A DNA stretch of 64,000 nt, from NCBI GenBank assembly GCA_005772895.1, contig SXIH01000055.1:1-64000 (forward strand). The letters are read 5' to 3'. Shown here piece after piece: positions 1 to 64,000 of the stretch. The notes below the pieces were generated by a model that ran no database searches, was not told the DNA's origin, and saw only the letters and a list, made by a program, of their open reading frames with translations. Each line of letters begins with the position of its first letter. The first letter of the stretch is position 1. The position numbers and the translations under genes are program-made. This DNA is from Bacteroidota bacterium (GTDB lineage: Bacteria; Bacteroidota; Bacteroidia; 2-12-FULL-35-15).

Positions 1-2
1 AA

Positions 3-1004
3 AAAATAAAGGAAGCAAGAACAGAGGAGGAGCTGGGGCAATTTCAAAAAATTATAAATCACCCATTAATGCTTTCTGTTTCTAATGCAAAAAGTTTTGA
101 TTCGAAATATTGCTTTTATCAAACACATTTAATTTATAATCACGCAAAGGGCGATAATCAAGCATGTTTGGAAATTGCACAAAAACAAATGGAATTGCTG
201 GAACAGTTTCCTCAAAAAATTGAAGAAACACCAAAAGTTTATGTAACTGTACTTAATAATATTTTGTTGTGTCAAATACATACACACAACTATAAAAACT
301 TCGATTTAACACTTACAAAACTAAGAGCATTTCCATTAAAATCATTAAGTATTGAAGTAAACCGCTTTGTGAATTCGTATATTTTCGAAATGGTGATGTA
401 TCTTGATACAGGCGATTTTAGTAAAAGCGCTGCTATCAGAGAAGATATTGTAGGTGGATTAAAAAAGTACAGCGACAAGACTACAGCCATTGAAGAAATA
501 ACCTTATTGTATAATTTATTTTATTCATATTTCGGAACAGGAGAGTATTCAAAAGCATTAAAAATCATCAATAAATTATTAAATGAATATGAAAAAGAGT
601 TGCGTTATGATATTCAAAGTGCAGTAAGGATTTTAAATTTAATTCTTCATTATGAATTGGAGAATGGTCGTTTATTAGAGTATAATTCTATATCTGCCTA
701 CCGCTTTCTATATAAAAGTAAGCGGTTGTATAAATTAGAAAAAGTTATTTTGGATTTTTTCAGAAAAAAAATGCATCAAAATTATACTCCGAAGGATCAG
801 ATTGAATCGTTTGTTGAATTGAGGAAAAAATTTGTTGAATTAACAGAAGACCAATACGAAAAGAAAGCTTTTGAGTATTTTGATTATATTTCCTGGTTAG
901 ATGCTCATATTGAAAAAAAATCTTTCGAAGAAGTTGTTAAAGAGAAGTTCAAAACAAAACACCTTGAGAAAGTAGAGAAAAATAAAGGAAACAAAAAACA
1001 ATAA
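3..1004 (+). CDS. TPR-like helical repeat protein, 5' end outside window
   Basis: The reading frame is open from the first bases of the window, reading KEARTEEELGQFQKIINHPL before the first ATG at 69, so the gene almost certainly starts upstream and only about 333 C-terminal residues are visible. They form amphipathic helix pairs of the TPR/solenoid kind, with aromatic residues and small residues at regular spacing, and end in a Lys/Glu-rich tail. There is no enzymatic motif and no transmembrane segment in the visible part. A strong hairpin terminator overlaps the stop codon, so it is the last gene of its transcript. Similar helical proteins are common in Bacteroidota next to stand-alone regulators, but no specific function can be given. 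Confidence 0.7.
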   Translation, partial: KIKEARTEEELGQFQKIINHPLMLSVSNAKSFDSKYCFYQTHLIYNHAKGDNQACLEIAQKQMELLEQFPQKIEETPKVYVTVLNNILLCQIHTHNYKNFDLTLTKLRAFPLKSLSIEVNRFVNSYIFEMVMYLDTGDFSKSAAIREDIVGGLKKYSDKTTAIEEITLLYNLFYSYFGTGEYSKALKIINKLLNEYEKELRYDIQSAVRILNLILHYELENGRLLEYNSISAYRFLYKSKRLYKLEKVILDFFRKKMHQNYTPKDQIESFVELRKKFVELTEDQYEKKAFEYFDYISWLDAHIEKKSFEEVVKEKFKTKHLEKVEKNKGNKKQ

Positions 1005-1030
1005 ACCCCGAAACCTATTCGGGGTTTATT
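1000..1030 (+). terminator. Intrinsic terminator
   Basis: AATAAACCCCGAA (1000-1012) and TTCGGGGTTTATT (1018-1030) are perfect 13-bp arms around a 5-nt loop, followed by GTTTTTATATTTT. The hairpin overlaps the stop of the TPR-like gene and faces the convergent T9SS gene, so it may serve both strands. Confidence 0.85.
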
Positions 1031-1051
1031 GTTTTTATATTTTATGAGGAA

Positions 1052-2749
1052 TTATTTTTTTATCAATTTAACTACTGAGTGGCCTTCATGAGTTTGAATA
1101 TTCACAAAATAAACTCCACAGGGATATTCATTTATTATAACTTCTACTATTTGTATTTCAGAATATAAATCAGAGAAAACGGTATTCCCTAAAACAGAAT
1201 AAACCTCAATTTTTACAGCAGAATATTTTTTCCCTAAATCAATTGAAAAAAATCCTTCGGTAGGATTAGGATAAACTAAAATGCTGGCATTTGAAATATC
1301 TGAAATAGATGTAGTAATTGACTGATCCATTTTGTGTACAAAATTATCAGATGTTCCGGAAGAAGTTATTGTATATGTTCCGGCACCCGGATCACAGTCT
1401 GCTGTCCCTTCAAATACTCCTGTTGTATGTATGTTCCCGGAACCATCAACAAAAATTGAATAAGCTTCATCGCTATTGCTTCCACCAAAAGCGGCAGAAA
1501 GGAGATAATTTCCAGCTGCATCAAGTTTTTGAACAAACACATCATTTCCTCCTGCAGAAATTAAATTTGCAGTCCCTGTTCCGGGATTAAAATCTACAGT
1601 TCCGGAAAATCTACCGGTAGTAAAAACAGAAGACGAAGCAAAACAAATATCATATCCTTTATCATCGCTACCTGCTCCCATTTGTTTAGCCCAACCAAAA
1701 TTTCCTATAACATCAAGTTTGCTAACATAAATATCTTTTAATCCGGCAGAAGTAAAACTGGTTGTTCCTGCTCCCGGATCAAAATCTACAATTGCAGAAA
1801 ATTCTCCGGTTGAATAAACATTTCCGCTTGCATCTGTAACTACAGAATTTCCGATATCATCCGCTGCTCCACCAAATTGTTTTACCCAAGTATGATTTCC
1901 TGAGGCGTCAAGTTTACTTACGAAAATATCTTTTAGTCCATTTGTTGTTAAATTAGCAACAGCTAATCCCGGATCGAAATCACAAATCACTTCAAAGTAG
2001 CCTGTTGTAATTACGTTTCCTGAACCATCTACAGCAATTGCATTTCCTTGTTCAGCTCCAGCTCCTCCAAAACTTTTTGCCCAAACAAAAGCTCCAGCAT
2101 TATCTAATTTTTGTACAAATGCATCATTTCCTCCTGCAGAAGTTAAAGTTGCTGTTCCTGCACCGGGATTAAAATCACCTGAGCCTTGAAACTTTCCTGT
2201 TGTATAAATATTCCCGCTTGCATCAATAGTTAATCCATATCCTTCTTCTGAATCCACTCCGCCCATTAATTTTACCCATAAAAATGTTCCGGCACTGCTT
2301 AGTTTTTCCACAAAAGCATCATAACTTCCACTTGGAGTGATAACATTTACTGTGCTTGTGCCCGGATCCATATCAGCCATTGTGCAAACCATACCTGTTA
2401 TGTAAATATTTCCTGCGGCATCAAGAGCAATAGCATTCCCATTTTCATCGGCAACGCCACCCATTCTGCCGGCCCAAACAAAGTTTCCAGAAGCGTCTAA
2501 TTTTTGAACATAGATGTCGGAGTTTCCTGCTGATGTTAGATTGAATGTTCCGGCACCCGGATCAAAATCCATTGTTCCCCAAAAGTATCCTGTTGTGTAT
2601 ACATTCCCGGAAGCGTCAACAGCAACCGATGCACTTGATTCTCCCAAGCTATTGTTTCCAAAACCTTTTGCCCAAAGCAAAGTTTGAGAATAAACGAACG
2701 GGGAAAGAAAAATAAAAGTAAAAATGGCAAGAGTAGTTTTTAGTTTCAT
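1052..2749 (-). CDS. SBBP beta-propeller repeat protein with T9SS type A sorting domain
   Basis: This is a secreted protein of about 565 residues. I place the start at the ATG at 2749 (MKLKTTLAIFTFIFLSPFVY) because a canonical signal peptide begins there; an ATG ten codons upstream at 2779 is possible. The mature part is seven repeats of about 58-62 residues with the pattern VDASGN(V/I)YTTG-x-F-(D/N)PG-x-(F/A)VQKLDASGNF-WAK-x-(F/M)GG, the SBBP repeat expected to build a seven-bladed propeller. The last about 80 residues (ILVYPNPTEGFFSI through SVVKLIKK) are a type A C-terminal domain that directs export through the type IX secretion system. Ligand unknown; a cell-surface or released role is inferred. 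Confidence 0.85.
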   Translation of the reverse strand: MKLKTTLAIFTFIFLSPFVYSQTLLWAKGFGNNSLGESSASVAVDASGNVYTTGYFWGTMDFDPGAGTFNLTSAGNSDIYVQKLDASGNFVWAGRMGGVADENGNAIALDAAGNIYITGMVCTMADMDPGTSTVNVITPSGSYDAFVEKLSSAGTFLWVKLMGGVDSEEGYGLTIDASGNIYTTGKFQGSGDFNPGAGTATLTSAGGNDAFVQKLDNAGAFVWAKSFGGAGAEQGNAIAVDGSGNVITTGYFEVICDFDPGLAVANLTTNGLKDIFVSKLDASGNHTWVKQFGGAADDIGNSVVTDASGNVYSTGEFSAIVDFDPGAGTTSFTSAGLKDIYVSKLDVIGNFGWAKQMGAGSDDKGYDICFASSSVFTTGRFSGTVDFNPGTGTANLISAGGNDVFVQKLDAAGNYLLSAAFGGSNSDEAYSIFVDGSGNIHTTGVFEGTADCDPGAGTYTITSSGTSDNFVHKMDQSITTSISDISNASILVYPNPTEGFFSIDLGKKYSAVKIEVYSVLGNTVFSDLYSEIQIVEVIINEYPCGVYFVNIQTHEGHSVVKLIKK

Positions 2750-2864
2750 AGATTTATTTTTTAAAGTGTTAGAAAACATATTTTTTAAAAATTAAACAGC
2801 ACAATTCCATCAACCCATTTAAAACAAGTTGAATTTGAAAAAATCAGAATTTGAAAATTATTTT

Positions 2865-3737
2865 TTACTCAGCTTTGCCGCCAAATGAAATGTGCAATCC
2901 AAGATTGACACCAATCGAACTAAATGGCATAAAAAATTTAGTGGATTGATCCGGTTGATTCACATTTGGTGGTGATGAACTATTATAAGTATAGCTATCT
3001 ACAAACTCAATTTCTTTATCATAGGTATCCATAGATGCCATTTGATCCACTCCATCAACAGTATATTTTGTCATAGAGCCTTTTTTCATTGCAAAGTTCT
3101 GATAGTTACCAGCAACTTCTCCAAAAATTCCAATTTTATCGTTCACCATAAAATTTACGCCAATAGCACCATGGAAACCAAGACTCATTCCACCATAATA
3201 TTCCCAGCTTTCATCTGTTACAGTTGATGTTCCTGAAGAGGTGCTTTCAGTATGAGTATCATCATATACCCTTCCACCAACACCCATTATTAATCCCGCT
3301 TTCATAAATGGTTGTAATTTTTTTTCACCTGCTGTCATTCGTATAGTAGGCACAAGTCGGATCATTCTTCCTTTCCAAGTCATTTCAGTTTTTGAACTGC
3401 TCGGGAAAGTAGAAGTGTTAATGTTTTCATCTGTAAAAACATTTTTGCTACCAATTAAGTAACCAATTCCCAATTCAGCACCGATATTTTTGTTGAACAT
3501 GTAACCAGCATATAAACCGGTATTAATTCCTTTTCCCAAAGAAAATGGATGAGATGTAACTGTTTGTGAAGTAGAGGTAGTAGTAACAGTTGTTTTATAA
3601 TCATCAAAAAAGCTTTGTTTGCCAGCGGCAAAACCATACCCACCTCCAATGCCCATATAAACACCTTGTGCTTGAACGGATGAAATAGAAAGTGCTCCAA
3701 CTAAAATGCTTGAAAAAATTAAATGTTTTGTTTTCAT
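2865..3737 (-). CDS. Outer-membrane beta-barrel protein
   Basis: The 290-residue protein starts with a signal peptide (MKTKHLIFSSILVGALSISS, cleavage near VQA-QG). It continues with GVYMGIGGGYGFAAGK and then alternating amphipathic strands rich in aromatic and Gly residues, with hydrophilic Ser/Thr-rich loops. It resembles the small porin-like barrel families (OMP_b-brl) of Bacteroidota. No OmpA peptidoglycan-binding domain follows, so it is a barrel only. It sits on the same strand as the lipoprotein gene upstream, 59 bp away, so co-transcription is possible. The substrate is unknown. Confidence 0.75.
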   Translation of the reverse strand: MKTKHLIFSSILVGALSISSVQAQGVYMGIGGGYGFAAGKQSFFDDYKTTVTTTSTSQTVTSHPFSLGKGINTGLYAGYMFNKNIGAELGIGYLIGSKNVFTDENINTSTFPSSSKTEMTWKGRMIRLVPTIRMTAGEKKLQPFMKAGLIMGVGGRVYDDTHTESTSSGTSTVTDESWEYYGGMSLGFHGAIGVNFMVNDKIGIFGEVAGNYQNFAMKKGSMTKYTVDGVDQMASMDTYDKEIEFVDSYTYNSSSPPNVNQPDQSTKFFMPFSSIGVNLGLHISFGGKAE

Positions 3738-3796
3738 AAAATTTGGGAGTTTTAGTTTATAAATATTTATTTTTTGTTTTAATTGAGATTTATTTT

Positions 3797-4240
3797 TTAT
3801 TGTTTAATAAAAACTTTACCAACATTAATTGCTGAAGTTTTACTTTCGCTATTGTCGCCCACTATCCATAAAAATTCTCCATCAATATCATAATCAATAA
3901 AATAATGATCTTCTTTTGCGATAGGTGCTATCCATAGAAAATCTGCTTTCTTTTGACGGTAGTGCATTTGACCATCTCTGATAATTAACTTTGCTTTTTT
4001 CTTGGTCGTTAGTGTAACTACATTGTGAGGATGAACAAACATAAATCCACAAAGCGTAACTTCTCCATTGTCTTTATCAATGACCAATTTACAACCGGTT
4101 GGATTTTTTGTAGAAGTGCTATCGATTTCTATCCAGGTTCCTTCAATGGATGGCTCAAATAAATCACCTTGACATCCGGATAGAAAAATGCAACATAAAA
4201 AAAGGGGCAGAAAGATTGCTTTTAGTAGTTGTATTTTCAT
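3797..4240 (-). CDS. Small lipoprotein of unknown function
   Basis: The 147-residue product begins with a hydrophobic signal and a lipobox LSGC (Cys at about residue 23), so it should be lipidated and membrane anchored. The mature part, starting QGDLFEPSIEGTWIEIDSTS, has the GTW motif and alternating strands seen in lipocalin-like or META-like small beta proteins of Bacteroidota. It contains no catalytic signature. It lies between an outer-membrane barrel gene and a T9SS cargo gene on the same strand. The assignment as lipoprotein is firm; a lipocalin-like fold is only a guess. Confidence 0.7.
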   Translation of the reverse strand: MKIQLLKAIFLPLFLCCIFLSGCQGDLFEPSIEGTWIEIDSTSTKNPTGCKLVIDKDNGEVTLCGFMFVHPHNVVTLTTKKKAKLIIRDGQMHYRQKKADFLWIAPIAKEDHYFIDYDIDGEFLWIVGDNSESKTSAINVGKVFIKQ

Positions 4241-4280
4241 TTTTTTCAGACTTTATTTATAAGCAGTTAAATAATGTAAA

Positions 4281-4349
4281 GGGGAGATAAGCCTTGTTTC
4301 AAAAGGAAACAAAAAACAATAGCTCTAAACCAAATTGGCTTATCTGCCC
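4281..4349 (-). ncRNA. Possible structured RNA element between two genes
   Basis: GGGGAGATAAGCC (4281-4293) pairs with GGCTTATCTGCCC (4337-4349): 13 positions with a single mismatch. The enclosed part contains a second hairpin, TTGTTTC (4294-4300) with GAAACAA (4306-4312), and an unpaired arm of about 24 nt. It lies 42 bp after the stop of the upstream gene and 40 bp before the lipoprotein start. No T-run follows on the coding strand, so it looks unlike a plain terminator. A leader or processing element is possible. No known RNA family is recognised. Confidence 0.3.
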
Positions 4350-4391
4350 AAAATATTTTTAAAATAAATGAGTAATCGAAGAAAATGATTT

Positions 4392-5771
4392 TTATCTGAA
4401 GGATAATTTTCCTTGCTGGATAATTGTGTTTTTGTTGTCCGAAATTTTGTATATATATAATCCGGAGCTTATTTTATCTCTATCAAAAACAATTTCATTT
4501 TTCACAATACTTGAATTAAATATTTCACGTCCTGTTAAATCATATACAACAAACGAATATATTTCTCCATTCTTTGAATAATCAATCACGCTGTTTTTTA
4601 TAAATAAATGATTTTGTACAGGATTTGGATATAAAACAAATTCTCCTTTTTCAAATTCCATATTTGTTGCTGAAATAAAAGAAGCAGGACTTGGAATCCA
4701 TTCGGCAATAAATGGAGTTGCATTTCCACCAGCTACAGGGAATAAACCACCGGCATATAAAGTGTCGTGCAGAGTTGCTAATGCCAAAACAGTATTGTTA
4801 GTTCCTGAACCTAAAGTTGTCCAGGTTACACCATCCCATTTCCCAATATAACTTGCAGGTGCCAATCCAAGTGAATCTAAATTACCCCCTACAATTAGTT
4901 CATTATTAAATGTGGTGAATGTACATACAGTTGTTGCTCCTGTATAACTACTTGCTCCGCCACCAACGTCTGACCAAATTGTTCCATTCCATTTTGCAAT
5001 ATGATTTACAGGAGTTGCACCTGCTGTTGTAAATGTTCCACCTGCATAAAGGTCACCGTTGTATTCAGTTAAAGTACTTACTGTTGTAGCACCGGTATAA
5101 AATACTCCGCCACCAACATCCGACCAAGAAGTACCGTCCCACTTAGCAATATTTTTTACAACAACTCCACCAGCATCAGTAAACGAACCTCCAACATACA
5201 AATCTGTTCCGTAAACACACAATGAAAATACTGGACCATTTGTTCCAGTTGTTAATGGTTGCCAGTTTGTTCCGTCCCAACGTGCAATATTATTTACCGT
5301 TGTTCCACCTGAATTATTAAATGTTCCACCTGCATAAATATCTCCATTGTATTTTGTCAGTGTACTAACAGTTGTAGCACCGGTATATTCTAAGCCAGAA
5401 CCCAATGGTGACCATACTAATCCATTCCAGCGTGCAATATTTTTTGAAAGTACACCTCCAATATTTGTAAAGGTTCCTCCCGCAACAAGATCAGTCCCAT
5501 CCATTAATAATGACGATATACCAGCTCCCGAAACAATTCCTCCGCCAACCGGAGCCCAGGTAGATCCATCCCATTTAGCAATATCAATTGCGGGAATCCC
5601 ACCAGCTTGGGTAAATACACCACCGGCATATAAAAAATCATTTGTTGTATCAGTTACCAGCGACTGAACAGGCGAGTTCATGCCCGTTCCCACATTGCTC
5701 CATGAATATTGGGCAAAGGAACTCGATTGGATTAGAATCGCTGCAACTATTAGGGAGTATAGTTTTTTCAT
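4392..5771 (-). CDS. WDG-repeat (kelch-like) propeller protein with T9SS type A sorting domain
   Basis: The 459-residue secreted protein has a clear signal peptide (MKKLYSLIVAAILIQSSSFA). About six tandem repeats of 55-60 residues follow, each with LYAGG-x-FT-x-AGG and NIAKWDG-x-W-x-GGG, the pattern of the propeller-like repeats found in many Bacteroidota surface proteins. Residues from about 380 on (FVLYPNPVQNHLFI to IIQQGKLSFR) form a type A sorting domain for the type IX system. Two adjacent repeats share long identical stretches (TGATTVSTLTEYNGDLYAGG), which suggests recent repeat duplication. A -7 box lies 34 bp upstream. Function beyond surface display or release is unknown. Confidence 0.85.
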   Translation of the reverse strand: MKKLYSLIVAAILIQSSSFAQYSWSNVGTGMNSPVQSLVTDTTNDFLYAGGVFTQAGGIPAIDIAKWDGSTWAPVGGGIVSGAGISSLLMDGTDLVAGGTFTNIGGVLSKNIARWNGLVWSPLGSGLEYTGATTVSTLTKYNGDIYAGGTFNNSGGTTVNNIARWDGTNWQPLTTGTNGPVFSLCVYGTDLYVGGSFTDAGGVVVKNIAKWDGTSWSDVGGGVFYTGATTVSTLTEYNGDLYAGGTFTTAGATPVNHIAKWNGTIWSDVGGGASSYTGATTVCTFTTFNNELIVGGNLDSLGLAPASYIGKWDGVTWTTLGSGTNNTVLALATLHDTLYAGGLFPVAGGNATPFIAEWIPSPASFISATNMEFEKGEFVLYPNPVQNHLFIKNSVIDYSKNGEIYSFVVYDLTGREIFNSSIVKNEIVFDRDKISSGLYIYKISDNKNTIIQQGKLSFR

Positions 5772-5804
5772 TTTAATTTATTCTTTGTTTACTTTTTTAT
5801 ACGT

Positions 5805-5812
5805 CAAATTTA
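5805..5812 (-). promoter_or_regulatory. Bacteroidota -7 box
   Basis: On the minus strand this reads TAAATTTG, matching TAnnTTTG, 34 bp before the start of the WDG-repeat gene. A well-spaced -33 TTG is not obvious, so the call is tentative. Confidence 0.4.
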
Positions 5813-6028
5813 TAGAAACGTAAGCAGTATATGGCATCAAAAATAATTAATTATTCATTTCCCAACGCGACTATATTTACATAAATATTTGATAGTCAAT
5901 ACATTAATAAAAATAATTTACAAAACCCAAACAATGATTGGGGAAATTTATTTAGTGAAATCAAGGAAGTTCAATGAAAGAATAGGAATGAATTATAGGT
6001 GAGGGTTTTTAGGCGATGAAAGAAAATA

Positions 6029-6298
6029 TTATTTCTTTTTTTTGTGGTCACTTTTTTTCTTAATGAATTGCTCGTCAAAGTCAAACAATTCCTTTGGCTC
6101 AACTTCAAGAGCGAGAGCAATTACAAACATAGTACTAACACTTGGATTTAGTTTTCCCCGTTCAATCCTCCCAACCTGACTGACAGCTATTCCGGCTTTA
6201 TGGGCTACGTCTTCCTGGGTCATTTTTTTTTCCTTACGCACATCGCGTAAACGATCCCCAATGTAGAGTAAAATGATAGGCTTTTTTATATACGGCAT
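6029..6298 (-). CDS. XRE-family helix-turn-helix regulator
   Basis: This small regulator is about 89 residues from the ATG at 6298; a TTG two codons upstream is less likely. A complete HTH_3 (Cro/C1-type) domain spans about residues 14-70: RLRDVRKEKKMTQEDVAHKA, then GIAVSQVGRIERGKLNPSV with the recognition helix, then FVIALALEVEPKELFDF. A Lys-rich tail closes the protein. It stands alone and is divergent from the response-regulator gene 90 bp away, so the shared intergenic region could hold an operator for either. There is no toxin partner nearby. Target genes are unknown. Confidence 0.85.
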   Translation of the reverse strand: MPYIKKPIILLYIGDRLRDVRKEKKMTQEDVAHKAGIAVSQVGRIERGKLNPSVSTMFVIALALEVEPKELFDFDEQFIKKKSDHKKKK

Positions 6299-6387
6299 AG
6301 ACAAATGTTACTCTTTAAGTTGTATCTCAAAAGAGCAGATTTGCTCTATTCAAAAAAATGTTTTATTATTGATGTTGCATTGGCTAT

Positions 6388-6831
6388 ATGGAAAAAAATA
6401 AAAGGTTGAAATCGTTTAATAGAGTAATGCTAATCGATGATAATTTTATTGACAATTTTGTGCATAAAAAATTATTGGAGAGTTTAAAAATTTCAAATAA
6501 TACTACCGAATTTACAAGCGCCCCCAAAGCAATAGAGTACTTAAAGCTATTCAATTGTTTTGCTATTCAACCAAACAAAAATCACATTGACCTTATTCTT
6601 TTAGATATAAATATGCCCGAAATGGATGGCTGGGGCTTTATCGAAGAATATAAAAAAGCTTGCAACAATGAAAAGTCGAAAACGATTATTATTGTTTTAT
6701 CAAGCTCAGCAAATAAAGTGGATATTGAAAGAAGCCAAGACGAACAATTTTTAAGTGGATTTATTCAAAAGCCACTTACAATGGAGAAATTGTCAAATTG
6801 TTTAGAATCAATTGGACCTACAAAGGAATAA
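6388..6831 (+). CDS. Single-domain response regulator (CheY-like receiver)
   Basis: The 147-residue protein is a receiver domain only. It has the acidic pair Asp17-Asp18 (VMLIDDN), the phospho-acceptor Asp73 in LLDINMPEMDGW, the conserved Ser in VLSSSA and the Lys in FIQKPL. No output domain is present, so it probably acts by protein contact, as CheY-type or Rcp1-type receivers do. No histidine kinase gene is in the window. The stop codon is one base from the stop of the convergent gene, and no terminator hairpin separates them. Confidence 0.9.
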   Translation: MEKNKRLKSFNRVMLIDDNFIDNFVHKKLLESLKISNNTTEFTSAPKAIEYLKLFNCFAIQPNKNHIDLILLDINMPEMDGWGFIEEYKKACNNEKSKTIIIVLSSSANKVDIERSQDEQFLSGFIQKPLTMEKLSNCLESIGPTKE

Positions 6832-6832
6832 T

Positions 6833-8077
6833 TCATTTATTAGCAGCTACCCTAACACTCTGATCTGTCAAAAAAGCTTTTGTTCCTGCTTTAATATTTT
6901 TTTCTTTCATGGATAATTTAAATCCATCGAGTTTTGTTAAATATTCTTGGGCTTTTGTAAAATCTTCTAACCAAACATAAGCTTCTGATAAATCCATCAA
7001 CAAACATTCTGTTACATCTTCATCTATCCGGGCTTTTTTATTGCTTGGGTTGCTTTCTTTCATAGCCGTTTCCCATGTAGTAACTGCTTTTTGTAAATAA
7101 TCTTTTCCTTGTCCGCTTGTTTCTTTTTTCCCAATTATCGCATAAGCATTTTTAGCATTGCTTAGCGCATCTTTGAAATCGTCATATTGCTTTTTTTCAT
7201 TTACATATCCAACAACTACACTTCTGGATTGTTGAACATATCCATAATTATTGTTTATCATTTCGTTGATGGATTTTAAATTGTCGATCACAATTTTTTC
7301 CTGAGTATTGCTAATTTCTGTTGCTTGAGCCGATTTCCAGTAGTTATCTAAATCTGTTTGATTTGCAAAAAACTTGGAGGAATAAGTTGTGAAACCAAGC
7401 GATGGACCATAAGCTTCATCCATCAAAAATTTTCCATCAGGTTGAATTATTTTTAGTTTAACTATATGACGGTAATTGAATTGGTAAACAAATACAGTTG
7501 AATCAACGGTTTTCCCATCACCTCTTTTTATTTGTTTTTTCTGAGTAGTACTTTTTGCTTCATCCTTTTCAAAACCGGATAAATTCATTTGTATAATCAA
7601 AGCTTTTTCCGGAAGTTTGGTAAAGCCTTCCAATTTAATATATGTAGAGGCAAGTAAATCGGGATTGAAAGTTTTTTCTATAACAGTTTCATTTGCTGTA
7701 GCTTTTGTTGGGACAACAGATGCGGGCATTTGCGGGCGGGGAGTTACAGCTTGCTGTTGAGGTGTTAAACGGAACCAAACATTTAAACTGTTTTCATAAG
7801 AAAGCGAATCTTGATTTCGTTTTATCCAATATTGTTTTAAAGCTTGTTGATAATCAGCTTCTGCTTTTGCAGCGGCATTTTGATTTTCAACTTTTTGTTG
7901 CTCAACTTTTGCTAAATAGTCGGCAATAATTAATGGCTGATAGTTCACCACATCTTTGCTCACTGGCTTAAGTGGCAATCTTGTATAATCCACTTTTATG
8001 GTTGAATAGTCGATGTTTTGAGCAATTGCCGTAAAACTAAAAAGGAGAAATAGTGCGAGAGTAATTTTTTTATGCAT
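6833..8077 (-). CDS. Exported protein of unknown function
   Basis: I take the ATG at 8077 (MHKKITLALFLLFSFTAIAQ) as start because a signal peptide begins exactly there; the frame is open 13 codons further upstream. About 414 residues are predicted. The first third contains a Gln/Ala-rich coiled segment (EQQKVENQNAAAKAEADYQQ) and a Pro/Gln stretch. The middle has beta-rich sequence with basic residues. The C-terminal part is helical and TPR-like (LSEAYVWLEDFTKAQEYLTK). No named family is recognised. A well-formed TAnnTTTG promoter lies just upstream. It is probably periplasmic. Confidence 0.7.
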   Translation of the reverse strand: MHKKITLALFLLFSFTAIAQNIDYSTIKVDYTRLPLKPVSKDVVNYQPLIIADYLAKVEQQKVENQNAAAKAEADYQQALKQYWIKRNQDSLSYENSLNVWFRLTPQQQAVTPRPQMPASVVPTKATANETVIEKTFNPDLLASTYIKLEGFTKLPEKALIIQMNLSGFEKDEAKSTTQKKQIKRGDGKTVDSTVFVYQFNYRHIVKLKIIQPDGKFLMDEAYGPSLGFTTYSSKFFANQTDLDNYWKSAQATEISNTQEKIVIDNLKSINEMINNNYGYVQQSRSVVVGYVNEKKQYDDFKDALSNAKNAYAIIGKKETSGQGKDYLQKAVTTWETAMKESNPSNKKARIDEDVTECLLMDLSEAYVWLEDFTKAQEYLTKLDGFKLSMKEKNIKAGTKAFLTDQSVRVAANK

Positions 8078-8113
8078 AATGTTTAGTTTTCGATAAGAAT
8101 ACAATTTGTTTGC

Positions 8114-8145
8114 CAAAAATAAAGTTAGTAATTATTGATTTACAA
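8114..8145 (-). promoter_or_regulatory. Bacteroidota-type promoter
   Basis: On the minus strand, TTG (8145-8143) and TATTTTTG (8121-8114) are separated by 21 bp, close to the -33/-7 pattern of the phylum. The start codon of the exported protein is 37 bp downstream. It overlaps the 3' end of the GNAT gene. Confidence 0.5.
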
Positions 8146-8638
8146 AAAACATTATTTCTTCAGTTTCGTTTGGAAGAAGAATCATTTTTTGAAAGCGAAG
8201 CCCCAGCTTTTCTAACAGAGCGATAGAGCTTTTATTGTTTGAATTGGTTATTCCGGCAATGGTTGTTATTTCTAAGGTTTTTTGAGCATATTCCATTACA
8301 GCTGAAGCAGATTCATATCCGTAACCTTTGCCTTCATATTGTGGCAAAAATGCAAATCCAATGTCTACGTGTTCTAAAAAATCGCGCTTCACAATTCCGC
8401 AGATTCCAATAGGTGTATTATTTTCTTTTAGCTTGGTCAAATAAAATCCAAAGCCAAAAGTTTTATACCCCGGAATGAATCTGTTGACAATATATTTTTT
8501 TGCGTCTTCTGTGGAATGCAAATTTCTGTCGCCAATAAATTTTAACCAGGAAGGGGTGTTGAGTAATTCCAAAATAAATGGAGCATCCTCTTCACAAATT
8601 TCCCTAAGCTCTAGTCGTGATGTAGAAATAATACTCAT
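8132..8638 (-). CDS. GNAT-family N-acetyltransferase (RimJ/RimL-like)
   Basis: The 168-residue protein begins SIISTSRLELREICEEDAPF, the usual N-terminus of RimJ/RimL-type GNAT enzymes that transfer an acetyl group from acetyl-CoA to an amine. The acetyl-CoA pyrophosphate loop is seen as LPQYEGKGYGYESAS (the QxxGxG/A region), followed by NSNNKSSIALLEKLGLRF, the typical helix and last strand. The start lies two bases after the stop of the LRR gene upstream, so the two are probably translated from one message. The substrate cannot be told; ribosomal-protein or small-molecule acetylation are both known in the family. Confidence 0.85.
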   Translation of the reverse strand: MSIISTSRLELREICEEDAPFILELLNTPSWLKFIGDRNLHSTEDAKKYIVNRFIPGYKTFGFGFYLTKLKENNTPIGICGIVKRDFLEHVDIGFAFLPQYEGKGYGYESASAVMEYAQKTLEITTIAGITNSNNKSSIALLEKLGLRFQKMILLPNETEEIMFFVNQ

Positions 8639-8640
8639 AT

Positions 8641-9462
8641 TTATTGTTCAATTACTTTTAGAGAAGGATTGTGAAACAATGCTTTTGGAAAAGGAAGTGA
8701 TTGTCCACTATCAATAATTAATACATCAAGCAGATTAATATTTTTTAAACACTGAGGAAAAAATCCCATTGAACCACTATAAGCAACATCCAACTCTTTT
8801 AAATTAACCATACTGCAAATAGCAGAAGGGAATTCCATTAATTCGTTTCTGCCTAAATAAAAATATTTCATGTTCACCAATTTTAACAAAGAAAAGGGGA
8901 GCGTTTGCAAATCGTTGTTGCCAATGTATAAATATTCTAAACTTACAATGTTGCCAATGCTATCAGGAAGTGATTTTATGTCGTTGTACGACAAATAAAA
9001 TTGTTCGAGTTTTCTTAGATTGCAAATTTCATTTGGAAGTGACTTTAGTAAATTGTCTTTGATAGAAAGCTCATTCAAATTTTTTAATTGTCCGATACTG
9101 GCAGGAAGTTGTTTTAACTTATTGCTGCTTAAAATACATTTTTCAAGTTTTTTTAAATCACCAAAATTTTCGGGTAAAGAAATTAATTTATTTCTGAAAA
9201 GATTCAATACTTTGAGATTAGGCAGTTTGCAAAGCTCTGCCGGCAATGTTTTTAAGTCATTGTTATTGAGCTCCAGTTTTTCTAAATTAACAAGTTTGAG
9301 AATGTCAGGAGGAATTGTATCGAGATTTTTGAAAGCAATTTTTATTTGATAAACCTGAGTAGGATTCCGGAGTGCCTCTTCAAAGGATTTATATACTTTG
9401 TCTTTTTGTGCAAAAGAAAAAGTTGTAAGAAAGCAAAATAATAGTACCAGGTATTTTTTCAT
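8641..9462 (-). CDS. Exported leucine-rich repeat protein
   Basis: About 273 residues from the ATG at 9462 (MKKYLVLLFCFLTTFSFAQ, a signal peptide); the frame also has a TTG two codons earlier. After a short N-terminal region, some eight 23-residue leucine-rich repeats follow with the pattern LxxLxxLxLxxNxLxxLPxxIxxL (for example NLEKLELNNNDLKTLP). This is the class of LRR shared with bacterial surface and effector proteins. The last repeats are degenerate. The gene is directly upstream of the GNAT gene with a 2-bp gap. It is probably a binding protein in the periplasm or on the surface; the partner is unknown. Confidence 0.85.
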   Translation of the reverse strand: MKKYLVLLFCFLTTFSFAQKDKVYKSFEEALRNPTQVYQIKIAFKNLDTIPPDILKLVNLEKLELNNNDLKTLPAELCKLPNLKVLNLFRNKLISLPENFGDLKKLEKCILSSNKLKQLPASIGQLKNLNELSIKDNLLKSLPNEICNLRKLEQFYLSYNDIKSLPDSIGNIVSLEYLYIGNNDLQTLPFSLLKLVNMKYFYLGRNELMEFPSAICSMVNLKELDVAYSGSMGFFPQCLKNINLLDVLIIDSGQSLPFPKALFHNPSLKVIEQ

Positions 9463-9538
9463 AATCAAAAGTTTAAAATTTCCCGGGGATGTACTATAAA
9501 GATACGAAAAAGGAAGGATTATTCTCTATTAAAATAAA

Positions 9539-9567
9539 ACTCCGGTTAATACATTGTTAACCGGAGT
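9539..9567 (-). terminator. Bidirectional intrinsic terminator
   Basis: ACTCCGGTTAA (9539-9549) and TTAACCGGAGT (9557-9567) form a perfect 11-bp stem with a 7-nt loop, with A-rich sequence before and TTTTTAAAA after. On the minus strand it terminates the small membrane-protein gene, with GTTTTATTTT following. Confidence 0.8.
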
Positions 9568-9576
9568 TTTTAAAAA

Positions 9577-9888
9577 TTACATATTAGCAACAATAGCGAC
9601 TAAAATTACAATTAAGATAACAGCAGCTAAAACGCTCATACTAATGATAGCACAAATTCTACCACCATTCATGTTTTTGTATGATGCCAGAGTATATGCA
9701 TTTGGGTTTTGTGCATATATAGACTTACACTCTTTTGCTTTTGAAACAGCAATAATCGCAAGTATTAAGCCTATTAGTCCCATAAAGACTAAAGATAAAA
9801 TTCCCAGCACTAAAACGGCTGTTGAGCCGGGAAGCTGTTGTGCAGGTTGAAACGAAGCATTTCCTTGATTAGGTATAGTACTTTCCAT
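9577..9888 (-). CDS. Small membrane protein related to CCC-motif/DUF4190 proteins
   Basis: The 103-residue protein has two membrane segments (VLVLGILSLVFMGLIGLILA and IISMSVLAAVILIVILVAIV). They flank a loop SKAKECKSIYAQNPNAYTLA and the motif NGGRICAIISM. This architecture matches the small Bacteroidota proteins named for a CCC motif in the first membrane segment, whose loop also has a (K)x(Y)xxNP pattern. Here the three cysteines of the first segment are replaced by FMG, so the family link rests on the loop and the second segment. It is followed by a clear terminator and is monocistronic. No function is known. Confidence 0.65.
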   Translation of the reverse strand: MESTIPNQGNASFQPAQQLPGSTAVLVLGILSLVFMGLIGLILAIIAVSKAKECKSIYAQNPNAYTLASYKNMNGGRICAIISMSVLAAVILIVILVAIVANM

Positions 9889-10020
9889 AGTTTATTTTTT
9901 TTACTAAGATAGAATTTATTTTGTATTTCCTATAATTAATCCATTTTGGTTGAATAAAAACCTCTTTTTTAAGAAACAAAGCCTTTTTATTCACGTAGAC
10001 AAGGTATCGTTCTTTATTAA

Positions 10021-10028
10021 AAGGAGGT
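10021..10028 (+). promoter_or_regulatory. Strong Shine-Dalgarno sequence before mltF
   Basis: AAGGAGGT at 10021-10028 lies 3 bases before the ATG at 10032, a near-complete complement to the 16S rRNA 3' end. Other starts in this window are preceded by A-rich sequence without such a site, as is usual in Bacteroidota. It fixes the start of mltF. Confidence 0.8.
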
Positions 10029-10031
10029 AAT

Positions 10032-11510
10032 ATGACTTTTGCATATAACCGAAATAAGATAATATTTTCCTTGTTTGTTTTTATAGGAATAGTTTGTATT
10101 TGCTTAACTCAATACAGCACTAAGCAAAATGCACGGAGCGACCTTGTGCCATCCAACATCTACGATCTTCCTCAAATAAAAAAGCGTGGTAAAATTATAG
10201 CGCTTACCGATAACTCATCTACTAGTTTTTACATTTATAAAGGTGATTCTTTGGGTTATGAATACGAACAATTGAGTTTGTTTGCCAAAGAAATTGGAGT
10301 GGAACTTCAAATGGTTCTAGCAAAAAATATGGATACCATTTTTAACCAATTAAATACTTGTGAAGTAGATATTATAGCAGCAAATTTAACAGTTACTCAA
10401 GAACGTTCTTCTATTGTAGATTTTTCTTCTCCATTTATGTTTGCGCAACAGGTACTTGTTCAGCGAAAACCCAAAGGCTGGGAAAATATGTCGGGTAAAG
10501 AAATCAACAAACAACTTATCAGAAACACGGTTGACTTAAGCGGCAAAAATATTTTTGTCCGCAAAGGTTCATCTTTTTACTCCCGTTTAAAAAGTTTATC
10601 AGAAGAAATCGGGGAAAAAATAAATATCATTGAAGCTCCGGGAGAAGTAAACACAGAGCAATTGATAAGTATGGTGGCAAACGGACAAATTGATTATACG
10701 ATTGCCGATGAAAATGTGGCACTTAATAATCAAACCTACTTTTCGAACATTGATGTTGAAACTCCAATTAGTTTTCCTCAAAAAATAGCTTGGGCCATTC
10801 GGAAAGATTCCCCGGAATTATTGCAAGCACTTAATGTTTGGATAGAAAAAAGAAAAAACGAAAAAGAAAGCACCGAATTGTATGCAAAATATTTTAAAAA
10901 GAAAAAATCGCATGGTAGTGGAATTGGGAAATATGTTTCTTATTCAGGCGGAATAATATCGGAGTACGATGATCTAATAAAAACCTACAGTAAAAAAATT
11001 GATTGGGATTGGCAGCTGTTAGCATCACTCATTTATCAAGAATCGCATTTTTCTCCAACAGCACGCTCCTGGGCGGGAGCAAACGGATTTATGCAACTTA
11101 TTCCATCAACAGCAAAACACTACGGATTAGATACCATTGATGCAACAGCCGAACAAAGTTTGAAAGCAGGAACAAGTTTTATTTTTGACTTGGATAGATA
11201 TTGGAAAAAATATGTCCCCGATAAACAAGAGCGGATCAAATTTGTACTGGCTTCTTATAATGCCGGTTTGGGGCACGTAATTGATGCGCGTAATCTTGCC
11301 GGAAAATATGGTAAAAAACAAAATGTCTGGACCGGTAATGTGGAAGATATGATTCTGCAAAAATCAAATCCAATGATTTACAACGACCCAATTGTGAAGT
11401 GTGGCTATTGCAGAGGACAAGAAACCTACTCGTATGTAAAAGAAATTATCAAACGATATCATCATTATAAAACAATGCCGGAGAATGTTCCCGCTCTGGT
11501 AAGTAATTAA
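10032..11510 (+). CDS. mltF: Membrane-bound lytic murein transglycosylase F (MltF-type)
   Basis: The 492-residue protein has an N-terminal membrane anchor (IIFSLFVFIGIVCICLT). Then comes a periplasmic-binding-protein-like domain at about residues 45-285 (LPQIKKRGKIIALTDNSSTS, CEVDIIAANLTVTQERS, DFSSPFMF). The C-terminal SLT lysozyme-like domain spans about 310-470. The catalytic Glu is Glu337 in LIYQESHFSP, followed by GANGFMQLIPSTAKHYGL and FVLASYNAGLGHV. The family cleaves the MurNAc-GlcNAc bond of peptidoglycan to give anhydro-muropeptides, and the binding domain modulates activity. The length matches E. coli MltF. The start is fixed by a strong ribosome site, which is unusual here. Confidence 0.93.
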   Translation: MTFAYNRNKIIFSLFVFIGIVCICLTQYSTKQNARSDLVPSNIYDLPQIKKRGKIIALTDNSSTSFYIYKGDSLGYEYEQLSLFAKEIGVELQMVLAKNMDTIFNQLNTCEVDIIAANLTVTQERSSIVDFSSPFMFAQQVLVQRKPKGWENMSGKEINKQLIRNTVDLSGKNIFVRKGSSFYSRLKSLSEEIGEKINIIEAPGEVNTEQLISMVANGQIDYTIADENVALNNQTYFSNIDVETPISFPQKIAWAIRKDSPELLQALNVWIEKRKNEKESTELYAKYFKKKKSHGSGIGKYVSYSGGIISEYDDLIKTYSKKIDWDWQLLASLIYQESHFSPTARSWAGANGFMQLIPSTAKHYGLDTIDATAEQSLKAGTSFIFDLDRYWKKYVPDKQERIKFVLASYNAGLGHVIDARNLAGKYGKKQNVWTGNVEDMILQKSNPMIYNDPIVKCGYCRGQETYSYVKEIIKRYHHYKTMPENVPALVSN

Positions 11511-11511
11511 T

Positions 11512-12198
11512 CTAACCGGCAGAACAAAAATTACATCCAAGCTCTTGCGCTCTGTTTAAAGCCCATATTCCGGTTGGCATTAATTGTATTCCTGGTAAAA
11601 CATTGTCGAGAAATTCTTTTTTTACAACTTCTTTATCCAATTTAAGACTTTCAGCTAAACTTTCTGCACTGTGTTCGAGTCCTTTTTTGCAGACAGCGAT
11701 CATTCCACCACGTTTTTGAAATAGTTCAAAACAATCATCATCTTCGGTTTTACATTTAGCAAAAATATTTCTTAATGTAATTTCTTTTGTTTCCGGGTCC
11801 TTCAATTCTACACGTTTCCCAAATCCGTATTTTTCCCACAACGGGTAGGCAAGTGCAAGCGAACCTCCTGCATAGCGTAATATAATTACAACCGACAAAT
11901 CTTTATCGGGAATTTCCATATCATTATAGGTGTCCATTAATGTTAATGCCCAACTCAAGGGTCCTCCATTATTATGTTTACACATATCAAACACCATTTT
12001 ATGTTTTTTTCCTTCCATTTGTGAAAACCATTTTTCTGCTTCTTCTGAACCGACTAATGGAGCAGTACTCCCGCCTGCCGGACGGGCAGGTTGTGCTTGT
12101 GTCTTTAAAGGTGAAACAATGGATGATAAACCAAAGGCTGCCGCACCACCAAGTATAGTTCGGATAAAACCCCTGCGATGTGTTGTTTGTTCTTTCAT
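11512..12198 (-). CDS. Tat-exported DsrE-like protein with C-terminal CxxC
   Basis: The 228-residue product starts with a twin-arginine signal (HRRGFIRTILGGAAAFGLSS), so it should be exported folded. The mature part has the alternating pattern of DsrE/DsrF-like proteins: HKMVFDMCKHNNGGPLSWAL, SVVIILRYAGGSLALAY, and near the end LMPTGIWALNRAQELGC. The chain ends in CNFC (Cys222, Cys225) three residues from the terminus. DsrE-type proteins take part in sulfur transfer, but a sulfur role here is inference. Directly after the signal peptide, QPARPAGGS is encoded by a copy of the 21-bp PARPxGG repeat (12070-12090). The gene's stop faces mltF with one base between. A promoter with ideal spacing lies upstream. 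Confidence 0.7.
   Translation of the reverse strand: MKEQTTHRRGFIRTILGGAAAFGLSSIVSPLKTQAQPARPAGGSTAPLVGSEEAEKWFSQMEGKKHKMVFDMCKHNNGGPLSWALTLMDTYNDMEIPDKDLSVVIILRYAGGSLALAYPLWEKYGFGKRVELKDPETKEITLRNIFAKCKTEDDDCFELFQKRGGMIAVCKKGLEHSAESLAESLKLDKEVVKKEFLDNVLPGIQLMPTGIWALNRAQELGCNFCSAG
12070..12090 (-). repeat. PARPxGG 21-bp repeat, copy 1 (in coding sequence)
   Basis: On the coding strand the copy reads CCTGCCCGTCCG-GC-AGGCGGG, seven in-frame codons (Pro-Ala-Arg-Pro-Ala-Gly-Gly) placed between Tat signal and mature domain. It has terminal complementary ends CCTGCC/GGCGGG. Other copies are at 26572-26592 and 54117-54137. Confidence 0.8.
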
Positions 12199-12244
12199 AT
12201 TGTCTGATTTATTTATAGACGTACAATTTCAATATTAATGCTTT

Positions 12245-12274
12245 CAAATGTAGGTTTTTTCAAATATTGTTCAA
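12245..12274 (-). promoter_or_regulatory. Bacteroidota-type promoter for the Tat/DsrE-like gene
   Basis: Minus strand TTG (12274-12272) and TACATTTG (12252-12245) are 19 bp apart, the ideal spacing for the phylum's housekeeping sigma factor. The start codon is 47 bp downstream of the box. Confidence 0.6.
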
Positions 12275-12315
12275 ACTATTTGTTGCCGGAAATATAATTG
12301 CAAGTATTAATATTC

Positions 12316-12323
12316 TATATTTG
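12316..12323 (+). promoter_or_regulatory. Bacteroidota -7 box
   Basis: TATATTTG fits TAnnTTTG and lies 25 bp before the ATG of the T9SS cargo gene at 12349. The nearest upstream TTG (12298-12300) is only 15 bp away, so the -33 part is weak. Confidence 0.4.
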
Positions 12324-12348
12324 ATATGTCTAACTAAAAACTAAAAAC

Positions 12349-13470
12349 ATGATGAAAAAATTACAAATCGTAATGTCTTTACTGGTTGTTTCAACAACCT
12401 GTTTTGCTCAGCAAAATAATAGTGAAGCAGCACCATTTCCATCTTCTACTTCTTCTACTGAGCAAAGAGCTTTATGGACAATTCAGCTGGATGAAGACCC
12501 GAAACCAATCGCTTTAGGATTAGCCGGAGCTTTATGGACAGGAACAGAATTTTGGTTATCGAAATGGGCAAATGATTCATTGTTTACAGCAAATGCTGCC
12601 GGTAGCATGACGAGCTCATTTACAATCCCCGGAATTACAGGAACAAGAAGTATGACAACCAATGGCACACATATTTATATTGGAGCTAATACTTCCAGCA
12701 TTTTTCAAGTAGATCCTGTTTCTAAAACTTTAATCAGCACAATCACAACTTCGGTTACCAATTGCAGATATGTTGCTTATGACCCAACTTTAAATGCAGG
12801 TGCCGGTGGATTTTGGACAGGTTCTTATGGTTCTGATATTACTGCTGTGAGTATGACAGGTGCAACTTTGTCAACTATTTCTGCTGCAACTCATGGTTTA
12901 ACAGGAATTTACGGGTTGGCTTATGATCCATATTCAACAGGTGGTCCGTATTTATGGGCGAATGACCAAGATGCTACAGGCGCAACTTTACAACAAATAT
13001 CAATTGCTACAGGTGCTATGACCGGACTTAGCCATGATACAAATCTTGATTTACAAGGTGGTGCAGGAGTAGGTACAGGATTAGCTGGTGGTTTATTTAT
13101 TACTAATTCATTTGTTGGAGGACAAAAAACAATTGGTGGTTTGAACCAAGGAAATTCTTTGTTTGCTTACGAATTATCTGACCCTGTTGGAATCAATTCA
13201 ATTGATAAAAATGAATTTGAATTATCTGTTTTCCCAAATCCTTCTGTGGATGCAGCTACTGTGAATTTCAAATTGACTTCTGAAGAAATGGTTACTGTAG
13301 AAGTTTACAATATTGTTGGAAGTTTGGTTTCTACAATTGAATCAGGAAACAAAACTGCTGGAACTCATTCAATCAAAATTGATAATTCTGATTTATCAAA
13401 TGGATCTTACTTTGTAAAATTAACTGTAGGAAATTCTACAGTTGCTAGTAAGTTTAACGTGATTAAATAA
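12349..13470 (+). CDS. Secreted propeller-like protein with T9SS type A sorting domain
   Basis: The 373-residue protein begins with a signal peptide (MMKKLQIVMSLLVVSTTCFA). The body contains Gly/Thr-rich strands with repeated blade-like units (GLAGALWTGTEFWLSKW, GTHIYIGANTSSIFQVDPVS, GAGGFWTGSYGSDITAVSMT, GLAYDPYSTGGPYLWANDQD), pointing to a beta-propeller of the kind seen in surface sensors and adhesins. The C-terminal about 80 residues (FELSVFPNPSVDAATVNFKL to ASKFNVIK) are a type A sorting domain. A strong terminator follows the stop. The ligand is unknown; secretion through the type IX system is well supported by the domain. Confidence 0.85.
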   Translation: MMKKLQIVMSLLVVSTTCFAQQNNSEAAPFPSSTSSTEQRALWTIQLDEDPKPIALGLAGALWTGTEFWLSKWANDSLFTANAAGSMTSSFTIPGITGTRSMTTNGTHIYIGANTSSIFQVDPVSKTLISTITTSVTNCRYVAYDPTLNAGAGGFWTGSYGSDITAVSMTGATLSTISAATHGLTGIYGLAYDPYSTGGPYLWANDQDATGATLQQISIATGAMTGLSHDTNLDLQGGAGVGTGLAGGLFITNSFVGGQKTIGGLNQGNSLFAYELSDPVGINSIDKNEFELSVFPNPSVDAATVNFKLTSEEMVTVEVYNIVGSLVSTIESGNKTAGTHSIKIDNSDLSNGSYFVKLTVGNSTVASKFNVIK

Positions 13471-13489
13471 ATCTAATATCGTATTTCAA

Positions 13490-13524
13490 AAAAAAGTCCA
13501 GACAATTATTGTCTGGACTTTTTT
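13490..13524 (+). terminator. Intrinsic terminator, shared by convergent genes
   Basis: AAAAAAGTCCAGACAA pairs with TTGTCTGGACTTTTTT (stem 13490-13505 / 13509-13524, loop TTA). It follows the T9SS cargo gene and also reaches the end of the ORF6N gene on the other strand. Confidence 0.85.
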
Positions 13525-14068
13525 ATTTCCCTTTTATCTTATACCCAATTTGTTTTCTATCCTTTGGGTTTTCTTTTTTGTCAAGTAATTCATCCAAGTA
13601 TTGAAACACAACCTCCATGTTTTTATCATGGTTGTCCACTTTCTTTCTGATTTTTTCGATTTCCAGGCGGAGTTCGGTATTGTCCGTTAACATTTGACGA
13701 ATACGAGTGAATATTCTAATGATTTGGATATTCACTTTTATAGCTCTTTCACTATTCAAAACACTGGACAACATTGCGACTCCTTGTTCGGTAAAAACCA
13801 TTGGAAAGTACCTGGCACCGCCACGTCCAATCTTTGAGGTCACAATTTGTGACCTCAAAGATTCAAACTCTTTTTGATTTAATTCGAACATAAAATCATT
13901 AGGAAATCTTTCATTGTTTCGTTTAACAGATTGTTTTAGAGCTTTAGTTTCCACGCCATATAATTCAGCCAAATCACTATCTATCATTACTTTCTGCCCT
14001 CTTATATAATAAATCTGATTCATTATAATTTCATCTGGAACTTTTACTACTGCTTTACTTTTTGCCAT
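13523..14068 (-). CDS. ORF6N-domain DNA-binding protein
   Basis: I start the protein at the ATG at 14068 (MAKSKAVVKVPDEIIMNQIY), giving about 181 residues; six more codons are open upstream. The ORF6N domain (phage regulatory DNA-binding, related to KilA-N/BRO proteins) is complete: IYYIRGQKVMIDSDLAELYG, VETKALKQSVKRNNERFPND, FMFELNQKEFESLRSQIVTS, and FTEQGVAMLSSVLNSERAI. A helical coiled C-terminus follows. The codons for SLRSQIVTSK are a perfect 15-bp-arm palindrome (13831-13861), and six similar palindromes lie upstream. Such proteins occur both in phages and as free-standing chromosomal genes; there are no phage genes around this one. A -7 box TACTTTTG lies at 14084-14091. Confidence 0.9.
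   Translation of the reverse strand: MAKSKAVVKVPDEIIMNQIYYIRGQKVMIDSDLAELYGVETKALKQSVKRNNERFPNDFMFELNQKEFESLRSQIVTSKIGRGGARYFPMVFTEQGVAMLSSVLNSERAIKVNIQIIRIFTRIRQMLTDNTELRLEIEKIRKKVDNHDKNMEVVFQYLDELLDKKENPKDRKQIGYKIKGK
13831..13861. repeat. Palindrome inside the ORF6N coding sequence
   Basis: TCTTTGAGGTCACAA (13831-13845), one central T, then TTGTGACCTCAAAGA (13847-13861): perfect 15-bp arms. Read in the gene's frame it encodes SLRSQIVTSK. Its core is the same as in the palindromes at 14163-14195 and 14344-14372. Confidence 0.95.
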
Positions 14069-14083
14069 ATAACTAGTTTTTTG

Positions 14084-14091
14084 CAAAAGTA
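14084..14091 (-). promoter_or_regulatory. -7 box of the ORF6N gene
   Basis: Minus strand TACTTTTG matches TAnnTTTG and predicts transcription beginning near 14080, 12 bp before the ATG. All six upstream palindromes (14129 and beyond) then lie outside the message, in operator or enhancer position. The -33 match is weak. Confidence 0.45.
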
Positions 14092-14128
14092 AATCTTCTC
14101 ACTGCCAAAATGAGGGTTTGTAAATAAA

Positions 14129-14372
14129 AAATTGGAGGACGCAATTTGCGACCTCCAATTTGGAACTTGAAGTCACAATTTGTGACTTCAAGTTCAAGTT
14201 ATTCAATCTTGATGTTCCAATCTGGAACATCAAGATTCTTTGAGGCCGCAATTTGCGACCTCAAAGAATAAAAAAAGGCATCGCATAGAGTGATACCTTA
14301 TGTTTCAGGATTTTCTTTAAGGTGCCAATTTGGCTCCTTAAACTTTTGAGGTCACAATTTGTGACCTCAAAA
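14129..14372. repeat. Array of six ORF6N-type palindromes
   Basis: Six inverted repeats with a single central base stand in 244 bp: A 14129-14161 (one mismatch), B 14163-14195 (16-bp arms GAACTTGAAGTCACAA, perfect), C 14205-14237 (15-bp arms AATCTTGATGTTCCA, perfect), D 14235-14269 (17-bp arms, one mismatch), E 14316-14342 (one mismatch), F 14344-14372 (14-bp arms, perfect). C and D share three bases. All centre on CAAT(T/C)TG, while the outer bases differ and change together on both arms. A further imperfect hairpin (AAGGCATCGC...GTGATACCTT) lies at about 14277-14301. F starts right after the stop of the gene upstream. The array fills the whole gap between two same-strand genes. Confidence 0.92.
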
Positions 14373-14374
14373 AT

Positions 14375-15211
14375 TTATTCCACCGTAATTTTTCCTGTTA
14401 ATGTTTTTCCATCATTCACGATGTTGTAGAAATATACACCGCTGTTCATTTTTGGAAGTACAATTGTATTTTTATCGGACGAACCTTTGAATTGTTCTTT
14501 CCCTAAAATATCTGTGATAGTAATTTGTTCTATTTGGGTCATGTTGCTAAATGTAATTGTATTGCCCGACACAACAGGATTTGGATAAGGAATAATTTTT
14601 CCATTTCCTTTTGCTGTTTGCGAAATTCCTGTTGTTGTAGTATAGTAAACTGTAATACGCATGTGATCGATTGAAGTAACAACTGTTGATCCACAGACGT
14701 AACTAATGGATGCGAAGGCTGCACCAAAACCAGCGGCATTTACTTCTCCCGGTGTCCAGGTGGTGCCCCAGAGATCAGTAGGTGAGCCATAACTTACATA
14801 AGTATCAACTGTCGGCCAGTCTGTACTTGTATCCATTTTATTTGCGCCTGTTGTTACTCCTGCTTTCGTCAATTGAACACCATTGTCTACAACAACTCCG
14901 CCTATTCCGGAGGATCTTTTTTTCTCTACTTCCAAAACAATTCCATCAATTACTGCTCCAACAGGAATAGCAAAACCAAAATCACTCACAGTTAAACATT
15001 GTGTGTTTTGATCACAGCAATCACAATGAGTTGCAGTTGCGTATACATTGTCCGAAGCCGTAACATTTCCGGCAGGAGCATAACCCACAGTGCTGCTATA
15101 CGCAAATGCACACATGGTATTGGTTGTAGCGGTTGGGCTACTTGTTACAGAAATTTGTGCTAATGAAATTGTTGTTGTGAAAATGGAAATGATTAGTAGT
15201 AGTTTTTTCAT
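14375..15211 (-). CDS. Secreted protein with T9SS type A sorting domain
   Basis: The 278-residue protein carries a signal peptide (MKKLLLIISIFTTTISLAQ). Then comes a Cys-rich beta domain (HCDCCDQNTQC is notable) with the strands DGIVLEVEKKRSSGIGGVVV and SIDHMRITVYYTTTTG, which resemble a jelly-roll/lectin-like surface domain. Residues from about 200 (GKIIPYPNPVVSGNTITFSN to KTLTGKITVE) form a type A sorting domain. The stop is at the edge of palindrome F, which may act as its terminator. A TATATTTG box lies at 15258-15265. The ligand or substrate is unknown. Confidence 0.8.
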   Translation of the reverse strand: MKKLLLIISIFTTTISLAQISVTSSPTATTNTMCAFAYSSTVGYAPAGNVTASDNVYATATHCDCCDQNTQCLTVSDFGFAIPVGAVIDGIVLEVEKKRSSGIGGVVVDNGVQLTKAGVTTGANKMDTSTDWPTVDTYVSYGSPTDLWGTTWTPGEVNAAGFGAAFASISYVCGSTVVTSIDHMRITVYYTTTTGISQTAKGNGKIIPYPNPVVSGNTITFSNMTQIEQITITDILGKEQFKGSSDKNTIVLPKMNSGVYFYNIVNDGKTLTGKITVE

Positions 15212-15257
15212 GGGAGGATGTTTAGTAGTACTAATTTACTCTTTTTATTTTTTGTCG

Positions 15258-15265
15258 CAAATATA
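15258..15265 (-). promoter_or_regulatory. -7 box upstream of T9SS cargo gene
   Basis: Minus strand TATATTTG fits TAnnTTTG, 47 bp before the start of the gene ending at 14375. No good -33 element is seen. Confidence 0.4.
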
Positions 15266-15291
15266 GAATCTTGGTGTTTTTAAGTGGAATA

Positions 15292-15828
15292 TTAAGAAAC
15301 GTTTATTTTTTCAGTAAATTTTTCTATCCCAAACCCTCCATCTTTTTCTCCAACTAATGTAATTCCACTAAAGTCTTTTTCTAGAATAATTCTTTTAAAT
15401 CCATTATTCCCATTACTAGGATTTCTTTGTTCCCAAACAACAGTTCCATTTCTTAAGGAGTCCATTGTTATTGCGCCCGTCCATATTTCTATGTTTTCTG
15501 TCGTATATTTTTTGCCTGCAGAAAGGTTATTTGTTCCATATTCGAGAAATGTATGTACTTCAATTTCAAAATAGTTTTCTTTAACTTGTTTTAATATAGC
15601 TTTTGAAAAGAGAGTGTCTTCGGGCACAATTGCTTTGTCTTCCCAATATCTAATATATGAACCGATAATTTTTTTATGTTGCGAAGTAATATTTTCAGAT
15701 TTTATTTTTTCTGAAGTGATTGCAAAAATGATACTTCCAACAATTCCCAGTAGGAATCCTAGTCCAATTTCAATAGGGTTTAATTCTGAAAGCCAATTCA
15801 ATACTATACATTCACAAATTAGTATCAT
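15292..15828 (-). CDS. Hypothetical protein with one N-terminal membrane segment
   Basis: The 178-residue protein has a membrane segment at about residues 20-37 (IEIGLGFLLGIVGSIIFAIT). A soluble, probably cytoplasmic beta-rich domain follows (IIGSYIRYWEDKAIVP, YFEIEVHTFLEYGT, IEIWTGAITMDSLRNGTVVW). The end, NGFKRIILEKDFSGITLVGE, has the spacing of a small beta-barrel or lipocalin-like fold. I do not recognise a family. The gene stands between a T9SS cargo gene and nrdA on the same strand, without strong promoter signals. Confidence 0.65.
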   Translation of the reverse strand: MILICECIVLNWLSELNPIEIGLGFLLGIVGSIIFAITSEKIKSENITSQHKKIIGSYIRYWEDKAIVPEDTLFSKAILKQVKENYFEIEVHTFLEYGTNNLSAGKKYTTENIEIWTGAITMDSLRNGTVVWEQRNPSNGNNGFKRIILEKDFSGITLVGEKDGGFGIEKFTEKINVS

Positions 15829-15850
15829 TTTTTAGTTTTTATATTCCGAC

Positions 15851-15879
15851 AAAAAACCCCCGCCAACAAGCGAGGGTTT
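15851..15879 (-). terminator. Intrinsic terminator of nrdA
   Basis: On the minus strand, GAAACCCTCGC pairs with GCGGGGGTTT around TTGTTG with a one-base imperfection, followed by a run of T. It is 36 bp after the nrdA stop. An AT-rich repeat-like stretch (ATAATTCAAAATTTATAATT) lies between. Confidence 0.7.
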
Positions 15880-15914
15880 CATTTATAATTCAAAATTTAT
15901 AATTTATCATTCTC

Positions 15915-18359
15915 TTAACTTCCGCACGCCTCACAATCATCCTTGTTATCAATTGAACAAGTGATTTGTGCAGCTACTTCAGCAGCTTTTTTTGCTTCTG
16001 CTTCTAAAATTGCCTGACGCTCAGAAGAAATTTGTTGTTGACGTTCCATAATTAAAACATCTTCGTTGCCTAATACTTCAGGAGTTTCTTTTGCAGCAGC
16101 AGCATCCGCAGTAAATTTAATTGCATCTGCAGCAGCTTTTGTACGTAAGTAATACATTCCAGTTTTTAATCCTGCTTTCCATCCATAGAAGTGCATAGAA
16201 GAAAGTTTCGCAAAGTTTGCATCCTGTACAAATAAGTTTAATGATTGCGACTGACAGATATATGCTCCACGGTCGGCAGCCATGTTGATGATTACTTTCT
16301 GAGAAATTTCCCAAACTGTTTTGTACAATGCTTTTACGTTATCAGGAATTTCGTTGATGTTTTGTACAGAACCATTTGCAATAATGATTTTGTTTTTCAA
16401 TGAATCATTCCAGATTCCAAGTTTCACTAAGTCTTTCAATAAGTGTTTGTTTACAATCACAAACTCTCCTGATAAAACTCTTCTTGAATAAATGTTAGAA
16501 GTGTATGGCTCAAAACATTCGTTGTTTCCTAAGATTTGAGAAGTACTTGCTGTTGGCATTGGTGCTAACAATAAGGAGTTGCGGACACCATGTGCTTTTA
16601 CTTCTTCTTTTAATACATCCCACTCCCAACGTGAAGATGGAGTTACATTCCACATGTCGTATTGGAAAATTCCTTTTGAAACAGGTGAGCCAGCGTATGA
16701 TTCATACGGACCATCTTTTTTCGCAAGATCTTTTGATGCAGTCATAGATGCATAATAAATTGTTTCATGAATTTCTTTGTTCAACTGAACTGCTTCAGGA
16801 GAATCGAAAGGGAAACGCATTAAGATGAATGCATCTGCTAATCCTTGTACACCAATACCAATTGGACGGTGGCGCATGTTGGAATTACGTGCTTCAGCAA
16901 CCGGGTAATAATTGCGGTCGATGATTTTATTTAAGTTTTTCGTAATCACATACGTGATGTCGAATAATTTTTGGTGATCAAATTTTCCATCTTCCACAAA
17001 GCGAGGCAATGCGATAGAAGCCAGGTTGCAAACTGCAATCTCGTCAGGAGAAGTATACTCCATAATTTCCGTACACAAGTTTGAGGACTTAATAGTTCCC
17101 AAATTTTGTTGATTGCTTTTTCCGTTACAAGCATCTTTGTAAAGCATGTAAGGATTTCCAGTTTCAATTTGTGAATCGATAATAGCTGTCCAAAGTTCAC
17201 GTGCCTGAATTGTTTTGCGCGCTTTTCCTTCTTGCTCGTATTTTGTATACAATGCATCAAACTCAGCGCCCCAGCAATCAGAAAGTCCCGGTGCTTCGTT
17301 CGGACAGAATAAACTCCATGTGCTGTTTTCTTCCACACGTTTCATAAATAAATCAGGAGTCCACATTGCAGTGAACAAATCACGTGCACGTGCTTCTTCT
17401 TTACCTGTGTTTTTACGAAGGTCTAAGAATTCATAAATATCAGCATGCCAAGGCTCCAGATAAATGGCAAATGAACCTTTACGTTTTCCACCACCCTGAT
17501 CTACATAACGAGCTGTATCGTTGAACACACGCAACATTGGAATAATACCGTTTGAAGTACCATTTGTTCCACGGATGTAAGAACCCGTAGCGCGGATGTT
17601 GTGAATGCTCAATCCGATTCCACCTGCACTTTGTGAAATTTTAGCACATGATTTTAATGTATCGTAAATACCATCGATGCTGTCTTCTTTTACAGTTAAT
17701 AAAAAGCAAGACGACATTTGAGGTTTAGGAGTCCCTGCGTTGAATAAAGTTGGAGTAGCATGAGTGAACCAGCGCTCCGACATTAAATTATACGTTTCAA
17801 TTGCAGCAGCGATATCATCTTTGTGAATTCCAACAGCCACACGCATAATCATGTGTTGAGGACGCTCAGCAACTTGTCCGTTTAATTTTAATAAATACGA
17901 ACGCTCCAATGTTTTGAAACCAAAATAATCGTAACCGAAATCGCGGTCGTAGATAATTGTTGAATCCAACTCTTGTGCATTTTTCTGAATAATTTCATGA
18001 ACATCATCAGCAATCAAAGGAGCTTTTTTTCCTGTTTTCGGATCAATATAATTGTACAACGCTTCCATCGTTTTCGAAAACGATTTGTTCGTGTTTTTGT
18101 GCAAGTTAGAAACTGCTATGCGAGACGCCAATAGCGCATAGTCGGGATGTTTTGTGGTAAGCGAAGCAGCAGTTTCAGCAGCTAGGTTATCCAATTCGCT
18201 GGTTGTAACACCTTCGTAAATTCCTTCAATTACCTTCATGGCAACATTGATAGGAGTTACGTGAATAGGGTCCAAACCGTAGCAAAGTTTTTGGATACGC
18301 GCTGTTACTTTGTCAAATTTTACTGATTCGCGGTTGCCATCTCTTTTGATTACGTACAT
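15915..18359 (-). CDS. nrdA: Ribonucleoside-diphosphate reductase, alpha subunit (class Ia)
   Basis: The 814-residue large subunit makes deoxyribonucleotides from ribonucleoside diphosphates with the NrdB radical subunit. An ATP-cone ([20 protein letters not shown]) covers about residues 1-90 and gives allosteric control by ATP/dATP. Active-site residues are all present: Cys218 (QMSSCFLL), Asn427-Cys429-Glu431 (NLCTE), Cys444 (AVCNLAS), and the radical-transfer tyrosine pair in GMYYLRT. The C-terminal thiol pair for thioredoxin is CEAC in the last six residues. nrdB is upstream on the same strand, with 192 bp between that hold a dispersed hairpin repeat. A terminator closes the unit. Confidence 0.97.
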
Positions 18360-18504
18360 AAATGAGAGTTGTTTGAGTAGTTAGTTAATAGTTTAGTAGT
18401 ACTGTTTTGTTCGCAATGATTAACTGCTTTGTTTACGCACTCGGCAGATAATTTAATTTTTGTTAATCGTTATTCTTTTATTCGTCATAGCGTCCTCATC
18501 ATGA

Positions 18505-18530
18505 GATCCCGTGTCGTGGCACGGGATGAC
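18505..18530. repeat. Dispersed hairpin repeat (ATCCCGTG family), copy 1
   Basis: ATCCCGTG and CACGGGAT enclose TCGTGG; the unit with flanking GATGAC recurs at 56357-56382 with one base changed in the loop. This copy sits in the nrdB-nrdA gap, where it could form a hairpin in the joint message. Confidence 0.75.
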
Positions 18531-18551
18531 GGTTCTAAGGACAATCCTTTT

Positions 18552-19520
18552 TTAGAAATCTTCATCAAGTTTAAACACATTGTCTTCTTTTTTGCCCATA
18601 ACACCGGCTTTTTGGTATTCGGCAACTCGTTTTTCGAAGAAATTTGTTTTTCCTTGCAAAGAAATTAATTCCATAAAGTCGAATGGGTTTGTTGCATTGT
18701 ATGCTTTATCACATCCAAGAGCAACTAGTAACCGGTCGGCAACAAACTCGATGTATTGACACATCATGTCGGCATTCATACCAATTAAACGTACAGGTAA
18801 AGCATCAGACACAAATTCTTTTTCGATCTCAACAGCGTTAGTAATGATAGCCGTTACTTTTTCTTTTGGCAGTTGGTGTTTCAATTCAGAATACAACAGA
18901 CAAGCAAAATCGCAGTGCAATCCTTCATCACGCGAAATGAGTTCGTTTGAGAATGTTAATCCCGGCATTAATCCGCGTTTTTTTAACCAGAAAATGGAGC
19001 AGAAACTTCCGCTGAAGAAAATCCCTTCAACAGCAGCAAAAGCAATAAGTCGTTCTGCGAAAGTTCCGTTACCTATCCATTTCAAAGCCCATTCAGCTTT
19101 TTTTCCAACACATGGCAATGTATCGATAGAATGAAAGAGCTTATCCTTTTCTTGCGGATCTTTAATATAGGAGTCGATTAATAAAGAATATGTTTCAGAG
19201 TGAATGTTTTCCATCATAATTTGAAAACCATAGAAGCAACGTGCTTCCGGATATTGAACTTCATTCATAAAGTTCACGGCCAGGTTTTCATTTACGATAC
19301 CATCGCTGGCAGCAAAGAACGCCAGTACATGTTTGATGAAATGTTTTTCATCAGCATTTAATTTATTATCCCAATCTGATAGATCCGGATTTAAATCAAT
19401 TTCTTCGGCAGTCCAAAAGCTTGCTTCAGCTTTTTTATACATCTCCCAAATGTTGTTGTGTTTAATTGGGAATAGAACGAATCGGTCTTTATTCTCTTTT
19501 AGTATTGGTTCTTCATTCAT
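18552..19520 (-). CDS. nrdB: Ribonucleoside-diphosphate reductase, beta subunit (class Ia)
   Basis: This is the radical-generating small subunit, about 322 residues from the ATG at 19520 ([14 protein letters not shown]); a TTG three codons upstream is disfavoured. The di-iron site and tyrosyl radical are intact: Glu104, His107 and Tyr111 in ENIHSETY, and the second Glu/His pair in [11 protein letters not shown]. The presence of the Tyr places it in class Ia/Ib. The C-terminal tail ends [13 protein letters not shown], whose acidic aromatic end binds NrdA. The gene order nrdB-nrdA on one strand supports co-expression. No NrdR box was recognised upstream. Confidence 0.97.
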
Positions 19521-19986
19521 ATAAATCAATTCGTTTTAAATATTCCTAATTATTTGATTACCACCCCTTTATCTTCCACAACACTTTTGTTTAGAGGGCA
19601 AAAGACCCCTGAAAGCTTTTGCTTTCTTTTTGAGCTACATTGTAAAGTATTGCTTATTGAATTAAAGGTTCACAAATTTTCGAATAAAAATCTGTGTTGT
19701 CAAGTGCATTGAATTAACATTTGACTGAAGTTATAAACACGGCAAATTAACAGACGAATGTTAAGAATTAACCAATGTATTTAAAAACAGCCGTTTAAGT
19801 TTAAAGTGAAAAAAACTGAAAAATAAAGCAAAAAAAATTTGCAGTATTCAAAAAAAAATTACAATTAGAAATACTGGTGTTTCGGGGGATTATACTCTGA
19901 ACTTCTTTATAATTAAACGTTTTGGAGAAGCGCTGTATTTTTTAGAAGAACATTTTCAGATTCATGGTCGATTCAAAAATCGAATA
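19521..19986. other. 466-bp gap upstream of nrdB without a gene
   Basis: This AT-rich stretch carries no credible open frame. It must hold the nrdB promoter, but I find no clear TAnnTTTG box or NrdR-type palindrome. Small hairpins are visible at 19611-19626 (GAAAGC/GCTTTC with a TTTT loop) and 19968-19983 (TCGATT/AATCGA). The second is just after the end of the DUF3109 gene, which is the next gene upstream on this strand. Confidence 0.5.
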
Positions 19987-20550
19987 CTATTTTCTCATTT
20001 TATCAGCCAGCTCCAATTGCTTGTACCAATCCTTTCCATACTTGCGGATTAAAGGCTCTTTTAGAAATTTGTAAACCGGCACATCCAGCTTAGCACCACA
20101 TTCACAAGCTGGTTTGCAGATATCCCATTTGTGATAATTCACGGCATCGTAATCCTTATACTTAGTAATACGTACAGGATATAAATGACAAGAGATTGGT
20201 TTTTTCCAGGTAATTTTTTTATCGTAATAAGCTTGCTCAATGCCGCACTTAGCAATGCCGTCATCAAAAATGGTAAATGCACAATGTTTCCCTTTTACTA
20301 AAGGTGTTGTATAATCACCATCGCTATCAATCACAAAAACGCCTTGTTTTTCAATAGCTTTCACGCCATCTTTCGGTAAATAGGCTTTCACTTCATCCCA
20401 TACATCTTCCAAAATTCCAATTTCTTCTTCATCCAGCGGAGCCCCCGATTCGCCTGCTACACAACATTCTCCCTTGCATGCATTTAAATCGCAAACAAAC
20501 TTTTTCTCTAATAAATGTTCTGAAACTATAGTGTTGTCTATTGCTATCAT
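19987..20550 (-). CDS. DUF3109-family cysteine-rich protein
   Basis: The 187-residue protein matches the DUF3109/YkgJ-like group. Cysteines are clustered as FVCDLNACKGECCVAGESG near residue 20-35, then HCAFTIF, KCGIEQAYY, SCHLYPVRI and DICKPACECGAK. The family is thought to hold a metal or iron-sulfur site through these Cys, but the reaction is not established. The protein is cytoplasmic, with no signal peptide. It is divergent from glyQS across 155 bp occupied by a dispersed repeat. A TACATTTG box at 20578-20585 (minus strand) may be its promoter. Confidence 0.85.
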   Translation of the reverse strand: MIAIDNTIVSEHLLEKKFVCDLNACKGECCVAGESGAPLDEEEIGILEDVWDEVKAYLPKDGVKAIEKQGVFVIDSDGDYTTPLVKGKHCAFTIFDDGIAKCGIEQAYYDKKITWKKPISCHLYPVRITKYKDYDAVNYHKWDICKPACECGAKLDVPVYKFLKEPLIRKYGKDWYKQLELADKMRK

Positions 20551-20577
20551 TGGCCGATGTCCCGATTATTTGGTGTG

Positions 20578-20585
20578 CAAATGTA
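20578..20585 (-). promoter_or_regulatory. -7 box upstream of DUF3109 gene
   Basis: Minus strand TACATTTG fits TAnnTTTG, 28 bp before the start codon. A TTG at 20604-20602 is 16 bp away, shorter than ideal. The box lies in repeat-derived sequence. Confidence 0.4.
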
Positions 20586-20690
20586 CCAAAAATTGATGTA
20601 CCAATTTATAAATGTGCTGATGTACCGATTTGTATATTATTCAATCTTGACATTGGTATATCAGCACATCAGCAAATCAATTAATTTCCT
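20580..20690. repeat. AATGTGCTGATGTACC-type dispersed repeat with inverted arms
   Basis: ATGTGCTGATGTACC (20612-20626) and GGTATATCAGCACAT (20655-20669) are 15-bp arms with one mismatch. Partial direct repeats (ATGTACCAA, GATGTACCAA) precede them. The unit fills the gap between the divergent DUF3109 and glyQS genes, so both promoters lie in or near it. Confidence 0.75.
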
Positions 20691-20705
20691 ATTTTTACAC
20701 CCGTT

Positions 20706-22247
20706 ATGGCAAACCAAGAAGACATTTTTAAAAACATTATTTCCCATTCTAAAGAGTATGGGTTTATTTTTCAAAGCTCCGAAATTTATGACGGATTAAG
20801 TGCTGTTTATGATTATGGGCAAATGGGGGCGGAGTTGAAAAAGAATTTGCGCGAATACTGGTGGAAAGCAATGGTGCAAATGCACGAAAACATTGTGGGA
20901 ATTGATGCAGCTATTTTTATGCATCCTACAACCTGGAAAGCCTCAGGACACGTAGATGCATTTAACGATCCATTGATTGATAATAAAGACAGTAAAAAAA
21001 GATACCGCGCGGATGTGTTGATTGAAGAACATGTGGCTAAGATTGAAGGGAAAATTCAGAAAGAAGTTGATAAAGCAAAAGAACGTTTTGGAGATGCATT
21101 TGATGAAGCACAATTTCGTGCTACTAATGCTCGTGTATTGGAAAATCAAGCCAAAGCAGATGCTATTCTTGCAAAATTCAAAGATGCGTTAGAGAAAAAC
21201 GATTTAGAAGGAGTGCGCCAGATTATTATCGATTGCGAAATTGTTTGTCCGATTTCCGGTTCTAAAAATTGGACAGAAGTCCGTCAGTTCAATTTGATGT
21301 TTAGCACTTCGATGGGGGCTGTGAGTGAAGATTCAAATACAATTTATTTACGTCCGGAAACAGCTCAAGGAATTTTTGTAAATTTTTTAAATGTTCAGAA
21401 ATCCGGAAGAATGAAAATCCCTTTTGGTATTGCACAAACAGGGAAAGCATTCCGTAACGAGATTGTTGCGCGGCAATTTATTTTCCGTATGCGTGAATTT
21501 GAACAAATGGAAATGCAATTTTTTGTTCGTCCGGGTTCCGAAATGGAATGGTACAACTACTGGAAAGAAACCCGTATGAAATGGCATAATTCATTGGGGT
21601 TTGGAGAAGCGAATTACCGTTTTCACGACCATATTAAATTAGCACATTATGCAAATGCTGCTTGTGATATTGAATTTAATTTCCCTTTCGGATTTAAAGA
21701 GTTGGAGGGAATTCATTCGCGTACCGATTTCGATTTAAAAGCTCATGAGCAACATTCAGGAAAAAAATTACAATACTTTGATCCGGAATTAAATCAGAAT
21801 TATGTTCCGTATGTTGTGGAAACATCTGTCGGATTAGATAGATTGTTTTTAGCAGTAATGAGTAAAGCATTTGTGGAAGAAAAATTAGAAGACGGAACAA
21901 TTCGTACAGCATTAAATCTTCCTGCATTTTTAGCTCCAATAAAAGTGGCAGTTCTTCCTTTATTAAAGAAAGACGGTTTACCTGAAAAAGCAAGAGAGAT
22001 TTTAGATTTATTAAAGTTCGATCATGCAACAACGTATGATGAAAAAGATACGATTGGAAAACGATATCGCAGACAAGATGCAATTGGTACTCCATTTTGT
22101 ATAACGGTTGATCATCAATCGTTGGAAGACAATACGGTTACAATTCGTCATAGAGATACAATGACACAAGACCGAGTAAGTATTGATGCGCTTGTGAAAA
22201 TTGTGGACGATAAAGTGAGCTTTAAAAAAGCTTTGCAGTCGTTATAG
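20706..22247 (+). CDS. glyQS: Glycyl-tRNA synthetase, dimeric type
   Basis: The 513-residue class II synthetase charges tRNA-Gly with glycine. It is the single-chain alpha2 type, not the alpha2beta2 type, shown by YGFIFQSSEIYDGLSAVYDY at the N-terminus with the PTTWKASGHVDAFNDPLID signature. Class II motif 2 is TGKAFRNEIVARQFIFRMRE and motif 3 is SVGLDRLFLAVM. The C-terminal anticodon-binding domain (LNLPAFLAPIKVAVLPLLKK onwards) is complete. The length is normal for Bacteroidota. No T-box or other leader structure is visible, but a dispersed inverted repeat lies just upstream. Confidence 0.96.
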   Translation: MANQEDIFKNIISHSKEYGFIFQSSEIYDGLSAVYDYGQMGAELKKNLREYWWKAMVQMHENIVGIDAAIFMHPTTWKASGHVDAFNDPLIDNKDSKKRYRADVLIEEHVAKIEGKIQKEVDKAKERFGDAFDEAQFRATNARVLENQAKADAILAKFKDALEKNDLEGVRQIIIDCEIVCPISGSKNWTEVRQFNLMFSTSMGAVSEDSNTIYLRPETAQGIFVNFLNVQKSGRMKIPFGIAQTGKAFRNEIVARQFIFRMREFEQMEMQFFVRPGSEMEWYNYWKETRMKWHNSLGFGEANYRFHDHIKLAHYANAACDIEFNFPFGFKELEGIHSRTDFDLKAHEQHSGKKLQYFDPELNQNYVPYVVETSVGLDRLFLAVMSKAFVEEKLEDGTIRTALNLPAFLAPIKVAVLPLLKKDGLPEKAREILDLLKFDHATTYDEKDTIGKRYRRQDAIGTPFCITVDHQSLEDNTVTIRHRDTMTQDRVSIDALVKIVDDKVSFKKALQSL

Positions 22248-22288
22248 TTCATAGTTTACCATTTCCAAAAATGTTTTAATTTAGCTGA

Positions 22289-24757
22289 ATGAAAACATTA
22301 CTCCGTTTATTATTTTTTATTCTATTTATTTCCGGAACACTCAACTCTTTTTCTCAGAGTGCAGGAAAACTTTTTTCTCAAGGAAAAGATGCTGCTAAAG
22401 AAGGGCGGCTTGAGCAGGCAGCTGACTTGTTTACAAAAGCCATTGCTCTGAAGTCGGATAATGATGAGTACTATGAAGAAAGAGGATTGGTATATGAAGG
22501 CTTGGGCGATTTTTCAAAGGCCGTAGCAGATTTTGACAAAGCGCTCAGCTTGAACTCTGATAAAAAACTTTACCTGCATACTGCGGATTTGAAAATTATC
22601 CTGGAGCGTTGGCCTCAGGCTTTGTTTGATGCAGAGCGGGTACTCGAGGACGACAAAGGTGAGATCAAAGCTTATGAACAAAAAGCTTGGTGCCTCATCA
22701 ATATGAAAAAGTTTACCGATGCTTTGTCAACTTGTGATGCGGCTCTTACAAAAAATCAATACAACCACCGTTTACATTACTTAAAAGGCATGAGCAAGGA
22801 TAGTCTGAAAGATTATGCTGTTGCTGTTACAGAATATCAACGTGCTGTTACTATTATGATGGGGCTTACTGAAAAGAATCAGCCGGTGTTTAAGCCGTAT
22901 TATACAAATTTGGCGATGGCACAAACAAAAGCAGAGATGTATGACGATGCTATAAAAAATTATACTACAGCTGTAAAAATAGACCCAAAAGATTCTATCT
23001 CACCGAAAAACTATCGTGTATATTATTATATGAGCTTTCCACAATTTCTAAAAAATGATTTCGGCCCTGCAACAGATAATCTTGACAAAGCGTTGTCGAT
23101 GAATGACAAGGATTTAGATTGCATTTATCAGCGAGCGATGATTGCTATTAAAACAAGTAAGTATCAAAGCGCAATTAGCGATTTTACTAACTACATAAAA
23201 CTTAATGACAAAAATGCGGAAGTATTTAGTTACAGAGCAAAATGTTATTTGGAAGCAAATAATTACAAAGAAGCAATTAAGGATTTTTCGAAAGCAGTTA
23301 GTATTTCTAAAAATCCTGAGACAGAAAAATTATTGACAGAAACAAAATTAAAATTGTACGAAGCCAACCGTGAAAGCGATGTTCCGGATATTAAAATGGA
23401 ATATCCTCAGATTGATATGAACAATTTCATCAACGTTTTTGATAATCAGATTGATGTTATTATTGAAGGTTATGTGAAAGATAAAAGTTTGATTGAGTTT
23501 ATTAAAATCAATGGTGTTGCTGCGAAGTATAAATCAGAAGAACTTAATCCTGAATTTAAATGTCACGTTCCATTAAAAGGCGATGTTAGAAAAATAGAAA
23601 TTGTTGTTTCGGATGTGTATCACAACAATTCAACAAAAACAATTAAAGTAGGACGATTGATTAACGATTCAAAAGTAAAAGTAACTTTTGCCGGAAAAAT
23701 TTTATCGGATGACGGGAAAGCACCTTTGCAAAATCGTGAAGTGTATTTGGTAAATGAAAAAGGAGAAATATTTTTTGTTTCGAAAACCGATCCAAACGGA
23801 AGATTTAAGTTTGAAAATTTACCTTATGACCAAGGATATTTTTTAACCATGGATGTTAGCGATACACCCTTGGCACAAAAATCAAAATTTATTATTGCGG
23901 ATGAAAATGGTAATCAAGTACTTTCTTCTACAGAAGACGGAACTCAAAAATTCAAGTTTCAAATCTTGCCATCCGATTATGCAACTATGAGTCTAATGAC
24001 TTTGGATGACGCACCTTTGTTGGTAGACATCAAAGGGAAATTAATTGCATCCAATGAAGGCAAAACTCCGCTTGCTAATTTAACCGTAACGTTAATGAAT
24101 GGAAAAGGAGAAGCAATCGCCAGTAAAAAAACAGATGGATTTGGTGCATTCTTGTTTTCGAAATTAGCTCCGAGAGAAGATTATACAATTAAAACAGATA
24201 GTGCAGAATCAAAAAACATTGTGGAAAATAAAATTTTGATCACAGATGAAAATGGAAAGATCATTAAAGAGTTGATGCGAAATCCCGCAGGATATTTTAA
24301 ATATACTTTGTTGCCGAGCGACAAAACACAATTGATAAAAATTTCTGCAGTGGACCCGTGGTTGAAAGCATTGAAACTTTCGAAAGACAAATCAGAGATG
24401 GTGATTATCGAAAACATTTATTATCCATCAGGCTCATTCGAAATTTTACCGGAAGCAGAAGTTGTATTAGCAAAAGCAATAGAAGCATTGAATGGAAATC
24501 CAAAATTGATAATAGAAGTACAATCGCATACCGATGCTGTTGCAAGTGACGAATACAATATGGAACTTTCACAAAAAAGAGCAACTACAGCAATGGAGTA
24601 TATTGCATCAAAAGGAATTGATAAAAAACGATTGACATCCAAAGGATTTGGTGAAACGCAATTAACCAATAAATGTGTGAATGGAGTAGAGTGTTCGGAT
24701 GCGGAGCACAAACAAAACAGAAGAACTGTGTTTAAGATTAGTTATGTGGGGAATTAA
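22289..24757 (+). CDS. Exported TPR protein with C-terminal OmpA domain
   Basis: The 822-residue protein has a signal peptide (MKTLLRLLFFILFISGTLNS). Tandem TPRs cover about residues 25-350 (EAADLFTKAIALKSD-like 34-residue units). A linker follows, then two CarboxypepD_reg/SdrB-like beta domains (APLQNREVYLVNEKGEIFFV, TPLANLTVTLMNGKGEAIAS). An OmpA-like peptidoglycan-binding domain ends the protein (SHTDAVASDEYNMELSQKRA, KGFGETQL). The order TPR - beta domains - OmpA is frequent among Bacteroidota envelope proteins, including PorE-like T9SS-linked factors. Here it stands alone downstream of glyQS (41 bp). It probably anchors an outer-membrane complex to the cell wall. Confidence 0.88.
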   Translation: MKTLLRLLFFILFISGTLNSFSQSAGKLFSQGKDAAKEGRLEQAADLFTKAIALKSDNDEYYEERGLVYEGLGDFSKAVADFDKALSLNSDKKLYLHTADLKIILERWPQALFDAERVLEDDKGEIKAYEQKAWCLINMKKFTDALSTCDAALTKNQYNHRLHYLKGMSKDSLKDYAVAVTEYQRAVTIMMGLTEKNQPVFKPYYTNLAMAQTKAEMYDDAIKNYTTAVKIDPKDSISPKNYRVYYYMSFPQFLKNDFGPATDNLDKALSMNDKDLDCIYQRAMIAIKTSKYQSAISDFTNYIKLNDKNAEVFSYRAKCYLEANNYKEAIKDFSKAVSISKNPETEKLLTETKLKLYEANRESDVPDIKMEYPQIDMNNFINVFDNQIDVIIEGYVKDKSLIEFIKINGVAAKYKSEELNPEFKCHVPLKGDVRKIEIVVSDVYHNNSTKTIKVGRLINDSKVKVTFAGKILSDDGKAPLQNREVYLVNEKGEIFFVSKTDPNGRFKFENLPYDQGYFLTMDVSDTPLAQKSKFIIADENGNQVLSSTEDGTQKFKFQILPSDYATMSLMTLDDAPLLVDIKGKLIASNEGKTPLANLTVTLMNGKGEAIASKKTDGFGAFLFSKLAPREDYTIKTDSAESKNIVENKILITDENGKIIKELMRNPAGYFKYTLLPSDKTQLIKISAVDPWLKALKLSKDKSEMVIIENIYYPSGSFEILPEAEVVLAKAIEALNGNPKLIIEVQSHTDAVASDEYNMELSQKRATTAMEYIASKGIDKKRLTSKGFGETQLTNKCVNGVECSDAEHKQNRRTVFKISYVGN

Positions 24758-24784
24758 CCTTCTCGTTCTCAATTAAGGTTTTCG

Positions 24785-24835
24785 AAATCCCCCTAACCCC
24801 CTTTTCCATCCCGATAGCTATCGGGAGGGGAATTG
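24785..24835. repeat. CCCCCTAACCCCC repeat with a nested CCCGATAGCTATCGGG palindrome
   Basis: The flanks AAATCCCCCTAACCCCC-TTTTCC and GGGGAATTGG match copies at 35175-35210 and 38221-38257. The central A/G bridge of those copies is replaced here by the 16-bp palindrome at 24810-24825. One mobile repeat has apparently inserted into another. Confidence 0.8.
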
Positions 24836-24875
24836 GTTTTCTTTCAAAAATCAATGTGTCCCTTTAGGAATAAAA

Positions 24876-25165
24876 AAGCAAAAAGCTCCGCGCGTGCGAA
24901 GCTTTCTACCCTCTAAACTAATAATAATTGATTAACCAATCAATCATCACAAACAAACCCGTTGTATGGGCGGGTTGACTTTCGGATGAAGCGTTGGGCT
25001 CTCTTTCCCTCAGCTTCATCTTACGGTCTGAAACAAATCCTGCTCTCTTAATTCAGGATTTAAAATTTTTAATTTTTTCTTTTTCTCTTTGTCTACTAAC
25101 AGGTCCCGCCCCGATAGCTATCGGGATTCATCGGGATAAGTCTTTCTAATTCCTTCGGAAAGAAA
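24876..25165 (-). ncRNA. Possible structured RNA or structured 3' UTR downstream of porP-like gene
   Basis: The 410-bp gap between the OmpA gene and the PorP/SprF gene holds several stems: AGTCTTTCT/AGAAAGACT (about 25139-25169), AATCCTG/CAGGATT (about 25036-25060), GATGAAGC/GCTTCATC (24985-24992 with 25013-25020), AACCCG/CGGGTT (24956-24961 with 24971-24976). On the minus strand an intrinsic terminator closes it: AAAGCTTCGC/GCGGAGCTTT followed by TTTGCTTTTTTA (about 24911 to 24876). A second 16-bp palindrome is at 25110-25125. It could be a small RNA or the long trailer of the porP message. No known RNA family is recognised. Confidence 0.35.
25110..25125. repeat. CCCGATAGCTATCGGG palindrome, copy 2
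   Basis: This is a perfect 16-bp palindrome, preceded by GGTCCCGC and followed by ATTCATCGGGAT, as in larger composite copies. Others: 24810-24825, 39975-39990 (in a gene) and 56288-56303 (one base changed). Confidence 0.85.
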
Positions 25166-25167
25166 GA

Positions 25168-26121
25168 CTAAAACGATGGACAAGTACTAGGACGATATTT
25201 TGGTCTTGGTTTTTTACATCCAAAATTCATTCCAAGTGATACCTCGTGTGAACCAGCTGTTGCATTTGTTAATTTAGAAACAGTAACATCATAACTATAT
25301 CCTGCTTTAAAAACTCCATGTGTAAATCCAACCAATAGAATAAATGAATCCTGGTTACGGTACCACAATCCTCCAACCAAAGAACCTTTTGTTACATAAA
25401 CTCCTAAATTGAGTTGACGAAAATCTTGTTGTTGCTGATATAAAATATTTGGAGAAACACTAGTTTCATTACTTTTTGATCCAACAGGAATAGTAGCTCC
25501 GGCATGACCGGTAAACTTAACAGGTAACTTGCTCTCATTAATTAACCCTTCATTTGGTTGAGTTAAATGATGTGCAGCAAAACCAATAAAAACATATTTA
25601 CTAAAAGCAACTGCTCCTGCAGAAAAATCTACAAATGAACGTTGACTTCTATCATGAGTTTCTTCTGTATTATAAACAAACCCTCTTCTGTCATCAATCA
25701 TATCTCCGAAAGTTAGTTTTGTCCAGTCGATGGATTTTTGCCCGTAAGTTGCTTGCAAACCCGCATTCACAGAAAAATTTCGGTTGATCTGAACTTGTTT
25801 TGAATAGATTGCACTTACATTGGTTGTTTTTAAAGTTCCTTGTCCGGCATTATCATTTGTTACTAAAACGCCAATTCCGCTTTTTATTCCGAAAATATAC
25901 CGGTCGATTGAAGCGCTGGTTGTAACATAGGTTCCGGAAATATTTGGCCATTGGTTACGGTAATTAATGGCAACACGGGGACAAATATTTGAACCGGCAA
26001 GAGCAGGGTTTAAGTAAAGTGGGTTGGCATAGAACTGAGTAAATTCAGGGTCTTGTGCCTTGGCAGACTTATAAGTAATCATACTTAATGATAACAATAT
26101 AAAGAAGTAGCTTTTTTTCAT
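25168..26121 (-). CDS. PorP/SprF-family type IX secretion system membrane protein
   Basis: The 317-residue outer-membrane barrel starts with a signal peptide (MKKSYFFILLSLSMITYKSA, cleaved near AKA-QDP). It continues with DPEFTQFYANPLYLNPALAG, the hallmark N-terminus of PorP/SprF proteins. Further strands (IGVLVTNDNAGQG, VFIGFAAHHLTQPNEGL) and the ending EVSLGMNFGC are typical. SprF assists secretion or anchoring of the adhesin SprB; paralogues usually pair with one T9SS type B substrate. Here no large adhesin gene is adjacent. Instead a sigma factor and a membrane protein lie upstream on the same strand, separated by a terminator. Confidence 0.9.
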   Translation of the reverse strand: MKKSYFFILLSLSMITYKSAKAQDPEFTQFYANPLYLNPALAGSNICPRVAINYRNQWPNISGTYVTTSASIDRYIFGIKSGIGVLVTNDNAGQGTLKTTNVSAIYSKQVQINRNFSVNAGLQATYGQKSIDWTKLTFGDMIDDRRGFVYNTEETHDRSQRSFVDFSAGAVAFSKYVFIGFAAHHLTQPNEGLINESKLPVKFTGHAGATIPVGSKSNETSVSPNILYQQQQDFRQLNLGVYVTKGSLVGGLWYRNQDSFILLVGFTHGVFKAGYSYDVTVSKLTNATAGSHEVSLGMNFGCKKPRPKYRPSTCPSF

Positions 26122-26204
26122 GGGGCACGATTTTATCGTTTCTTAATTATAAGACGAGGGTGCTTGTGAAGGGTTGCCTGAAAAAATGGTCTTTTTTTAT
26201 AAAA

Positions 26205-26234
26205 AAAACCGCCCAAATTTACTTGGGCGGTTTT
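26205..26234 (-). terminator. Intrinsic terminator of the sigma factor operon
   Basis: AAAACCGCCCAA (26205-26216) and TTGGGCGGTTTT (26223-26234) form a perfect 12-bp stem. On the minus strand it is followed by a run of T, 20 bp after the stop of the membrane-protein gene. It separates that gene from the PorP/SprF gene. Confidence 0.88.
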
Positions 26235-26253
26235 GGGAGATGTTATTATAGGT

Positions 26254-26988
26254 CTATTTAGGGATAGAGTCTTTCTGTAATTGCTCTTTTTGCTTACGGA
26301 TGCTGTCGGCATTCAGGTTTAATAAGCCACTTAAGCCCACATTACTGCTTGTTCCCTTTGTAACTGCTGCTTTTTTAGTACTTTCTTTTTCTTTGGTTTC
26401 TCTTACAATTCCTTTAGAAGAATCAATCATATCACCAAATACGGGTTCATTACCCATTACCGAAACTTTTTGATTTTTAGAAAAGTCGTTATCGTTAGCT
26501 TTTGCTTTCTTGTCTTTTACTTTTTTCTCAGCAATCGCTTTTTCTTTTGTATCAACAGTCGCAACTGTTGTCCCGCCTATCGGACGGGCAGGCTTAATTT
26601 CAGGAGTTGCAGTTTTAACTTCAGGAACTACTACCGGTTCTTCTTTTGCGATTGGAGGTGTTGTAGTAATTGTATTTGTTACAACCGGAGCAGGTTTAGG
26701 TGCTGGTGCAACTTTTGTTTCTACCGGTGCAATATTCGTTTCAATCGTGTTCTCAACAGTTGTTTTTGAAGAAGTAACTCCTTTATAAATAGCAAATCCC
26801 CCAACCAAAATCACTCCGCCAATAATAATTGCCATATTGTATGAACCTTTTTTGACAATAGACTTAGGTGTAGCATCAAGCATACGCTCCATGCGTGCCC
26901 AATCTCCGGAATCATACTTAGCATCGTAATTGCTTAAGTTGTCCTTAATTGTCTCATCAAGCTTGTTTGGAGGAGTATTATTTTCCAT
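26254..26988 (-). CDS. Single-pass membrane protein, possible sigma-factor partner
   Basis: The 244-residue protein has a cytoplasmic N-terminus (LDETIKDNLSNYDAKYDSGD, then WARMERMLD), one membrane segment (MAIIIGGVILVGGFAIY, about residues 52-68), and a Pro/Thr/Lys-rich periplasmic part of low complexity. The gene overlaps the end of the ECF sigma gene by 11 bp, so the two are translationally coupled. The layout (short cytosolic domain, one helix, outside domain) resembles anti-sigma factors, but no recognised anti-sigma domain is seen, so this is inference. KPARPIGGT is encoded by an in-frame 21-bp repeat at 26572-26592. Confidence 0.7.
   Translation of the reverse strand: MENNTPPNKLDETIKDNLSNYDAKYDSGDWARMERMLDATPKSIVKKGSYNMAIIIGGVILVGGFAIYKGVTSSKTTVENTIETNIAPVETKVAPAPKPAPVVTNTITTTPPIAKEEPVVVPEVKTATPEIKPARPIGGTTVATVDTKEKAIAEKKVKDKKAKANDNDFSKNQKVSVMGNEPVFGDMIDSSKGIVRETKEKESTKKAAVTKGTSSNVGLSGLLNLNADSIRKQKEQLQKDSIPK
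26572..26592 (-). repeat. PARPxGG 21-bp repeat, copy 2 (in coding sequence)
   Basis: Coding strand CCTGCCCGTCCG-AT-AGGCGGG gives Pro-Ala-Arg-Pro-Ile-Gly-Gly, in the same orientation and frame as the other two copies, inside a Pro/Thr-rich low-complexity region. Confidence 0.85.
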
Positions 26989-27544
26989 TTACAATTGGTT
27001 TTATATGATGCATTAAGTTTTTTCTCAAATTAAATTTTGCTTTCGAAAGGTTTGATTTAGATGTTCCTTCACTAATATCAAGCAATTCAGCAATTTCTTT
27101 GTGTGAATATTCTTCTACCACATACAAGTTAAAAACAGTTCGGTAAGCGGGTGTCAATTCCTGAACGGCTCTTAAAATTTCTTCTTTATCAATGTGTAGC
27201 GCTAATTCATCATCACTTATTTCTTCTGCTACATTACTTGCTTTGTCGTTTGCATAAACAGTACTTACTATAAGGTAATTCTGCTTATTTTTTCTCAGAT
27301 GGTCAATGGAAGTATTCACCATTATCCTTCTAATCCAACCTTCGAAAGAGCCATTAGCCTTAAAATTCTTAAGACTGTCAAACACTTTCATAAATCCTTC
27401 ATGGAGAATGTCTTTAGCCTCATCACTACTTTTGGAGTAGCGTAAACAAACACCTAACATCTTACTGTAAAACTGCTCGTACAAAGCTTTTTGGCTAGCA
27501 CGATCATTCTTTAAACAACCTTTAATGATGTCGGTTTCATTCAT
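26978..27544 (-). CDS. ECF-type RNA polymerase sigma factor
   Basis: The 188-residue sigma-70 family protein has region 2 at about residues 20-90 (EQFYSKMLGVCLRYSKSSDE, DILHEGFMKVFDSL, GWIRRIMVNTSIDHLRK) and region 4 at about 125-185 (LTPAYRTVFNLYVVEEYSHK, then EIAELLDISEGTSKSNLSKA). Regions 1 and 3 are absent, as in extracytoplasmic-function factors. It overlaps the single-pass membrane protein gene, and a PorP/SprF gene follows. In Porphyromonas an ECF factor (SigP) controls type IX genes, so a link to secretion is attractive but inferred. A 12-bp palindrome and an 8-bp hairpin lie in the leader. Confidence 0.93.
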   Translation of the reverse strand: MNETDIIKGCLKNDRASQKALYEQFYSKMLGVCLRYSKSSDEAKDILHEGFMKVFDSLKNFKANGSFEGWIRRIMVNTSIDHLRKNKQNYLIVSTVYANDKASNVAEEISDDELALHIDKEEILRAVQELTPAYRTVFNLYVVEEYSHKEIAELLDISEGTSKSNLSKAKFNLRKNLMHHIKPIVNGK

Positions 27545-27552
27545 AATAGAGT

Positions 27553-27599
27553 GCTTTCGAAAGCTAAAGACACCTCTTCTACGAGATAAGACGTAGAAG
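27553..27599. promoter_or_regulatory. Palindrome and hairpin in the sigma-factor leader
   Basis: GCTTTCGAAAGC (27553-27564) is a perfect 12-bp palindrome 8 bp before the start codon. CTTCTACG (27576-27583) pairs with CGTAGAAG (27592-27599) around AGATAAGA. Either could be an operator or a translation-control structure. Confidence 0.4.
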
Positions 27600-27724
27600 G
27601 TTTACTAAGGTTGCCTCTGCTTTTAAAATATATTTTCTAAGCCTAAAAACGGCTCCGATTCAACGAAAATAATTGATTCTTAGTATATGCCCAAATTAAA
27701 ACCTTCTATATTTAAGTAGTCGGG

Positions 27725-29815
27725 TTACTGAATCGTAAACTCACTATCTGCCACACCTTTGTTTACATTAATACTTTCGGCAGTTAATTTCATTGACATT
27801 GCCCCACTAATTGAAATAACACTTGGGAATTTCACTCCGTCCACCTCTTTGTATTCCCAAATATCAGTTGTATTGACAATCGGACCAACTTCTGTAGTAA
27901 CAGTCTGAGAGGTTCTTACTTTTAATTTGCTTTCCACATCATACCATTCAGTCGACTTTTTTCCTTTTGGACTTACAACTTCCATAATATAAGCATCTTT
28001 TCCGTTTACTGCTTCTATTCCTTTTAAGTTCAGCTTATAACCAAGTTTTTCATAATTCATTTCAGGATTAAGAATAGCCTGTGCTTTTATATCATCCAAA
28101 CTTTCACCACTTAGATCTTTTTTCCCTTGCATACTTTGTTGTTTTCCTATTTTTCCGTCATATGCTTCTTTTTGAATTACCATTTCTCCCATTTTTACAG
28201 CCATAGCATATTTGTTCGGAGCTTTTTGACTTGTAGTAATACTAATATCCATTCCTTGGAATTTGGTATTCATTTTTGTAGAAACATCTTTCACTTTCAT
28301 TATTGCTTTAGCACCACCAACAGCTTTTACATAATCGGCAACAACTATTTTAGCAGTTACTCCTGCAGGAATTGGTTTTGCTTCTGCGGCAACAGGTTTT
28401 CCATAAATATCATAAAACTCAATATTTTTTGTTGCACTGAAAGGAGCCAGTTTTTTTGAAAGTTCTTCTTTGTCGCCCACCACAAGAATGGTAGCATTTT
28501 CCGGGCGAATATATTTTTGTGCCATTGCATATACATCATCAGCAGTTACAGCGGCTAAATTTTTCAAATAGTTTGTGTAGTAATCTTTTGGTAATTTATA
28601 CAGCTGAGTATTTATTGCAAAACGGGCAATCATTGCAGGGTCTTCCAAGGAAATAGCAAAATTTCCTGTTAGATAATTTTTTATTCCATCCAATTCATCT
28701 TGCGGAACTTTTTCAGTACGCAAACGATTTAGTTCTCCCATAATTTCAATTACGGAGCTATCGGTAACTGCATTTCTCACTTTTGCATAAGCATTAAATT
28801 CGCTAACTAATTCATCGTTATTCAAAGAAGAATAAGAACCATAAGTATAACCATGTTTTTCACGGAGGTTAACAAATAAGCGGGAAGAAAATCCGGCACC
28901 TAAAATGGTGTTCATCACTTTTGCTTTTATTGCATCTTCGCTGTTCAATTTTAAATCAACAGGATAAGTCACATTTATTACAGACTGAACTGCACCGGCT
29001 TTGTTTACAACTGCCACTCTTGTTTTTGCAGGAGCAGTTGGCATTTCATAATTCGCATTAGGAACATCTGCTTTTTGCCATGCACCAAAATATTTTTCAA
29101 TCAATGGTTTTATTTCTGCTAAAGTAACATCTCCAACAATGGCCATGTAGGCAACATTCGGACGGAAATAAGTTTGGTAATAAGCGTTACATTTTTCCAA
29201 AGTAATTTTCGAAACACTTTCTTCTGTTGTCAATTCTCCGTAAGGATGTTTTGCACTATAATTTAAAACTGCTTTTACATTGCTTGAAATTGCATCAGGA
29301 TCATCTTTCCCTTGTGCCAATCCGGAAAGTGTTTGCGTTTTTATTTTGTCCAACTCTTCTTGTTTGAAATTAGGATTCAATAAAACATCCGCCATTAATT
29401 CTAACAATTTTGTTTGTTGCTTTTTCAGAGATGCAGCATACAAACCTTTCGGATTTGCTGATAATGTAGCGCCAATAAAATCAATGTCGCTATCCAGCTG
29501 ATCTTTTGTTCTGTTTTTTGTTCCGCTGGTGATTAATTCGCTTGTCATGTCGGCTGTTCCAACTGCATCATTTTCTAAAGCAGATGTAAAGTCCAAAGCA
29601 ATGGAATAAGCAACGGTTGCTTGTTTGTGATTTTCTACCACAAAAACTTTTAATCCGTTTGGTAATTCAAACGACTGAATATCTCCAAGTTTAATTCCAG
29701 GCGCAGGTGCAGCTACAGGGCGAATGCTTCTGTCTAACTTTTTGTCGCCTTTCTGAGCGAAAGATAGATTGAAAACTAAAATAGTTACTATTGAGAATAT
29801 TATTTTTTTAATCAT
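27725..29815 (-). CDS. M16-family peptidase homologue, probably non-catalytic subunit
   Basis: The 696-residue protein has a signal peptide (MIKKIIFSIVTILVFNLSFA) and the paired M16 domains (LGDIQSFELPNGLKVFVVEN, PNVAYMAIVGDVTLAEIKPL, GAGFSSRLFVNLREKHGYTY). In the first domain the zinc motif HxxEH is missing: the corresponding segment reads VGTADMTSELITSGT. A C-terminal extension of about 220 residues (TAKIVVADYVKAVGGAKAIM on) resembles a LolA-like or outer-membrane lipoprotein-sorting-type beta domain. In M16B enzymes an active and an inactive chain form a heterodimer, and the active partner is encoded 60 bp upstream. The pair is periplasmic. Confidence 0.9.
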   Translation of the reverse strand: MIKKIIFSIVTILVFNLSFAQKGDKKLDRSIRPVAAPAPGIKLGDIQSFELPNGLKVFVVENHKQATVAYSIALDFTSALENDAVGTADMTSELITSGTKNRTKDQLDSDIDFIGATLSANPKGLYAASLKKQQTKLLELMADVLLNPNFKQEELDKIKTQTLSGLAQGKDDPDAISSNVKAVLNYSAKHPYGELTTEESVSKITLEKCNAYYQTYFRPNVAYMAIVGDVTLAEIKPLIEKYFGAWQKADVPNANYEMPTAPAKTRVAVVNKAGAVQSVINVTYPVDLKLNSEDAIKAKVMNTILGAGFSSRLFVNLREKHGYTYGSYSSLNNDELVSEFNAYAKVRNAVTDSSVIEIMGELNRLRTEKVPQDELDGIKNYLTGNFAISLEDPAMIARFAINTQLYKLPKDYYTNYLKNLAAVTADDVYAMAQKYIRPENATILVVGDKEELSKKLAPFSATKNIEFYDIYGKPVAAEAKPIPAGVTAKIVVADYVKAVGGAKAIMKVKDVSTKMNTKFQGMDISITTSQKAPNKYAMAVKMGEMVIQKEAYDGKIGKQQSMQGKKDLSGESLDDIKAQAILNPEMNYEKLGYKLNLKGIEAVNGKDAYIMEVVSPKGKKSTEWYDVESKLKVRTSQTVTTEVGPIVNTTDIWEYKEVDGVKFPSVISISGAMSMKLTAESINVNKGVADSEFTIQ

Positions 29816-29875
29816 GAGTTCTAAAATATTTTTAATCTAATTTTCCAATTTTTAATTTTCCAATCTTGCAATTCA

Positions 29876-31201
29876 TTATTGCTTCGGTAAATAATACAAC
29901 ACCACACGGTTTTCTTTGTTCAAATATTTTTGTGCAGCTTTTTGTATGTCTTCACGTGTTACTTTTAAATATCGATTGATCTCTGTGTTAATCAAATTCG
30001 CATCTTTATAATACACATAGTAGTTTGCTAAATTTTCTGCAATGCCAGCCATTTTTAAATTTCCGCTCACAAAATCATTTTCCGTTTGATTGCGTAATTT
30101 TTGATATTCTTCTTCAGAAATTAATTCGGTTTTTACTTTTTCAAATTCTGCATTCATAGATGCTTCTAAATCTGTTGGAGGAACACCCATGTTTGCAACA
30201 CCAAAAACTAAAGTAAGTCCCGGGTCTTCTGATGGCAAGGGAAATGCTCCTGCAAAAACGGCTTTTTGTTGTTTGTCAACAATTGCTTTTTGCATACGTG
30301 AACTTTTTCCTTGAGACAAAACGGTTGCCAACATACTCATTGCATAATAATCAGGAGTCCCTTGTGCAGGAGTGTGATAACCCATTACAACTGCAGGCAA
30401 TTGTATGTTATCATAAACTGTATCGCGCACTTCAGCAGTTTTTACTGGTTCAACTGCGGTTGGACGAGGAATTGCTTTTGTGCCTTTTGGAATGCTGCCA
30501 TAATATTTTTCAATCAGAATTTTTGTCTGAGCGATATTAATATCTCCAGCAATGGATAGTGTTGCATTATTAGGAACATAAAATGTTTTGTAGAAATCGA
30601 TGAACTCTGATAATGCTGCTTGATTTATATATTCAGGAGAACCTCCCGGAGTCCAGCGGTAAGGATGTGTTGTGTATGCATGTCCGAATGCTTCATTTAA
30701 AATAGAACCATAAGGAGTATTTTCATTTCTTTGTTTCAATTCTTCTTTAACAACTTTACGTTGAGTTTCTACTCCAACAGAATCTACTTTTAGTTGCAAC
30801 ATACGTTCTGCTTCCATCCATAAACCAAGTTCTAACTGATTGCTTGGTAAAATTTCGAAATAAAATGTTCTATCGAAAGAGGTATTTGCATTCATTACAC
30901 CACCGGCATTTTGAATTAGTTTCATGTATTCACCACGCTTTATGTTGTCGGATCCTTCAAACATTAAATGCTCAAAAAAGTGAGCAAATCCTGTACGTTG
31001 AGGATCTTCGTTTTTAGAACCAACATGATACAAAACAGTAACAGCCACAATTGGAGTAGAATGGTCTTCATGCAAAATAACATGCATTCCATTCGATAAA
31101 TCGTATTGTGTAAACTTTACGTTGCCTGGTTTAACCGGCTGTGCAGATAAAACAGCGCAACCTAAAAGAAAGCAGGATAATAAAATAGAATTCAACTTCA
31201 T
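29876..31201 (-). CDS. M16-family zinc peptidase, catalytic subunit
   Basis: The 441-residue enzyme has a signal peptide (MKLNSILLSCFLLGCAVLSA) and the inverted zinc motif His74-Phe-Phe-Glu77-His78 (GFAHFFEHLMFEGS), with the third ligand region in LKQRNENTPYGSILNEAF. The second domain contains NNATLSIAGDINIAQTKILI and the typical LSQGKSSRMQKA motif. It should degrade peptides in the periplasm together with the downstream inactive M16 chain, with which it forms an operon-like pair. The 60-bp gap holds an AT-rich repeat (TTTTCCAATTTTTAATTTTC). Confidence 0.93.
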   Translation of the reverse strand: MKLNSILLSCFLLGCAVLSAQPVKPGNVKFTQYDLSNGMHVILHEDHSTPIVAVTVLYHVGSKNEDPQRTGFAHFFEHLMFEGSDNIKRGEYMKLIQNAGGVMNANTSFDRTFYFEILPSNQLELGLWMEAERMLQLKVDSVGVETQRKVVKEELKQRNENTPYGSILNEAFGHAYTTHPYRWTPGGSPEYINQAALSEFIDFYKTFYVPNNATLSIAGDINIAQTKILIEKYYGSIPKGTKAIPRPTAVEPVKTAEVRDTVYDNIQLPAVVMGYHTPAQGTPDYYAMSMLATVLSQGKSSRMQKAIVDKQQKAVFAGAFPLPSEDPGLTLVFGVANMGVPPTDLEASMNAEFEKVKTELISEEEYQKLRNQTENDFVSGNLKMAGIAENLANYYVYYKDANLINTEINRYLKVTREDIQKAAQKYLNKENRVVLYYLPKQ

Positions 31202-31301
31202 TATATAATTGGGTTTAAAATTTTTCTAAATGTAAAACTATTTTTTGTAAAAAATGATACTGGTTTATAAGAGGTATTCAGATAGTTTAAGCGGTATACT
31301 A

Positions 31302-34300
31302 TCAAAAGTAATCTTCGTAACCATACGATTCTTCCTTAGTTTCAAAATCAGTAATATTTGCTCTTTTTCGGTTATCGATTCTTATTTTTTGCAATAAGCC
31401 ATCAATCGTTTTTTGTGATTGTGTTTCATTTTCAAAAGCTACATTTGATTTTGTAAACTCAGGAGATAAACTAACCTGACTCTCATCAATAGGATGAACT
31501 CCTGAGCAATATAGTTTCCATACTTTTTTGTCTTTCGGACGAGCTTTAAAAACATAAACATTGCCTGCTGTTTTATTGTACTCGGCTTGAATTTTAGATA
31601 AAAGAACAACAGTATCTTTATTAGCATTATCGTTGGAGCCAAAAAGCTGAGAGATGACTAATTCTTTTTGTGTTCCATATTTTTTATCAAACAAATTCAG
31701 TTTATTTTGATCTTTTAAAACCTGATATAAAGTAATACGACTGGATACAGATGAAGCATACTTGTTCATAATTGTATCGGCCAAAACATAATTATTTTTT
31801 ACTAGTGTTCCGTAAACCATTACTTTAAACTTATCGCTGTTAGTGCTTTTTAGCAACTTGTCAAAAAATTGTTTGGTTCCGTTATTCTTATGAAATGGTG
31901 CAAGAAGAACGGCATAACAATATACTTTTTGTTGTCGTACATTTAATTCTTCATACAGTGCATTTATTTTAGTTGCACCAGTTGTTGATGATCCATATTT
32001 GTATGGTTCACGATCACGGTCTTTTTCAGAAATATATTTTTTAAACTCATAGATTCCATCCATCAAAATTCCATCCAGCTGCCCTTTGTAATCTTTTGGT
32101 TTTAAAAAACCTTCTTCCTTCAACTTCACCATCAATTTATAAATGCTCGCTTTGTATTCAGGATACTTGGTGTATTTCAATATTTCCGGAAACAAAGTGG
32201 CGCTGGTTTCTAAACTGTCGTATAGGTAAACAAAAACGTTTGAAATGGCTATGTCACTTGACGTTACCGGCAAATCAACTTTCAGTAACTTTAAAAATGT
32301 TTTACCCGATTCGTGTGTTTTTAACCTGGCAACTGCTTTTAAAATTGTTAACTCTAGTTCAACCGAATCGGAAAAACGGTTGTATGTTTTTTCTAAAAAA
32401 GGTAAAATTTCTTTCGACTTCAATTTTCCAAAGGCATAGATAAGTTCTTTTTTATCGCTTGTAGAAAGTTTGTTGAATTCTTTGTTTTCAATTGTTTTTA
32501 TTAATGATGGAATATTGCCGACCAGCATATTTGCTTGAACGTATTCAATAGCCATCTTAGTTTGTTTGCTAACTGAAGTATCAGCTGAATAAAGTTTATC
32601 GAAAAAATAAGTATCCAACTTATTAGATGTTACATCTAATCCAATACAAGTGTCTTTAGGGACAAATGTTTCAAAAAATGTTTTTGAATAAAGTGATAAT
32701 CCTGTAGCTGTATCAACAACCGATTTGATAGTATATAAACTACCACAACGCTGAATCAATTTCACATAAATCCCGCGAGTGCTATTTGTATCGGTAAGCA
32801 AAAGGTTTACTTCAGAAAATTTTTCATTTTTTGTTTTTACTATTCTAGATGCTTTCATGCTGCTTTCTTCGGAAATTGTTTTTATCCGTGCTTTCCAAAA
32901 AGCATCCATAGATTCTTGTTGAAAAAACATACTGAACTTACGGTACTCTACAAATACCTGTTCTCCTGTTTCTGGAGATGTATAAACAATGGATTCTCTT
33001 TTTGGAAGATGCATCTCATCATTTTTGGTAGTTTTTTCTTTTTTTCTATACCTGAAATTGTTGGCTTTATTTTTTTGCAAAACAAGAGCGGTATAGTCAT
33101 TCGTTTTTGATTGGGTTGAAACGCTAAAAAATAAAGTTGTGTCTTGTAGTGTTGCATAAGGAACACTTGATTTTTTTTCTGTCAGTTTGAATGAATCAAA
33201 AAATGTTTTTGTTTTTGAACTATCCTGATTCGTAACTAACATATAATAATCCGGCCCTGAAATAACCATTCGTGAGGTAAATGTTTTTTCTTGTTTGTCT
33301 AGTTTGGCAATCGTTTCAAGACTAACAGAATTTTTATTTTTTGATAATTTTTGTGATACAATTTTATAATTAGCCAGCTTACAAAATCTTTCTGAAAGCA
33401 TGTTGAGCTCAAATGTGTCTTCTTCAATATAATCGAAATCGTAAAGAGAACCCATCATTACCATTGAAAACTTATCGGAATTTTTATCAGTACTTGTTAC
33501 AATTTCCTGCTGGTAAGAAGTTTGTCCGTTATTTGAATAAACAAATTTATTTTTAGGCATTTCAACAGAATAACCTAAGGAAGATTGAAAGTTTGTTGTT
33601 CCTGTTGATCGTTCGTGAAAAGCAATGGATGAAAAAAACGTTTCTGCTTCTGTTCCTTTTTCAACATATTCCTGACTTCCACTCATTTTAAATATAAAAA
33701 TTTCGGAAGGGGAAACAAAAATCTGATATCGCTGAGAGTCTCCTCTTCTGGTTTTGTTTGTGATTTCTATTCCGGGATAACCATTAGCATTTTTAATTTC
33801 TTTTTTGTTCAATAATTTTCCGGGAATATTTTCAAAAATCAAGCTGTCAATCTTTTTCAAAATATAATCAGGTTTTTCGTTTGTCAAAAAACCATAATGG
33901 CTCATACGTTGAATGCAATAATAGCTGCCATTGCTCATGTCGTTGGTCAAATAGTATTTGTAAGAACCCTTGTCATAAAATTCATACATCTGACCGGGAA
34001 GAGAAACAGAGAAAGAAGAGTCTGCGGAATATTCTTTTTTAAAGTGAACAGGAAATCTTGTTTCATCAATTACCGTTTTTGTTTTGGTATCGTATTTTGC
34101 AGAAACGATTGGTTTAATAGTGTAGCCCATTTTTCTTAACAGTTCAATCACTCCTTCTTCTCCGGGAAGATGAGCAGCACCAACTCCTGTAAATAATGGC
34201 ATCAACTTCATAATTGAATCCATACGCGTTGCCATAATTTTGTTCCGCTCAATCAGCATATATTTTCTGAAAAACGGATAGTATGACAATTTGTTCAAAC

Positions 34301-35024
34301 TGTCCAGCATATCCAAGTCGCCTTTTCTATAGGCATCTTCAAGTACTTCCGAATAGGTTTTGTCGTTGGTAAGTTGTTTTAAACGTAAGCGCGTTTGTTC
34401 TTCTTCATCATCCCGTATTTTTTCATCTATAATTTCTTCTGAACTTTCTATGCTTGTGCGATTGGAAAATTCTTCTGTCACTTTAAAATTTTCCAAACCA
34501 AAAATTTTCTTGTTTAATTTTTTTCCTGATTGAAAAATAAAAACATCCAGATAATTGTCTTCCTCATAATCACTCTGATATTTATTATTACGATATAGTA
34601 AGTTGTTGCTGATTTTTGGAGTAAACTGTAAAAGATCTTTCAAATCTTTTTTGTTTGGAATATCTAATGCAAGCGCACCTCTGTAAAAGCCGGATGGTTT
34701 GTAAATAAATCCTGTCGTATTTTTATAGGTATTGGCATCTCTCATTTCAACGATATCATCCATCCAACCATCCATGTTTAATTCTAATGCTATGGCATCA
34801 CAACTTTTAATCGCAACAAAAAAGGAATCGGTAAGATTAAATGCTACTTTATCGCTTACGTGCATTGTTCCATACAAATAAGATGATTTTTTTAAACCGT
34901 TCCCGCTTATTTCCCACAATAAACTGGGATATTTTTTAGGCATTGCTGCTTGTGCGAAAAATGTATTTGAAGAAAAAATAAAAAGGATAAAAAGTAAAAG
35001 TGGAGTAAGCGTTTTCCTATTCAT
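31302..35024 (-). CDS. Very large exported TraB/GumN-domain protein
   Basis: The 1240-residue protein has a signal peptide (cleaved near FFAQA) and a TraB/GumN (TIKI-like) domain in the first about 310 residues: LLWEISGNGLKKSSYLYGTM with the GxxH-type motif YGTMHV, AIALELNMDGWMDD, and the second signature FTGVGAAHLPGEEGVIELLR. These two motifs carry the presumed metal-binding residues. The remaining about 900 residues are beta-rich repeats (residues 330-800) followed by a helical HEAT-like region (KLKSKEILPFLEKTYNRFSD). Most GumN proteins have only about 300 residues, so the extension is unusual. Substrate unknown; periplasmic or surface location expected. Confidence 0.82.
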   Translation of the reverse strand: MNRKTLTPLLLFILFIFSSNTFFAQAAMPKKYPSLLWEISGNGLKKSSYLYGTMHVSDKVAFNLTDSFFVAIKSCDAIALELNMDGWMDDIVEMRDANTYKNTTGFIYKPSGFYRGALALDIPNKKDLKDLLQFTPKISNNLLYRNNKYQSDYEEDNYLDVFIFQSGKKLNKKIFGLENFKVTEEFSNRTSIESSEEIIDEKIRDDEEEQTRLRLKQLTNDKTYSEVLEDAYRKGDLDMLDSLNKLSYYPFFRKYMLIERNKIMATRMDSIMKLMPLFTGVGAAHLPGEEGVIELLRKMGYTIKPIVSAKYDTKTKTVIDETRFPVHFKKEYSADSSFSVSLPGQMYEFYDKGSYKYYLTNDMSNGSYYCIQRMSHYGFLTNEKPDYILKKIDSLIFENIPGKLLNKKEIKNANGYPGIEITNKTRRGDSQRYQIFVSPSEIFIFKMSGSQEYVEKGTEAETFFSSIAFHERSTGTTNFQSSLGYSVEMPKNKFVYSNNGQTSYQQEIVTSTDKNSDKFSMVMMGSLYDFDYIEEDTFELNMLSERFCKLANYKIVSQKLSKNKNSVSLETIAKLDKQEKTFTSRMVISGPDYYMLVTNQDSSKTKTFFDSFKLTEKKSSVPYATLQDTTLFFSVSTQSKTNDYTALVLQKNKANNFRYRKKEKTTKNDEMHLPKRESIVYTSPETGEQVFVEYRKFSMFFQQESMDAFWKARIKTISEESSMKASRIVKTKNEKFSEVNLLLTDTNSTRGIYVKLIQRCGSLYTIKSVVDTATGLSLYSKTFFETFVPKDTCIGLDVTSNKLDTYFFDKLYSADTSVSKQTKMAIEYVQANMLVGNIPSLIKTIENKEFNKLSTSDKKELIYAFGKLKSKEILPFLEKTYNRFSDSVELELTILKAVARLKTHESGKTFLKLLKVDLPVTSSDIAISNVFVYLYDSLETSATLFPEILKYTKYPEYKASIYKLMVKLKEEGFLKPKDYKGQLDGILMDGIYEFKKYISEKDRDREPYKYGSSTTGATKINALYEELNVRQQKVYCYAVLLAPFHKNNGTKQFFDKLLKSTNSDKFKVMVYGTLVKNNYVLADTIMNKYASSVSSRITLYQVLKDQNKLNLFDKKYGTQKELVISQLFGSNDNANKDTVVLLSKIQAEYNKTAGNVYVFKARPKDKKVWKLYCSGVHPIDESQVSLSPEFTKSNVAFENETQSQKTIDGLLQKIRIDNRKRANITDFETKEESYGYEDYF

Positions 35025-35174
35025 AAACAGTGTTTCTTAGTAGTATTATAATTAGCTACTAATTTAAATATTTAAATCCGCAAAACCCATTAATTAACAA
35101 TAATTTATATCAATTCTTAGTTCAAAAGATATTTTGAGTAATCATTGTGTGAGTTGGTTGGAGAGTGATTTGTG

Positions 35175-35210
35175 AAATCCCCCTAACCCCCTTTTCCAAA
35201 GGGGGAATGG
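35175..35210. repeat. CCCCCTAACCCCC dispersed repeat, copy 2
   Basis: The copy reads AAATCCCCCTAACCCCC then TTTTCCAAAGGGGGAATGG, a hairpin with C-rich and G-rich arms. It lies between the TraB/GumN start and the end of hrpB and is the uninterrupted form of the nested copy at 24785. Confidence 0.8.
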
Positions 35211-35265
35211 ATTCCTTTTTCGCAAATAGCATTTTTTTAATTGTCTATTGCCAACTGCCTATTGC

Positions 35266-37767
35266 CTATTTCCTTTTCTTTGGTCCACGAACGGCTTCTG
35301 CTGTAAGAGGATTTTCGGGCCAATGGTGCTTTGGATAGCGTGAGAGTAGTTCTTTGCGGACTTCAAAATAAGTTTTTTCCCAAAAACTTTTTAAATCCTG
35401 GGTTATCTGAACAGGTTTGTATCCCGGAGAAAGTAAGTGAAGCAGAATCTTGTTTTTCCCTTCATTTACAGTTGGAGTTTCAAACATGCCAAATACTTCT
35501 TGTAGTCTTACAGCCATTTCAATTTTACTTCCATCATTAAAATACTTGAGTTTGATCATGGAGCCCGTTGGGACTTCCATTTTTGAAGGAGCAAGTTTGT
35601 CCAATTTTTGAGAAAGCTCCCATGGTAAAATAGAATGCAGAATTTGAGTAAAATCTAATTTCTGCAATTCACTTAATTTATTTATTTTGATGAGATAAGG
35701 TGAAAGCCATTCTTCTAAACTTTCTAAAAGATATTCGTTAGAAATGTTTGGCCAGTTATCATTTGGCCTCCATGCACGCAAACTTAAAATTCTTGCTTGA
35801 AAATCTTCTTGCGATTCATTCCAATTTAAAATTTTCAAACCGTTTTCACGAATCATTTCACAAAGAACTTGTATGCGTTGTACGTCATCAATTTTTGTAA
35901 TTGCTTTTGTTTCTAAAACAAGATTTCCAACACGTTTTTCAATTGCTCCAATCACCATTCCTCTTTCTTTGTCCCAGCTTACAGTTTGGCGTTCTTCAGC
36001 TAATTCATATAAATCGTTTGCATCAAATGCCGCAGCTAAAAATATTTTTCCTTCGTTTGTTCCTGCATCCAAATGTGCAACTGCCAACCATTCTTCTTGT
36101 GCTAAGGCATCTGTTTCATTTAACTTTACAATTCTTCCGTTTGCTAATCGATAGCGCAATGATTTATCAATACGTTTTGCAATTCTTTCAGGATAAGCTG
36201 TTGCAAGTAGTTTTCCGATGTTGAAAATATTGGGTGCAAGATTTTCAACTTCAATCTTTAAAAGTTTTCTCCATGATTGGGCTAATCGTTCTATTCTGTC
36301 CAATACTTTTCTATCAGCATTTACTCTATCTCCCAATCTGTATTTTCTTAATGTTTCTATTCTCAAAGATAAATCTGCTCCGCTTTCTTTATTTAGCGGA
36401 TCTCGTTCTTCGAGAATGGCAGCAATATCCGTTGCTAATGCAATAAATTTTTCCTTTGGTTTATTTTTCTGAAAATGTTCTGCTTCAATTAGCATGTGAG
36501 CCAAGCGTGGATGAGTTGGCATTTGCAACATTTCTTTTCCACGAGCAGTAATTTTATTATTCTGCAAAGCGCCCAATTGATTCAACAATTCTTTTGCTTG
36601 CGATACGGCTGCTTGCGGAGGAAGAGTTAACCACATTAATTCATTTATGTTTTGTATTCCCCACTGACTCAGTTCCAACATCAATGGTGCTAAATCAGCT
36701 TCTGAAATTTCCAGTTTACGATTTGGGATTAAATGTATGTGCGAACCTTCACTCCAAAGTCTGTAACAAGTTCCAGGACCCAATCTTCCAGCTCTCCCTG
36801 CTCTTTGGTCGGCTGCATCTTTTGTAACTTTTATTGTTTCTAATCTTGTTAATCCTGTTTGAATATCAAATCTTGGTGAACGGGCATAACCGCTGTCAAT
36901 CACAACAGTAATTCCTTCAATGGTTAAAGATGTTTCTGCAATAGAAGTTGCTAATACTACTTTTCGTCTTCCATTTGGATGAGGTAATATTGCTTCTTGT
37001 TGTTTTTGTTGTGATAGATCTCCGTACAAAGGTTGTACAGATATTTCAGAATTTTCTTGTTCTAAAATTTCCTGAGTTCTTAAAATTTCTCCTGCTCCCG
37101 GAAGAAATGCAAGAATATCACCTTTGTTTTCACGTAACGCTTTTTTTATGGCGTTTGCCATTCGTAAATGCAGATAGACTTTTTCATCCGTATTCAAATA
37201 TTGAACACTCACAGGATATTGTCGCCCTTCAGAAGTTAATATTGGAGCATTATTCAGAAGCGAAGATAATTTAGCGCCATCTAAGGTTGCCGACATAATT
37301 AAAATTCTCAAATCATTTCGCAATACTTGTTGCACCTGATAACACAATGCCAAAGCTAAATCTGCATTTAAACTTCTTTCATGAAATTCATCAAAAATAA
37401 TTAAGCCAACATTATCAAGAGCATTATCATTTTGCAACATGCGTGTTAAAATCCCTTCTGTTACAACTTCAATTTTTGTGTTCTTGGAAATTTTATTTTC
37501 GAAACGGATACGGTAACCAATTGTTTCTCCGACAGACTCATTTAACAAGGATGCCATACGTGTTGCTACGGAGCGGGTTGCTAATCGTCTCGGTTCCAGC
37601 ATAATTATTTTTTTTCCCTCTAACCATTTTTCATTCATTATTTCCAATGGAAGAATGGTAGATTTCCCGGCACCTGGAGGAGCCTGTAAAATAATAACAG
37701 GCTCTTTTTGGAGCTTGACTTTTAAGTCGGGGATTATTTCGTTGATGGGGAAATCGTGCTTGGCCAT
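35266..37767 (-). CDS. hrpB: ATP-dependent helicase HrpB
   Basis: The 833-residue DEAH-type helicase has Walker A at residues 29-37 (APPGAGKST), the DEAH-box variant Asp126-Glu-Phe-His129 (IIFDEFHERS), motif III SATLDG, and motif VI DQRAGRAGRLGPGTCYRLWS. The HA2 and HrpB-specific C-terminal domains follow (LSPYLIKINKLSELQKLDFT, VPTGSMIKLKYFNDGSK, KSFWEKTYFEVRKELLSRYP). HrpB length and domain order match the enterobacterial protein. RNA remodelling is assumed, since the precise role in bacteria is unsettled. It stands alone; the next gene upstream ends in its own terminator. Confidence 0.95.
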   Translation of the reverse strand: MAKHDFPINEIIPDLKVKLQKEPVIILQAPPGAGKSTILPLEIMNEKWLEGKKIIMLEPRRLATRSVATRMASLLNESVGETIGYRIRFENKISKNTKIEVVTEGILTRMLQNDNALDNVGLIIFDEFHERSLNADLALALCYQVQQVLRNDLRILIMSATLDGAKLSSLLNNAPILTSEGRQYPVSVQYLNTDEKVYLHLRMANAIKKALRENKGDILAFLPGAGEILRTQEILEQENSEISVQPLYGDLSQQKQQEAILPHPNGRRKVVLATSIAETSLTIEGITVVIDSGYARSPRFDIQTGLTRLETIKVTKDAADQRAGRAGRLGPGTCYRLWSEGSHIHLIPNRKLEISEADLAPLMLELSQWGIQNINELMWLTLPPQAAVSQAKELLNQLGALQNNKITARGKEMLQMPTHPRLAHMLIEAEHFQKNKPKEKFIALATDIAAILEERDPLNKESGADLSLRIETLRKYRLGDRVNADRKVLDRIERLAQSWRKLLKIEVENLAPNIFNIGKLLATAYPERIAKRIDKSLRYRLANGRIVKLNETDALAQEEWLAVAHLDAGTNEGKIFLAAAFDANDLYELAEERQTVSWDKERGMVIGAIEKRVGNLVLETKAITKIDDVQRIQVLCEMIRENGLKILNWNESQEDFQARILSLRAWRPNDNWPNISNEYLLESLEEWLSPYLIKINKLSELQKLDFTQILHSILPWELSQKLDKLAPSKMEVPTGSMIKLKYFNDGSKIEMAVRLQEVFGMFETPTVNEGKNKILLHLLSPGYKPVQITQDLKSFWEKTYFEVRKELLSRYPKHHWPENPLTAEAVRGPKKRK

Positions 37768-37790
37768 TTAGGTAAAAATAACAATAAAAA

Positions 37791-37816
37791 AACCGTTCAG
37801 AAATTTCTAAACGGTT
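37791..37816 (-). terminator. Intrinsic terminator
   Basis: AACCGTT (37791-37797) pairs with AACGGTT (37810-37816) with an inner GAAA/TTTC helix. On the minus strand it is followed by TTTTTTTA, 23 bp after the stop of the small gene upstream. Confidence 0.75.
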
Positions 37817-37838
37817 CAATTAAATAAATTAATATTTT

Positions 37839-38111
37839 CTATAAAAAATACTTCTCTTTCAAAAATTCGGTATAATCGCCAAGATTGGCCATAACTTGTA
37901 ATTCCTGGTAGCGTTTGTGAAATGCCATATCATCGGTTTGAGCGTTCAATACATCCAAACGGAAACGGTCGAAATTCACCAATGCCTGTTTTTCTTTTAA
38001 TGTTAATGGTTCTCCATTAAACTCTCTTTCACGTAAATCGTTGATGCTGGGAACACCACCGATGTCCTCTTTTGCAAAATACTTATTTAATAAATGTGCG
38101 CGATTTTCCAT
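37839..38111 (-). CDS. Small hypothetical protein, highly charged
   Basis: About 90 residues from the ATG at 38111 (MENRAHLLNKYFAKEDIGGV). The frame is open six codons further upstream, but this start is better placed. The protein is helical and charged, with LTLKEKQALVNFDRFRLDVL and a C-terminal YTEFLKEKYFL. It has no signal peptide, membrane segment or Cys pair. A terminator follows. I do not recognise the family; its uninterrupted frame, its own terminator and its codon use like its neighbours' make it a likely real gene. Confidence 0.6.
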   Translation of the reverse strand: MENRAHLLNKYFAKEDIGGVPSINDLREREFNGEPLTLKEKQALVNFDRFRLDVLNAQTDDMAFHKRYQELQVMANLGDYTEFLKEKYFL

Positions 38112-38220
38112 AATAGTTTTACAGTACAAGATTACGGCAAATATCTAATTTGGTTACTATTTTAAGGGGAGATGTTATAAACATTGAGTTGTTAATTGAT
38201 CGGATGGTTTTCTTTCGAAA

Positions 38221-38257
38221 AAATCCGCCTAGCCCCCTTTTACAAAGGGGGAATTGG
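38221..38257. repeat. CCCCCTAACCCCC dispersed repeat, copy 3
   Basis: The variant AAATCCGCCTAGCCCCC then TTTTACAAAGGGGGAATTGG keeps the C-rich/G-rich hairpin arms. It is followed at 38289-38314 by a short direct repeat (ACTCCCGACCCCAGACTCCCGACT is split here as ACTCCCGAC-CCCAG-ACTCCCGACT). Both lie just before the TPR-CHAT gene. Confidence 0.7.
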
Positions 38258-38331
38258 TTCGACTTAGAAAAATATGTGTAAGTTCTCCGAACTCCCGACC
38301 CCAGACTCCCGACTTTATCCCTATTTTTGCT

Positions 38332-41300
38332 ATGATGAAAAAGCACCTTCTGTTTATTTTTCTTTTTTCCATTTCCTTTGTTTCTGTTTCTCAAAACATT
38401 AGAAAACAAATTGAGGAGTTGGATACTGCATACTATCATGATGATTATGTTCTTGCTAAAAAACGTATTGCTGAAATTTTTCCTCAAATCGACAAAATAA
38501 AGAATGATACTTTATTGGTTGAGTTTTTAAATACTTGTGGTTCGGTTTATTACAGCACGAGTGATTTTACTGAAGCGGCAAATTATTTTGTAATGGCTTC
38601 TGAAAAAGCAAAAACAAGTTTAGGCGAAACCGAATATCATTATGCATTAGCAATTTTTAATCTGGCCGGATGTTATAAAGAAGAAGGAAGATATGCAGAA
38701 TCGGAACCATTATATATTAAATCACTTCCGATTTTAGCAGAGGCATTCGGACAAAGCAGTGTGCAGTATACACGTTGCTTTTATACATTGGCTTCCTTGT
38801 ATATCGATATGGCTAGATATAATGATGCGGAAGGAATGATCGCTGCAGCTGTTAATTTTTACAAAGAAATTTTAGGGAATGAAAGCCCGGATTACTTAGG
38901 TGCTTTAGGTTCCATTGCTATTGTTTATCAAGGACAAGGAAAATACGACAAGGCAGAAGAAATTATACTTGCTTTGCTGAATTATTTCAAAGCTCAGAAT
39001 AAAGACAAAGAGCAGATCAATACTTTGCAAAATAACTTAGGAGAATTGTATCGCACGATGGGCGATTACGAAAGAGCAGAGCCCGCTTTGAAAGAGGCGG
39101 TGAAAACAGCTCCAGAGAATTCTTTGGCCATTGCAACTTCTTTAAACAATTTAGCCTTGGTTCAAAAAGCAATTGGAAAATATGCAGAGGCGGAAGTCTC
39201 TTATAAAAAAGCAATTGATGCGTACAAGTTTCAAAACAAAACCAACCATCCTGATTATACCAATCCTGTAAACAACTTGGGAGAATTGTACCGCACAATG
39301 GGTAGAACGCAAGAAGCAGCAAATGCTTTTGTGGAAGTGATTGAATTGCGAAAAAAATTATTGGGAACAGATCATCCGAATTATGCCAATGCTTTGAACA
39401 ATTTGGCTTTGTTAGAATCTGAAGTGGGTTATTTTGAAGATGCCGAAAAACATTTTTTGGAATCCAAAGAGATTTATAAAAAAATTCTGGGAGAGAAACA
39501 CCGGTTTTATGCTAACTGTCTGAACAATCTTGCCTATGTGTATAAAGCAACCGGGAAATTAGAAAAAGCAAAAGAAACTTATGAAGAGTGTTTGCGGCTT
39601 GCAAAAGAATCGGTTGGAGAAAACAGTGATAAGTATGGATTGTATTTAGGTGGATTGGCGGGCACTTACCGGATGATGAAAAAATATAATGAAGCCATTC
39701 CACTGATATTAAAATCAATGGAAATTTTAAAAAACAAATTAGGAGAGAATCACTATGATTATATCAATACCGAATACAATTTAGCAGAAACGTATCGTGA
39801 AAGCGGAAATAATATCGATGCTAAAAAGCATTATTTGAATTCAATTAAAGGCTATTTGTTTCTGATTGAAAAATATTTCCCTTCCTTAGGCGAAAAAGAA
39901 AAAACAGATTTTTATTTTACTGTCAGCATTACTTTTGAAACATTCAATTCGTTTGTGATTGAGATGAAAACAGTCCCGATAGCTATCGGGATTCCAAATG
40001 AGAATCACGATGATTTGGTTGCCAGGATGTATGATAATCAAATGGTCATCAAATCGCTTTTATTAAAAGAAACAGGAAAAGTAAAAATTCAGGTAGCTCA
40101 GAGCGGAGACAAAAAATTAAAAGAAGATTACGAAGAACTATTAAAATTGCGCGAAACTATTGTTCAGCAATACCGCTTAACTGCAGAGGATTTGACAGAA
40201 ATAGGAGTTGATTTGCCGGCTATGGAAAAACAGGCGAATGAGTTGGAGCAAAAAATCACTTCTGTTTCAAACATTTCAGTAAAAAAGAAAGAAGAAGCGA
40301 AATCCTGGAAAGACATTCAGTCAAAACTTAAATCCGATGAATGTGTTGTTGAAATTGTGCGTACTGAGTTTTATACAAAAGGTAATTGGACAGATTCTGT
40401 TTATTATTCTGCTATGGTGATTGACAAAACATGTAAAGCACCCAAGTTTGTATTTATTAAAAACGGGAATGATTTAGAATCAAAAATTGCAAATGATTAC
40501 CGGACTTTAATTAAAACTAAGAAAAGTGATGAAACGTCTTATGATGCACTTTGGAAACCATTAAAGGAAGCTGTTGGAGCTGCTAAGAAAATTTATTTTT
40601 CTCCTGATGGTGTTTACCAGCAGGTAAATATGTATACCTTAAAAAATTCTCAGACAAAAAAATATTTACTGGAGGAAGCAAATATTGTTCTGTTGACGAA
40701 TTCTCAGGATTTAATAGAAACAATTTCTGCATCAGACTCTAAAACAGCAGAAATATTTTCTTATCCTGATTATGATTTTGTTGCTTCAACAGCAGAAGTA
40801 AAATCTTCAGAACCGTTATCCCGATATGGTTTTTCCAATTTAGCAGAGTTGCCGGGAACAAAAATAGAAGCAGATTCCATTACAAAAATCCTGAAATCGA
40901 AAAACTGGAAAGTGAACGAACATTTACAAGCTCAGGCAACAGAAGAAGCAATTAAAAAAATACAAAACCCTAAAATATTACACATAGCAACCCACGGATT
41001 TTTTTTACAAGACGTGGATGACAATGCAAGTGTTGTAATGGGAATGCAAGCTAAAATTGCAAAAGAAAATCCATTACTGCGCTCGGGATTAATGATGGCA
41101 GGTTCAGCTGCCATTGCACGCGATTCGATGGTTGATAATACAACAGATGATGGAATATTAACTGCCTATGAAGCTGCAAATATGAATTTAACACAAACTG
41201 ATTTGGTTGTACTTTCTGCTTGTGAAACTGGATTGGGAGAAATGAAAAACAGTCAAGGTGTTTATGGATTGCAAAGAGCATTTATGGTTGCAGGTGCAAA

Positions 41301-41493
41301 ATCAGTAATTATGAGTTTGTGGGTTGTAGACGATTTTGCAACACAGGAATTGATGAGTAATTTTTATCGCGAATGGATAAAAGATCCTTCTGCAGAAAAT
41401 CGACAAAAAGCATTTCGAGTAGCACAATTAAAATTAAAAGAAAAATTTCCAGACCCATATTATTGGGGCGCGTTTGTGATGGTGGGGAAATAG
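38332..41493 (+). CDS. Exported TPR protein with caspase-like CHAT peptidase domain
   Basis: I start at the ATG at 38332 (MMKKHLLFIFLFSISFVSVS, a signal peptide), giving about 1053 residues; 26 upstream codons are open but repeat-derived. About nine TPRs of 42 residues (Kinesin-light-chain type, NNLAYVYKATGKLEKAKETY) cover 60-520. A helical linker follows, then a CHAT domain at about 690-1053 with the catalytic dyad His888 (ILHIATHGFF) and Cys964 (VVLSACETGLGE). CHAT proteases are related to caspases and separase. A copy of CCCGATAGCTATCGGG (39975-39990) lies in frame and gives VPIAIGIP. Export with an intact dyad suggests periplasmic or surface proteolysis; the target is unknown. Confidence 0.9.
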   Translation: MMKKHLLFIFLFSISFVSVSQNIRKQIEELDTAYYHDDYVLAKKRIAEIFPQIDKIKNDTLLVEFLNTCGSVYYSTSDFTEAANYFVMASEKAKTSLGETEYHYALAIFNLAGCYKEEGRYAESEPLYIKSLPILAEAFGQSSVQYTRCFYTLASLYIDMARYNDAEGMIAAAVNFYKEILGNESPDYLGALGSIAIVYQGQGKYDKAEEIILALLNYFKAQNKDKEQINTLQNNLGELYRTMGDYERAEPALKEAVKTAPENSLAIATSLNNLALVQKAIGKYAEAEVSYKKAIDAYKFQNKTNHPDYTNPVNNLGELYRTMGRTQEAANAFVEVIELRKKLLGTDHPNYANALNNLALLESEVGYFEDAEKHFLESKEIYKKILGEKHRFYANCLNNLAYVYKATGKLEKAKETYEECLRLAKESVGENSDKYGLYLGGLAGTYRMMKKYNEAIPLILKSMEILKNKLGENHYDYINTEYNLAETYRESGNNIDAKKHYLNSIKGYLFLIEKYFPSLGEKEKTDFYFTVSITFETFNSFVIEMKTVPIAIGIPNENHDDLVARMYDNQMVIKSLLLKETGKVKIQVAQSGDKKLKEDYEELLKLRETIVQQYRLTAEDLTEIGVDLPAMEKQANELEQKITSVSNISVKKKEEAKSWKDIQSKLKSDECVVEIVRTEFYTKGNWTDSVYYSAMVIDKTCKAPKFVFIKNGNDLESKIANDYRTLIKTKKSDETSYDALWKPLKEAVGAAKKIYFSPDGVYQQVNMYTLKNSQTKKYLLEEANIVLLTNSQDLIETISASDSKTAEIFSYPDYDFVASTAEVKSSEPLSRYGFSNLAELPGTKIEADSITKILKSKNWKVNEHLQAQATEEAIKKIQNPKILHIATHGFFLQDVDDNASVVMGMQAKIAKENPLLRSGLMMAGSAAIARDSMVDNTTDDGILTAYEAANMNLTQTDLVVLSACETGLGEMKNSQGVYGLQRAFMVAGAKSVIMSLWVVDDFATQELMSNFYREWIKDPSAENRQKAFRVAQLKLKEKFPDPYYWGAFVMVGK
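39975..39990. repeat. CCCGATAGCTATCGGG palindrome inside the TPR-CHAT gene
   Basis: This perfect 16-bp palindrome with the usual flank T-CCCGAT...ATCGGG-ATT is read as Val-Pro-Ile-Ala-Ile-Gly-Ile between the TPR region and the linker. It matches the intergenic copies at 24810 and 25110. Confidence 0.85.
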
Positions 41494-41510
41494 TTATCTT
41501 TAGTGAATGG

Positions 41511-41565
41511 TTCTCGACTCCGCTCGAACTGACATTCATTTTGTCACTTCGAGCGGAGTCGAGAA
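41511..41565. terminator. Perfect 18-bp inverted repeat after the TPR-CHAT gene
   Basis: TTCTCGACTCCGCTCGAA (41511-41528) and TTCGAGCGGAGTCGAGAA (41548-41565) are perfect arms, and TGACA/TGTCA extend the stem inside. The TCGACTCCGCTC core recurs after the next gene (about 42629-42640) and inside lspA, so this is a dispersed repeat that may serve as terminator. Confidence 0.7.
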
Positions 41566-41598
41566 GCGGCAACTGTTAAATGTGCTTTTAAATAATAT

Positions 41599-41606
41599 TA
41601 TCTTTG
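41599..41606 (+). promoter_or_regulatory. -7 box of the SDR gene
   Basis: TATCTTTG fits TAnnTTTG, 19 bp before the ATG at 41626. No clear -33 TTG is seen. Confidence 0.45.
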
Positions 41607-41625
41607 AAAAAAAATAAAACAAAGT

Positions 41626-42615
41626 ATGAGTAAAGTATTTGTAACTGGTCCTGATGGAGTTTTAGGAAGTAATATTGTTCGCGAATTACTTTCAAGAAAA
41701 TATGAGGTAAGAGTTTTGGTATTTGGTCCAAGTCAGCCAATAACATTAAAAGGATTGCCGATTGAAATTGTTGAAGGGAACATTACCAACAAAGCACAAT
41801 TAATTGAACTTTCGAAAGGATGCGATTATTTTATTAATGTTGCTGCAATAACTGATATGTGGCCAACACGCGGTCAAAAGTATTTTAAAATAAATGTAGA
41901 AGGTGCTGAAAATGCTGTTGAAGCAGTGCTACAAAATAAAATAAAACGATTAGTACATGTTGGAAGCGCCAGTTCATTTGGTTATGGAACAATTGATAAT
42001 CCAGGTAATGAAACTTCGGCATACAAATCTGCAAAATATAAAGTAGATTATATCGACAGCAAAAAGCTTGGACAGGAAAAAGTACTTTCTTCAGTTAAAG
42101 AAAGAGGATTGGATGCGGTGGTTGTTTGCCCAACATTTATGATTGGTCCGTACGATTCAAAGCCTAGCTCCGGAGCAATGATAATTGCTATTGCAAAAGG
42201 TGAACTTCCTGGTTATTCTTCTGGAGGAAAAAATTGGGTATATGTAAAAGATGTAGCAGTTGGAGTTTGTAATGCATTAACAATGGGCCGTTCGGGAGAA
42301 GCATATATTTTAGGAGGAGAAAATATAACGTATGTAAATGCTGTAAAAAGAATTGCGGCTGCACTCGGACAAAAAAAACTTCCAAAATTTGTTGTCCCTA
42401 GATTTTTATTATTGACGATTGGATGGTTTGGAACTGTTGCTGCGGCTATCACAGGTAAGCCGCCAAAACTTACAATCAATCTTGCACAAATTGCTTGTGA
42501 TGGCCATTATTTTAGTCCGAAAAAAGCCATTGAAGAATTAAAAATACCTCAAACACCAATTGAAGTTGGAGTGAAAGAAGCAAAAGAATGGTTTATAGAA
42601 AATAAATATTTGTAG
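41626..42615 (+). CDS. NAD(P)-dependent SDR, epimerase/dihydroflavonol-reductase-like
   Basis: The 329-residue extended short-chain dehydrogenase has a Rossmann start MSKVFVTGPDGVLGSNIVRE, where the usual GATGFLG reads GPDGVLG, so the last loop Gly is kept. Further motifs are NVAAITDMW, FKINVEGAENAVEA and HVGSASSFGYG, with the catalytic Tyr-x-x-x-Lys in VDYIDSKKLGQE. The family reduces aldehydes/ketones or epimerises sugars and sterol-like substrates; the actual substrate is not evident. It stands alone with its own promoter, between dispersed TCGACTCCGCTC repeats. Confidence 0.88.
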   Translation: MSKVFVTGPDGVLGSNIVRELLSRKYEVRVLVFGPSQPITLKGLPIEIVEGNITNKAQLIELSKGCDYFINVAAITDMWPTRGQKYFKINVEGAENAVEAVLQNKIKRLVHVGSASSFGYGTIDNPGNETSAYKSAKYKVDYIDSKKLGQEKVLSSVKERGLDAVVVCPTFMIGPYDSKPSSGAMIIAIAKGELPGYSSGGKNWVYVKDVAVGVCNALTMGRSGEAYILGGENITYVNAVKRIAAALGQKKLPKFVVPRFLLLTIGWFGTVAAAITGKPPKLTINLAQIACDGHYFSPKKAIEELKIPQTPIEVGVKEAKEWFIENKYL

Positions 42616-42617
42616 TT

Positions 42618-42660
42618 CTCGCCCTTCGACTCCGCTCAGGGTGACAACTCGAACTGACAA
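42618..42660. repeat. TCGACTCCGCTC hairpin repeat after the SDR gene
   Basis: CCCTTCGACTCCGCTCAGGG forms a CCCT/AGGG hairpin followed by TGACA. It belongs to the family at 41511 and 55476 and probably terminates the SDR gene and the convergent T9SS gene. Confidence 0.65.
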
Positions 42661-42672
42661 TAAAATCAGCTC

Positions 42673-45063
42673 TTAATTTTGTATTACCTGAAGGAATCCT
42701 GGGAACACATCTCCGTTTTCAACAGTCAGAATATAATAGTAGGTTCCGTCAGAAATATTATTTGGTATCCAGTCGTTTGTATAATTTTCTTTTTCGTAAG
42801 CAACTTTCCCCCAACGATCATATACTTTCAAAGTGTTCGCTCCGAAATATTCCAAGTATTTGAAATAAAGCATATCATTTTGATTGTCGCCATTAGGTGT
42901 TACAACATTTGGTAAAGATATTTCTGCAGGAATAACTGTTACGTCTTGACAAACTGTATCAACACAACCATCCGAAGTTTGCATTGCTAAACAAACAGTA
43001 TATACTCCAGGAACCGCATAAGAGTGAACAGGATTTTGATTCAGATCAAAATAACCATCTCCAAAAGTCCAAAACCAACTGTTTGCAGTTCCACCAAAAA
43101 CGGTTGTGTTATCAGTGAACGACAAAGGCATATTAATAATCACGGGCTGTGGTGTAGCTATAATTCCGGCAATAGGTAAAGGATCTGTATTAACCGTAAC
43201 AGTAATTGTGTCTGATTGACAAGTATTGTTTACAGCAGAAACTTGATAAGTAGTTGTAGAAACAGTTGTTCCGGTATTTACCAATGTTTGACTAATACTG
43301 GTTCCTGTTCCGCTTGTAGAATTTCCACTCCAGCTAACAACACTTGTTCCAATGCAAGGCGTAAGAGTTGTACTAAATGTTTCACCTGAGCAAATAGTAA
43401 TTGGATTTGGTGATGCAGTAACTTCAGGAACTTCTTTTATTGTAATTACTTTTGGTGAAACTCCTGTGAGCATATTGCCGCAAGCATCCACAACTGTTGG
43501 TGGTGGAACTGATAAAATAGAAATAGTATCACAAGTCCACGGACAAGCTGGAATTGTAAGTGTTAATGCTTTTGGAGTAGTAGCCAGCGAACAACCAATA
43601 GGCGTTCCTGCAGTTACAGTTCCCGTCATCCAGGGATGAGTAATTGTAAAAGGAGGAACACCATAACGAATATAAATTGTACCTGTTAGTGTACATACGT
43701 TTGAGCAAATATTATTTGGAGTAACATTCCAAAGCGGACCATAACCTTCAATGGTGTGGCCTTCAACATAAGCTCTAAAAGGATAACCACCAAAAGGATC
43801 GTGATAGATATATGTAGTATTACATCCTGTTCCACCAACTGTTCGTGAAATATGCATCGATAAATAAAATGTTTGAGCAGTACATGATTGGGGTTTGCAA
43901 CATAAAAGCGGACTCTTTAAATCGAATGCAGTTAAGTATGCTGTTCCTGCAGTCATTCCGGCTGCACCAGTAGTAGTGAACGATGTTGAGCTGTTGCAAC
44001 TTGTCCTGAAATACATTGCTCCGTCATTCATTATTGCAGTAGAAAATGGATTAGCATAAAAACTTCCACTTACAAAACATGCTGTAACAGAAACTTGTGC
44101 AGGAATAGTTACTAAAATACTATCTGAATCACTTGCTGGAAAAATACAAGAAGGAATAGCTGGTCCAGTAAAAGTAGCAGTTGGTCCAGTTACAAGTGGG
44201 TCTATTGTAATCGGATAAACACGTGCTGGATCATTTATCCAAGAATTCGGAACAATAATTTTTATTTTTTGTTTGCCGTTTACTGTTTCATATTTATAAG
44301 CAGCAGTGATATAATTTTTATTTGCATCGTAACAAACAGCTCCTCGCATAGTTCCAAGCTCTTTGCCTCCTGCAGAAACAATTCTAATTGGTCCCAACCA
44401 ACCTCTAGCATCTTGTCTACCATAATTTTCATCGGGAAGGATTTTTGCATTTTCGGTTGTTGAAATTTCTTCCTCTATAATAAAATCAGAAGTGGATGAA
44501 GGAATGGCAGCATTAAGAACATAATTATATTTCAAACTATTAAAACGAAACTCAAAGGTTTTAGTAATACCGCTTATGCTGGTCGACATAACTGCATTGG
44601 CTCCATTCTGTTTTAAGTTTGAATTGTTAATTTCAATTCCATTAATCTTAGATTTTTCTGAAAATATAATCTTAGAATTTTCTCCGGTGCTAATTTCCAC
44701 CGATCCGTTCATTAAAATAGAAACTTCGTTTGGTTGATTGCTTGCAGACAAACCTTTAGCCGAAGCTTTTGGTTCAACTTCAATGGGAACCAGCACACCT
44801 GCAGAATTATAATAGTTAATAGGCTGTTTGCAATACTCTGTAATGATTCTTCCATCGGGGGTAACATACGTGCTTGAGAATATTTTTCGTTCACTTTCTA
44901 CCTCATTCCATTGAGAACGATCCTCAAGAATGTTACGCTCCTGCACTGGAGTTAGATTTGTAGTAAGCCCTTCCTGGGTGTTTTGAGAAAATAAAATCCC
45001 TGCACTGAAACTGAAAAGAATCAACAGAGAGAATACTTTTAACTTAAATGAATTGAGTAGCAT
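42673..45063 (-). CDS. Large surface protein with PKD domain and T9SS type B (CHU_C) domain
   Basis: The 796-residue protein has a signal peptide (LKVFSLLILFSFSAGILFSQ). The first half includes EWISTYVTPDGRIITEYCKQ-like strands (SSTYVTPDGRIITEYCKQPI) and a GRQDARGWLGPIRIVSAGGK region. Cys-paired beta modules and a PKD domain follow at about 650-710 (TANSWFWTFGDGYFDLNQNP, HSYAVPGVYTVCLAM). The end, LPNVVTPNGDNQNDMLYFKY to VYDRWGKVAYE and SDGTYYYILTVENG, is the gliding-motility-associated CHU_C/type B sorting domain. Such proteins are usually anchored with the help of a PorP/SprF partner; the only one in the window is at 25168. A promoter with ideal spacing lies upstream. Confidence 0.88.
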   Translation of the reverse strand: MLLNSFKLKVFSLLILFSFSAGILFSQNTQEGLTTNLTPVQERNILEDRSQWNEVESERKIFSSTYVTPDGRIITEYCKQPINYYNSAGVLVPIEVEPKASAKGLSASNQPNEVSILMNGSVEISTGENSKIIFSEKSKINGIEINNSNLKQNGANAVMSTSISGITKTFEFRFNSLKYNYVLNAAIPSSTSDFIIEEEISTTENAKILPDENYGRQDARGWLGPIRIVSAGGKELGTMRGAVCYDANKNYITAAYKYETVNGKQKIKIIVPNSWINDPARVYPITIDPLVTGPTATFTGPAIPSCIFPASDSDSILVTIPAQVSVTACFVSGSFYANPFSTAIMNDGAMYFRTSCNSSTSFTTTGAAGMTAGTAYLTAFDLKSPLLCCKPQSCTAQTFYLSMHISRTVGGTGCNTTYIYHDPFGGYPFRAYVEGHTIEGYGPLWNVTPNNICSNVCTLTGTIYIRYGVPPFTITHPWMTGTVTAGTPIGCSLATTPKALTLTIPACPWTCDTISILSVPPPTVVDACGNMLTGVSPKVITIKEVPEVTASPNPITICSGETFSTTLTPCIGTSVVSWSGNSTSGTGTSISQTLVNTGTTVSTTTYQVSAVNNTCQSDTITVTVNTDPLPIAGIIATPQPVIINMPLSFTDNTTVFGGTANSWFWTFGDGYFDLNQNPVHSYAVPGVYTVCLAMQTSDGCVDTVCQDVTVIPAEISLPNVVTPNGDNQNDMLYFKYLEYFGANTLKVYDRWGKVAYEKENYTNDWIPNNISDGTYYYILTVENGDVFPGFLQVIQN

Positions 45064-45084
45064 AATGTGGGGAATTTGCTATAA

Positions 45085-45114
45085 CAAATATATAAAAATT
45101 TTGCAGAAATACAA
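45085..45114 (-). promoter_or_regulatory. Bacteroidota-type promoter for the T9SS type B gene
   Basis: Minus strand TTG (45114-45112) and TATATTTG (45092-45085) are separated by 19 bp. The start codon is 22 bp downstream of the box. Confidence 0.6.
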
Positions 45115-45138
45115 GGGAAAGAAGAATTAAAATTCGAA

Positions 45139-45169
45139 TTGAAAGAAAGAGGTAAATTGTTTACATTTG
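45139..45169 (+). promoter_or_regulatory. Bacteroidota-type promoter for the twin TPR genes
   Basis: TTG (45139-45141) and TACATTTG (45162-45169) are separated by 20 bp. It points away from the promoter at 45085-45114 and precedes the TTG start at 45214 by 45 bp. Confidence 0.6.
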
Positions 45170-45213
45170 AATAAGAACAATGTATCTTAACTACTCCTTT
45201 TGAAAACAGTATT

Positions 45214-46839
45214 TTGAAAAAAACATTAAAATATTTCTTTCTGGTATTTGCACTTTGTTGCTATGGATTTAATTCCTTAGCACAGCAGAGTATATTGGAT
45301 TCTCTATTAAATGTTTTAAAAACTACTGATCAAGATTCTACGAAAGTCAAAATTTATAACAATCTTTTTTTAGAATACGAATATTCTGACGATGCCAAAG
45401 CTTTAGAATCTGTAAATAATGCATTGACTCTCGCAACTAAAATTAATTTTCAAAGAGGAGTTGCACTTGCAAACAGACATCTTGGATATTATAATGAGGA
45501 TAAAAGCAATTATACAGAAGCGCTTAAATATTATTTTGCATCCTTAAAAATTTACCTATCGATAAGTAATAAGAAAGGAATTGCAGGTTCCTATGCAAGT
45601 ATATCAAACATATACGATGACCAGGGAAATTATAGCGAAGCATTAAATTATCAGCTGGAAGCCTTAAAAATTCACAAAGAAATTGGAAGAATTCAAGGCA
45701 TAGCAAATAGTTATAATAATATTGGTATAATTCACAAGCATCAGGGAAATTATGCCGAAGCGTTAAAAAACTATTTTGCCTGTTTGAAAATTAAAGAAGA
45801 CGCAAAAGACGATGAAGGTATTGCTTTGTCTCACATAAACATAGGTACAATTTATACTAAACAAAAAAATTATTCCGAAGCCTTAAAAAATTATTTTACC
45901 GCTCAGAAGATATATGAAAAAATGAAAGATAAAAAGGGGTTATCAGCTTCATACTCTAGTATTGGTGTGGTTTATTTTGAACAAAAAAATTACTCTGACG
46001 CACTAAAAAATCATTTCGCTGCTTTAAAAATTAACCAAGAACTTGGGAATAAAAATGATATTGCTGGAGCTTATAATAATATTGGAATTGTATATAAAGA
46101 CCAAGGCAATTATTCAGAAGCCTTAAAAAATTTATTTGAAGCTCTTAAAATCAAAGAAGCAATTGGGGATAAATTAGGAATTACACATTCATGTTTTAAT
46201 ATTGGTACTGTTTTTATTGAACAAAAAAAATACAAAGAAGCTCGTAACTATTTAAGTTTAGCTAAGGCTCAGAGCCTGGCAATTGGTGATAAAGAGGCCT
46301 CCAGGGACATATATAAAATGTTTGCAGTGCTAGAAAATGCTACTGGAAATTATAAAGAAGCATTTGATAATCATAAACGCTATATTCTTTATAGTGATAG
46401 CTTAGACAATGAAGAAACTCGTAAAAAAACAATTCAAAGCCAAATGACATATGATTTCGAAAAGAAGGAGGCAATTGCGCAAGCAGAATACGAGAAAGAA
46501 CTCGAGAGTCAGGAGGAAATTTCTGAAGAAAAAAGCAGGGGACAAAAGCTGGTTATAAAATTTGTAGCATGTGGACTTTTCTTAGTTCTAATTTTTGCTG
46601 GATTTATATTTCGATCTCTGAAAGTAACCAGAAAACAAAAAGATATAATTGAAAGCCAAAAAAATATTTTGGAGATGCAAAAATTAGAAGTAGAGATGCA
46701 GAAAAGCATAGTAGAAGAGCATCAAAAAGAAATTATTGATAGCATTACTTATGCAATGAGAATACAACGCTCATTATTGCCTACTGAGAAATATATTGAT
46801 AAGAATTTGAAACGATTGAAAAGCAAATTTGAAAATTAG
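45214..46839 (+). CDS. TPR protein with membrane helix and coiled tail, paralogue 1
   Basis: The protein is about 541 residues and starts at TTG; the signal-like MKKTLKYFFLVFALCCYGFN begins exactly there and no ATG fits. Eight or nine TPRs of 40 residues (NIGIVYKDQGNYSEALKNLF) span about 45-400. A charged coil, a membrane helix (IKFVACGLFLVLIFAGFIF) and a second coil ending SITYAMRIQRSLLPTEKYID follow. In related Bacteroidota sensors this coil leads into a SpoIIE/PP2C phosphatase or a kinase, but here the chain stops right after it. It probably transmits a periplasmic TPR signal to a partner. The gene downstream is a paralogue after a 5-bp gap. Confidence 0.82.
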   Translation: MKKTLKYFFLVFALCCYGFNSLAQQSILDSLLNVLKTTDQDSTKVKIYNNLFLEYEYSDDAKALESVNNALTLATKINFQRGVALANRHLGYYNEDKSNYTEALKYYFASLKIYLSISNKKGIAGSYASISNIYDDQGNYSEALNYQLEALKIHKEIGRIQGIANSYNNIGIIHKHQGNYAEALKNYFACLKIKEDAKDDEGIALSHINIGTIYTKQKNYSEALKNYFTAQKIYEKMKDKKGLSASYSSIGVVYFEQKNYSDALKNHFAALKINQELGNKNDIAGAYNNIGIVYKDQGNYSEALKNLFEALKIKEAIGDKLGITHSCFNIGTVFIEQKKYKEARNYLSLAKAQSLAIGDKEASRDIYKMFAVLENATGNYKEAFDNHKRYILYSDSLDNEETRKKTIQSQMTYDFEKKEAIAQAEYEKELESQEEISEEKSRGQKLVIKFVACGLFLVLIFAGFIFRSLKVTRKQKDIIESQKNILEMQKLEVEMQKSIVEEHQKEIIDSITYAMRIQRSLLPTEKYIDKNLKRLKSKFEN

Positions 46840-46844
46840 CAAGT

Positions 46845-48254
46845 TTGAAAAAGCAGATTACATATATTTTGTCTTGTCTCTTTGTAATTTCTTCTATCTT
46901 AAGTTTTTCGCAAATAGCCTCTATCGATTCGTTGATAAATGTATTAAAAACAGATAGAGATGATACAACTAAATTGTTTCATTTATATACTATTTGTGAC
47001 GAAAATGAAACGATTGGAAAATATCATGAAGGATTAAGTTATGGAAACCAAGCTTTAGCGTTTGCGGATACTTTATACAATAAGTCTGATGATGAAACAG
47101 TAAAAAAATTTATCCAGAAATATAAGTCTTTTACTTACAACAACATTGGACTGATTCAGACAGCACTTGGAAATTATGCAGAGGCTATAAAAAATCATTT
47201 TGCTTCTTTGAAAATAAAAGAATTGCTGAACGACAAAAAAGGTGTTTCGGGTTGTTATAATAATATTGGGTATGTTTATTTCGAACAGCAGAATTATGTT
47301 CTTGCACTTAAGAACTATATTTCTTCTTTAAAAATAAAAGAAGAGTTAGCTGATAAAAAGGGAATGTCAAATTCGTATAGCAATATTGGGAATATTTATT
47401 ATGAACAAAAAAATTACTCAGAGGCATTTAATAATTATTCTAAAGCATTAAAGTTACGTGAGGAAATAAGCGACAGTGTAAAAATTGCTAGTTCCTATAA
47501 CGATATTGCTGGAGTGTATTACGCTCAGAAAGACTATGTAAATGCTTTGAAAATGAGCATGCAATCTCTTAAGATAAAGGAAAAAATTGGTAACAAAGCG
47601 CGAATTGCAAATGATTATGGAAATGTTGGAAATATTTTGCAAAGCCAAAAAAAATATACCGAGGCGAGAAACTATTTTTATAAGTCTATACAGCTATCAA
47701 AAGAATTAGGATTAAAAAGTTATTTGTCATCGTCATATAAATCGCTCTCTGATTTAGATAGTACAATAGGTAATTTTAAAGGCGCTTATGAAAATCACAA
47801 ACAATATATTTTATATCGTGACAGCCTGGATAATGAGGAGAGTAGGAAAAAAACTATTCAAACTCAAATGACTTACGATTTTGAAAAGAAGGAAGCGGTT
47901 GCTGAAGCAGAACATAAAAAAGAATTAGAAAGCCAAGAAGCGATTGCAGAAGAGAAAAGTAGGAGACAAAAAATAATTATTGTTTTCGTTGTTCTAGGAT
48001 TATTATTGGTTTTGGTGTTTGCCGGATTTATCTTTCGTTCGCTTAGAATTACCCGAAAACAAAAAATAGTTATAGAAGAACAAAAAAATATTGTTGAACA
48101 GCAGAAATCAGAAGTTGAACACCAAAAACAAATTGTGGAAGAACATCAAAAAGATATTATTGATAGCATAACTTATGCTAGGAGAATTCAGCGTTCGCTT
48201 TTACCAACGGAAAAGTATATTGAGAAAACGCTTTCCCGTCTAAAGAATAAATAA
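46845..48254 (+). CDS. TPR protein with membrane helix and coiled tail, paralogue 2
   Basis: The protein is about 469 residues and also begins at a TTG (MKKQITYILSCLFVISSILS), 5 bp after paralogue 1. It has about six TPRs (NIGYVYFEQQNYVLALKNYI), the same charged motif DNEESRKKTIQTQMTYDFEK, the membrane helix IIVFVVLGLLLVLVFAGFIF, and the same coil and end SITYARRIQRSLLPTEKYIE. Like its neighbour it lacks the phosphatase domain that often follows this coil. The close match of the C-terminal halves against weaker TPR similarity indicates duplication followed by change in the sensor part. Confidence 0.82.
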   Translation: MKKQITYILSCLFVISSILSFSQIASIDSLINVLKTDRDDTTKLFHLYTICDENETIGKYHEGLSYGNQALAFADTLYNKSDDETVKKFIQKYKSFTYNNIGLIQTALGNYAEAIKNHFASLKIKELLNDKKGVSGCYNNIGYVYFEQQNYVLALKNYISSLKIKEELADKKGMSNSYSNIGNIYYEQKNYSEAFNNYSKALKLREEISDSVKIASSYNDIAGVYYAQKDYVNALKMSMQSLKIKEKIGNKARIANDYGNVGNILQSQKKYTEARNYFYKSIQLSKELGLKSYLSSSYKSLSDLDSTIGNFKGAYENHKQYILYRDSLDNEESRKKTIQTQMTYDFEKKEAVAEAEHKKELESQEAIAEEKSRRQKIIIVFVVLGLLLVLVFAGFIFRSLRITRKQKIVIEEQKNIVEQQKSEVEHQKQIVEEHQKDIIDSITYARRIQRSLLPTEKYIEKTLSRLKNK

Positions 48255-48270
48255 TGTTTTGATTATTTAT

Positions 48271-49557
48271 TTATTCATCATCATCATTTGGTTTGCCAAA
48301 ACGTGTTACGAATCCAATATATGGCATTCCTACAAGGAATTGATTTTCCCATAAAGCCGGTGTGTTTAAGAATCCTATATCAAAGCTGCCACGTCTATTC
48401 AGTATTCTACATCCATAAGAAATAAATGGTTCATAATGGGAATCCGATTTAAAGCCACGGTTGAATGGATCACCACTCACGGGTACAAGCCAATTCTCTG
48501 AAACGATAGCCAATTTTTTGCTTACACGAACCGTCCCGCTTAACTGCATCAATGGTTGATTCATTACATCAGTATTGCTTTGGCTATTCATAAATCCATA
48601 ACAAACTGTTGTAGTAAGGTTGTGATCATAATTTCCCACAGTAAATGAGCAATATCCAAGCGCAAGTCCAAAATTAGAGTTACGAATGATTGGGAAAATA
48701 GAATTCCCAATAAATACTCCTCCGCCAACATGGGCGTACTCATTAACGGATGTAGATACTTTTGCAGTCAGGTATACTCCCAAAGGTCCCGTAAGCCCTC
48801 CTCCAACAGTTGCGTGGTCGGTAATTGCATAAGAGAATTCATTCCCAAGTCCATAATAATTATGGTAATAACCATCCCCCTTTTTTTGTGGAATTGCTGT
48901 AGGGGTAAGGTAGTATAAACCATATGTTGGATTTTTAAACCAAACTTTCCCAGTTTTTGCAATGGTTCCGTCAATTGGGTCAATGCTTCTTATCTTTTCG
49001 TTGTTAATTTTTAAATTTCCAAAGTTTTTTGTTTGAACAATTGTTTCATATTCTGTTTTGCTCAAAATCTTTCCAGAAATTTTAGAGCCATCTTTTAGCC
49101 CAATTATCCAATCTTCGTTCCCATATTCTCTTTCAAGAGAAGCAATAATATTACGGTTTATCGTCTGTTCTCCAATATTGTCATCTACAAATATGACCTC
49201 TTTGTTCCCTTCTTTTTTAAGGTATCCCTTTAATTTTGTTGCGTCTGTTAATGTCAGAACATATCGAGCTTTTACATTATCCTTTGCTGTTGCTGCAGCT
49301 TTTACAATTTCAGGTGTGGCTATAAAAATCTCTTTAGTTCCATTTGAATAATTGATGGATAAAATGTCTTTCTTTTTTTCTACAAAGATGGGTCCATCTG
49401 CCATACCTGCCCGTTCATATTTAATCTCATCAGCAGATATCTCTATTACTTTTCCAATAATTATGCTACTGTTCTTATGGTAGATTGTATCTTGAGCCTT
49501 CACTAAAACAGGGAATAAAACTGCAGCAAGACAAAAATAAAAGATTTGTTTTTTCAT
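48271..49557 (-). CDS. Outer-membrane barrel-like protein with N-terminal beta domain
   Basis: About 428 residues from the ATG at 49557 (MKKQIFYFCLAAVLFPVLVK, a signal peptide); 22 upstream codons are open but not signal-like. The N-terminal half has three short beta modules of similar form (SSIIIGKVIEISADEIKYER, ATKLKGYLKKEGNKEVIFVD, GSKISGKILSKTEYETIVQT), like small SH3/LSm-type repeats. The C-terminal half (YGLGNEFSYAITDHATVGGG on) is Gly/aromatic-rich and looks like a barrel. An acidic tail, KPNDDDE, ends it. Family not named; an envelope location is well supported. Confidence 0.75.
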   Translation of the reverse strand: MKKQIFYFCLAAVLFPVLVKAQDTIYHKNSSIIIGKVIEISADEIKYERAGMADGPIFVEKKKDILSINYSNGTKEIFIATPEIVKAAATAKDNVKARYVLTLTDATKLKGYLKKEGNKEVIFVDDNIGEQTINRNIIASLEREYGNEDWIIGLKDGSKISGKILSKTEYETIVQTKNFGNLKINNEKIRSIDPIDGTIAKTGKVWFKNPTYGLYYLTPTAIPQKKGDGYYHNYYGLGNEFSYAITDHATVGGGLTGPLGVYLTAKVSTSVNEYAHVGGGVFIGNSIFPIIRNSNFGLALGYCSFTVGNYDHNLTTTVCYGFMNSQSNTDVMNQPLMQLSGTVRVSKKLAIVSENWLVPVSGDPFNRGFKSDSHYEPFISYGCRILNRRGSFDIGFLNTPALWENQFLVGMPYIGFVTRFGKPNDDDE

Positions 49558-49757
49558 TTGGAAATATGCTTTGTAAAATAAAGGTTCTAATCGTTTAGCA
49601 ATACAAAAACGTATAACAGGCAAAAGAAGTATGCGACCTGTTCTTTATAGTTTGCTTGCTTGAGCACCAATATACATAAAAATTTGGCTTGAACTAATGA
49701 GTAGTGCACAAATCTGTTGCTATTTACCCTTCAAAGCCTTACATTTGCAATCCTTTT

Positions 49758-49799
49758 TTCTCCCTCTTCTATTGGAAGGAGAGGGCTGGGGAGAGGTTA
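49758..49799. repeat. CTCCCTCTTC...GGAGAGGGCTGGGGAGAGG dispersed repeat
   Basis: TCTCCCTCTTCT and GGAAGGAGAGGGCTGGGGA form a C/T-rich versus G/A-rich hairpin just before the RidA-like gene. It is read through by the open frame upstream of the true ATG (giving LLLEGEGWGEVKK), so the longer frame should not be used. Confidence 0.65.
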
Positions 49800-49807
49800 A
49801 AAAGAAC

Positions 49808-50224
49808 ATGGCAGAAGACAGAATAAATTCAAGCAAAGCACCTGAGCCGGTTGGAGCATATCCACACGCACGAAAGGTTGGAAATTTATTATTCCTTTCA
49901 GGAGTTGGTCCACGTGAACGTGGCACTAAAAAAATTCCGGGAGTTGAACTGGACGAAAAAGGAAACATTGTTTCTTATGATATTGAAACACAATGCAAAT
50001 CTGTTTTTCAAAATATTAAGTGGATTTTGGAAGAAGCAGGTAGTAGCTGGGATAATATTGTGGATGTACAAGTATTTTTGACAAACATGAAAGATGATTT
50101 CGCAATTTATAATAAAGTGTATGCCGAATGGTTCAAAGACAATCAACCATGTCGCACAACCATTGAAATTAACTGTTTGCCAACACCAATCGCAATCGAA
50201 TTAAAAGTGATTGCTACTATTTAG
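49808..50224 (+). CDS. RidA/YjgF-family 2-aminomuconate deaminase-like protein
   Basis: The 138-residue protein is taken from the ATG at 49808 (MAEDRINSSKAPEPVGAYPH). It belongs to the RidA superfamily but matches the 2-aminomuconate deaminase branch: YPHARKVGNLLFLSGVGPRE, RGTKKIPGVELDEKGNIVSY, DIETQCKSVFQNIKWILEEA, PCRTTIEINCLPTPIAIELK. That enzyme removes ammonia from 2-aminomuconate in tryptophan (kynurenine) degradation. A dehydrogenase for the preceding step is encoded at 62399-63844, which supports the assignment, although the genes are 12 kb apart. A general RidA enamine hydrolase role remains possible. Confidence 0.8.
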   Translation: MAEDRINSSKAPEPVGAYPHARKVGNLLFLSGVGPRERGTKKIPGVELDEKGNIVSYDIETQCKSVFQNIKWILEEAGSSWDNIVDVQVFLTNMKDDFAIYNKVYAEWFKDNQPCRTTIEINCLPTPIAIELKVIATI

Positions 50225-50290
50225 TTCAAAGTTTAAAGTTAAAAAGTTGTATTGTCAACTTTAAACTTTAAACTTTTAAACTTTAAACTT
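50223..50290. repeat. AAAGTTTAAAGTT-type repeat before ileS
   Basis: GTTCAAAGTTTAAAGTT (50224-50240) and the inverted TCAACTTTAAACTTTAAAC (50255-50273) fill the gap between the RidA-like gene and ileS, with one further TTTAAACTTTAAACTT. The same motif occurs inside ileS at 50933-50965. Confidence 0.75.
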
Positions 50291-53200
50291 ATGAGTTACA
50301 AAACATATACAGGTCTTAATCTTTCGCAAACTGCAAAGGATGTTCAAAAGACTTGGGACGAAAATAAAACCTTTGAAAAATCCATCTCATCACGAGAAGG
50401 TAAAACGCCTTTTGTTTTTTATGAGGGTCCGCCAAGCGCCAACGGATTACCAGGTATTCACCACGTAATGGCGCGTTCTATTAAAGATATTTTTTGTCGC
50501 TACAAAACACAAAAAGGCTTTCAGGTAAAACGTAAAGCAGGTTGGGATACTCACGGATTACCAATAGAATTAAGTGTAGAGAAGACTTTAGGAATTACAA
50601 AAGAAGACATTGGGAAAAAAATTACTGTTGAAGAATACAACATTGCCTGTCGCAAAGATGTAATGAAATACACAGATGTGTGGGCGGATGTAACAGCAAA
50701 AATGGGCTATTGGGTGGACATGGAACATCCTTACATTACTTACGATAATAAATACATTGAAAGTGTTTGGTGGCTGTTGAAGAATTTACATTCAAAAAAT
50801 TCTTTATACAAAGGATTTACAATTCAACCGTATTCGCCTGCTGCTGGAACAGGACTTTCGTCTCATGAGTTGAATCAGCCAGGATGTTACAGAGATGTGA
50901 AGGATAGAACAGCGACTGTGATGTTTAAAGCAGTTCAAAGTTCAAAGTTGGAAAGTTTAAAGTTGCAGGGCGATGTTTACTTTTTGGCTTGGACGACAAC
51001 ACCTTGGACATTGCCATCTAATACGGCTTTGGCTGTTGGGAAGAATATTGATTACTTGGCAATTAAAACATATAATCCATTTTCTGGAAATCCTATAACT
51101 GTAATTATTGCTAATGCATTATTTAATAAATATTTTGGACTCGATGCTCCTTTTATTGCAGAAGGAAAGTCTGATGGTCTTGTTGCTTGTGGTATAAATA
51201 CTGATACAAAAGAATTGTTGCCTTTTGAAATTAAAAAAGGAAGTAGAGCATTTTGGAAAATAATTTCTGAATTCAAAGGTTCTGATTTAGCAGGAATTTC
51301 CTACGAACAACTTTTGCCATTTGCTCAACCAACAGATGGTGACGCATTCAAAGTAATCATTGGTGATTTTGTTACAACAGAAGATGGAACAGGAATCGTA
51401 CACATTGCTCCAAGCTTTGGTGCAGACGATTTTAGAGTGGCGAAACAAAACGGAATTGGCTCGTTAACATTGGTTGACAAACGCGGTAAATTTTTACCAG
51501 AAATAAAAGACGGAACATTTTTGTATGGCGAAGAATATGTGAAAGAAGCATATTTAACCGATGCAGAAAAAGAAGCGGAATTCAAAAATCAGAAAACAAT
51601 TTTAGAAGCTGCAGGAAAAATAAAAGAACTGAAAGCGTATTTAAGTGTTGACGAACGCATTGTTTTAAAATTACAAGAAGAAGGAAAGCTTTTCAAAAAA
51701 GAAACCTACGAACACAGTTATCCGCACTGTTGGAGAACCGACAAACCTGTTTTGTATTATCCTTTGGATTCCTGGTTTATTAAAACTACCGATTACAAAG
51801 ACAAGATGATTGCTTTGAATAAAACAATCAACTGGAAACCTGAATCAACTGGTACTGGCCGTTTTGGGAACTGGTTGGAAAATTTGAACGACTGGAATTT
51901 ATCTCGTTCACGCTTTTGGGGAATTCCAATTCCTATCTGGACGAGTGAAGATAAATCGGAACAAATAGTTATCGGCTCTGTTGAAGAATTGAAAAAAGAA
52001 ATTGAAAATGCAGTTGCGAAAAAAGCAATGACGGAAAATCCGCTTGCGAAATTTACAGCAGGCGATATGTCGGAAACAAATTACAATACGTTTGATTTGC
52101 ACAAGCCGTACGCTGATAACATCGTGTTGGAAAGCAATGGTAAAAAGCTTTTCCGTGAACCGGATTTAATTGACGTTTGGTTTGATTCCGGAGCTATGCC
52201 GTATGCGCAATTGCATTATCCGTTTGAAAATAAAGAATTAATCGACAACAAAAAATATTATCCTGCAGATTTTATTGCTGAAGGTGTAGATCAAACACGT
52301 GGTTGGTTTTTTACATTGCATGCTATTGGAACAATGTGTTTTGATTCTGTTGCATTCAAAAATGTTGTTTCTAACGGATTGGTGTTGGATAAAAACGGAC
52401 AGAAAATGAGTAAACGCTTGGGCAATGCAGTTGACCCATTCGAAACAATTGAAAAGTACGGTCCGGATGCCACACGCTGGTATATGATTACCAATGCAGC
52501 CCCTTGGGATAATTTAAAATTTGACATCGAAGGAATTGCAGAAGTTCAACGTAAATTTTTCGGAACACTTCACAATACGTATTCATTCTTCGCGCTTTAC
52601 GCAAACGTTGATAATTTCAATTACAAAGAAGGAGAAATTCCAATGTTGGAACGTGCAGAAATTGATCGTTGGATTATTTCTGAATTAAATACATTGATTA
52701 AGAAAGTAGACGAAGCATATGCCGATTACGAACCGCATCGTGCAGGAAGATATATTGAAAGTTTTGTAGATGAACATTTGAGTAACTGGTATGTGCGTTT
52801 GTGCAGAAGAAGATTTTGGAAAGGAGATTATTCGCAAGATAAAATTGCAGCATATCAAACATTGTATCGTTGTTTGGAAGTAATAGCACAGCTTTCCGCT
52901 CCGATTGCGCCATTCTTTATGGACAGATTGTTTACAGATTTAAATGCTGTAACAGGTCGTGATAAAGCCCAATCTATTCACTTGAGTGATTTTCCTGTTT
53001 CGGATACTTTTTTAATTGATAAAGATTTGGAAGAGCGCATGGAGTTGGCGCAAAAAATTTCTTCTATGGTTTTATCGATTCGAAAAAAAGAAAACATTCG
53101 CGTTCGTCAACCATTAAATAAAATTCAGATTCCTGTTTTGGACGATTCATACAAAGCAAAAATTGAAGCAGTGAAAGATTTGATTTTGTCGGAAGTGAAT

Positions 53201-53779
53201 GTGAAGAGTTTGGATTTGGTAGATGAATCGCAAACACAAATTGTGAAAAATCTAAAATTGAACTTCAAAACCTTAGGGAAAAAATGTGGGAAGCACATGA
53301 AGTCGGTTCAAACTTTTGCAAACGAAAACGGACTCGCAATTATATCAGGAATAGAAAAAACCGGAAAATTTGAGATGAAATTTGATGGAGAAACCATTGT
53401 TTTGGAGACAGAAGATGTGGAAATTATCCCGGTTGACATTCCAGGATGGAAAGTGGCAAATTCGGGACAACTAACTGTGGCTCTGGATGTTACAATTTCT
53501 GAGGAATTACGTGAAGAAGGGTTGGCCAGAGAGCTGGTAAACCGTATCCAAAACCTCCGGAAGGACAGTAATTTGGACGTTACAGACCGAATAGACGTGA
53601 AAATTCAGAGAAATAATGCGATAAATTCAGCCATCAATAATAATTTGGACTATATTTGCGCGGAAATTTTGGCATCATCGCTCGAACTAGTTGATTCTGT
53701 GGAGGCTACAAAAGGCTCTGAAGTTGAATTAGACGAGGAGATAAAAACGATGATTACAATAACAAAACTACTTAACTAA
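50291..53779 (+). CDS. ileS: Isoleucyl-tRNA synthetase
   Basis: This class I synthetase has about 1162 residues from the ATG at 50291 (MSYKTYTGLNLSQTAKDVQK); the TTG 13 codons upstream lies in repeat DNA. The HIGH motif is PSANGLPGIHHVMARS and the KMSKS motif is NGQKMSKRLGNAVDPFETI. The CP1 editing domain is at about 200-410 (LAWTTTPWTLPSNTALAVG, EDGTGIVHIAPSFGADDF), and the anticodon domain follows 650. Between FKA and GDVYFLAW, at the start of the editing domain, VQSSKLESLKLQ is encoded by an in-frame AAAGTT repeat (50933-50965). Synthesis of Ile-tRNA is essential, so the insert must be tolerated. The downstream order DksA-like, lspA is typical of the phylum. Confidence 0.96.
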   Translation: MSYKTYTGLNLSQTAKDVQKTWDENKTFEKSISSREGKTPFVFYEGPPSANGLPGIHHVMARSIKDIFCRYKTQKGFQVKRKAGWDTHGLPIELSVEKTLGITKEDIGKKITVEEYNIACRKDVMKYTDVWADVTAKMGYWVDMEHPYITYDNKYIESVWWLLKNLHSKNSLYKGFTIQPYSPAAGTGLSSHELNQPGCYRDVKDRTATVMFKAVQSSKLESLKLQGDVYFLAWTTTPWTLPSNTALAVGKNIDYLAIKTYNPFSGNPITVIIANALFNKYFGLDAPFIAEGKSDGLVACGINTDTKELLPFEIKKGSRAFWKIISEFKGSDLAGISYEQLLPFAQPTDGDAFKVIIGDFVTTEDGTGIVHIAPSFGADDFRVAKQNGIGSLTLVDKRGKFLPEIKDGTFLYGEEYVKEAYLTDAEKEAEFKNQKTILEAAGKIKELKAYLSVDERIVLKLQEEGKLFKKETYEHSYPHCWRTDKPVLYYPLDSWFIKTTDYKDKMIALNKTINWKPESTGTGRFGNWLENLNDWNLSRSRFWGIPIPIWTSEDKSEQIVIGSVEELKKEIENAVAKKAMTENPLAKFTAGDMSETNYNTFDLHKPYADNIVLESNGKKLFREPDLIDVWFDSGAMPYAQLHYPFENKELIDNKKYYPADFIAEGVDQTRGWFFTLHAIGTMCFDSVAFKNVVSNGLVLDKNGQKMSKRLGNAVDPFETIEKYGPDATRWYMITNAAPWDNLKFDIEGIAEVQRKFFGTLHNTYSFFALYANVDNFNYKEGEIPMLERAEIDRWIISELNTLIKKVDEAYADYEPHRAGRYIESFVDEHLSNWYVRLCRRRFWKGDYSQDKIAAYQTLYRCLEVIAQLSAPIAPFFMDRLFTDLNAVTGRDKAQSIHLSDFPVSDTFLIDKDLEERMELAQKISSMVLSIRKKENIRVRQPLNKIQIPVLDDSYKAKIEAVKDLILSEVNVKSLDLVDESQTQIVKNLKLNFKTLGKKCGKHMKSVQTFANENGLAIISGIEKTGKFEMKFDGETIVLETEDVEIIPVDIPGWKVANSGQLTVALDVTISEELREEGLARELVNRIQNLRKDSNLDVTDRIDVKIQRNNAINSAINNNLDYICAEILASSLELVDSVEATKGSEVELDEEIKTMITITKLLN
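50933..50965. repeat. AAAGTT-type repeat inserted in frame in ileS
   Basis: GTTCAAAGTTCAAAGTTGG then AAAGTTTAAAGTTG make 33 bp (11 codons) with the same words as the intergenic repeat at 50223-50290. It encodes a Ser/Lys/Leu-rich insert at the start of the editing domain. Confidence 0.75.
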
Positions 53780-53792
53780 ATACATAATACGA

Positions 53793-54761
53793 ATGGCTAA
53801 AAAAGCGCAAAAAGGTAAACCAGCTAAGAAAGTTGCAAAACCTGCAAAAAAAGCGGCAGCAAAAAAGCCTGCAAAGAAAGCAGCTCCTAAAAAAGCAGCT
53901 AAACCTGCAAAGAAAGCAAGCAAACCAGCTAAAAAAGCTGTAGCAAAAAAAGTTGTTAAAAAAGCAGCACCTAAAAAAGCTTCCAAACCAGCTAAAAAAG
54001 CAGCTCCAAAGAAAGCAGCTAAGAAAGTTGTAAAAAAAGTAGCTAAGAAAATAGTTAAAAAAGTAGCTCCTAAAAAAGCAGCTAAAAAAGTTGTTGCAAA
54101 AAAGGTAGTAGCTAAACCTGCCCGTCCGGTAGGCGGGAAAGTTGCTAAACCTGTTGCAAAAGTTGTAGCTAAAAAAGTAGAAGTAAAGAAAGTTGCTCTG
54201 GCTAAACCAGTTGTTGTTGCAAAACCTGCTCCTATTGTTAAAGAAACAGTTGCAAAGAAAAAAAGTCGCGAGTTTGTAACGGACGATGATTATAGTTCTG
54301 ATGAAGCACCAATGGTGGTAGAATATAAAACACCTTCTATCCGTAAACCAATGGGTCCTGCACCTAAACCACATATCAATACAGATACTCGTACTCGTTA
54401 TTCTGATAATGAATTGAAAGAATTTAAAGAATTGATTCTTAAAAAATTAGGTGAAGCTCAAAAAGATTACGAATTATTAAAGAGCACACTTTCTCATAAA
54501 GACGATCACGGAACAGATGATACTTCTCCGACTTTTAAATTGTTGGAAGATGGTTCAGATGTTTTGTCAAAAGAAGAAACAGCTCATTTAGCTAGCCGTC
54601 AGGAAAAATTTATCCAAAATCTTCAAAATGCATTAATCCGTATTGAAAATAAAACTTACGGAATTTGCAGAGCAACAGGTAAATTGATTTCTAAAGAGCG
54701 CTTGAGAAGCGTTCCTCACGCTACATTGGCGATTGAAGCAAAACTTGAACAAAATTCTTAA
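53793..54761 (+). CDS. Histone H1-like Lys/Ala tail fused to a DksA/TraR-type domain
   Basis: The 322-residue protein has two parts. Residues 1-150 are a Lys/Ala/Pro repeat tail (KPAKKAAPKKAAKKV-type) like histone H1 or AlgP C-termini, likely to bind DNA non-specifically. Residues 200-322 are a DksA/TraR-like domain: NELKEFKELILKKLGEAQKD, a coiled hairpin, and NKTYGICRATGKLISKERLR. The four-Cys zinc site of DksA is reduced to one Cys, so it probably binds no zinc. PARPVGGK is encoded by a 21-bp repeat at 54117-54137. The gene follows ileS by 13 bp and precedes lspA. Binding to RNA polymerase, as by DksA, is inferred. Confidence 0.88.
   Translation: MAKKAQKGKPAKKVAKPAKKAAAKKPAKKAAPKKAAKPAKKASKPAKKAVAKKVVKKAAPKKASKPAKKAAPKKAAKKVVKKVAKKIVKKVAPKKAAKKVVAKKVVAKPARPVGGKVAKPVAKVVAKKVEVKKVALAKPVVVAKPAPIVKETVAKKKSREFVTDDDYSSDEAPMVVEYKTPSIRKPMGPAPKPHINTDTRTRYSDNELKEFKELILKKLGEAQKDYELLKSTLSHKDDHGTDDTSPTFKLLEDGSDVLSKEETAHLASRQEKFIQNLQNALIRIENKTYGICRATGKLISKERLRSVPHATLAIEAKLEQNS
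54117..54137 (+). repeat. PARPxGG 21-bp repeat, copy 3 (in coding sequence)
   Basis: CCTGCCCGTCCG-GT-AGGCGGG encodes Pro-Ala-Arg-Pro-Val-Gly-Gly in the Lys/Ala tail, the same frame and orientation as copies 1 and 2. The rest of the tail is AT-rich (AAA/GCT codons), so this GC-rich block stands out. Confidence 0.85.
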
Positions 54762-54781
54762 TACCATTACCCTGTTTTCAT

Positions 54782-54815
54782 AAAAGGCTGTTCTTAATTG
54801 AACAGCTTTTTTTTT
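54782..54815 (+). terminator. Intrinsic terminator after the DksA-like gene
   Basis: AAAGGCTGTTC and GAACAGCTTT form a stem (one bulged G) around TTAATT, followed by TTTTTTTTA. It separates the ileS unit from lspA. Confidence 0.8.
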
Positions 54816-54821
54816 ACTTTT
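54814..54821 (+). promoter_or_regulatory. -7 box upstream of lspA
   Basis: TACTTTTG matches TAnnTTTG and lies at the end of the preceding terminator, 46 bp before the GTG start of lspA. No well-spaced -33 TTG is seen. Confidence 0.4.
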
Positions 54822-54867
54822 GCCCAGAAGGAATTTCTTCTGAATAGTCCAATTAAATAACATATTT

Positions 54868-55557
54868 GTGAGAAGACCATTATTAATAGTATTCATTGTT
54901 TTATTGATTGATCAGATCATCAAGATTTATGTGAAAACACATTTTTTCTTAGGAGAAGAAGTTCACATGGCCGGTGATTGGGCAATCATTCATTTTACCG
55001 AAAACAAAGGAATGGCTTATGGGATGGAGTTTGGAGGCGAATTCGGAAAACTGTTTTTAAGTGTTTTCAGAATTGTTGCTGTAGGAGGAATTGGGTATTA
55101 TTTGTGGACATTGGCTAAAAAGAAAGAAGACAAATTATACATTGTTTGCATAGCATTAATTTTTGCTGGTGCAATTGGAAATATAATTGACAGTGCTTTT
55201 TATGGAATGTTATTCAGCGATAGTAATTATGAAGTTGCCCGTTTTATGCCTGAAGAGGGTGGTTACGCTTCATTTTTACATGGAAGTGTGGTCGACATGT
55301 TTTATTTTCCAATAATAGAAGGACATTTTCCTTCATGGTTTCCATTATGGGCAACAGAAGAATTTGAATTTTTCCGCCCCGTTTTCAACTTTGCAGATTT
55401 TTCAATTAGTGTAGGTGTTTCCATGATTATTTTATATCAAAAACGCTTCTTTGGAAAAAAGAAAAAGTCAGAAGACACATCGACTACGCTCAGTGTGACA
55501 GAGGGGATGGAAGCGCCAAAGGCAACAGAGCCCACAATAGATGAAGTAAGTCAATAA
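54868..55557 (+). CDS. lspA: Lipoprotein signal peptidase (signal peptidase II)
   Basis: The 229-residue inner-membrane aspartic peptidase removes signal peptides from prolipoproteins. It begins at GTG (RRPLLIVFIVLLIDQIIKIY). The family motifs are FTENKGMAYG, GAIGNIIDSAFYG, and the catalytic Asp143 (GSVVDMFYF) and Asp177 (FNFADFSI). Four membrane helices are visible. The protein is longer than E. coli LspA through a loop around 120-170, as is usual in Bacteroidota, and a C-terminal tail. That tail (SEDTSTTLSVTEGMEAPKAT) contains a TCGACTACGCTC repeat at 55476-55499. The SanA-like gene follows within 16 bp. Confidence 0.95.
   Translation: MRRPLLIVFIVLLIDQIIKIYVKTHFFLGEEVHMAGDWAIIHFTENKGMAYGMEFGGEFGKLFLSVFRIVAVGGIGYYLWTLAKKKEDKLYIVCIALIFAGAIGNIIDSAFYGMLFSDSNYEVARFMPEEGGYASFLHGSVVDMFYFPIIEGHFPSWFPLWATEEFEFFRPVFNFADFSISVGVSMIILYQKRFFGKKKKSEDTSTTLSVTEGMEAPKATEPTIDEVSQ
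55476..55499. repeat. TCGACTACGCTC hairpin repeat inside lspA
   Basis: CACATCGACTACGCTCAGTG then TGAC matches the intergenic hairpin repeat after the SDR gene in layout (xxxxTCGACTxCGCTCAxxxTGAC). It is read in frame in the cytosolic tail of LspA. Confidence 0.7.
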
Positions 55558-55572
55558 TTCATTTTCTCTGGA

Positions 55573-56238
55573 ATGAATTTTTCAAAAATAAAACGTTACT
55601 TCATTCTCATCACCCTTGCAGGTTTTATTTTTTCCTCTCTTCATTTTTATTACAATACTTTTTTACTACCGGGGTTTTTATTGAAAGAAGTAGTTTCTAA
55701 ACCAGTCGATGCGATTATTGTTCCAGGCGTTCAGTACAATGGATTAAAATGGAATACAGTAATGAAATGGAGAGTGTATTGGTCGGTTTACCTTTACAAA
55801 AGAGGTTTGACTAAAAACATTATTTACTCCGGAAGTGCTGTTTATTCACCATATAACGAAGCAACCATCATGGCTTTATATGCTGAAAAAATGGGTGTTC
55901 CAAAAGAACACATCTTTATTGAAACAAAAGCTGAACACACTACCGAAAATTTATATTATGGTTATGAGTTAGCAAAAGAAAAAGGATTTAAGAATATTGC
56001 ATTTGCCACAGATCCTTTTCAATCAAATATGATTTCACCGTATGTCCAAAAATTTAATTTGGATGTAAGTCTTGTTCCTATTGCCATACCTATTCTTCAA
56101 AAAATAGAAATGAGGGATTTTGAAATTGAAAGTTCAAAAGCCTATCAGTTGAATTTTATTTCCATTGAAATAAGAGAAACTCCAGAAGAAAGAGAATTTT
56201 ATTCTAAGGGTGGGAGGATTCCTGTTGAGAAAGAGTGA
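55573..56238 (+). CDS. SanA/YdcF-family (DUF218) membrane protein
   Basis: The 221-residue protein has one N-terminal membrane helix (RYFILITLAGFIFSSLHFYY). A DUF218 domain follows: DAIIVPGVQYNGLKWNTVMK, LTKNIIYSGSAVYSPYNEAT, PKEHIFIETKAEHTTENLYY, and NIAFATDPFQSNMISPYV. In E. coli SanA affects the cell-envelope barrier and vancomycin sensitivity; the biochemical role is unknown. The gene follows lspA at 15 bp spacing and is probably in one operon with it. The last codons run up to composite repeat DNA. Confidence 0.88.
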   Translation: MNFSKIKRYFILITLAGFIFSSLHFYYNTFLLPGFLLKEVVSKPVDAIIVPGVQYNGLKWNTVMKWRVYWSVYLYKRGLTKNIIYSGSAVYSPYNEATIMALYAEKMGVPKEHIFIETKAEHTTENLYYGYELAKEKGFKNIAFATDPFQSNMISPYVQKFNLDVSLVPIAIPILQKIEMRDFEIESSKAYQLNFISIEIRETPEEREFYSKGGRIPVEKE

Positions 56239-56267
56239 TTTTTTCGAAGCGCCAATCATTTTAAGAA

Positions 56268-56382
56268 CCGTCATTGCGAGTCCCGCTCCCGATAGTTATC
56301 GGGATTCGCGGGATGTGGCAATCTCTCACGATGAGAAAAAACGCAACCAATTAGGAGATCCCGTGTCGCGGCACGGGATGAC
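56268..56382. repeat. Composite dispersed repeat: CATTGCGAG...GGCAATCTC with two hairpins
   Basis: CGTCATTGCGAG and GGCAATCTCACGATGAG enclose CCCGATAGTTATCGGG (56288-56303, one base off the usual palindrome) within TCCCGC...GCGGGA. The ATCCCGTG...CACGGGAT repeat follows at 56357-56382, also seen at 18505. It lies between the convergent SanA-like gene and asd. Confidence 0.8.
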
Positions 56383-56403
56383 AGTTACGAAGAATGTGTC
56401 TAT

Positions 56404-57390
56404 CTAAATCAATTTCTTCCCAACCAAATACTCCGCAATCTGAATAGCATTAGTAGCAGCCCCTTTTCTAAGATTATCTGAAACAATCCACATGTTTAAT
56501 GTTTTTGCTTGTGTTTCATCTCTGCGTAGTCGACCAACAAATACCTCATCTTTATCATGCGCATCCATTGGCATAGGATATTTTAAATTTTTCACATCAT
56601 CCACTAAAATTACTCCCGGTGCATTTTGTAAAATGGTGCGTACTTCATTCAGATCAAAATCGTTTGCAAATTCCACATTAACACTTTCACTATGTCCGCC
56701 CATTACAGGAATACGAACAGTTGTAGCCGTTACACGAATGTTGTTATCCATAATTTTTTTGGTCTCGTTCACCATTTTCATTTCTTCTTTGGTGTAACCA
56801 TTATCTGTGAAAACATCAATCTGTGGAATCACATTCAAATCAATCGGATAAGCGTAAGCCATTTCTCCTTTTATTCCTTTGCGTTCGTTCATCATTTGAT
56901 CAACCGCTTTCACACCTGTCCCAGTTACCGATTGGTATGTAGAAACCACAATGCGTTGGATATTGTATTTTTTATGCAATGGATTTAATGCAACTACCAT
57001 TTGAATGGTTGAGCAATTCGGATTCGCAATAATTTTATCAGTAGCAGTTAATTCAGCTGCGTTGATTTCAGGGACAACTAATTTTTTTGTTGCATCCATT
57101 CTCCAAGCAGATGAATTATCAATTACAGTAATTCCTGCTGCAGCAAATTTCGGAGACCATTCCAGTGAAGTACCTCCTCCTGCAGAAAACAATGCTACAT
57201 TTGGTTTCATATCAATAGCAGTTTGCATTCCAACTACCTTGAACTTTTTCCCTTTATAAGAAACTTCCTTACCAATCGAACGCTCGGATGCTACAGGGAT
57301 TAGTTCTGTTACAGGAAAATTACGTTCTTCCAATACTTGAATCATTTTGGTGCCGACTAAGCCGGTTGCACCTACTACTGCTACTTTCAT
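56404..57390 (-). CDS. asd: Aspartate-semialdehyde dehydrogenase
   Basis: The 328-residue enzyme reduces aspartyl phosphate to aspartate semialdehyde with NADPH, the branch point to lysine/diaminopimelate, threonine and methionine. It has the nucleotide loop VGATGLVG (residues 6-13), the catalytic Cys126 (ANPNCSTIQMV), the substrate-binding Arg226 (TVRIPV) and the acid-base His233 (MGGHSES). The length is typical for the bacterial family. It is transcribed from a separate promoter behind a short Lys-rich open frame and an intrinsic terminator (see leader), suggesting control by lysine supply. It is needed for peptidoglycan synthesis. Confidence 0.96.
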   Translation of the reverse strand: MKVAVVGATGLVGTKMIQVLEERNFPVTELIPVASERSIGKEVSYKGKKFKVVGMQTAIDMKPNVALFSAGGGTSLEWSPKFAAAGITVIDNSSAWRMDATKKLVVPEINAAELTATDKIIANPNCSTIQMVVALNPLHKKYNIQRIVVSTYQSVTGTGVKAVDQMMNERKGIKGEMAYAYPIDLNVIPQIDVFTDNGYTKEEMKMVNETKKIMDNNIRVTATTVRIPVMGGHSESVNVEFANDFDLNEVRTILQNAPGVILVDDVKNLKYPMPMDAHDKDEVFVGRLRRDETQAKTLNMWIVSDNLRKGAATNAIQIAEYLVGKKLI

Positions 57391-57410
57391 ATGGTTTATT
57401 TTAAATAAAA

Positions 57411-57434
57411 AGACCTTTCCGTTTGGAAAGGCCT
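57411..57434 (-). terminator. Intrinsic terminator in the asd leader
   Basis: Minus strand AGGCCTTTCC (57434-57425), loop AAAC, GGAAAGGTCT (57420-57411), then TTTTATTT. The stem has 10 pairs with one G-U. It lies 20 bp before the asd start and 28 bp after the leader stop. A copy of the right arm, GGAAAGG, lies in the leader frame at 57477-57471 and could pair with the left arm instead. Confidence 0.75.
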
Positions 57435-57462
57435 TTGTGATTATACGTTTATATACAAAACA

Positions 57463-57522
57463 CTAGTTAACCTTTCCTGTCTGGAAGTGTTTCTTACCGT
57501 GTTTTTTATTTTTCAATGTCAT
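57463..57522 (-). CDS. Possible Lys-rich leader peptide of asd
   Basis: From the ATG at 57522 a 19-residue frame reads MTLKNKKHGKKHFQTGKVN; an ATG two codons upstream (57528) is also possible. Six of 19 residues are Lys, and two KK pairs are present. A TAnnTTTG promoter at 57538-57567 places it at the start of the message. Codons 15-17 (GGA AAG GTT) contain GGAAAGG, the competing segment for the terminator. These features fit an attenuation leader that stalls when charged tRNA-Lys is scarce. AT-rich DNA gives Lys codons by chance, so confidence is moderate. Confidence 0.45.
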   Translation of the reverse strand: MTLKNKKHGKKHFQTGKVN

Positions 57523-57537
57523 TTTCATTTGATGCGA

Positions 57538-57567
57538 CAAAGCTAATTTGTTTTTTTTAATTGGCAA
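57538..57567 (-). promoter_or_regulatory. Bacteroidota-type promoter for leader and asd
   Basis: Minus strand TTG (57567-57565, within TTTTTG) and TAGCTTTG (57545-57538) are separated by 19 bp. Transcription is expected to begin near 57534, giving a leader of about 12 nt before the ATG at 57522. Confidence 0.6.
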
Positions 57568-57641
57568 AAACTTTTGAGCAATTATTTAATCATTTCTTAA
57601 TTCAATTTTTCAGCCCTTTTTCCTATATTTACTAGATATTT

Positions 57642-60600
57642 ATGATAGGAATGCGGTCGATAGTACTACTCTTTTTATTCATTACTTCTTTTGCAACAGC
57701 TCAGGTAACTGATAATTTCACAGATGGTGATTTTACTGCTGCGCCTGTGTGGAGTGGTGATGCAGCAGAGTTTATTGTAAATGCATCACAACAATTGCAA
57801 TTAAATAACACTGTTGCCGGAGCGAGCTATCTTTCAACTCCCAGTCCGGGTGCTTCTTTCGATAATTTTCAATGGAATTTTTACATCAAACAAACATTTG
57901 CTCCATCCGGAAGTAATTATGGAAGGGTGTATCTGGTTTCCGATCAAGCCAATTTGGAAGGGTCTCTAAATGGTTATTACTTACAGTTTGGTGAAGCAGG
58001 TAGTTTGGATGCAGTGGAATTATTCCGTCAAACCGGATTAACAAGCACTTCCGTATGCAGAGGAATAAACGGAGAAATAGCAGCCTCATTTGCTGTTGGA
58101 ATTAAAGTTACCCGCGATGCAGTTGGAAACTGGAGTTTGTATGTCGACCCTGCCGGTGGAACAGCCTATGGATTAGAAGCTACAGGAACTGATAATACTT
58201 ATACTACCACAAGTTTTTTTGGCGTAGCGTGTGTTTACACCATCAGCTCAGCAACTAAATTTTATTTTGATGATTTTTATAACGGTGCTATCATAGTAGA
58301 TGTTACCGCACCATCCATTGTTTCATCAACCGTAATATCAAGTACACAAGTGGATGTTTTGTTTGACGAAAATGTAGATTTAACTACTTCACAAACCCTT
58401 ACGAATTATTCTGCAGATAACGGATTAGGAAATCCTTCAGTTGCTACCCGCGATGTTACAAATTTAAGTTTGGTGCATTTAACTTTTGCAACAGCATTTA
58501 CAAATGCATTATTAAACACATTGACAGTAATAAATGTGCAAGACATGAGTGCGAATGCTATCACTACTGCAAACACAGCCTTTACTTATTTCGCGCCAGT
58601 AACGGCAATATATAAAGACATTATCATAAACGAAATTTTTGCTGATCCTTCTCCTGTTGTCGGACTTCCTACTTTTGAATTTATAGAAATTTATAATAAA
58701 AGCACCAACACATTTGATTTGAATGGATGGAAGTTTACAGATGGAAGCACTACAGGAACATTAGGAACTTTTATTTTAGCGCCAAACGAATATTTAATTC
58801 TTTGTCCGATTGCTGATACAGCATCTTTTTCTCCTTTTGGAAATACTCTTGGACTAACAAGCTTTCCTTCCTTAAACAATACGGGAGATAATTTACAATT
58901 ACAAGACAATACACTTGTTGTAATAGATTCGGTTAATTATATCGATGGTTGGTATCAAGATGCAATAAAGGATGATGGTGGTTGGACATTGGAATTAATT
59001 AATCCGAATGCACCACTTGCTTGTCCTGCAATAAGCAATTGGATTGCATCTACAAATGCTTCTGGTGGAACGCCAGGAATTCAAAACAGTGTTTATTCAA
59101 TTGTTGCTGATGTAACATCTCCAACTATTGCAAGTGTTACTGTTGTAGATTCAACTCATATCACGGTTTGTTTTTCGGAAGCTTTGGATGCTTCACAATT
59201 AACGCTTCCTGCAAATTTTTTCATCAGTAATGGAATCGGAAATCCATTAACGGATACTGCAAATCTTGCACTTACTTGTGTGGATTTAGTTTTAGGAACA
59301 TCCTTAATGTCGGACTCAACGTATACACTAACATTATCAAATCAAAGTGACTGCTCCGGAAATATTCTTACACCTGCTACAATAAATTTTTCCTATTACA
59401 TTGTAAAACCATACGATGTAGTATTCAACGAAATAATGGCGGATCCGGATCCTGTGCTAACTATCTTACCTAATAATGAATATGTAGAGTTGTATAATAA
59501 CACACCTTTTCCTATAAATTTAAATGATTGGAGTTTTACAGCAGGAAGCAGCACGAAAATTTTACCTGCTTTTATAATTCCGGCTGATAGTTTTATTGTA
59601 TTAACATCTGCTTTAGGTTTAGCGGGAATGCCAGCGGGAATAAATGCTGAAGCTTTAATCAGTTTTCCTTCCTTAACAAATACTGGACAAACACTTACTT
59701 TAAGAAACCCGCAAGGAACGGTTATATCAACAGTTTCTTATACCGATTATTGGTATCAGGATGCAATTAAAAAAGATGGAGGATATAGTTTAGAACAAAT
59801 TGATCCAACAAATCCATGCGAAGGTGAAACTAACTGGAAAGGTTCAAATAGTGTAAACGGTGGAACACCGGGAACTCAAAATTCGGTTTATGCAAGCAAT
59901 CCCGATGTTGCTCCTCCACAAGTTGTCCGTGTGAGTGTAATTTCAGTTGATACTATTCAATTATATTTTAATGAAGCCTTGGATAGTGCTTCAATGATTA
60001 ATCTTGCGATTTATACAATTGACAACAGTATTGGAAATCCAACAAGCATTCAAGTGATTGCTCCCGATTATAAAAGTGTGAGATTAAGTTTAGGAACAAC
60101 TTTATCCATCGGAACAATTTATACCATCACTGTAAACAATGCGATTACTGATTGTGTTGGAAATCCTTTGGGAGCAGATAATTCAGCTCGTTTCGCAATT
60201 CCTGAGCCCGCTTCTCCAAACGATATTGTGATTAACGAAATTTTATTTAACCCAGCTACTCCCGGAGTTGATTTTGTAGAAATTTATAATCGTTCGAATA
60301 AAGTCATTGATTTAAAAACAATTTTTATTTCAGAATACGATACAATTACAAATATGATTATTGGTCCGGAAACTATTTCTACAGATGGCTATTTAATTTT
60401 CCCTCAGGAATATATTTTGTTAAGTGAAAATGGAGCATTTGTTCAAACACAATTTGCAACAACAAATCCGGAAGGGTTTTTAGATATGAATAATCTTCCG
60501 ACAATGAACGATGACGGAGGAACAGTTTGTTTATCAACAGCAACCGACATCATTGATAATTTTAAATATTACGACAATATGCATTTTGGATTGCTAACTG

Positions 60601-61055
60601 TAACAGAAGGCATTTCATTGGAGCGAATTGATTTTGACCGTGTAACGCAAGACAGAACAAATTGGCATTCTGCAGCGGAAGCTGTTCATGCAACACCGGC
60701 ATACAAAAATTCACAATATTCAGATGCGGGAGAAACAGAAAGTCCAATTGAAATTACACCTGAAATATTTTCTCCGGATGAAGATGGTGTGAATGATGTA
60801 GTAAATATTAATTACCATTTTGATACACCAGGATTTACTGCAAACGTAATTGTTTACGACAGTAAAGGAAGAATTGTAAAGCACCTTATACAAAATGAGT
60901 TGTTAGGGATTAAAGGAACATTCTCCTGGGACGGAATAAATGATGACCGCGAAAAAGCGAGAATCGGAATTTATATTTTCTACTTCGAAGTGTTTGATTT
61001 ATCAGGCACTGTAAAACATTACAAAAAGACTTGTGTGTTAGCAGGGAAGTTGTAG
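57642..61055 (+). CDS. Lamin-tail-domain surface protein with gliding-type C-terminal domain
   Basis: The 1137-residue protein has a signal peptide (MIGMRSIVLLFLFITSFATA; a second ATG at codon 4 is possible). An N-terminal concanavalin/LamG-like part follows (DNFTDGDFTAAPVWSGDAAE). Three lamin-tail domains (IIINEIFADPSPVVGLPTFE, VVFNEIMADPDPVLTILPNN, IVINEILFNPATPGVDFVEI) alternate with Ig-like domains (VTVVDSTHITVCFSEALDAS). The end, PEIFSPDEDGVNDVVNINYH to GTFSWDGINDDREKARIGIY, is a CHU_C/FlgD-like domain linked to type IX export. Such proteins are common on Bacteroidota surfaces; the ligand is unknown. The next gene on the other strand ends 4 bp away. Confidence 0.88.
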   Translation: MIGMRSIVLLFLFITSFATAQVTDNFTDGDFTAAPVWSGDAAEFIVNASQQLQLNNTVAGASYLSTPSPGASFDNFQWNFYIKQTFAPSGSNYGRVYLVSDQANLEGSLNGYYLQFGEAGSLDAVELFRQTGLTSTSVCRGINGEIAASFAVGIKVTRDAVGNWSLYVDPAGGTAYGLEATGTDNTYTTTSFFGVACVYTISSATKFYFDDFYNGAIIVDVTAPSIVSSTVISSTQVDVLFDENVDLTTSQTLTNYSADNGLGNPSVATRDVTNLSLVHLTFATAFTNALLNTLTVINVQDMSANAITTANTAFTYFAPVTAIYKDIIINEIFADPSPVVGLPTFEFIEIYNKSTNTFDLNGWKFTDGSTTGTLGTFILAPNEYLILCPIADTASFSPFGNTLGLTSFPSLNNTGDNLQLQDNTLVVIDSVNYIDGWYQDAIKDDGGWTLELINPNAPLACPAISNWIASTNASGGTPGIQNSVYSIVADVTSPTIASVTVVDSTHITVCFSEALDASQLTLPANFFISNGIGNPLTDTANLALTCVDLVLGTSLMSDSTYTLTLSNQSDCSGNILTPATINFSYYIVKPYDVVFNEIMADPDPVLTILPNNEYVELYNNTPFPINLNDWSFTAGSSTKILPAFIIPADSFIVLTSALGLAGMPAGINAEALISFPSLTNTGQTLTLRNPQGTVISTVSYTDYWYQDAIKKDGGYSLEQIDPTNPCEGETNWKGSNSVNGGTPGTQNSVYASNPDVAPPQVVRVSVISVDTIQLYFNEALDSASMINLAIYTIDNSIGNPTSIQVIAPDYKSVRLSLGTTLSIGTIYTITVNNAITDCVGNPLGADNSARFAIPEPASPNDIVINEILFNPATPGVDFVEIYNRSNKVIDLKTIFISEYDTITNMIIGPETISTDGYLIFPQEYILLSENGAFVQTQFATTNPEGFLDMNNLPTMNDDGGTVCLSTATDIIDNFKYYDNMHFGLLTVTEGISLERIDFDRVTQDRTNWHSAAEAVHATPAYKNSQYSDAGETESPIEITPEIFSPDEDGVNDVVNINYHFDTPGFTANVIVYDSKGRIVKHLIQNELLGIKGTFSWDGINDDREKARIGIYIFYFEVFDLSGTVKHYKKTCVLAGKL

Positions 61056-61058
61056 TGT

Positions 61059-62393
61059 TTATTTTATAGAAAAAAAATGACTGTGATTTTTGGGGTCATT
61101 TAAATTTTTGATATAATCTGAAAATGTTTTATGATTGTAATATGTGGTTGAAGGAGAAATAGTTTTAAATAAGTCAACAATACTATCACCACTATCATTA
61201 TTTACAATATTTACACTGATTTTTTTATTATTCAACTTGTTTTTTAAGAGTTCTTGAAATTTTATTTCAGCTCCTTTCCAACCAACTATCAATATGTCTT
61301 CTATATCACGTAAAAAATAATTCATATAGTTTTCATGACCTTCAGGCATAATATATTCGTCTTTCTCCTTATAGGGAATTAAAAGCTGAGGTAAATGAGA
61401 AAACTCCTTATAAATCTGGCCTGGTAAAACGTTATTAGGCTTATTATAGATTGAAATATTATCTTCAAGTAGTTCCGTTAATTGATGATGATACATTCTT
61501 TTTTGATAAATCTCTTTTGCAAAATCACTAACGCCTAATATCCTATTTCTTGTGTGTGGATTTGTAATATCCGATTTAAACCTCTTTACCCAGTTCCATG
61601 AACCATGAGGCTTAAATAGCAAAATGTGTTTGTTTTCATAATCAATGTAATCGTTAAGGCTGTTGAAATGGTATCTTGCTTGATTGACCAATGCTTCTTC
61701 AATTAACGTATCATAATTGAAGCTAACGATAGCAATATGTTCTCCAGTACTTAGGGAATATTCATGAGCTTGTTTTGCTAAAAAAGAATAGTTATTTCTA
61801 CGATTATTGAAATTGCTGTTTGAGATATGCTCAAATAGTTCATGCAGATAAAATTGTGTGTTGACAAGATTTTCAAATAAAATAGTATTGGTTGTATTTT
61901 CAATTTTGTTCCATTGCGATTGAAAATAATGTTCAATATCGTTAGACAATAATATTTCAGTAGATAAATGAAATGCGCCCGGATACTTATTTAAAATCCT
62001 TAAATGATTATCAGAAAATAAATTATTGGCTAATGGTGGACGGTTAGGTGAATTAACTATGGCTGGGTCATATGAGAAATCAAAAGATGCGCCAGCACCA
62101 AGAATAATTAACTTTTTAACCTTTGTTTGTTTTGTAAAAAGCAAAGTGCTTGCATGAGAGGGCTGTCTCCCAAGTTTATAAATTGAGTGTGAAACAATAC
62201 TAGATAGCTGAACCTTTTTTCCTATTTCATTTAGAGGAAAACCATCATTAAAAGCCTTAATTTTATTTGGAGGAACTATGTAATAATTGTTTGATTCCCT
62301 TTTAACAAGTATCCCTACATGGCGGGTCCCATAATATAGAATAAATTCGTAAAGATCGTTATTTGATAAATTAAAATATTCTTGTTCAGTCAT
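61059..62393 (-). CDS. SIR2-like domain protein, possible NAD-hydrolysing defence effector
   Basis: About 444 residues from the ATG at 62393 (MTEQEYFNLSNNDLYEFILY); a TTG eight codons upstream overlaps the neighbour. Residues 1-90 form an unknown N-terminal domain. A SIR2-like Rossmann domain follows with GAGAS at 99-103 (LIILGAGASFDFS), Asn226-Tyr-Asp228 (VSFNYDTLIEE) and His263 in FKPHGSWNW. The three motifs match SIR2 effectors of anti-phage systems (NADases) rather than sirtuin deacetylases, since the zinc Cys are absent. The ending IVGWKGAEIKF is typical. It lies 5 bp after the dehydrogenase gene. Defence is inferred from family; no partner gene is adjacent. Confidence 0.8.
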   Translation of the reverse strand: MTEQEYFNLSNNDLYEFILYYGTRHVGILVKRESNNYYIVPPNKIKAFNDGFPLNEIGKKVQLSSIVSHSIYKLGRQPSHASTLLFTKQTKVKKLIILGAGASFDFSYDPAIVNSPNRPPLANNLFSDNHLRILNKYPGAFHLSTEILLSNDIEHYFQSQWNKIENTTNTILFENLVNTQFYLHELFEHISNSNFNNRRNNYSFLAKQAHEYSLSTGEHIAIVSFNYDTLIEEALVNQARYHFNSLNDYIDYENKHILLFKPHGSWNWVKRFKSDITNPHTRNRILGVSDFAKEIYQKRMYHHQLTELLEDNISIYNKPNNVLPGQIYKEFSHLPQLLIPYKEKDEYIMPEGHENYMNYFLRDIEDILIVGWKGAEIKFQELLKNKLNNKKISVNIVNNDSGDSIVDLFKTISPSTTYYNHKTFSDYIKNLNDPKNHSHFFSIK

Positions 62394-62398
62394 AGATA

Positions 62399-63844
62399 TT
62401 ACTTCAACTTTATGCAAATATTCTTAGGCTCAGTAAAAAAATGTAAAGCTTCAAAACCTCCTTCACGACCAACACCTGAACTTTTTACTCCACCAAATGG
62501 TGTTCTTAAATCACGCAACAACCAGCAGTTGATCCAAACAATTCCTGCATGAATATTATTTGCAACACGATGAGCACGCGTTAAATTTTCTGTCCATACT
62601 GTAGAAGCCAATCCATATTGTGTTGCATTTGCATATAACAATGCTTCTTCTTCTGTATCAAATGGCATTATTGTAACAACGGGTCCAAAAATTTCTTCCA
62701 TGTTTGTTCTGCAATTGTATGTCAAGCCTTCAATCACTGTGGGAGCAATGTAATAGCCTTCTGCAAATTCTCCATCTAATTTTACTTGATTTCCTCCGCA
62801 CAATACTTTCCCGCCTTCTTGTTTTGCTAATTCAACATAGGATAAAACTTTTTCCATGTGAGGTTTTGAAACTACAGCGCCAACTCTTGTATCATCGGAA
62901 GCAGGATTTCCTACTTTCATTTTTTGAACGCGTGCAACAAATTCTGTTTTGAATTTTTCATACAACGGACGTTCAACCATAATGCGTGAACCGCAAAGAC
63001 AAATCTGTCCTTGATTTGCGAAGGACGATTGCAAAGTGGTTTTTATCATTTTTTCGAAATCACAATCAGCAAAAATGATATTTGGATTTTTCCCTCCAAG
63101 TTCTAAGGATAATTTTTTAAACATAGGGGCAGCCACTTTTGCAATTTCAGCACCTGTTTTTGTTCCACCAGTAAAAGATATTAACGGAATTTTCGGATGA
63201 GCTGTGATAGCCGATCCAACTTTATGTCCGTAGCCGTGAACAATATTCAAAACCCCTTTTGGTAAACCTGCTTCAATGCATAATTCAGAAAGTAAATAAG
63301 CAGTCATTGGTGTTACTTCCGAAGGTTTTGCCACCACACAGTTTCCTGCAGCGATTGCCGGAGCAATTTTCCAAGTGAATAAATACAAAGGTAAATTCCA
63401 GGGAGAAATACAACCGGCAACACCAACAGCATTTCGCACAGTATAATTGATTGCAGTATCTTCCATCGAATGGCTTTCGGAAGCATAGTGTAAAATCCCA
63501 GTTGCATAAAAATGAAAATTTGCGGCAGCACGGGGAATGTCAACCAATTTAGCCAAAGAAACAGGTTTTCCATTGTCGACAGATTCAGCAACAGCCAATC
63601 GTTCCATATTTTTATCTATCAAAGCAGAAATAGCAAGCATAATACGGGAACGTTCATCTTTTGGAGTGTTACTCCAGCCTGGAAACGCTTTTTGTGCAGC
63701 CTCTACAGCTAATTGTACGTCTTTTTCATCCGAATCCGGGATAAGGGAATATACTTTTCCTGTTGCAGGATTATAGTTGTCGATGTACTGTTTTGCACTT
63801 GGCTCAACTAGTTCACCGTTGATGTAGTTCTTTATTTTTAGCAT
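62399..63844 (-). CDS. Aldehyde dehydrogenase, 2-aminomuconate-semialdehyde-type
   Basis: The 481-residue NAD-dependent enzyme has catalytic Cys282 (FANQGQICLCGS), general base Glu248 (LSLELGGKNP) and Asn150 (SPWNLP). The C-terminal signature WINCWLLRDLRTPFGGVKSS then GVGREGG matches the 2-aminomuconate-6-semialdehyde dehydrogenase/ALDH8A1 group more than general ALDH. This enzyme oxidises the semialdehyde in kynurenine degradation, making 2-aminomuconate for the RidA-type deaminase at 49808. The protein is cytoplasmic. The SIR2 gene follows at 5 bp, which looks like an accidental operon or an insertion. Exact substrate not proven. Confidence 0.88.
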   Translation of the reverse strand: MLKIKNYINGELVEPSAKQYIDNYNPATGKVYSLIPDSDEKDVQLAVEAAQKAFPGWSNTPKDERSRIMLAISALIDKNMERLAVAESVDNGKPVSLAKLVDIPRAAANFHFYATGILHYASESHSMEDTAINYTVRNAVGVAGCISPWNLPLYLFTWKIAPAIAAGNCVVAKPSEVTPMTAYLLSELCIEAGLPKGVLNIVHGYGHKVGSAITAHPKIPLISFTGGTKTGAEIAKVAAPMFKKLSLELGGKNPNIIFADCDFEKMIKTTLQSSFANQGQICLCGSRIMVERPLYEKFKTEFVARVQKMKVGNPASDDTRVGAVVSKPHMEKVLSYVELAKQEGGKVLCGGNQVKLDGEFAEGYYIAPTVIEGLTYNCRTNMEEIFGPVVTIMPFDTEEEALLYANATQYGLASTVWTENLTRAHRVANNIHAGIVWINCWLLRDLRTPFGGVKSSGVGREGGFEALHFFTEPKNICIKLK

Positions 63845-63848
63845 GTGA

Positions 63849-64000
63849 TTGCACGCGGATGACGCGGATAAAACGGATTAAAACGGATTTTTTATTGGTT
63901 ATAGATAGCTTAGCTAAACGGATTTGAATAGATTTAGTAGTCAGTAAAATTCAAATAATGATCTGCGTAAATCCGTTATATCCGTATTATCTGTGTTCAA
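63849..64000. repeat. GCGGAT/AACGGATT dispersed repeat at window end
   Basis: CACGCGGATGACGCGGAT, AAAACGGATT (twice) and, inverted at 63967-63996, AAATCCGTTATATCCG and ATTATCTGTGT. The arms pair over about 150 bp. It fills the promoter-proximal gap of the dehydrogenase gene and runs off the window. Confidence 0.7.

Follow-up and report, generated by a model that had tools for sequence, protein, structure and literature searches.

The three copies of a 21-bp sequence in the window, the 64,000-nucleotide stretch of DNA analysed here, belong to a dispersed palindrome, CCTGCCYGTCCGGYAGGCRGG, which is present in the source genome (G000) in two subtypes, A and B. We hold with high confidence that this palindrome is a mobile unit of exactly 21 bp. 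The findings as a whole are, in our judgment, probably best explained if the unit is non-autonomous DNA moved in trans, with the reading frames of its surviving copies filtered by selection.

The type-A pattern, CCTGCCCGTCCG-nn-AGGCGGG, has three exact matches in the window, which, as the first-pass annotation had claimed, vary only in the middle two bases (GC, AT and GT); in 100 dinucleotide shuffles the pattern found zero matches even when 3 mismatches were allowed. All three copies lie in long open reading frames and are read in phase 0 from the coding strand, as PARPAGG, PARPIGG and PARPVGG, the same peptides that had been proposed from the first reading of the sequence:

11512–12198, minus strand: host ORF of the first copy, 228 aa, with a Tat-like signal (RRGFIRTILGG) followed by the element
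12070–12090, minus strand: type-A element, exact pattern match, read PARPAGG; absent in the orthologues of G035, G016 and G010
26254–26988, minus strand: host ORF of the second copy, 244 aa, Pro/Thr-rich
26572–26592, minus strand: type-A element, read PARPIGG; 21-bp gap in the orthologues of G010 and G016
53793–54761, plus strand: host ORF of the third copy, 322 aa, with the element within its Lys/Ala-rich N-terminal part
54117–54137, plus strand: type-A element, read PARPVGG

The three host ORFs matched no Pfam family at E 1e-5, and comparison of the window with the Rfam RNA families gave nothing at gathering score. A different palindrome, CCCTTCGACTCCGCTCAGGG, lies at 42622–42641, directly past an ORF end at 42615, and is also found in relatives' loops.

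Pattern searches of the source genome (3.54 Mb in 71 contigs) returned 28 sites that match the type-A pattern with 3 mismatches or fewer, so that the window holds 3 of roughly 28 copies. Many of these sites are of subtype B, CCTGCCTGTCCGGYAGGCAGG, which differs from A at two positions and is present in 14 exact copies and about 19 copies overall. Eight type-A copies read PARPxGG, and one more A-like copy (L020) reads DPPAGRIG; type B is read from the opposite strand, as xLPAGQAGx in 15 of its 17 confidently coding copies. Here and below, coding calls are by ORF length, not annotation, and many of the genomes are MAGs. A site with 3 mismatches (L024, NPARQVGWM) resembles an ordinary acyltransferase motif and was left uncounted. 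As DNA, all variants are predicted to fold into a hairpin with a 6–8 bp stem and a 5-nt loop (–5.8 to –8.9 kcal/mol), whose ends, CCTG/CCYG and CRGG/CAGG, carry neither a GTAG nor a CGTC tag. The C variant of the element is stop-free in all six frames, and the T variant has a TAG in one frame.

The notion that the hosts are unrelated proteins extends well beyond the window, with copies across unrelated genes genome-wide. By Pfam, the type-B hosts in the source genome include a RadA-type ATPase, HSP90 (HtpG), PheT, Mur ligase family proteins (FolC and MurC by sequence), asparaginase, AnmK, D-Ala ligase, a DUF58 protein, a biotin carrier protein (BCCP), an MqnA/D menaquinone biosynthesis protein, TilS, an MG2-domain protein and a histidine kinase. 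Comparison with relatives reveals the sites in their empty state. The RadA insert is absent from 16 congeners among the matches listed, the congener RadA being 98% identical, and the DNA reads ATTAA^CATG in G035 where the source genome has ATAAA-[21 bp]-CATG. The same clean 21-bp gap is found in the relatives' D-Ala ligase, HtpG, BCCP, asparaginase, DUF58 protein, MG2-domain protein and MurC, the last of which carries its copy in a different frame in the source genome, read PAYRSGR. In the window, the relatives' DNA joins across the 21-bp gap at the 26572 copy (G010 and G016); the 12070 copy is likewise missing in relatives, in a linker too divergent for exact placement of the gap. In these empty-site comparisons exactly 21 bp are gained, and the target is neither duplicated nor shortened. 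Some insertions are common to two species, namely those in asparaginase (source genome and G010, the former with a second, private copy) and in BCCP (source genome and G035), which argues against assembly error.

One loop of MqnA holds the 21-mer in the source genome and G016, another palindrome, CACCCTGAGCGGAGTCGAAGGGT, in G010 (L279) and a heptamer microsatellite in G035 (L295). That one loop takes in-frame elements of unrelated kinds, depending on the species, speaks for a tolerant site more than for any special role of the peptide encoded by the 21-mer. Other repeats were seen in similar company. The AnmK gene of the source genome (L014, contig C34, ~1471–1551) contains a second dispersed palindrome, CTCTCCTTCAGGAGAGGGGCCGGGGTGAGG (PSPSGEGPGVRP), in frame, with the 21-mer nested within it, and relatives lack both. 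Tandem repeats of heptamers, for instance (AACTCCG)n, stand in frame in conserved proteins (L028 and L277, MurC; L027, TilS; L009), often adjoining a 21-mer. An AlphaFold model of RadA had a mean pLDDT of 41 and was set aside.

The element is by no means confined to the source lineage. In a sample of 295 Bacteroidia genomes, 47 have at least one copy and the source genome, with 23, is among the richest; a reversed control pattern had zero copies in the same 295 genomes. A scan of GTDB genomes gave at least 117 stretches with an exact match, and the matches listed include Bacteroidota, Patescibacteria, Omnitrophota, Nitrospirae, Elusimicrobia, Chloroflexi and others. Cultured bacteria are among the carriers, for instance Arenibacter sp. 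P308M17 and Flavivirga sp. 57AJ16. Chance over 257 Gb would produce ~31 exact matches if all of this DNA were 70% GC and <1 at 50% GC. An IMG/VR scan gave 42 stretches with the element, from contigs that overlap with those of G059, a prophage-rich termite-gut Bacillota MAG in which the amplification is strongest: 158 matches within 2 mismatches, with as many as 17 copies on one 18.9-kb contig that bears tape-measure, tail-sheath, portal and head genes. Homologous stretches within this MAG (90–96% identical) differ by exactly 21 bp at four sites. A transposase gene of the same MAG (L401, 380–1660, contig C197; phrog_506, TnpB-like by sequence) has two 21-mers, which implies that the element invades other mobile DNA too. 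At three further loci (L409, L412 and L413) several 21-mers adjoin GGGCGGATATTA^TCCGCCC-like sequence, another palindromic repeat; each may have been inserted on its own, or a composite repeat may have been copied as a whole.

The first-pass annotation had also held that the element is inserted in the same frame and orientation in the three proteins of the window. As a bias this stands for the source genome, where one frame is used by 8 of 9 type-A copies (binomial p ~3e-5), or in the frame tally by 7 of 8 (p 2e-5), and by 15 of 17 type-B copies (p 3e-12). As a rule it fails: type B is read from the opposite strand, frames differ in other genomes, and in G059 the copies are spread evenly over all six (p 0.31). 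Type-B copies from the GTDB scan are strongly skewed in frame among the matches listed (p 9e-9). In IMG/VR the type-B frames are even (p 0.25), and those of type A, with the G059 contigs included, are mildly skewed, to a different frame (p 0.005). Because frames look random in G059 and are strongly biased in the source genome, we take the single-frame pattern to reflect, most plausibly, selection for linker peptides that do no harm, and regard a selective filter on frames as probable. From the frame counts we infer that the skew in cellular genes reflects selection for short Pro/Ala/Gly-rich inserts, mostly free of Cys. Part of the skew could nevertheless be insertion bias, given the type-A skew to another frame in IMG/VR.

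At the target there is a preference for a purine at –1 and a pyrimidine at +1, limited to these adjacent positions, and +1 is never A in 78 sites of G059. Copies can enter other hairpins: in L164 and L175 the element lies within another copy of itself, and removal of the inner copy restores a perfect outer one; in G049 a copy cleanly splits another REP hairpin. The palindrome does not continue outward into the flanks, and complementarity of the flanks does not exceed that of shuffles. For this reason the idea of a palindromic target as a rule was dropped, and insertion into hairpins (L164, L175, L236) is taken as a set of examples only.

Let us consider how such a unit might spread. The element is best described as a REP-like GC-rich hairpin, non-autonomous and copied to new sites. 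As the empty sites show, it enters between two bases, with purine^pyrimidine preferred, and target DNA is neither duplicated nor lost. Insertion would be near random in frame and orientation. Owing to the seven-codon length and the stop-free C variant, the gene is not broken and instead gains seven residues. Selection would then retain those copies whose peptides are rich in Pro/Ala/Gly and harmless (PARPAGG, LPAGQAG), at positions that tolerate them, leaving one frame dominant in cellular genes. The element would most likely move as a hairpin of single-stranded DNA, on which a HuH-type or similar single-strand DNA enzyme acts in trans; that the mover is of the HuH type is a tentative proposal. 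Phages and other mobile DNA may carry the element between lineages.

The classical version of such a scheme, in which a REP is mobilised by a RAYT encoded in its own genome (TnpA_REP, a Y1 HuH transposase), has the hairpin and the absence of target duplication on its side, both of which agree with single-strand transposition by HuH enzymes (PMC8266576); in addition, the source genome has 4 Y1 genes, and such genes are present in 10 of 10 high-copy Bacteroidia. Most relatives have Y1 genes in any case, however (48 of 59), and the element is found in just 1 of 63 Y1 loci (200 kb), where it is nested in a different REP. The Y1 genes of the source genome are flanked by other palindromes, and the element lacks a GTAG or CGTC end tag. 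G059, with its 158 copies, has no Y1 match, which is strong but not final evidence, the MAG being of unstated completeness; in G010 and G023 (each 99% complete) copies occur without any Y1 match, though they could be relics. We consider same-genome RAYT mobilisation unlikely, and RAYT adjacency was rejected as a general link on the count of 1 in 63 Y1 loci and the lack of a Y1 match in G059. Two of the Y1 transposase genes in the source genome have palindromes of their own, TGTCCCTACGGGACA and CTAGGCTCCGCCTAG, on both sides (L029, 1274–1288 and 1980–1994; L032, 1210–1224 and 1854–1868), a separate REP-like system.

Alternatively, replication or repair might capture hairpin oligonucleotides by template switching or fork ligation, with no dedicated enzyme at all. 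The very short unit, the absence of duplication and the nesting of copies in other palindromes fit such capture; the fixed length and ends, the flank preference and the retention of one sequence across phyla do not, and suggest a specific recogniser, so that we find this route rather improbable.

In several species PARPxGG recurs within linkers and Lys/Ala-rich stretches, which could give the impression of a functional linker peptide that has arisen, or is kept, at the protein level. Yet it is the DNA that is conserved while the peptide shifts with frame and strand, some copies are in unclear or non-coding places, and orthologues do without the peptide. Orthologues with the same peptide encoded by other codons, which had been named beforehand as the sign of protein-level conservation, were not seen; instead, one DNA unit gives different peptides according to frame. 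The type-B copies and the empty sites refute this explanation as a general account, and we give it hardly any credence. Finally, a signal kept for its own sake (DNA uptake, or replication/segregation), which a short conserved sequence tolerating coding DNA might resemble, was rejected as extremely improbable since the copy number is too low (~28 in 3.5 Mb) and the distribution too patchy (47 of 295 sampled Bacteroidia genomes with any copy, insertions private to single species apart from some common to two, as in asparaginase and BCCP, and no uniform, dense, conserved distribution seen within a clade).

Our favoured reading remains a mobile 21-bp DNA moved in trans. Such an element offers protein insertions in highly conserved genes as clean before/after pairs, produced by minimal mobile DNA, and these pairs make it possible to test how far insertions are tolerated, how frames are filtered and which enzyme mobilises the element. 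It also calls for caution in annotation, as the peptides LPAGQAG and PARPAGG can signal a recent DNA insertion rather than a functional motif. It is conceivable, though we lean somewhat against so broad a claim, that a 21-bp palindrome of many phyla, which phages help to spread and a non-RAYT enzyme moves, serves bacteria in general as a source of seven-residue, in-frame additions to their proteins.

Literature searches for the element sequence or for intragenic palindromes of its kind returned no description, and in the papers searched the 21-mer core was not found in such a context. Several known systems are nevertheless related in some respects. Intragenic REPs of the GTAG and CGTC families occur in several species, some in DNA repair and tRNA synthetase genes (PMC3733652), and like them the element is a short GC-rich dispersed hairpin that may be single, tandem or nested and is in part intragenic; unlike them, it has no GTAG/CGTC tag, is mostly intragenic in the source genome and is unlinked to RAYT genes. 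With the single-strand transposition of IS200/IS605 and RAYT systems it shares a hairpin substrate and insertion without target duplication (PMC8266576), but it has no linked Y1 gene, and a one-base flank preference on each side takes the place of the 4–5 nt 5′ target (PMC8266576). MITEs are similarly small, non-autonomous and dispersed; the element differs from them in having neither a target site duplication nor a visible parent insertion sequence. A further parallel had been drawn in the first-pass annotation, to a Rickettsia-like but shorter in-frame palindrome, and is upheld by the unrelated host genes and the orthologues without the element. Rickettsia palindromic elements (RPE; Ogata et al., 2000, as described in PMC10969869) are protein-coding palindromes, likewise in frame within many unrelated protein-coding genes and with a preferred peptide (PMC10969869). 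They measure ~100–150 bp against exactly 21 bp, and their sequence is, as judged from the literature search only, unrelated. In contrast to the RPE, the present element occurs in many phyla and on phage-like contigs, not in Rickettsiales only, and overall uses several frames. The element suggests that Rickettsia is not alone in having protein-coding palindromes.
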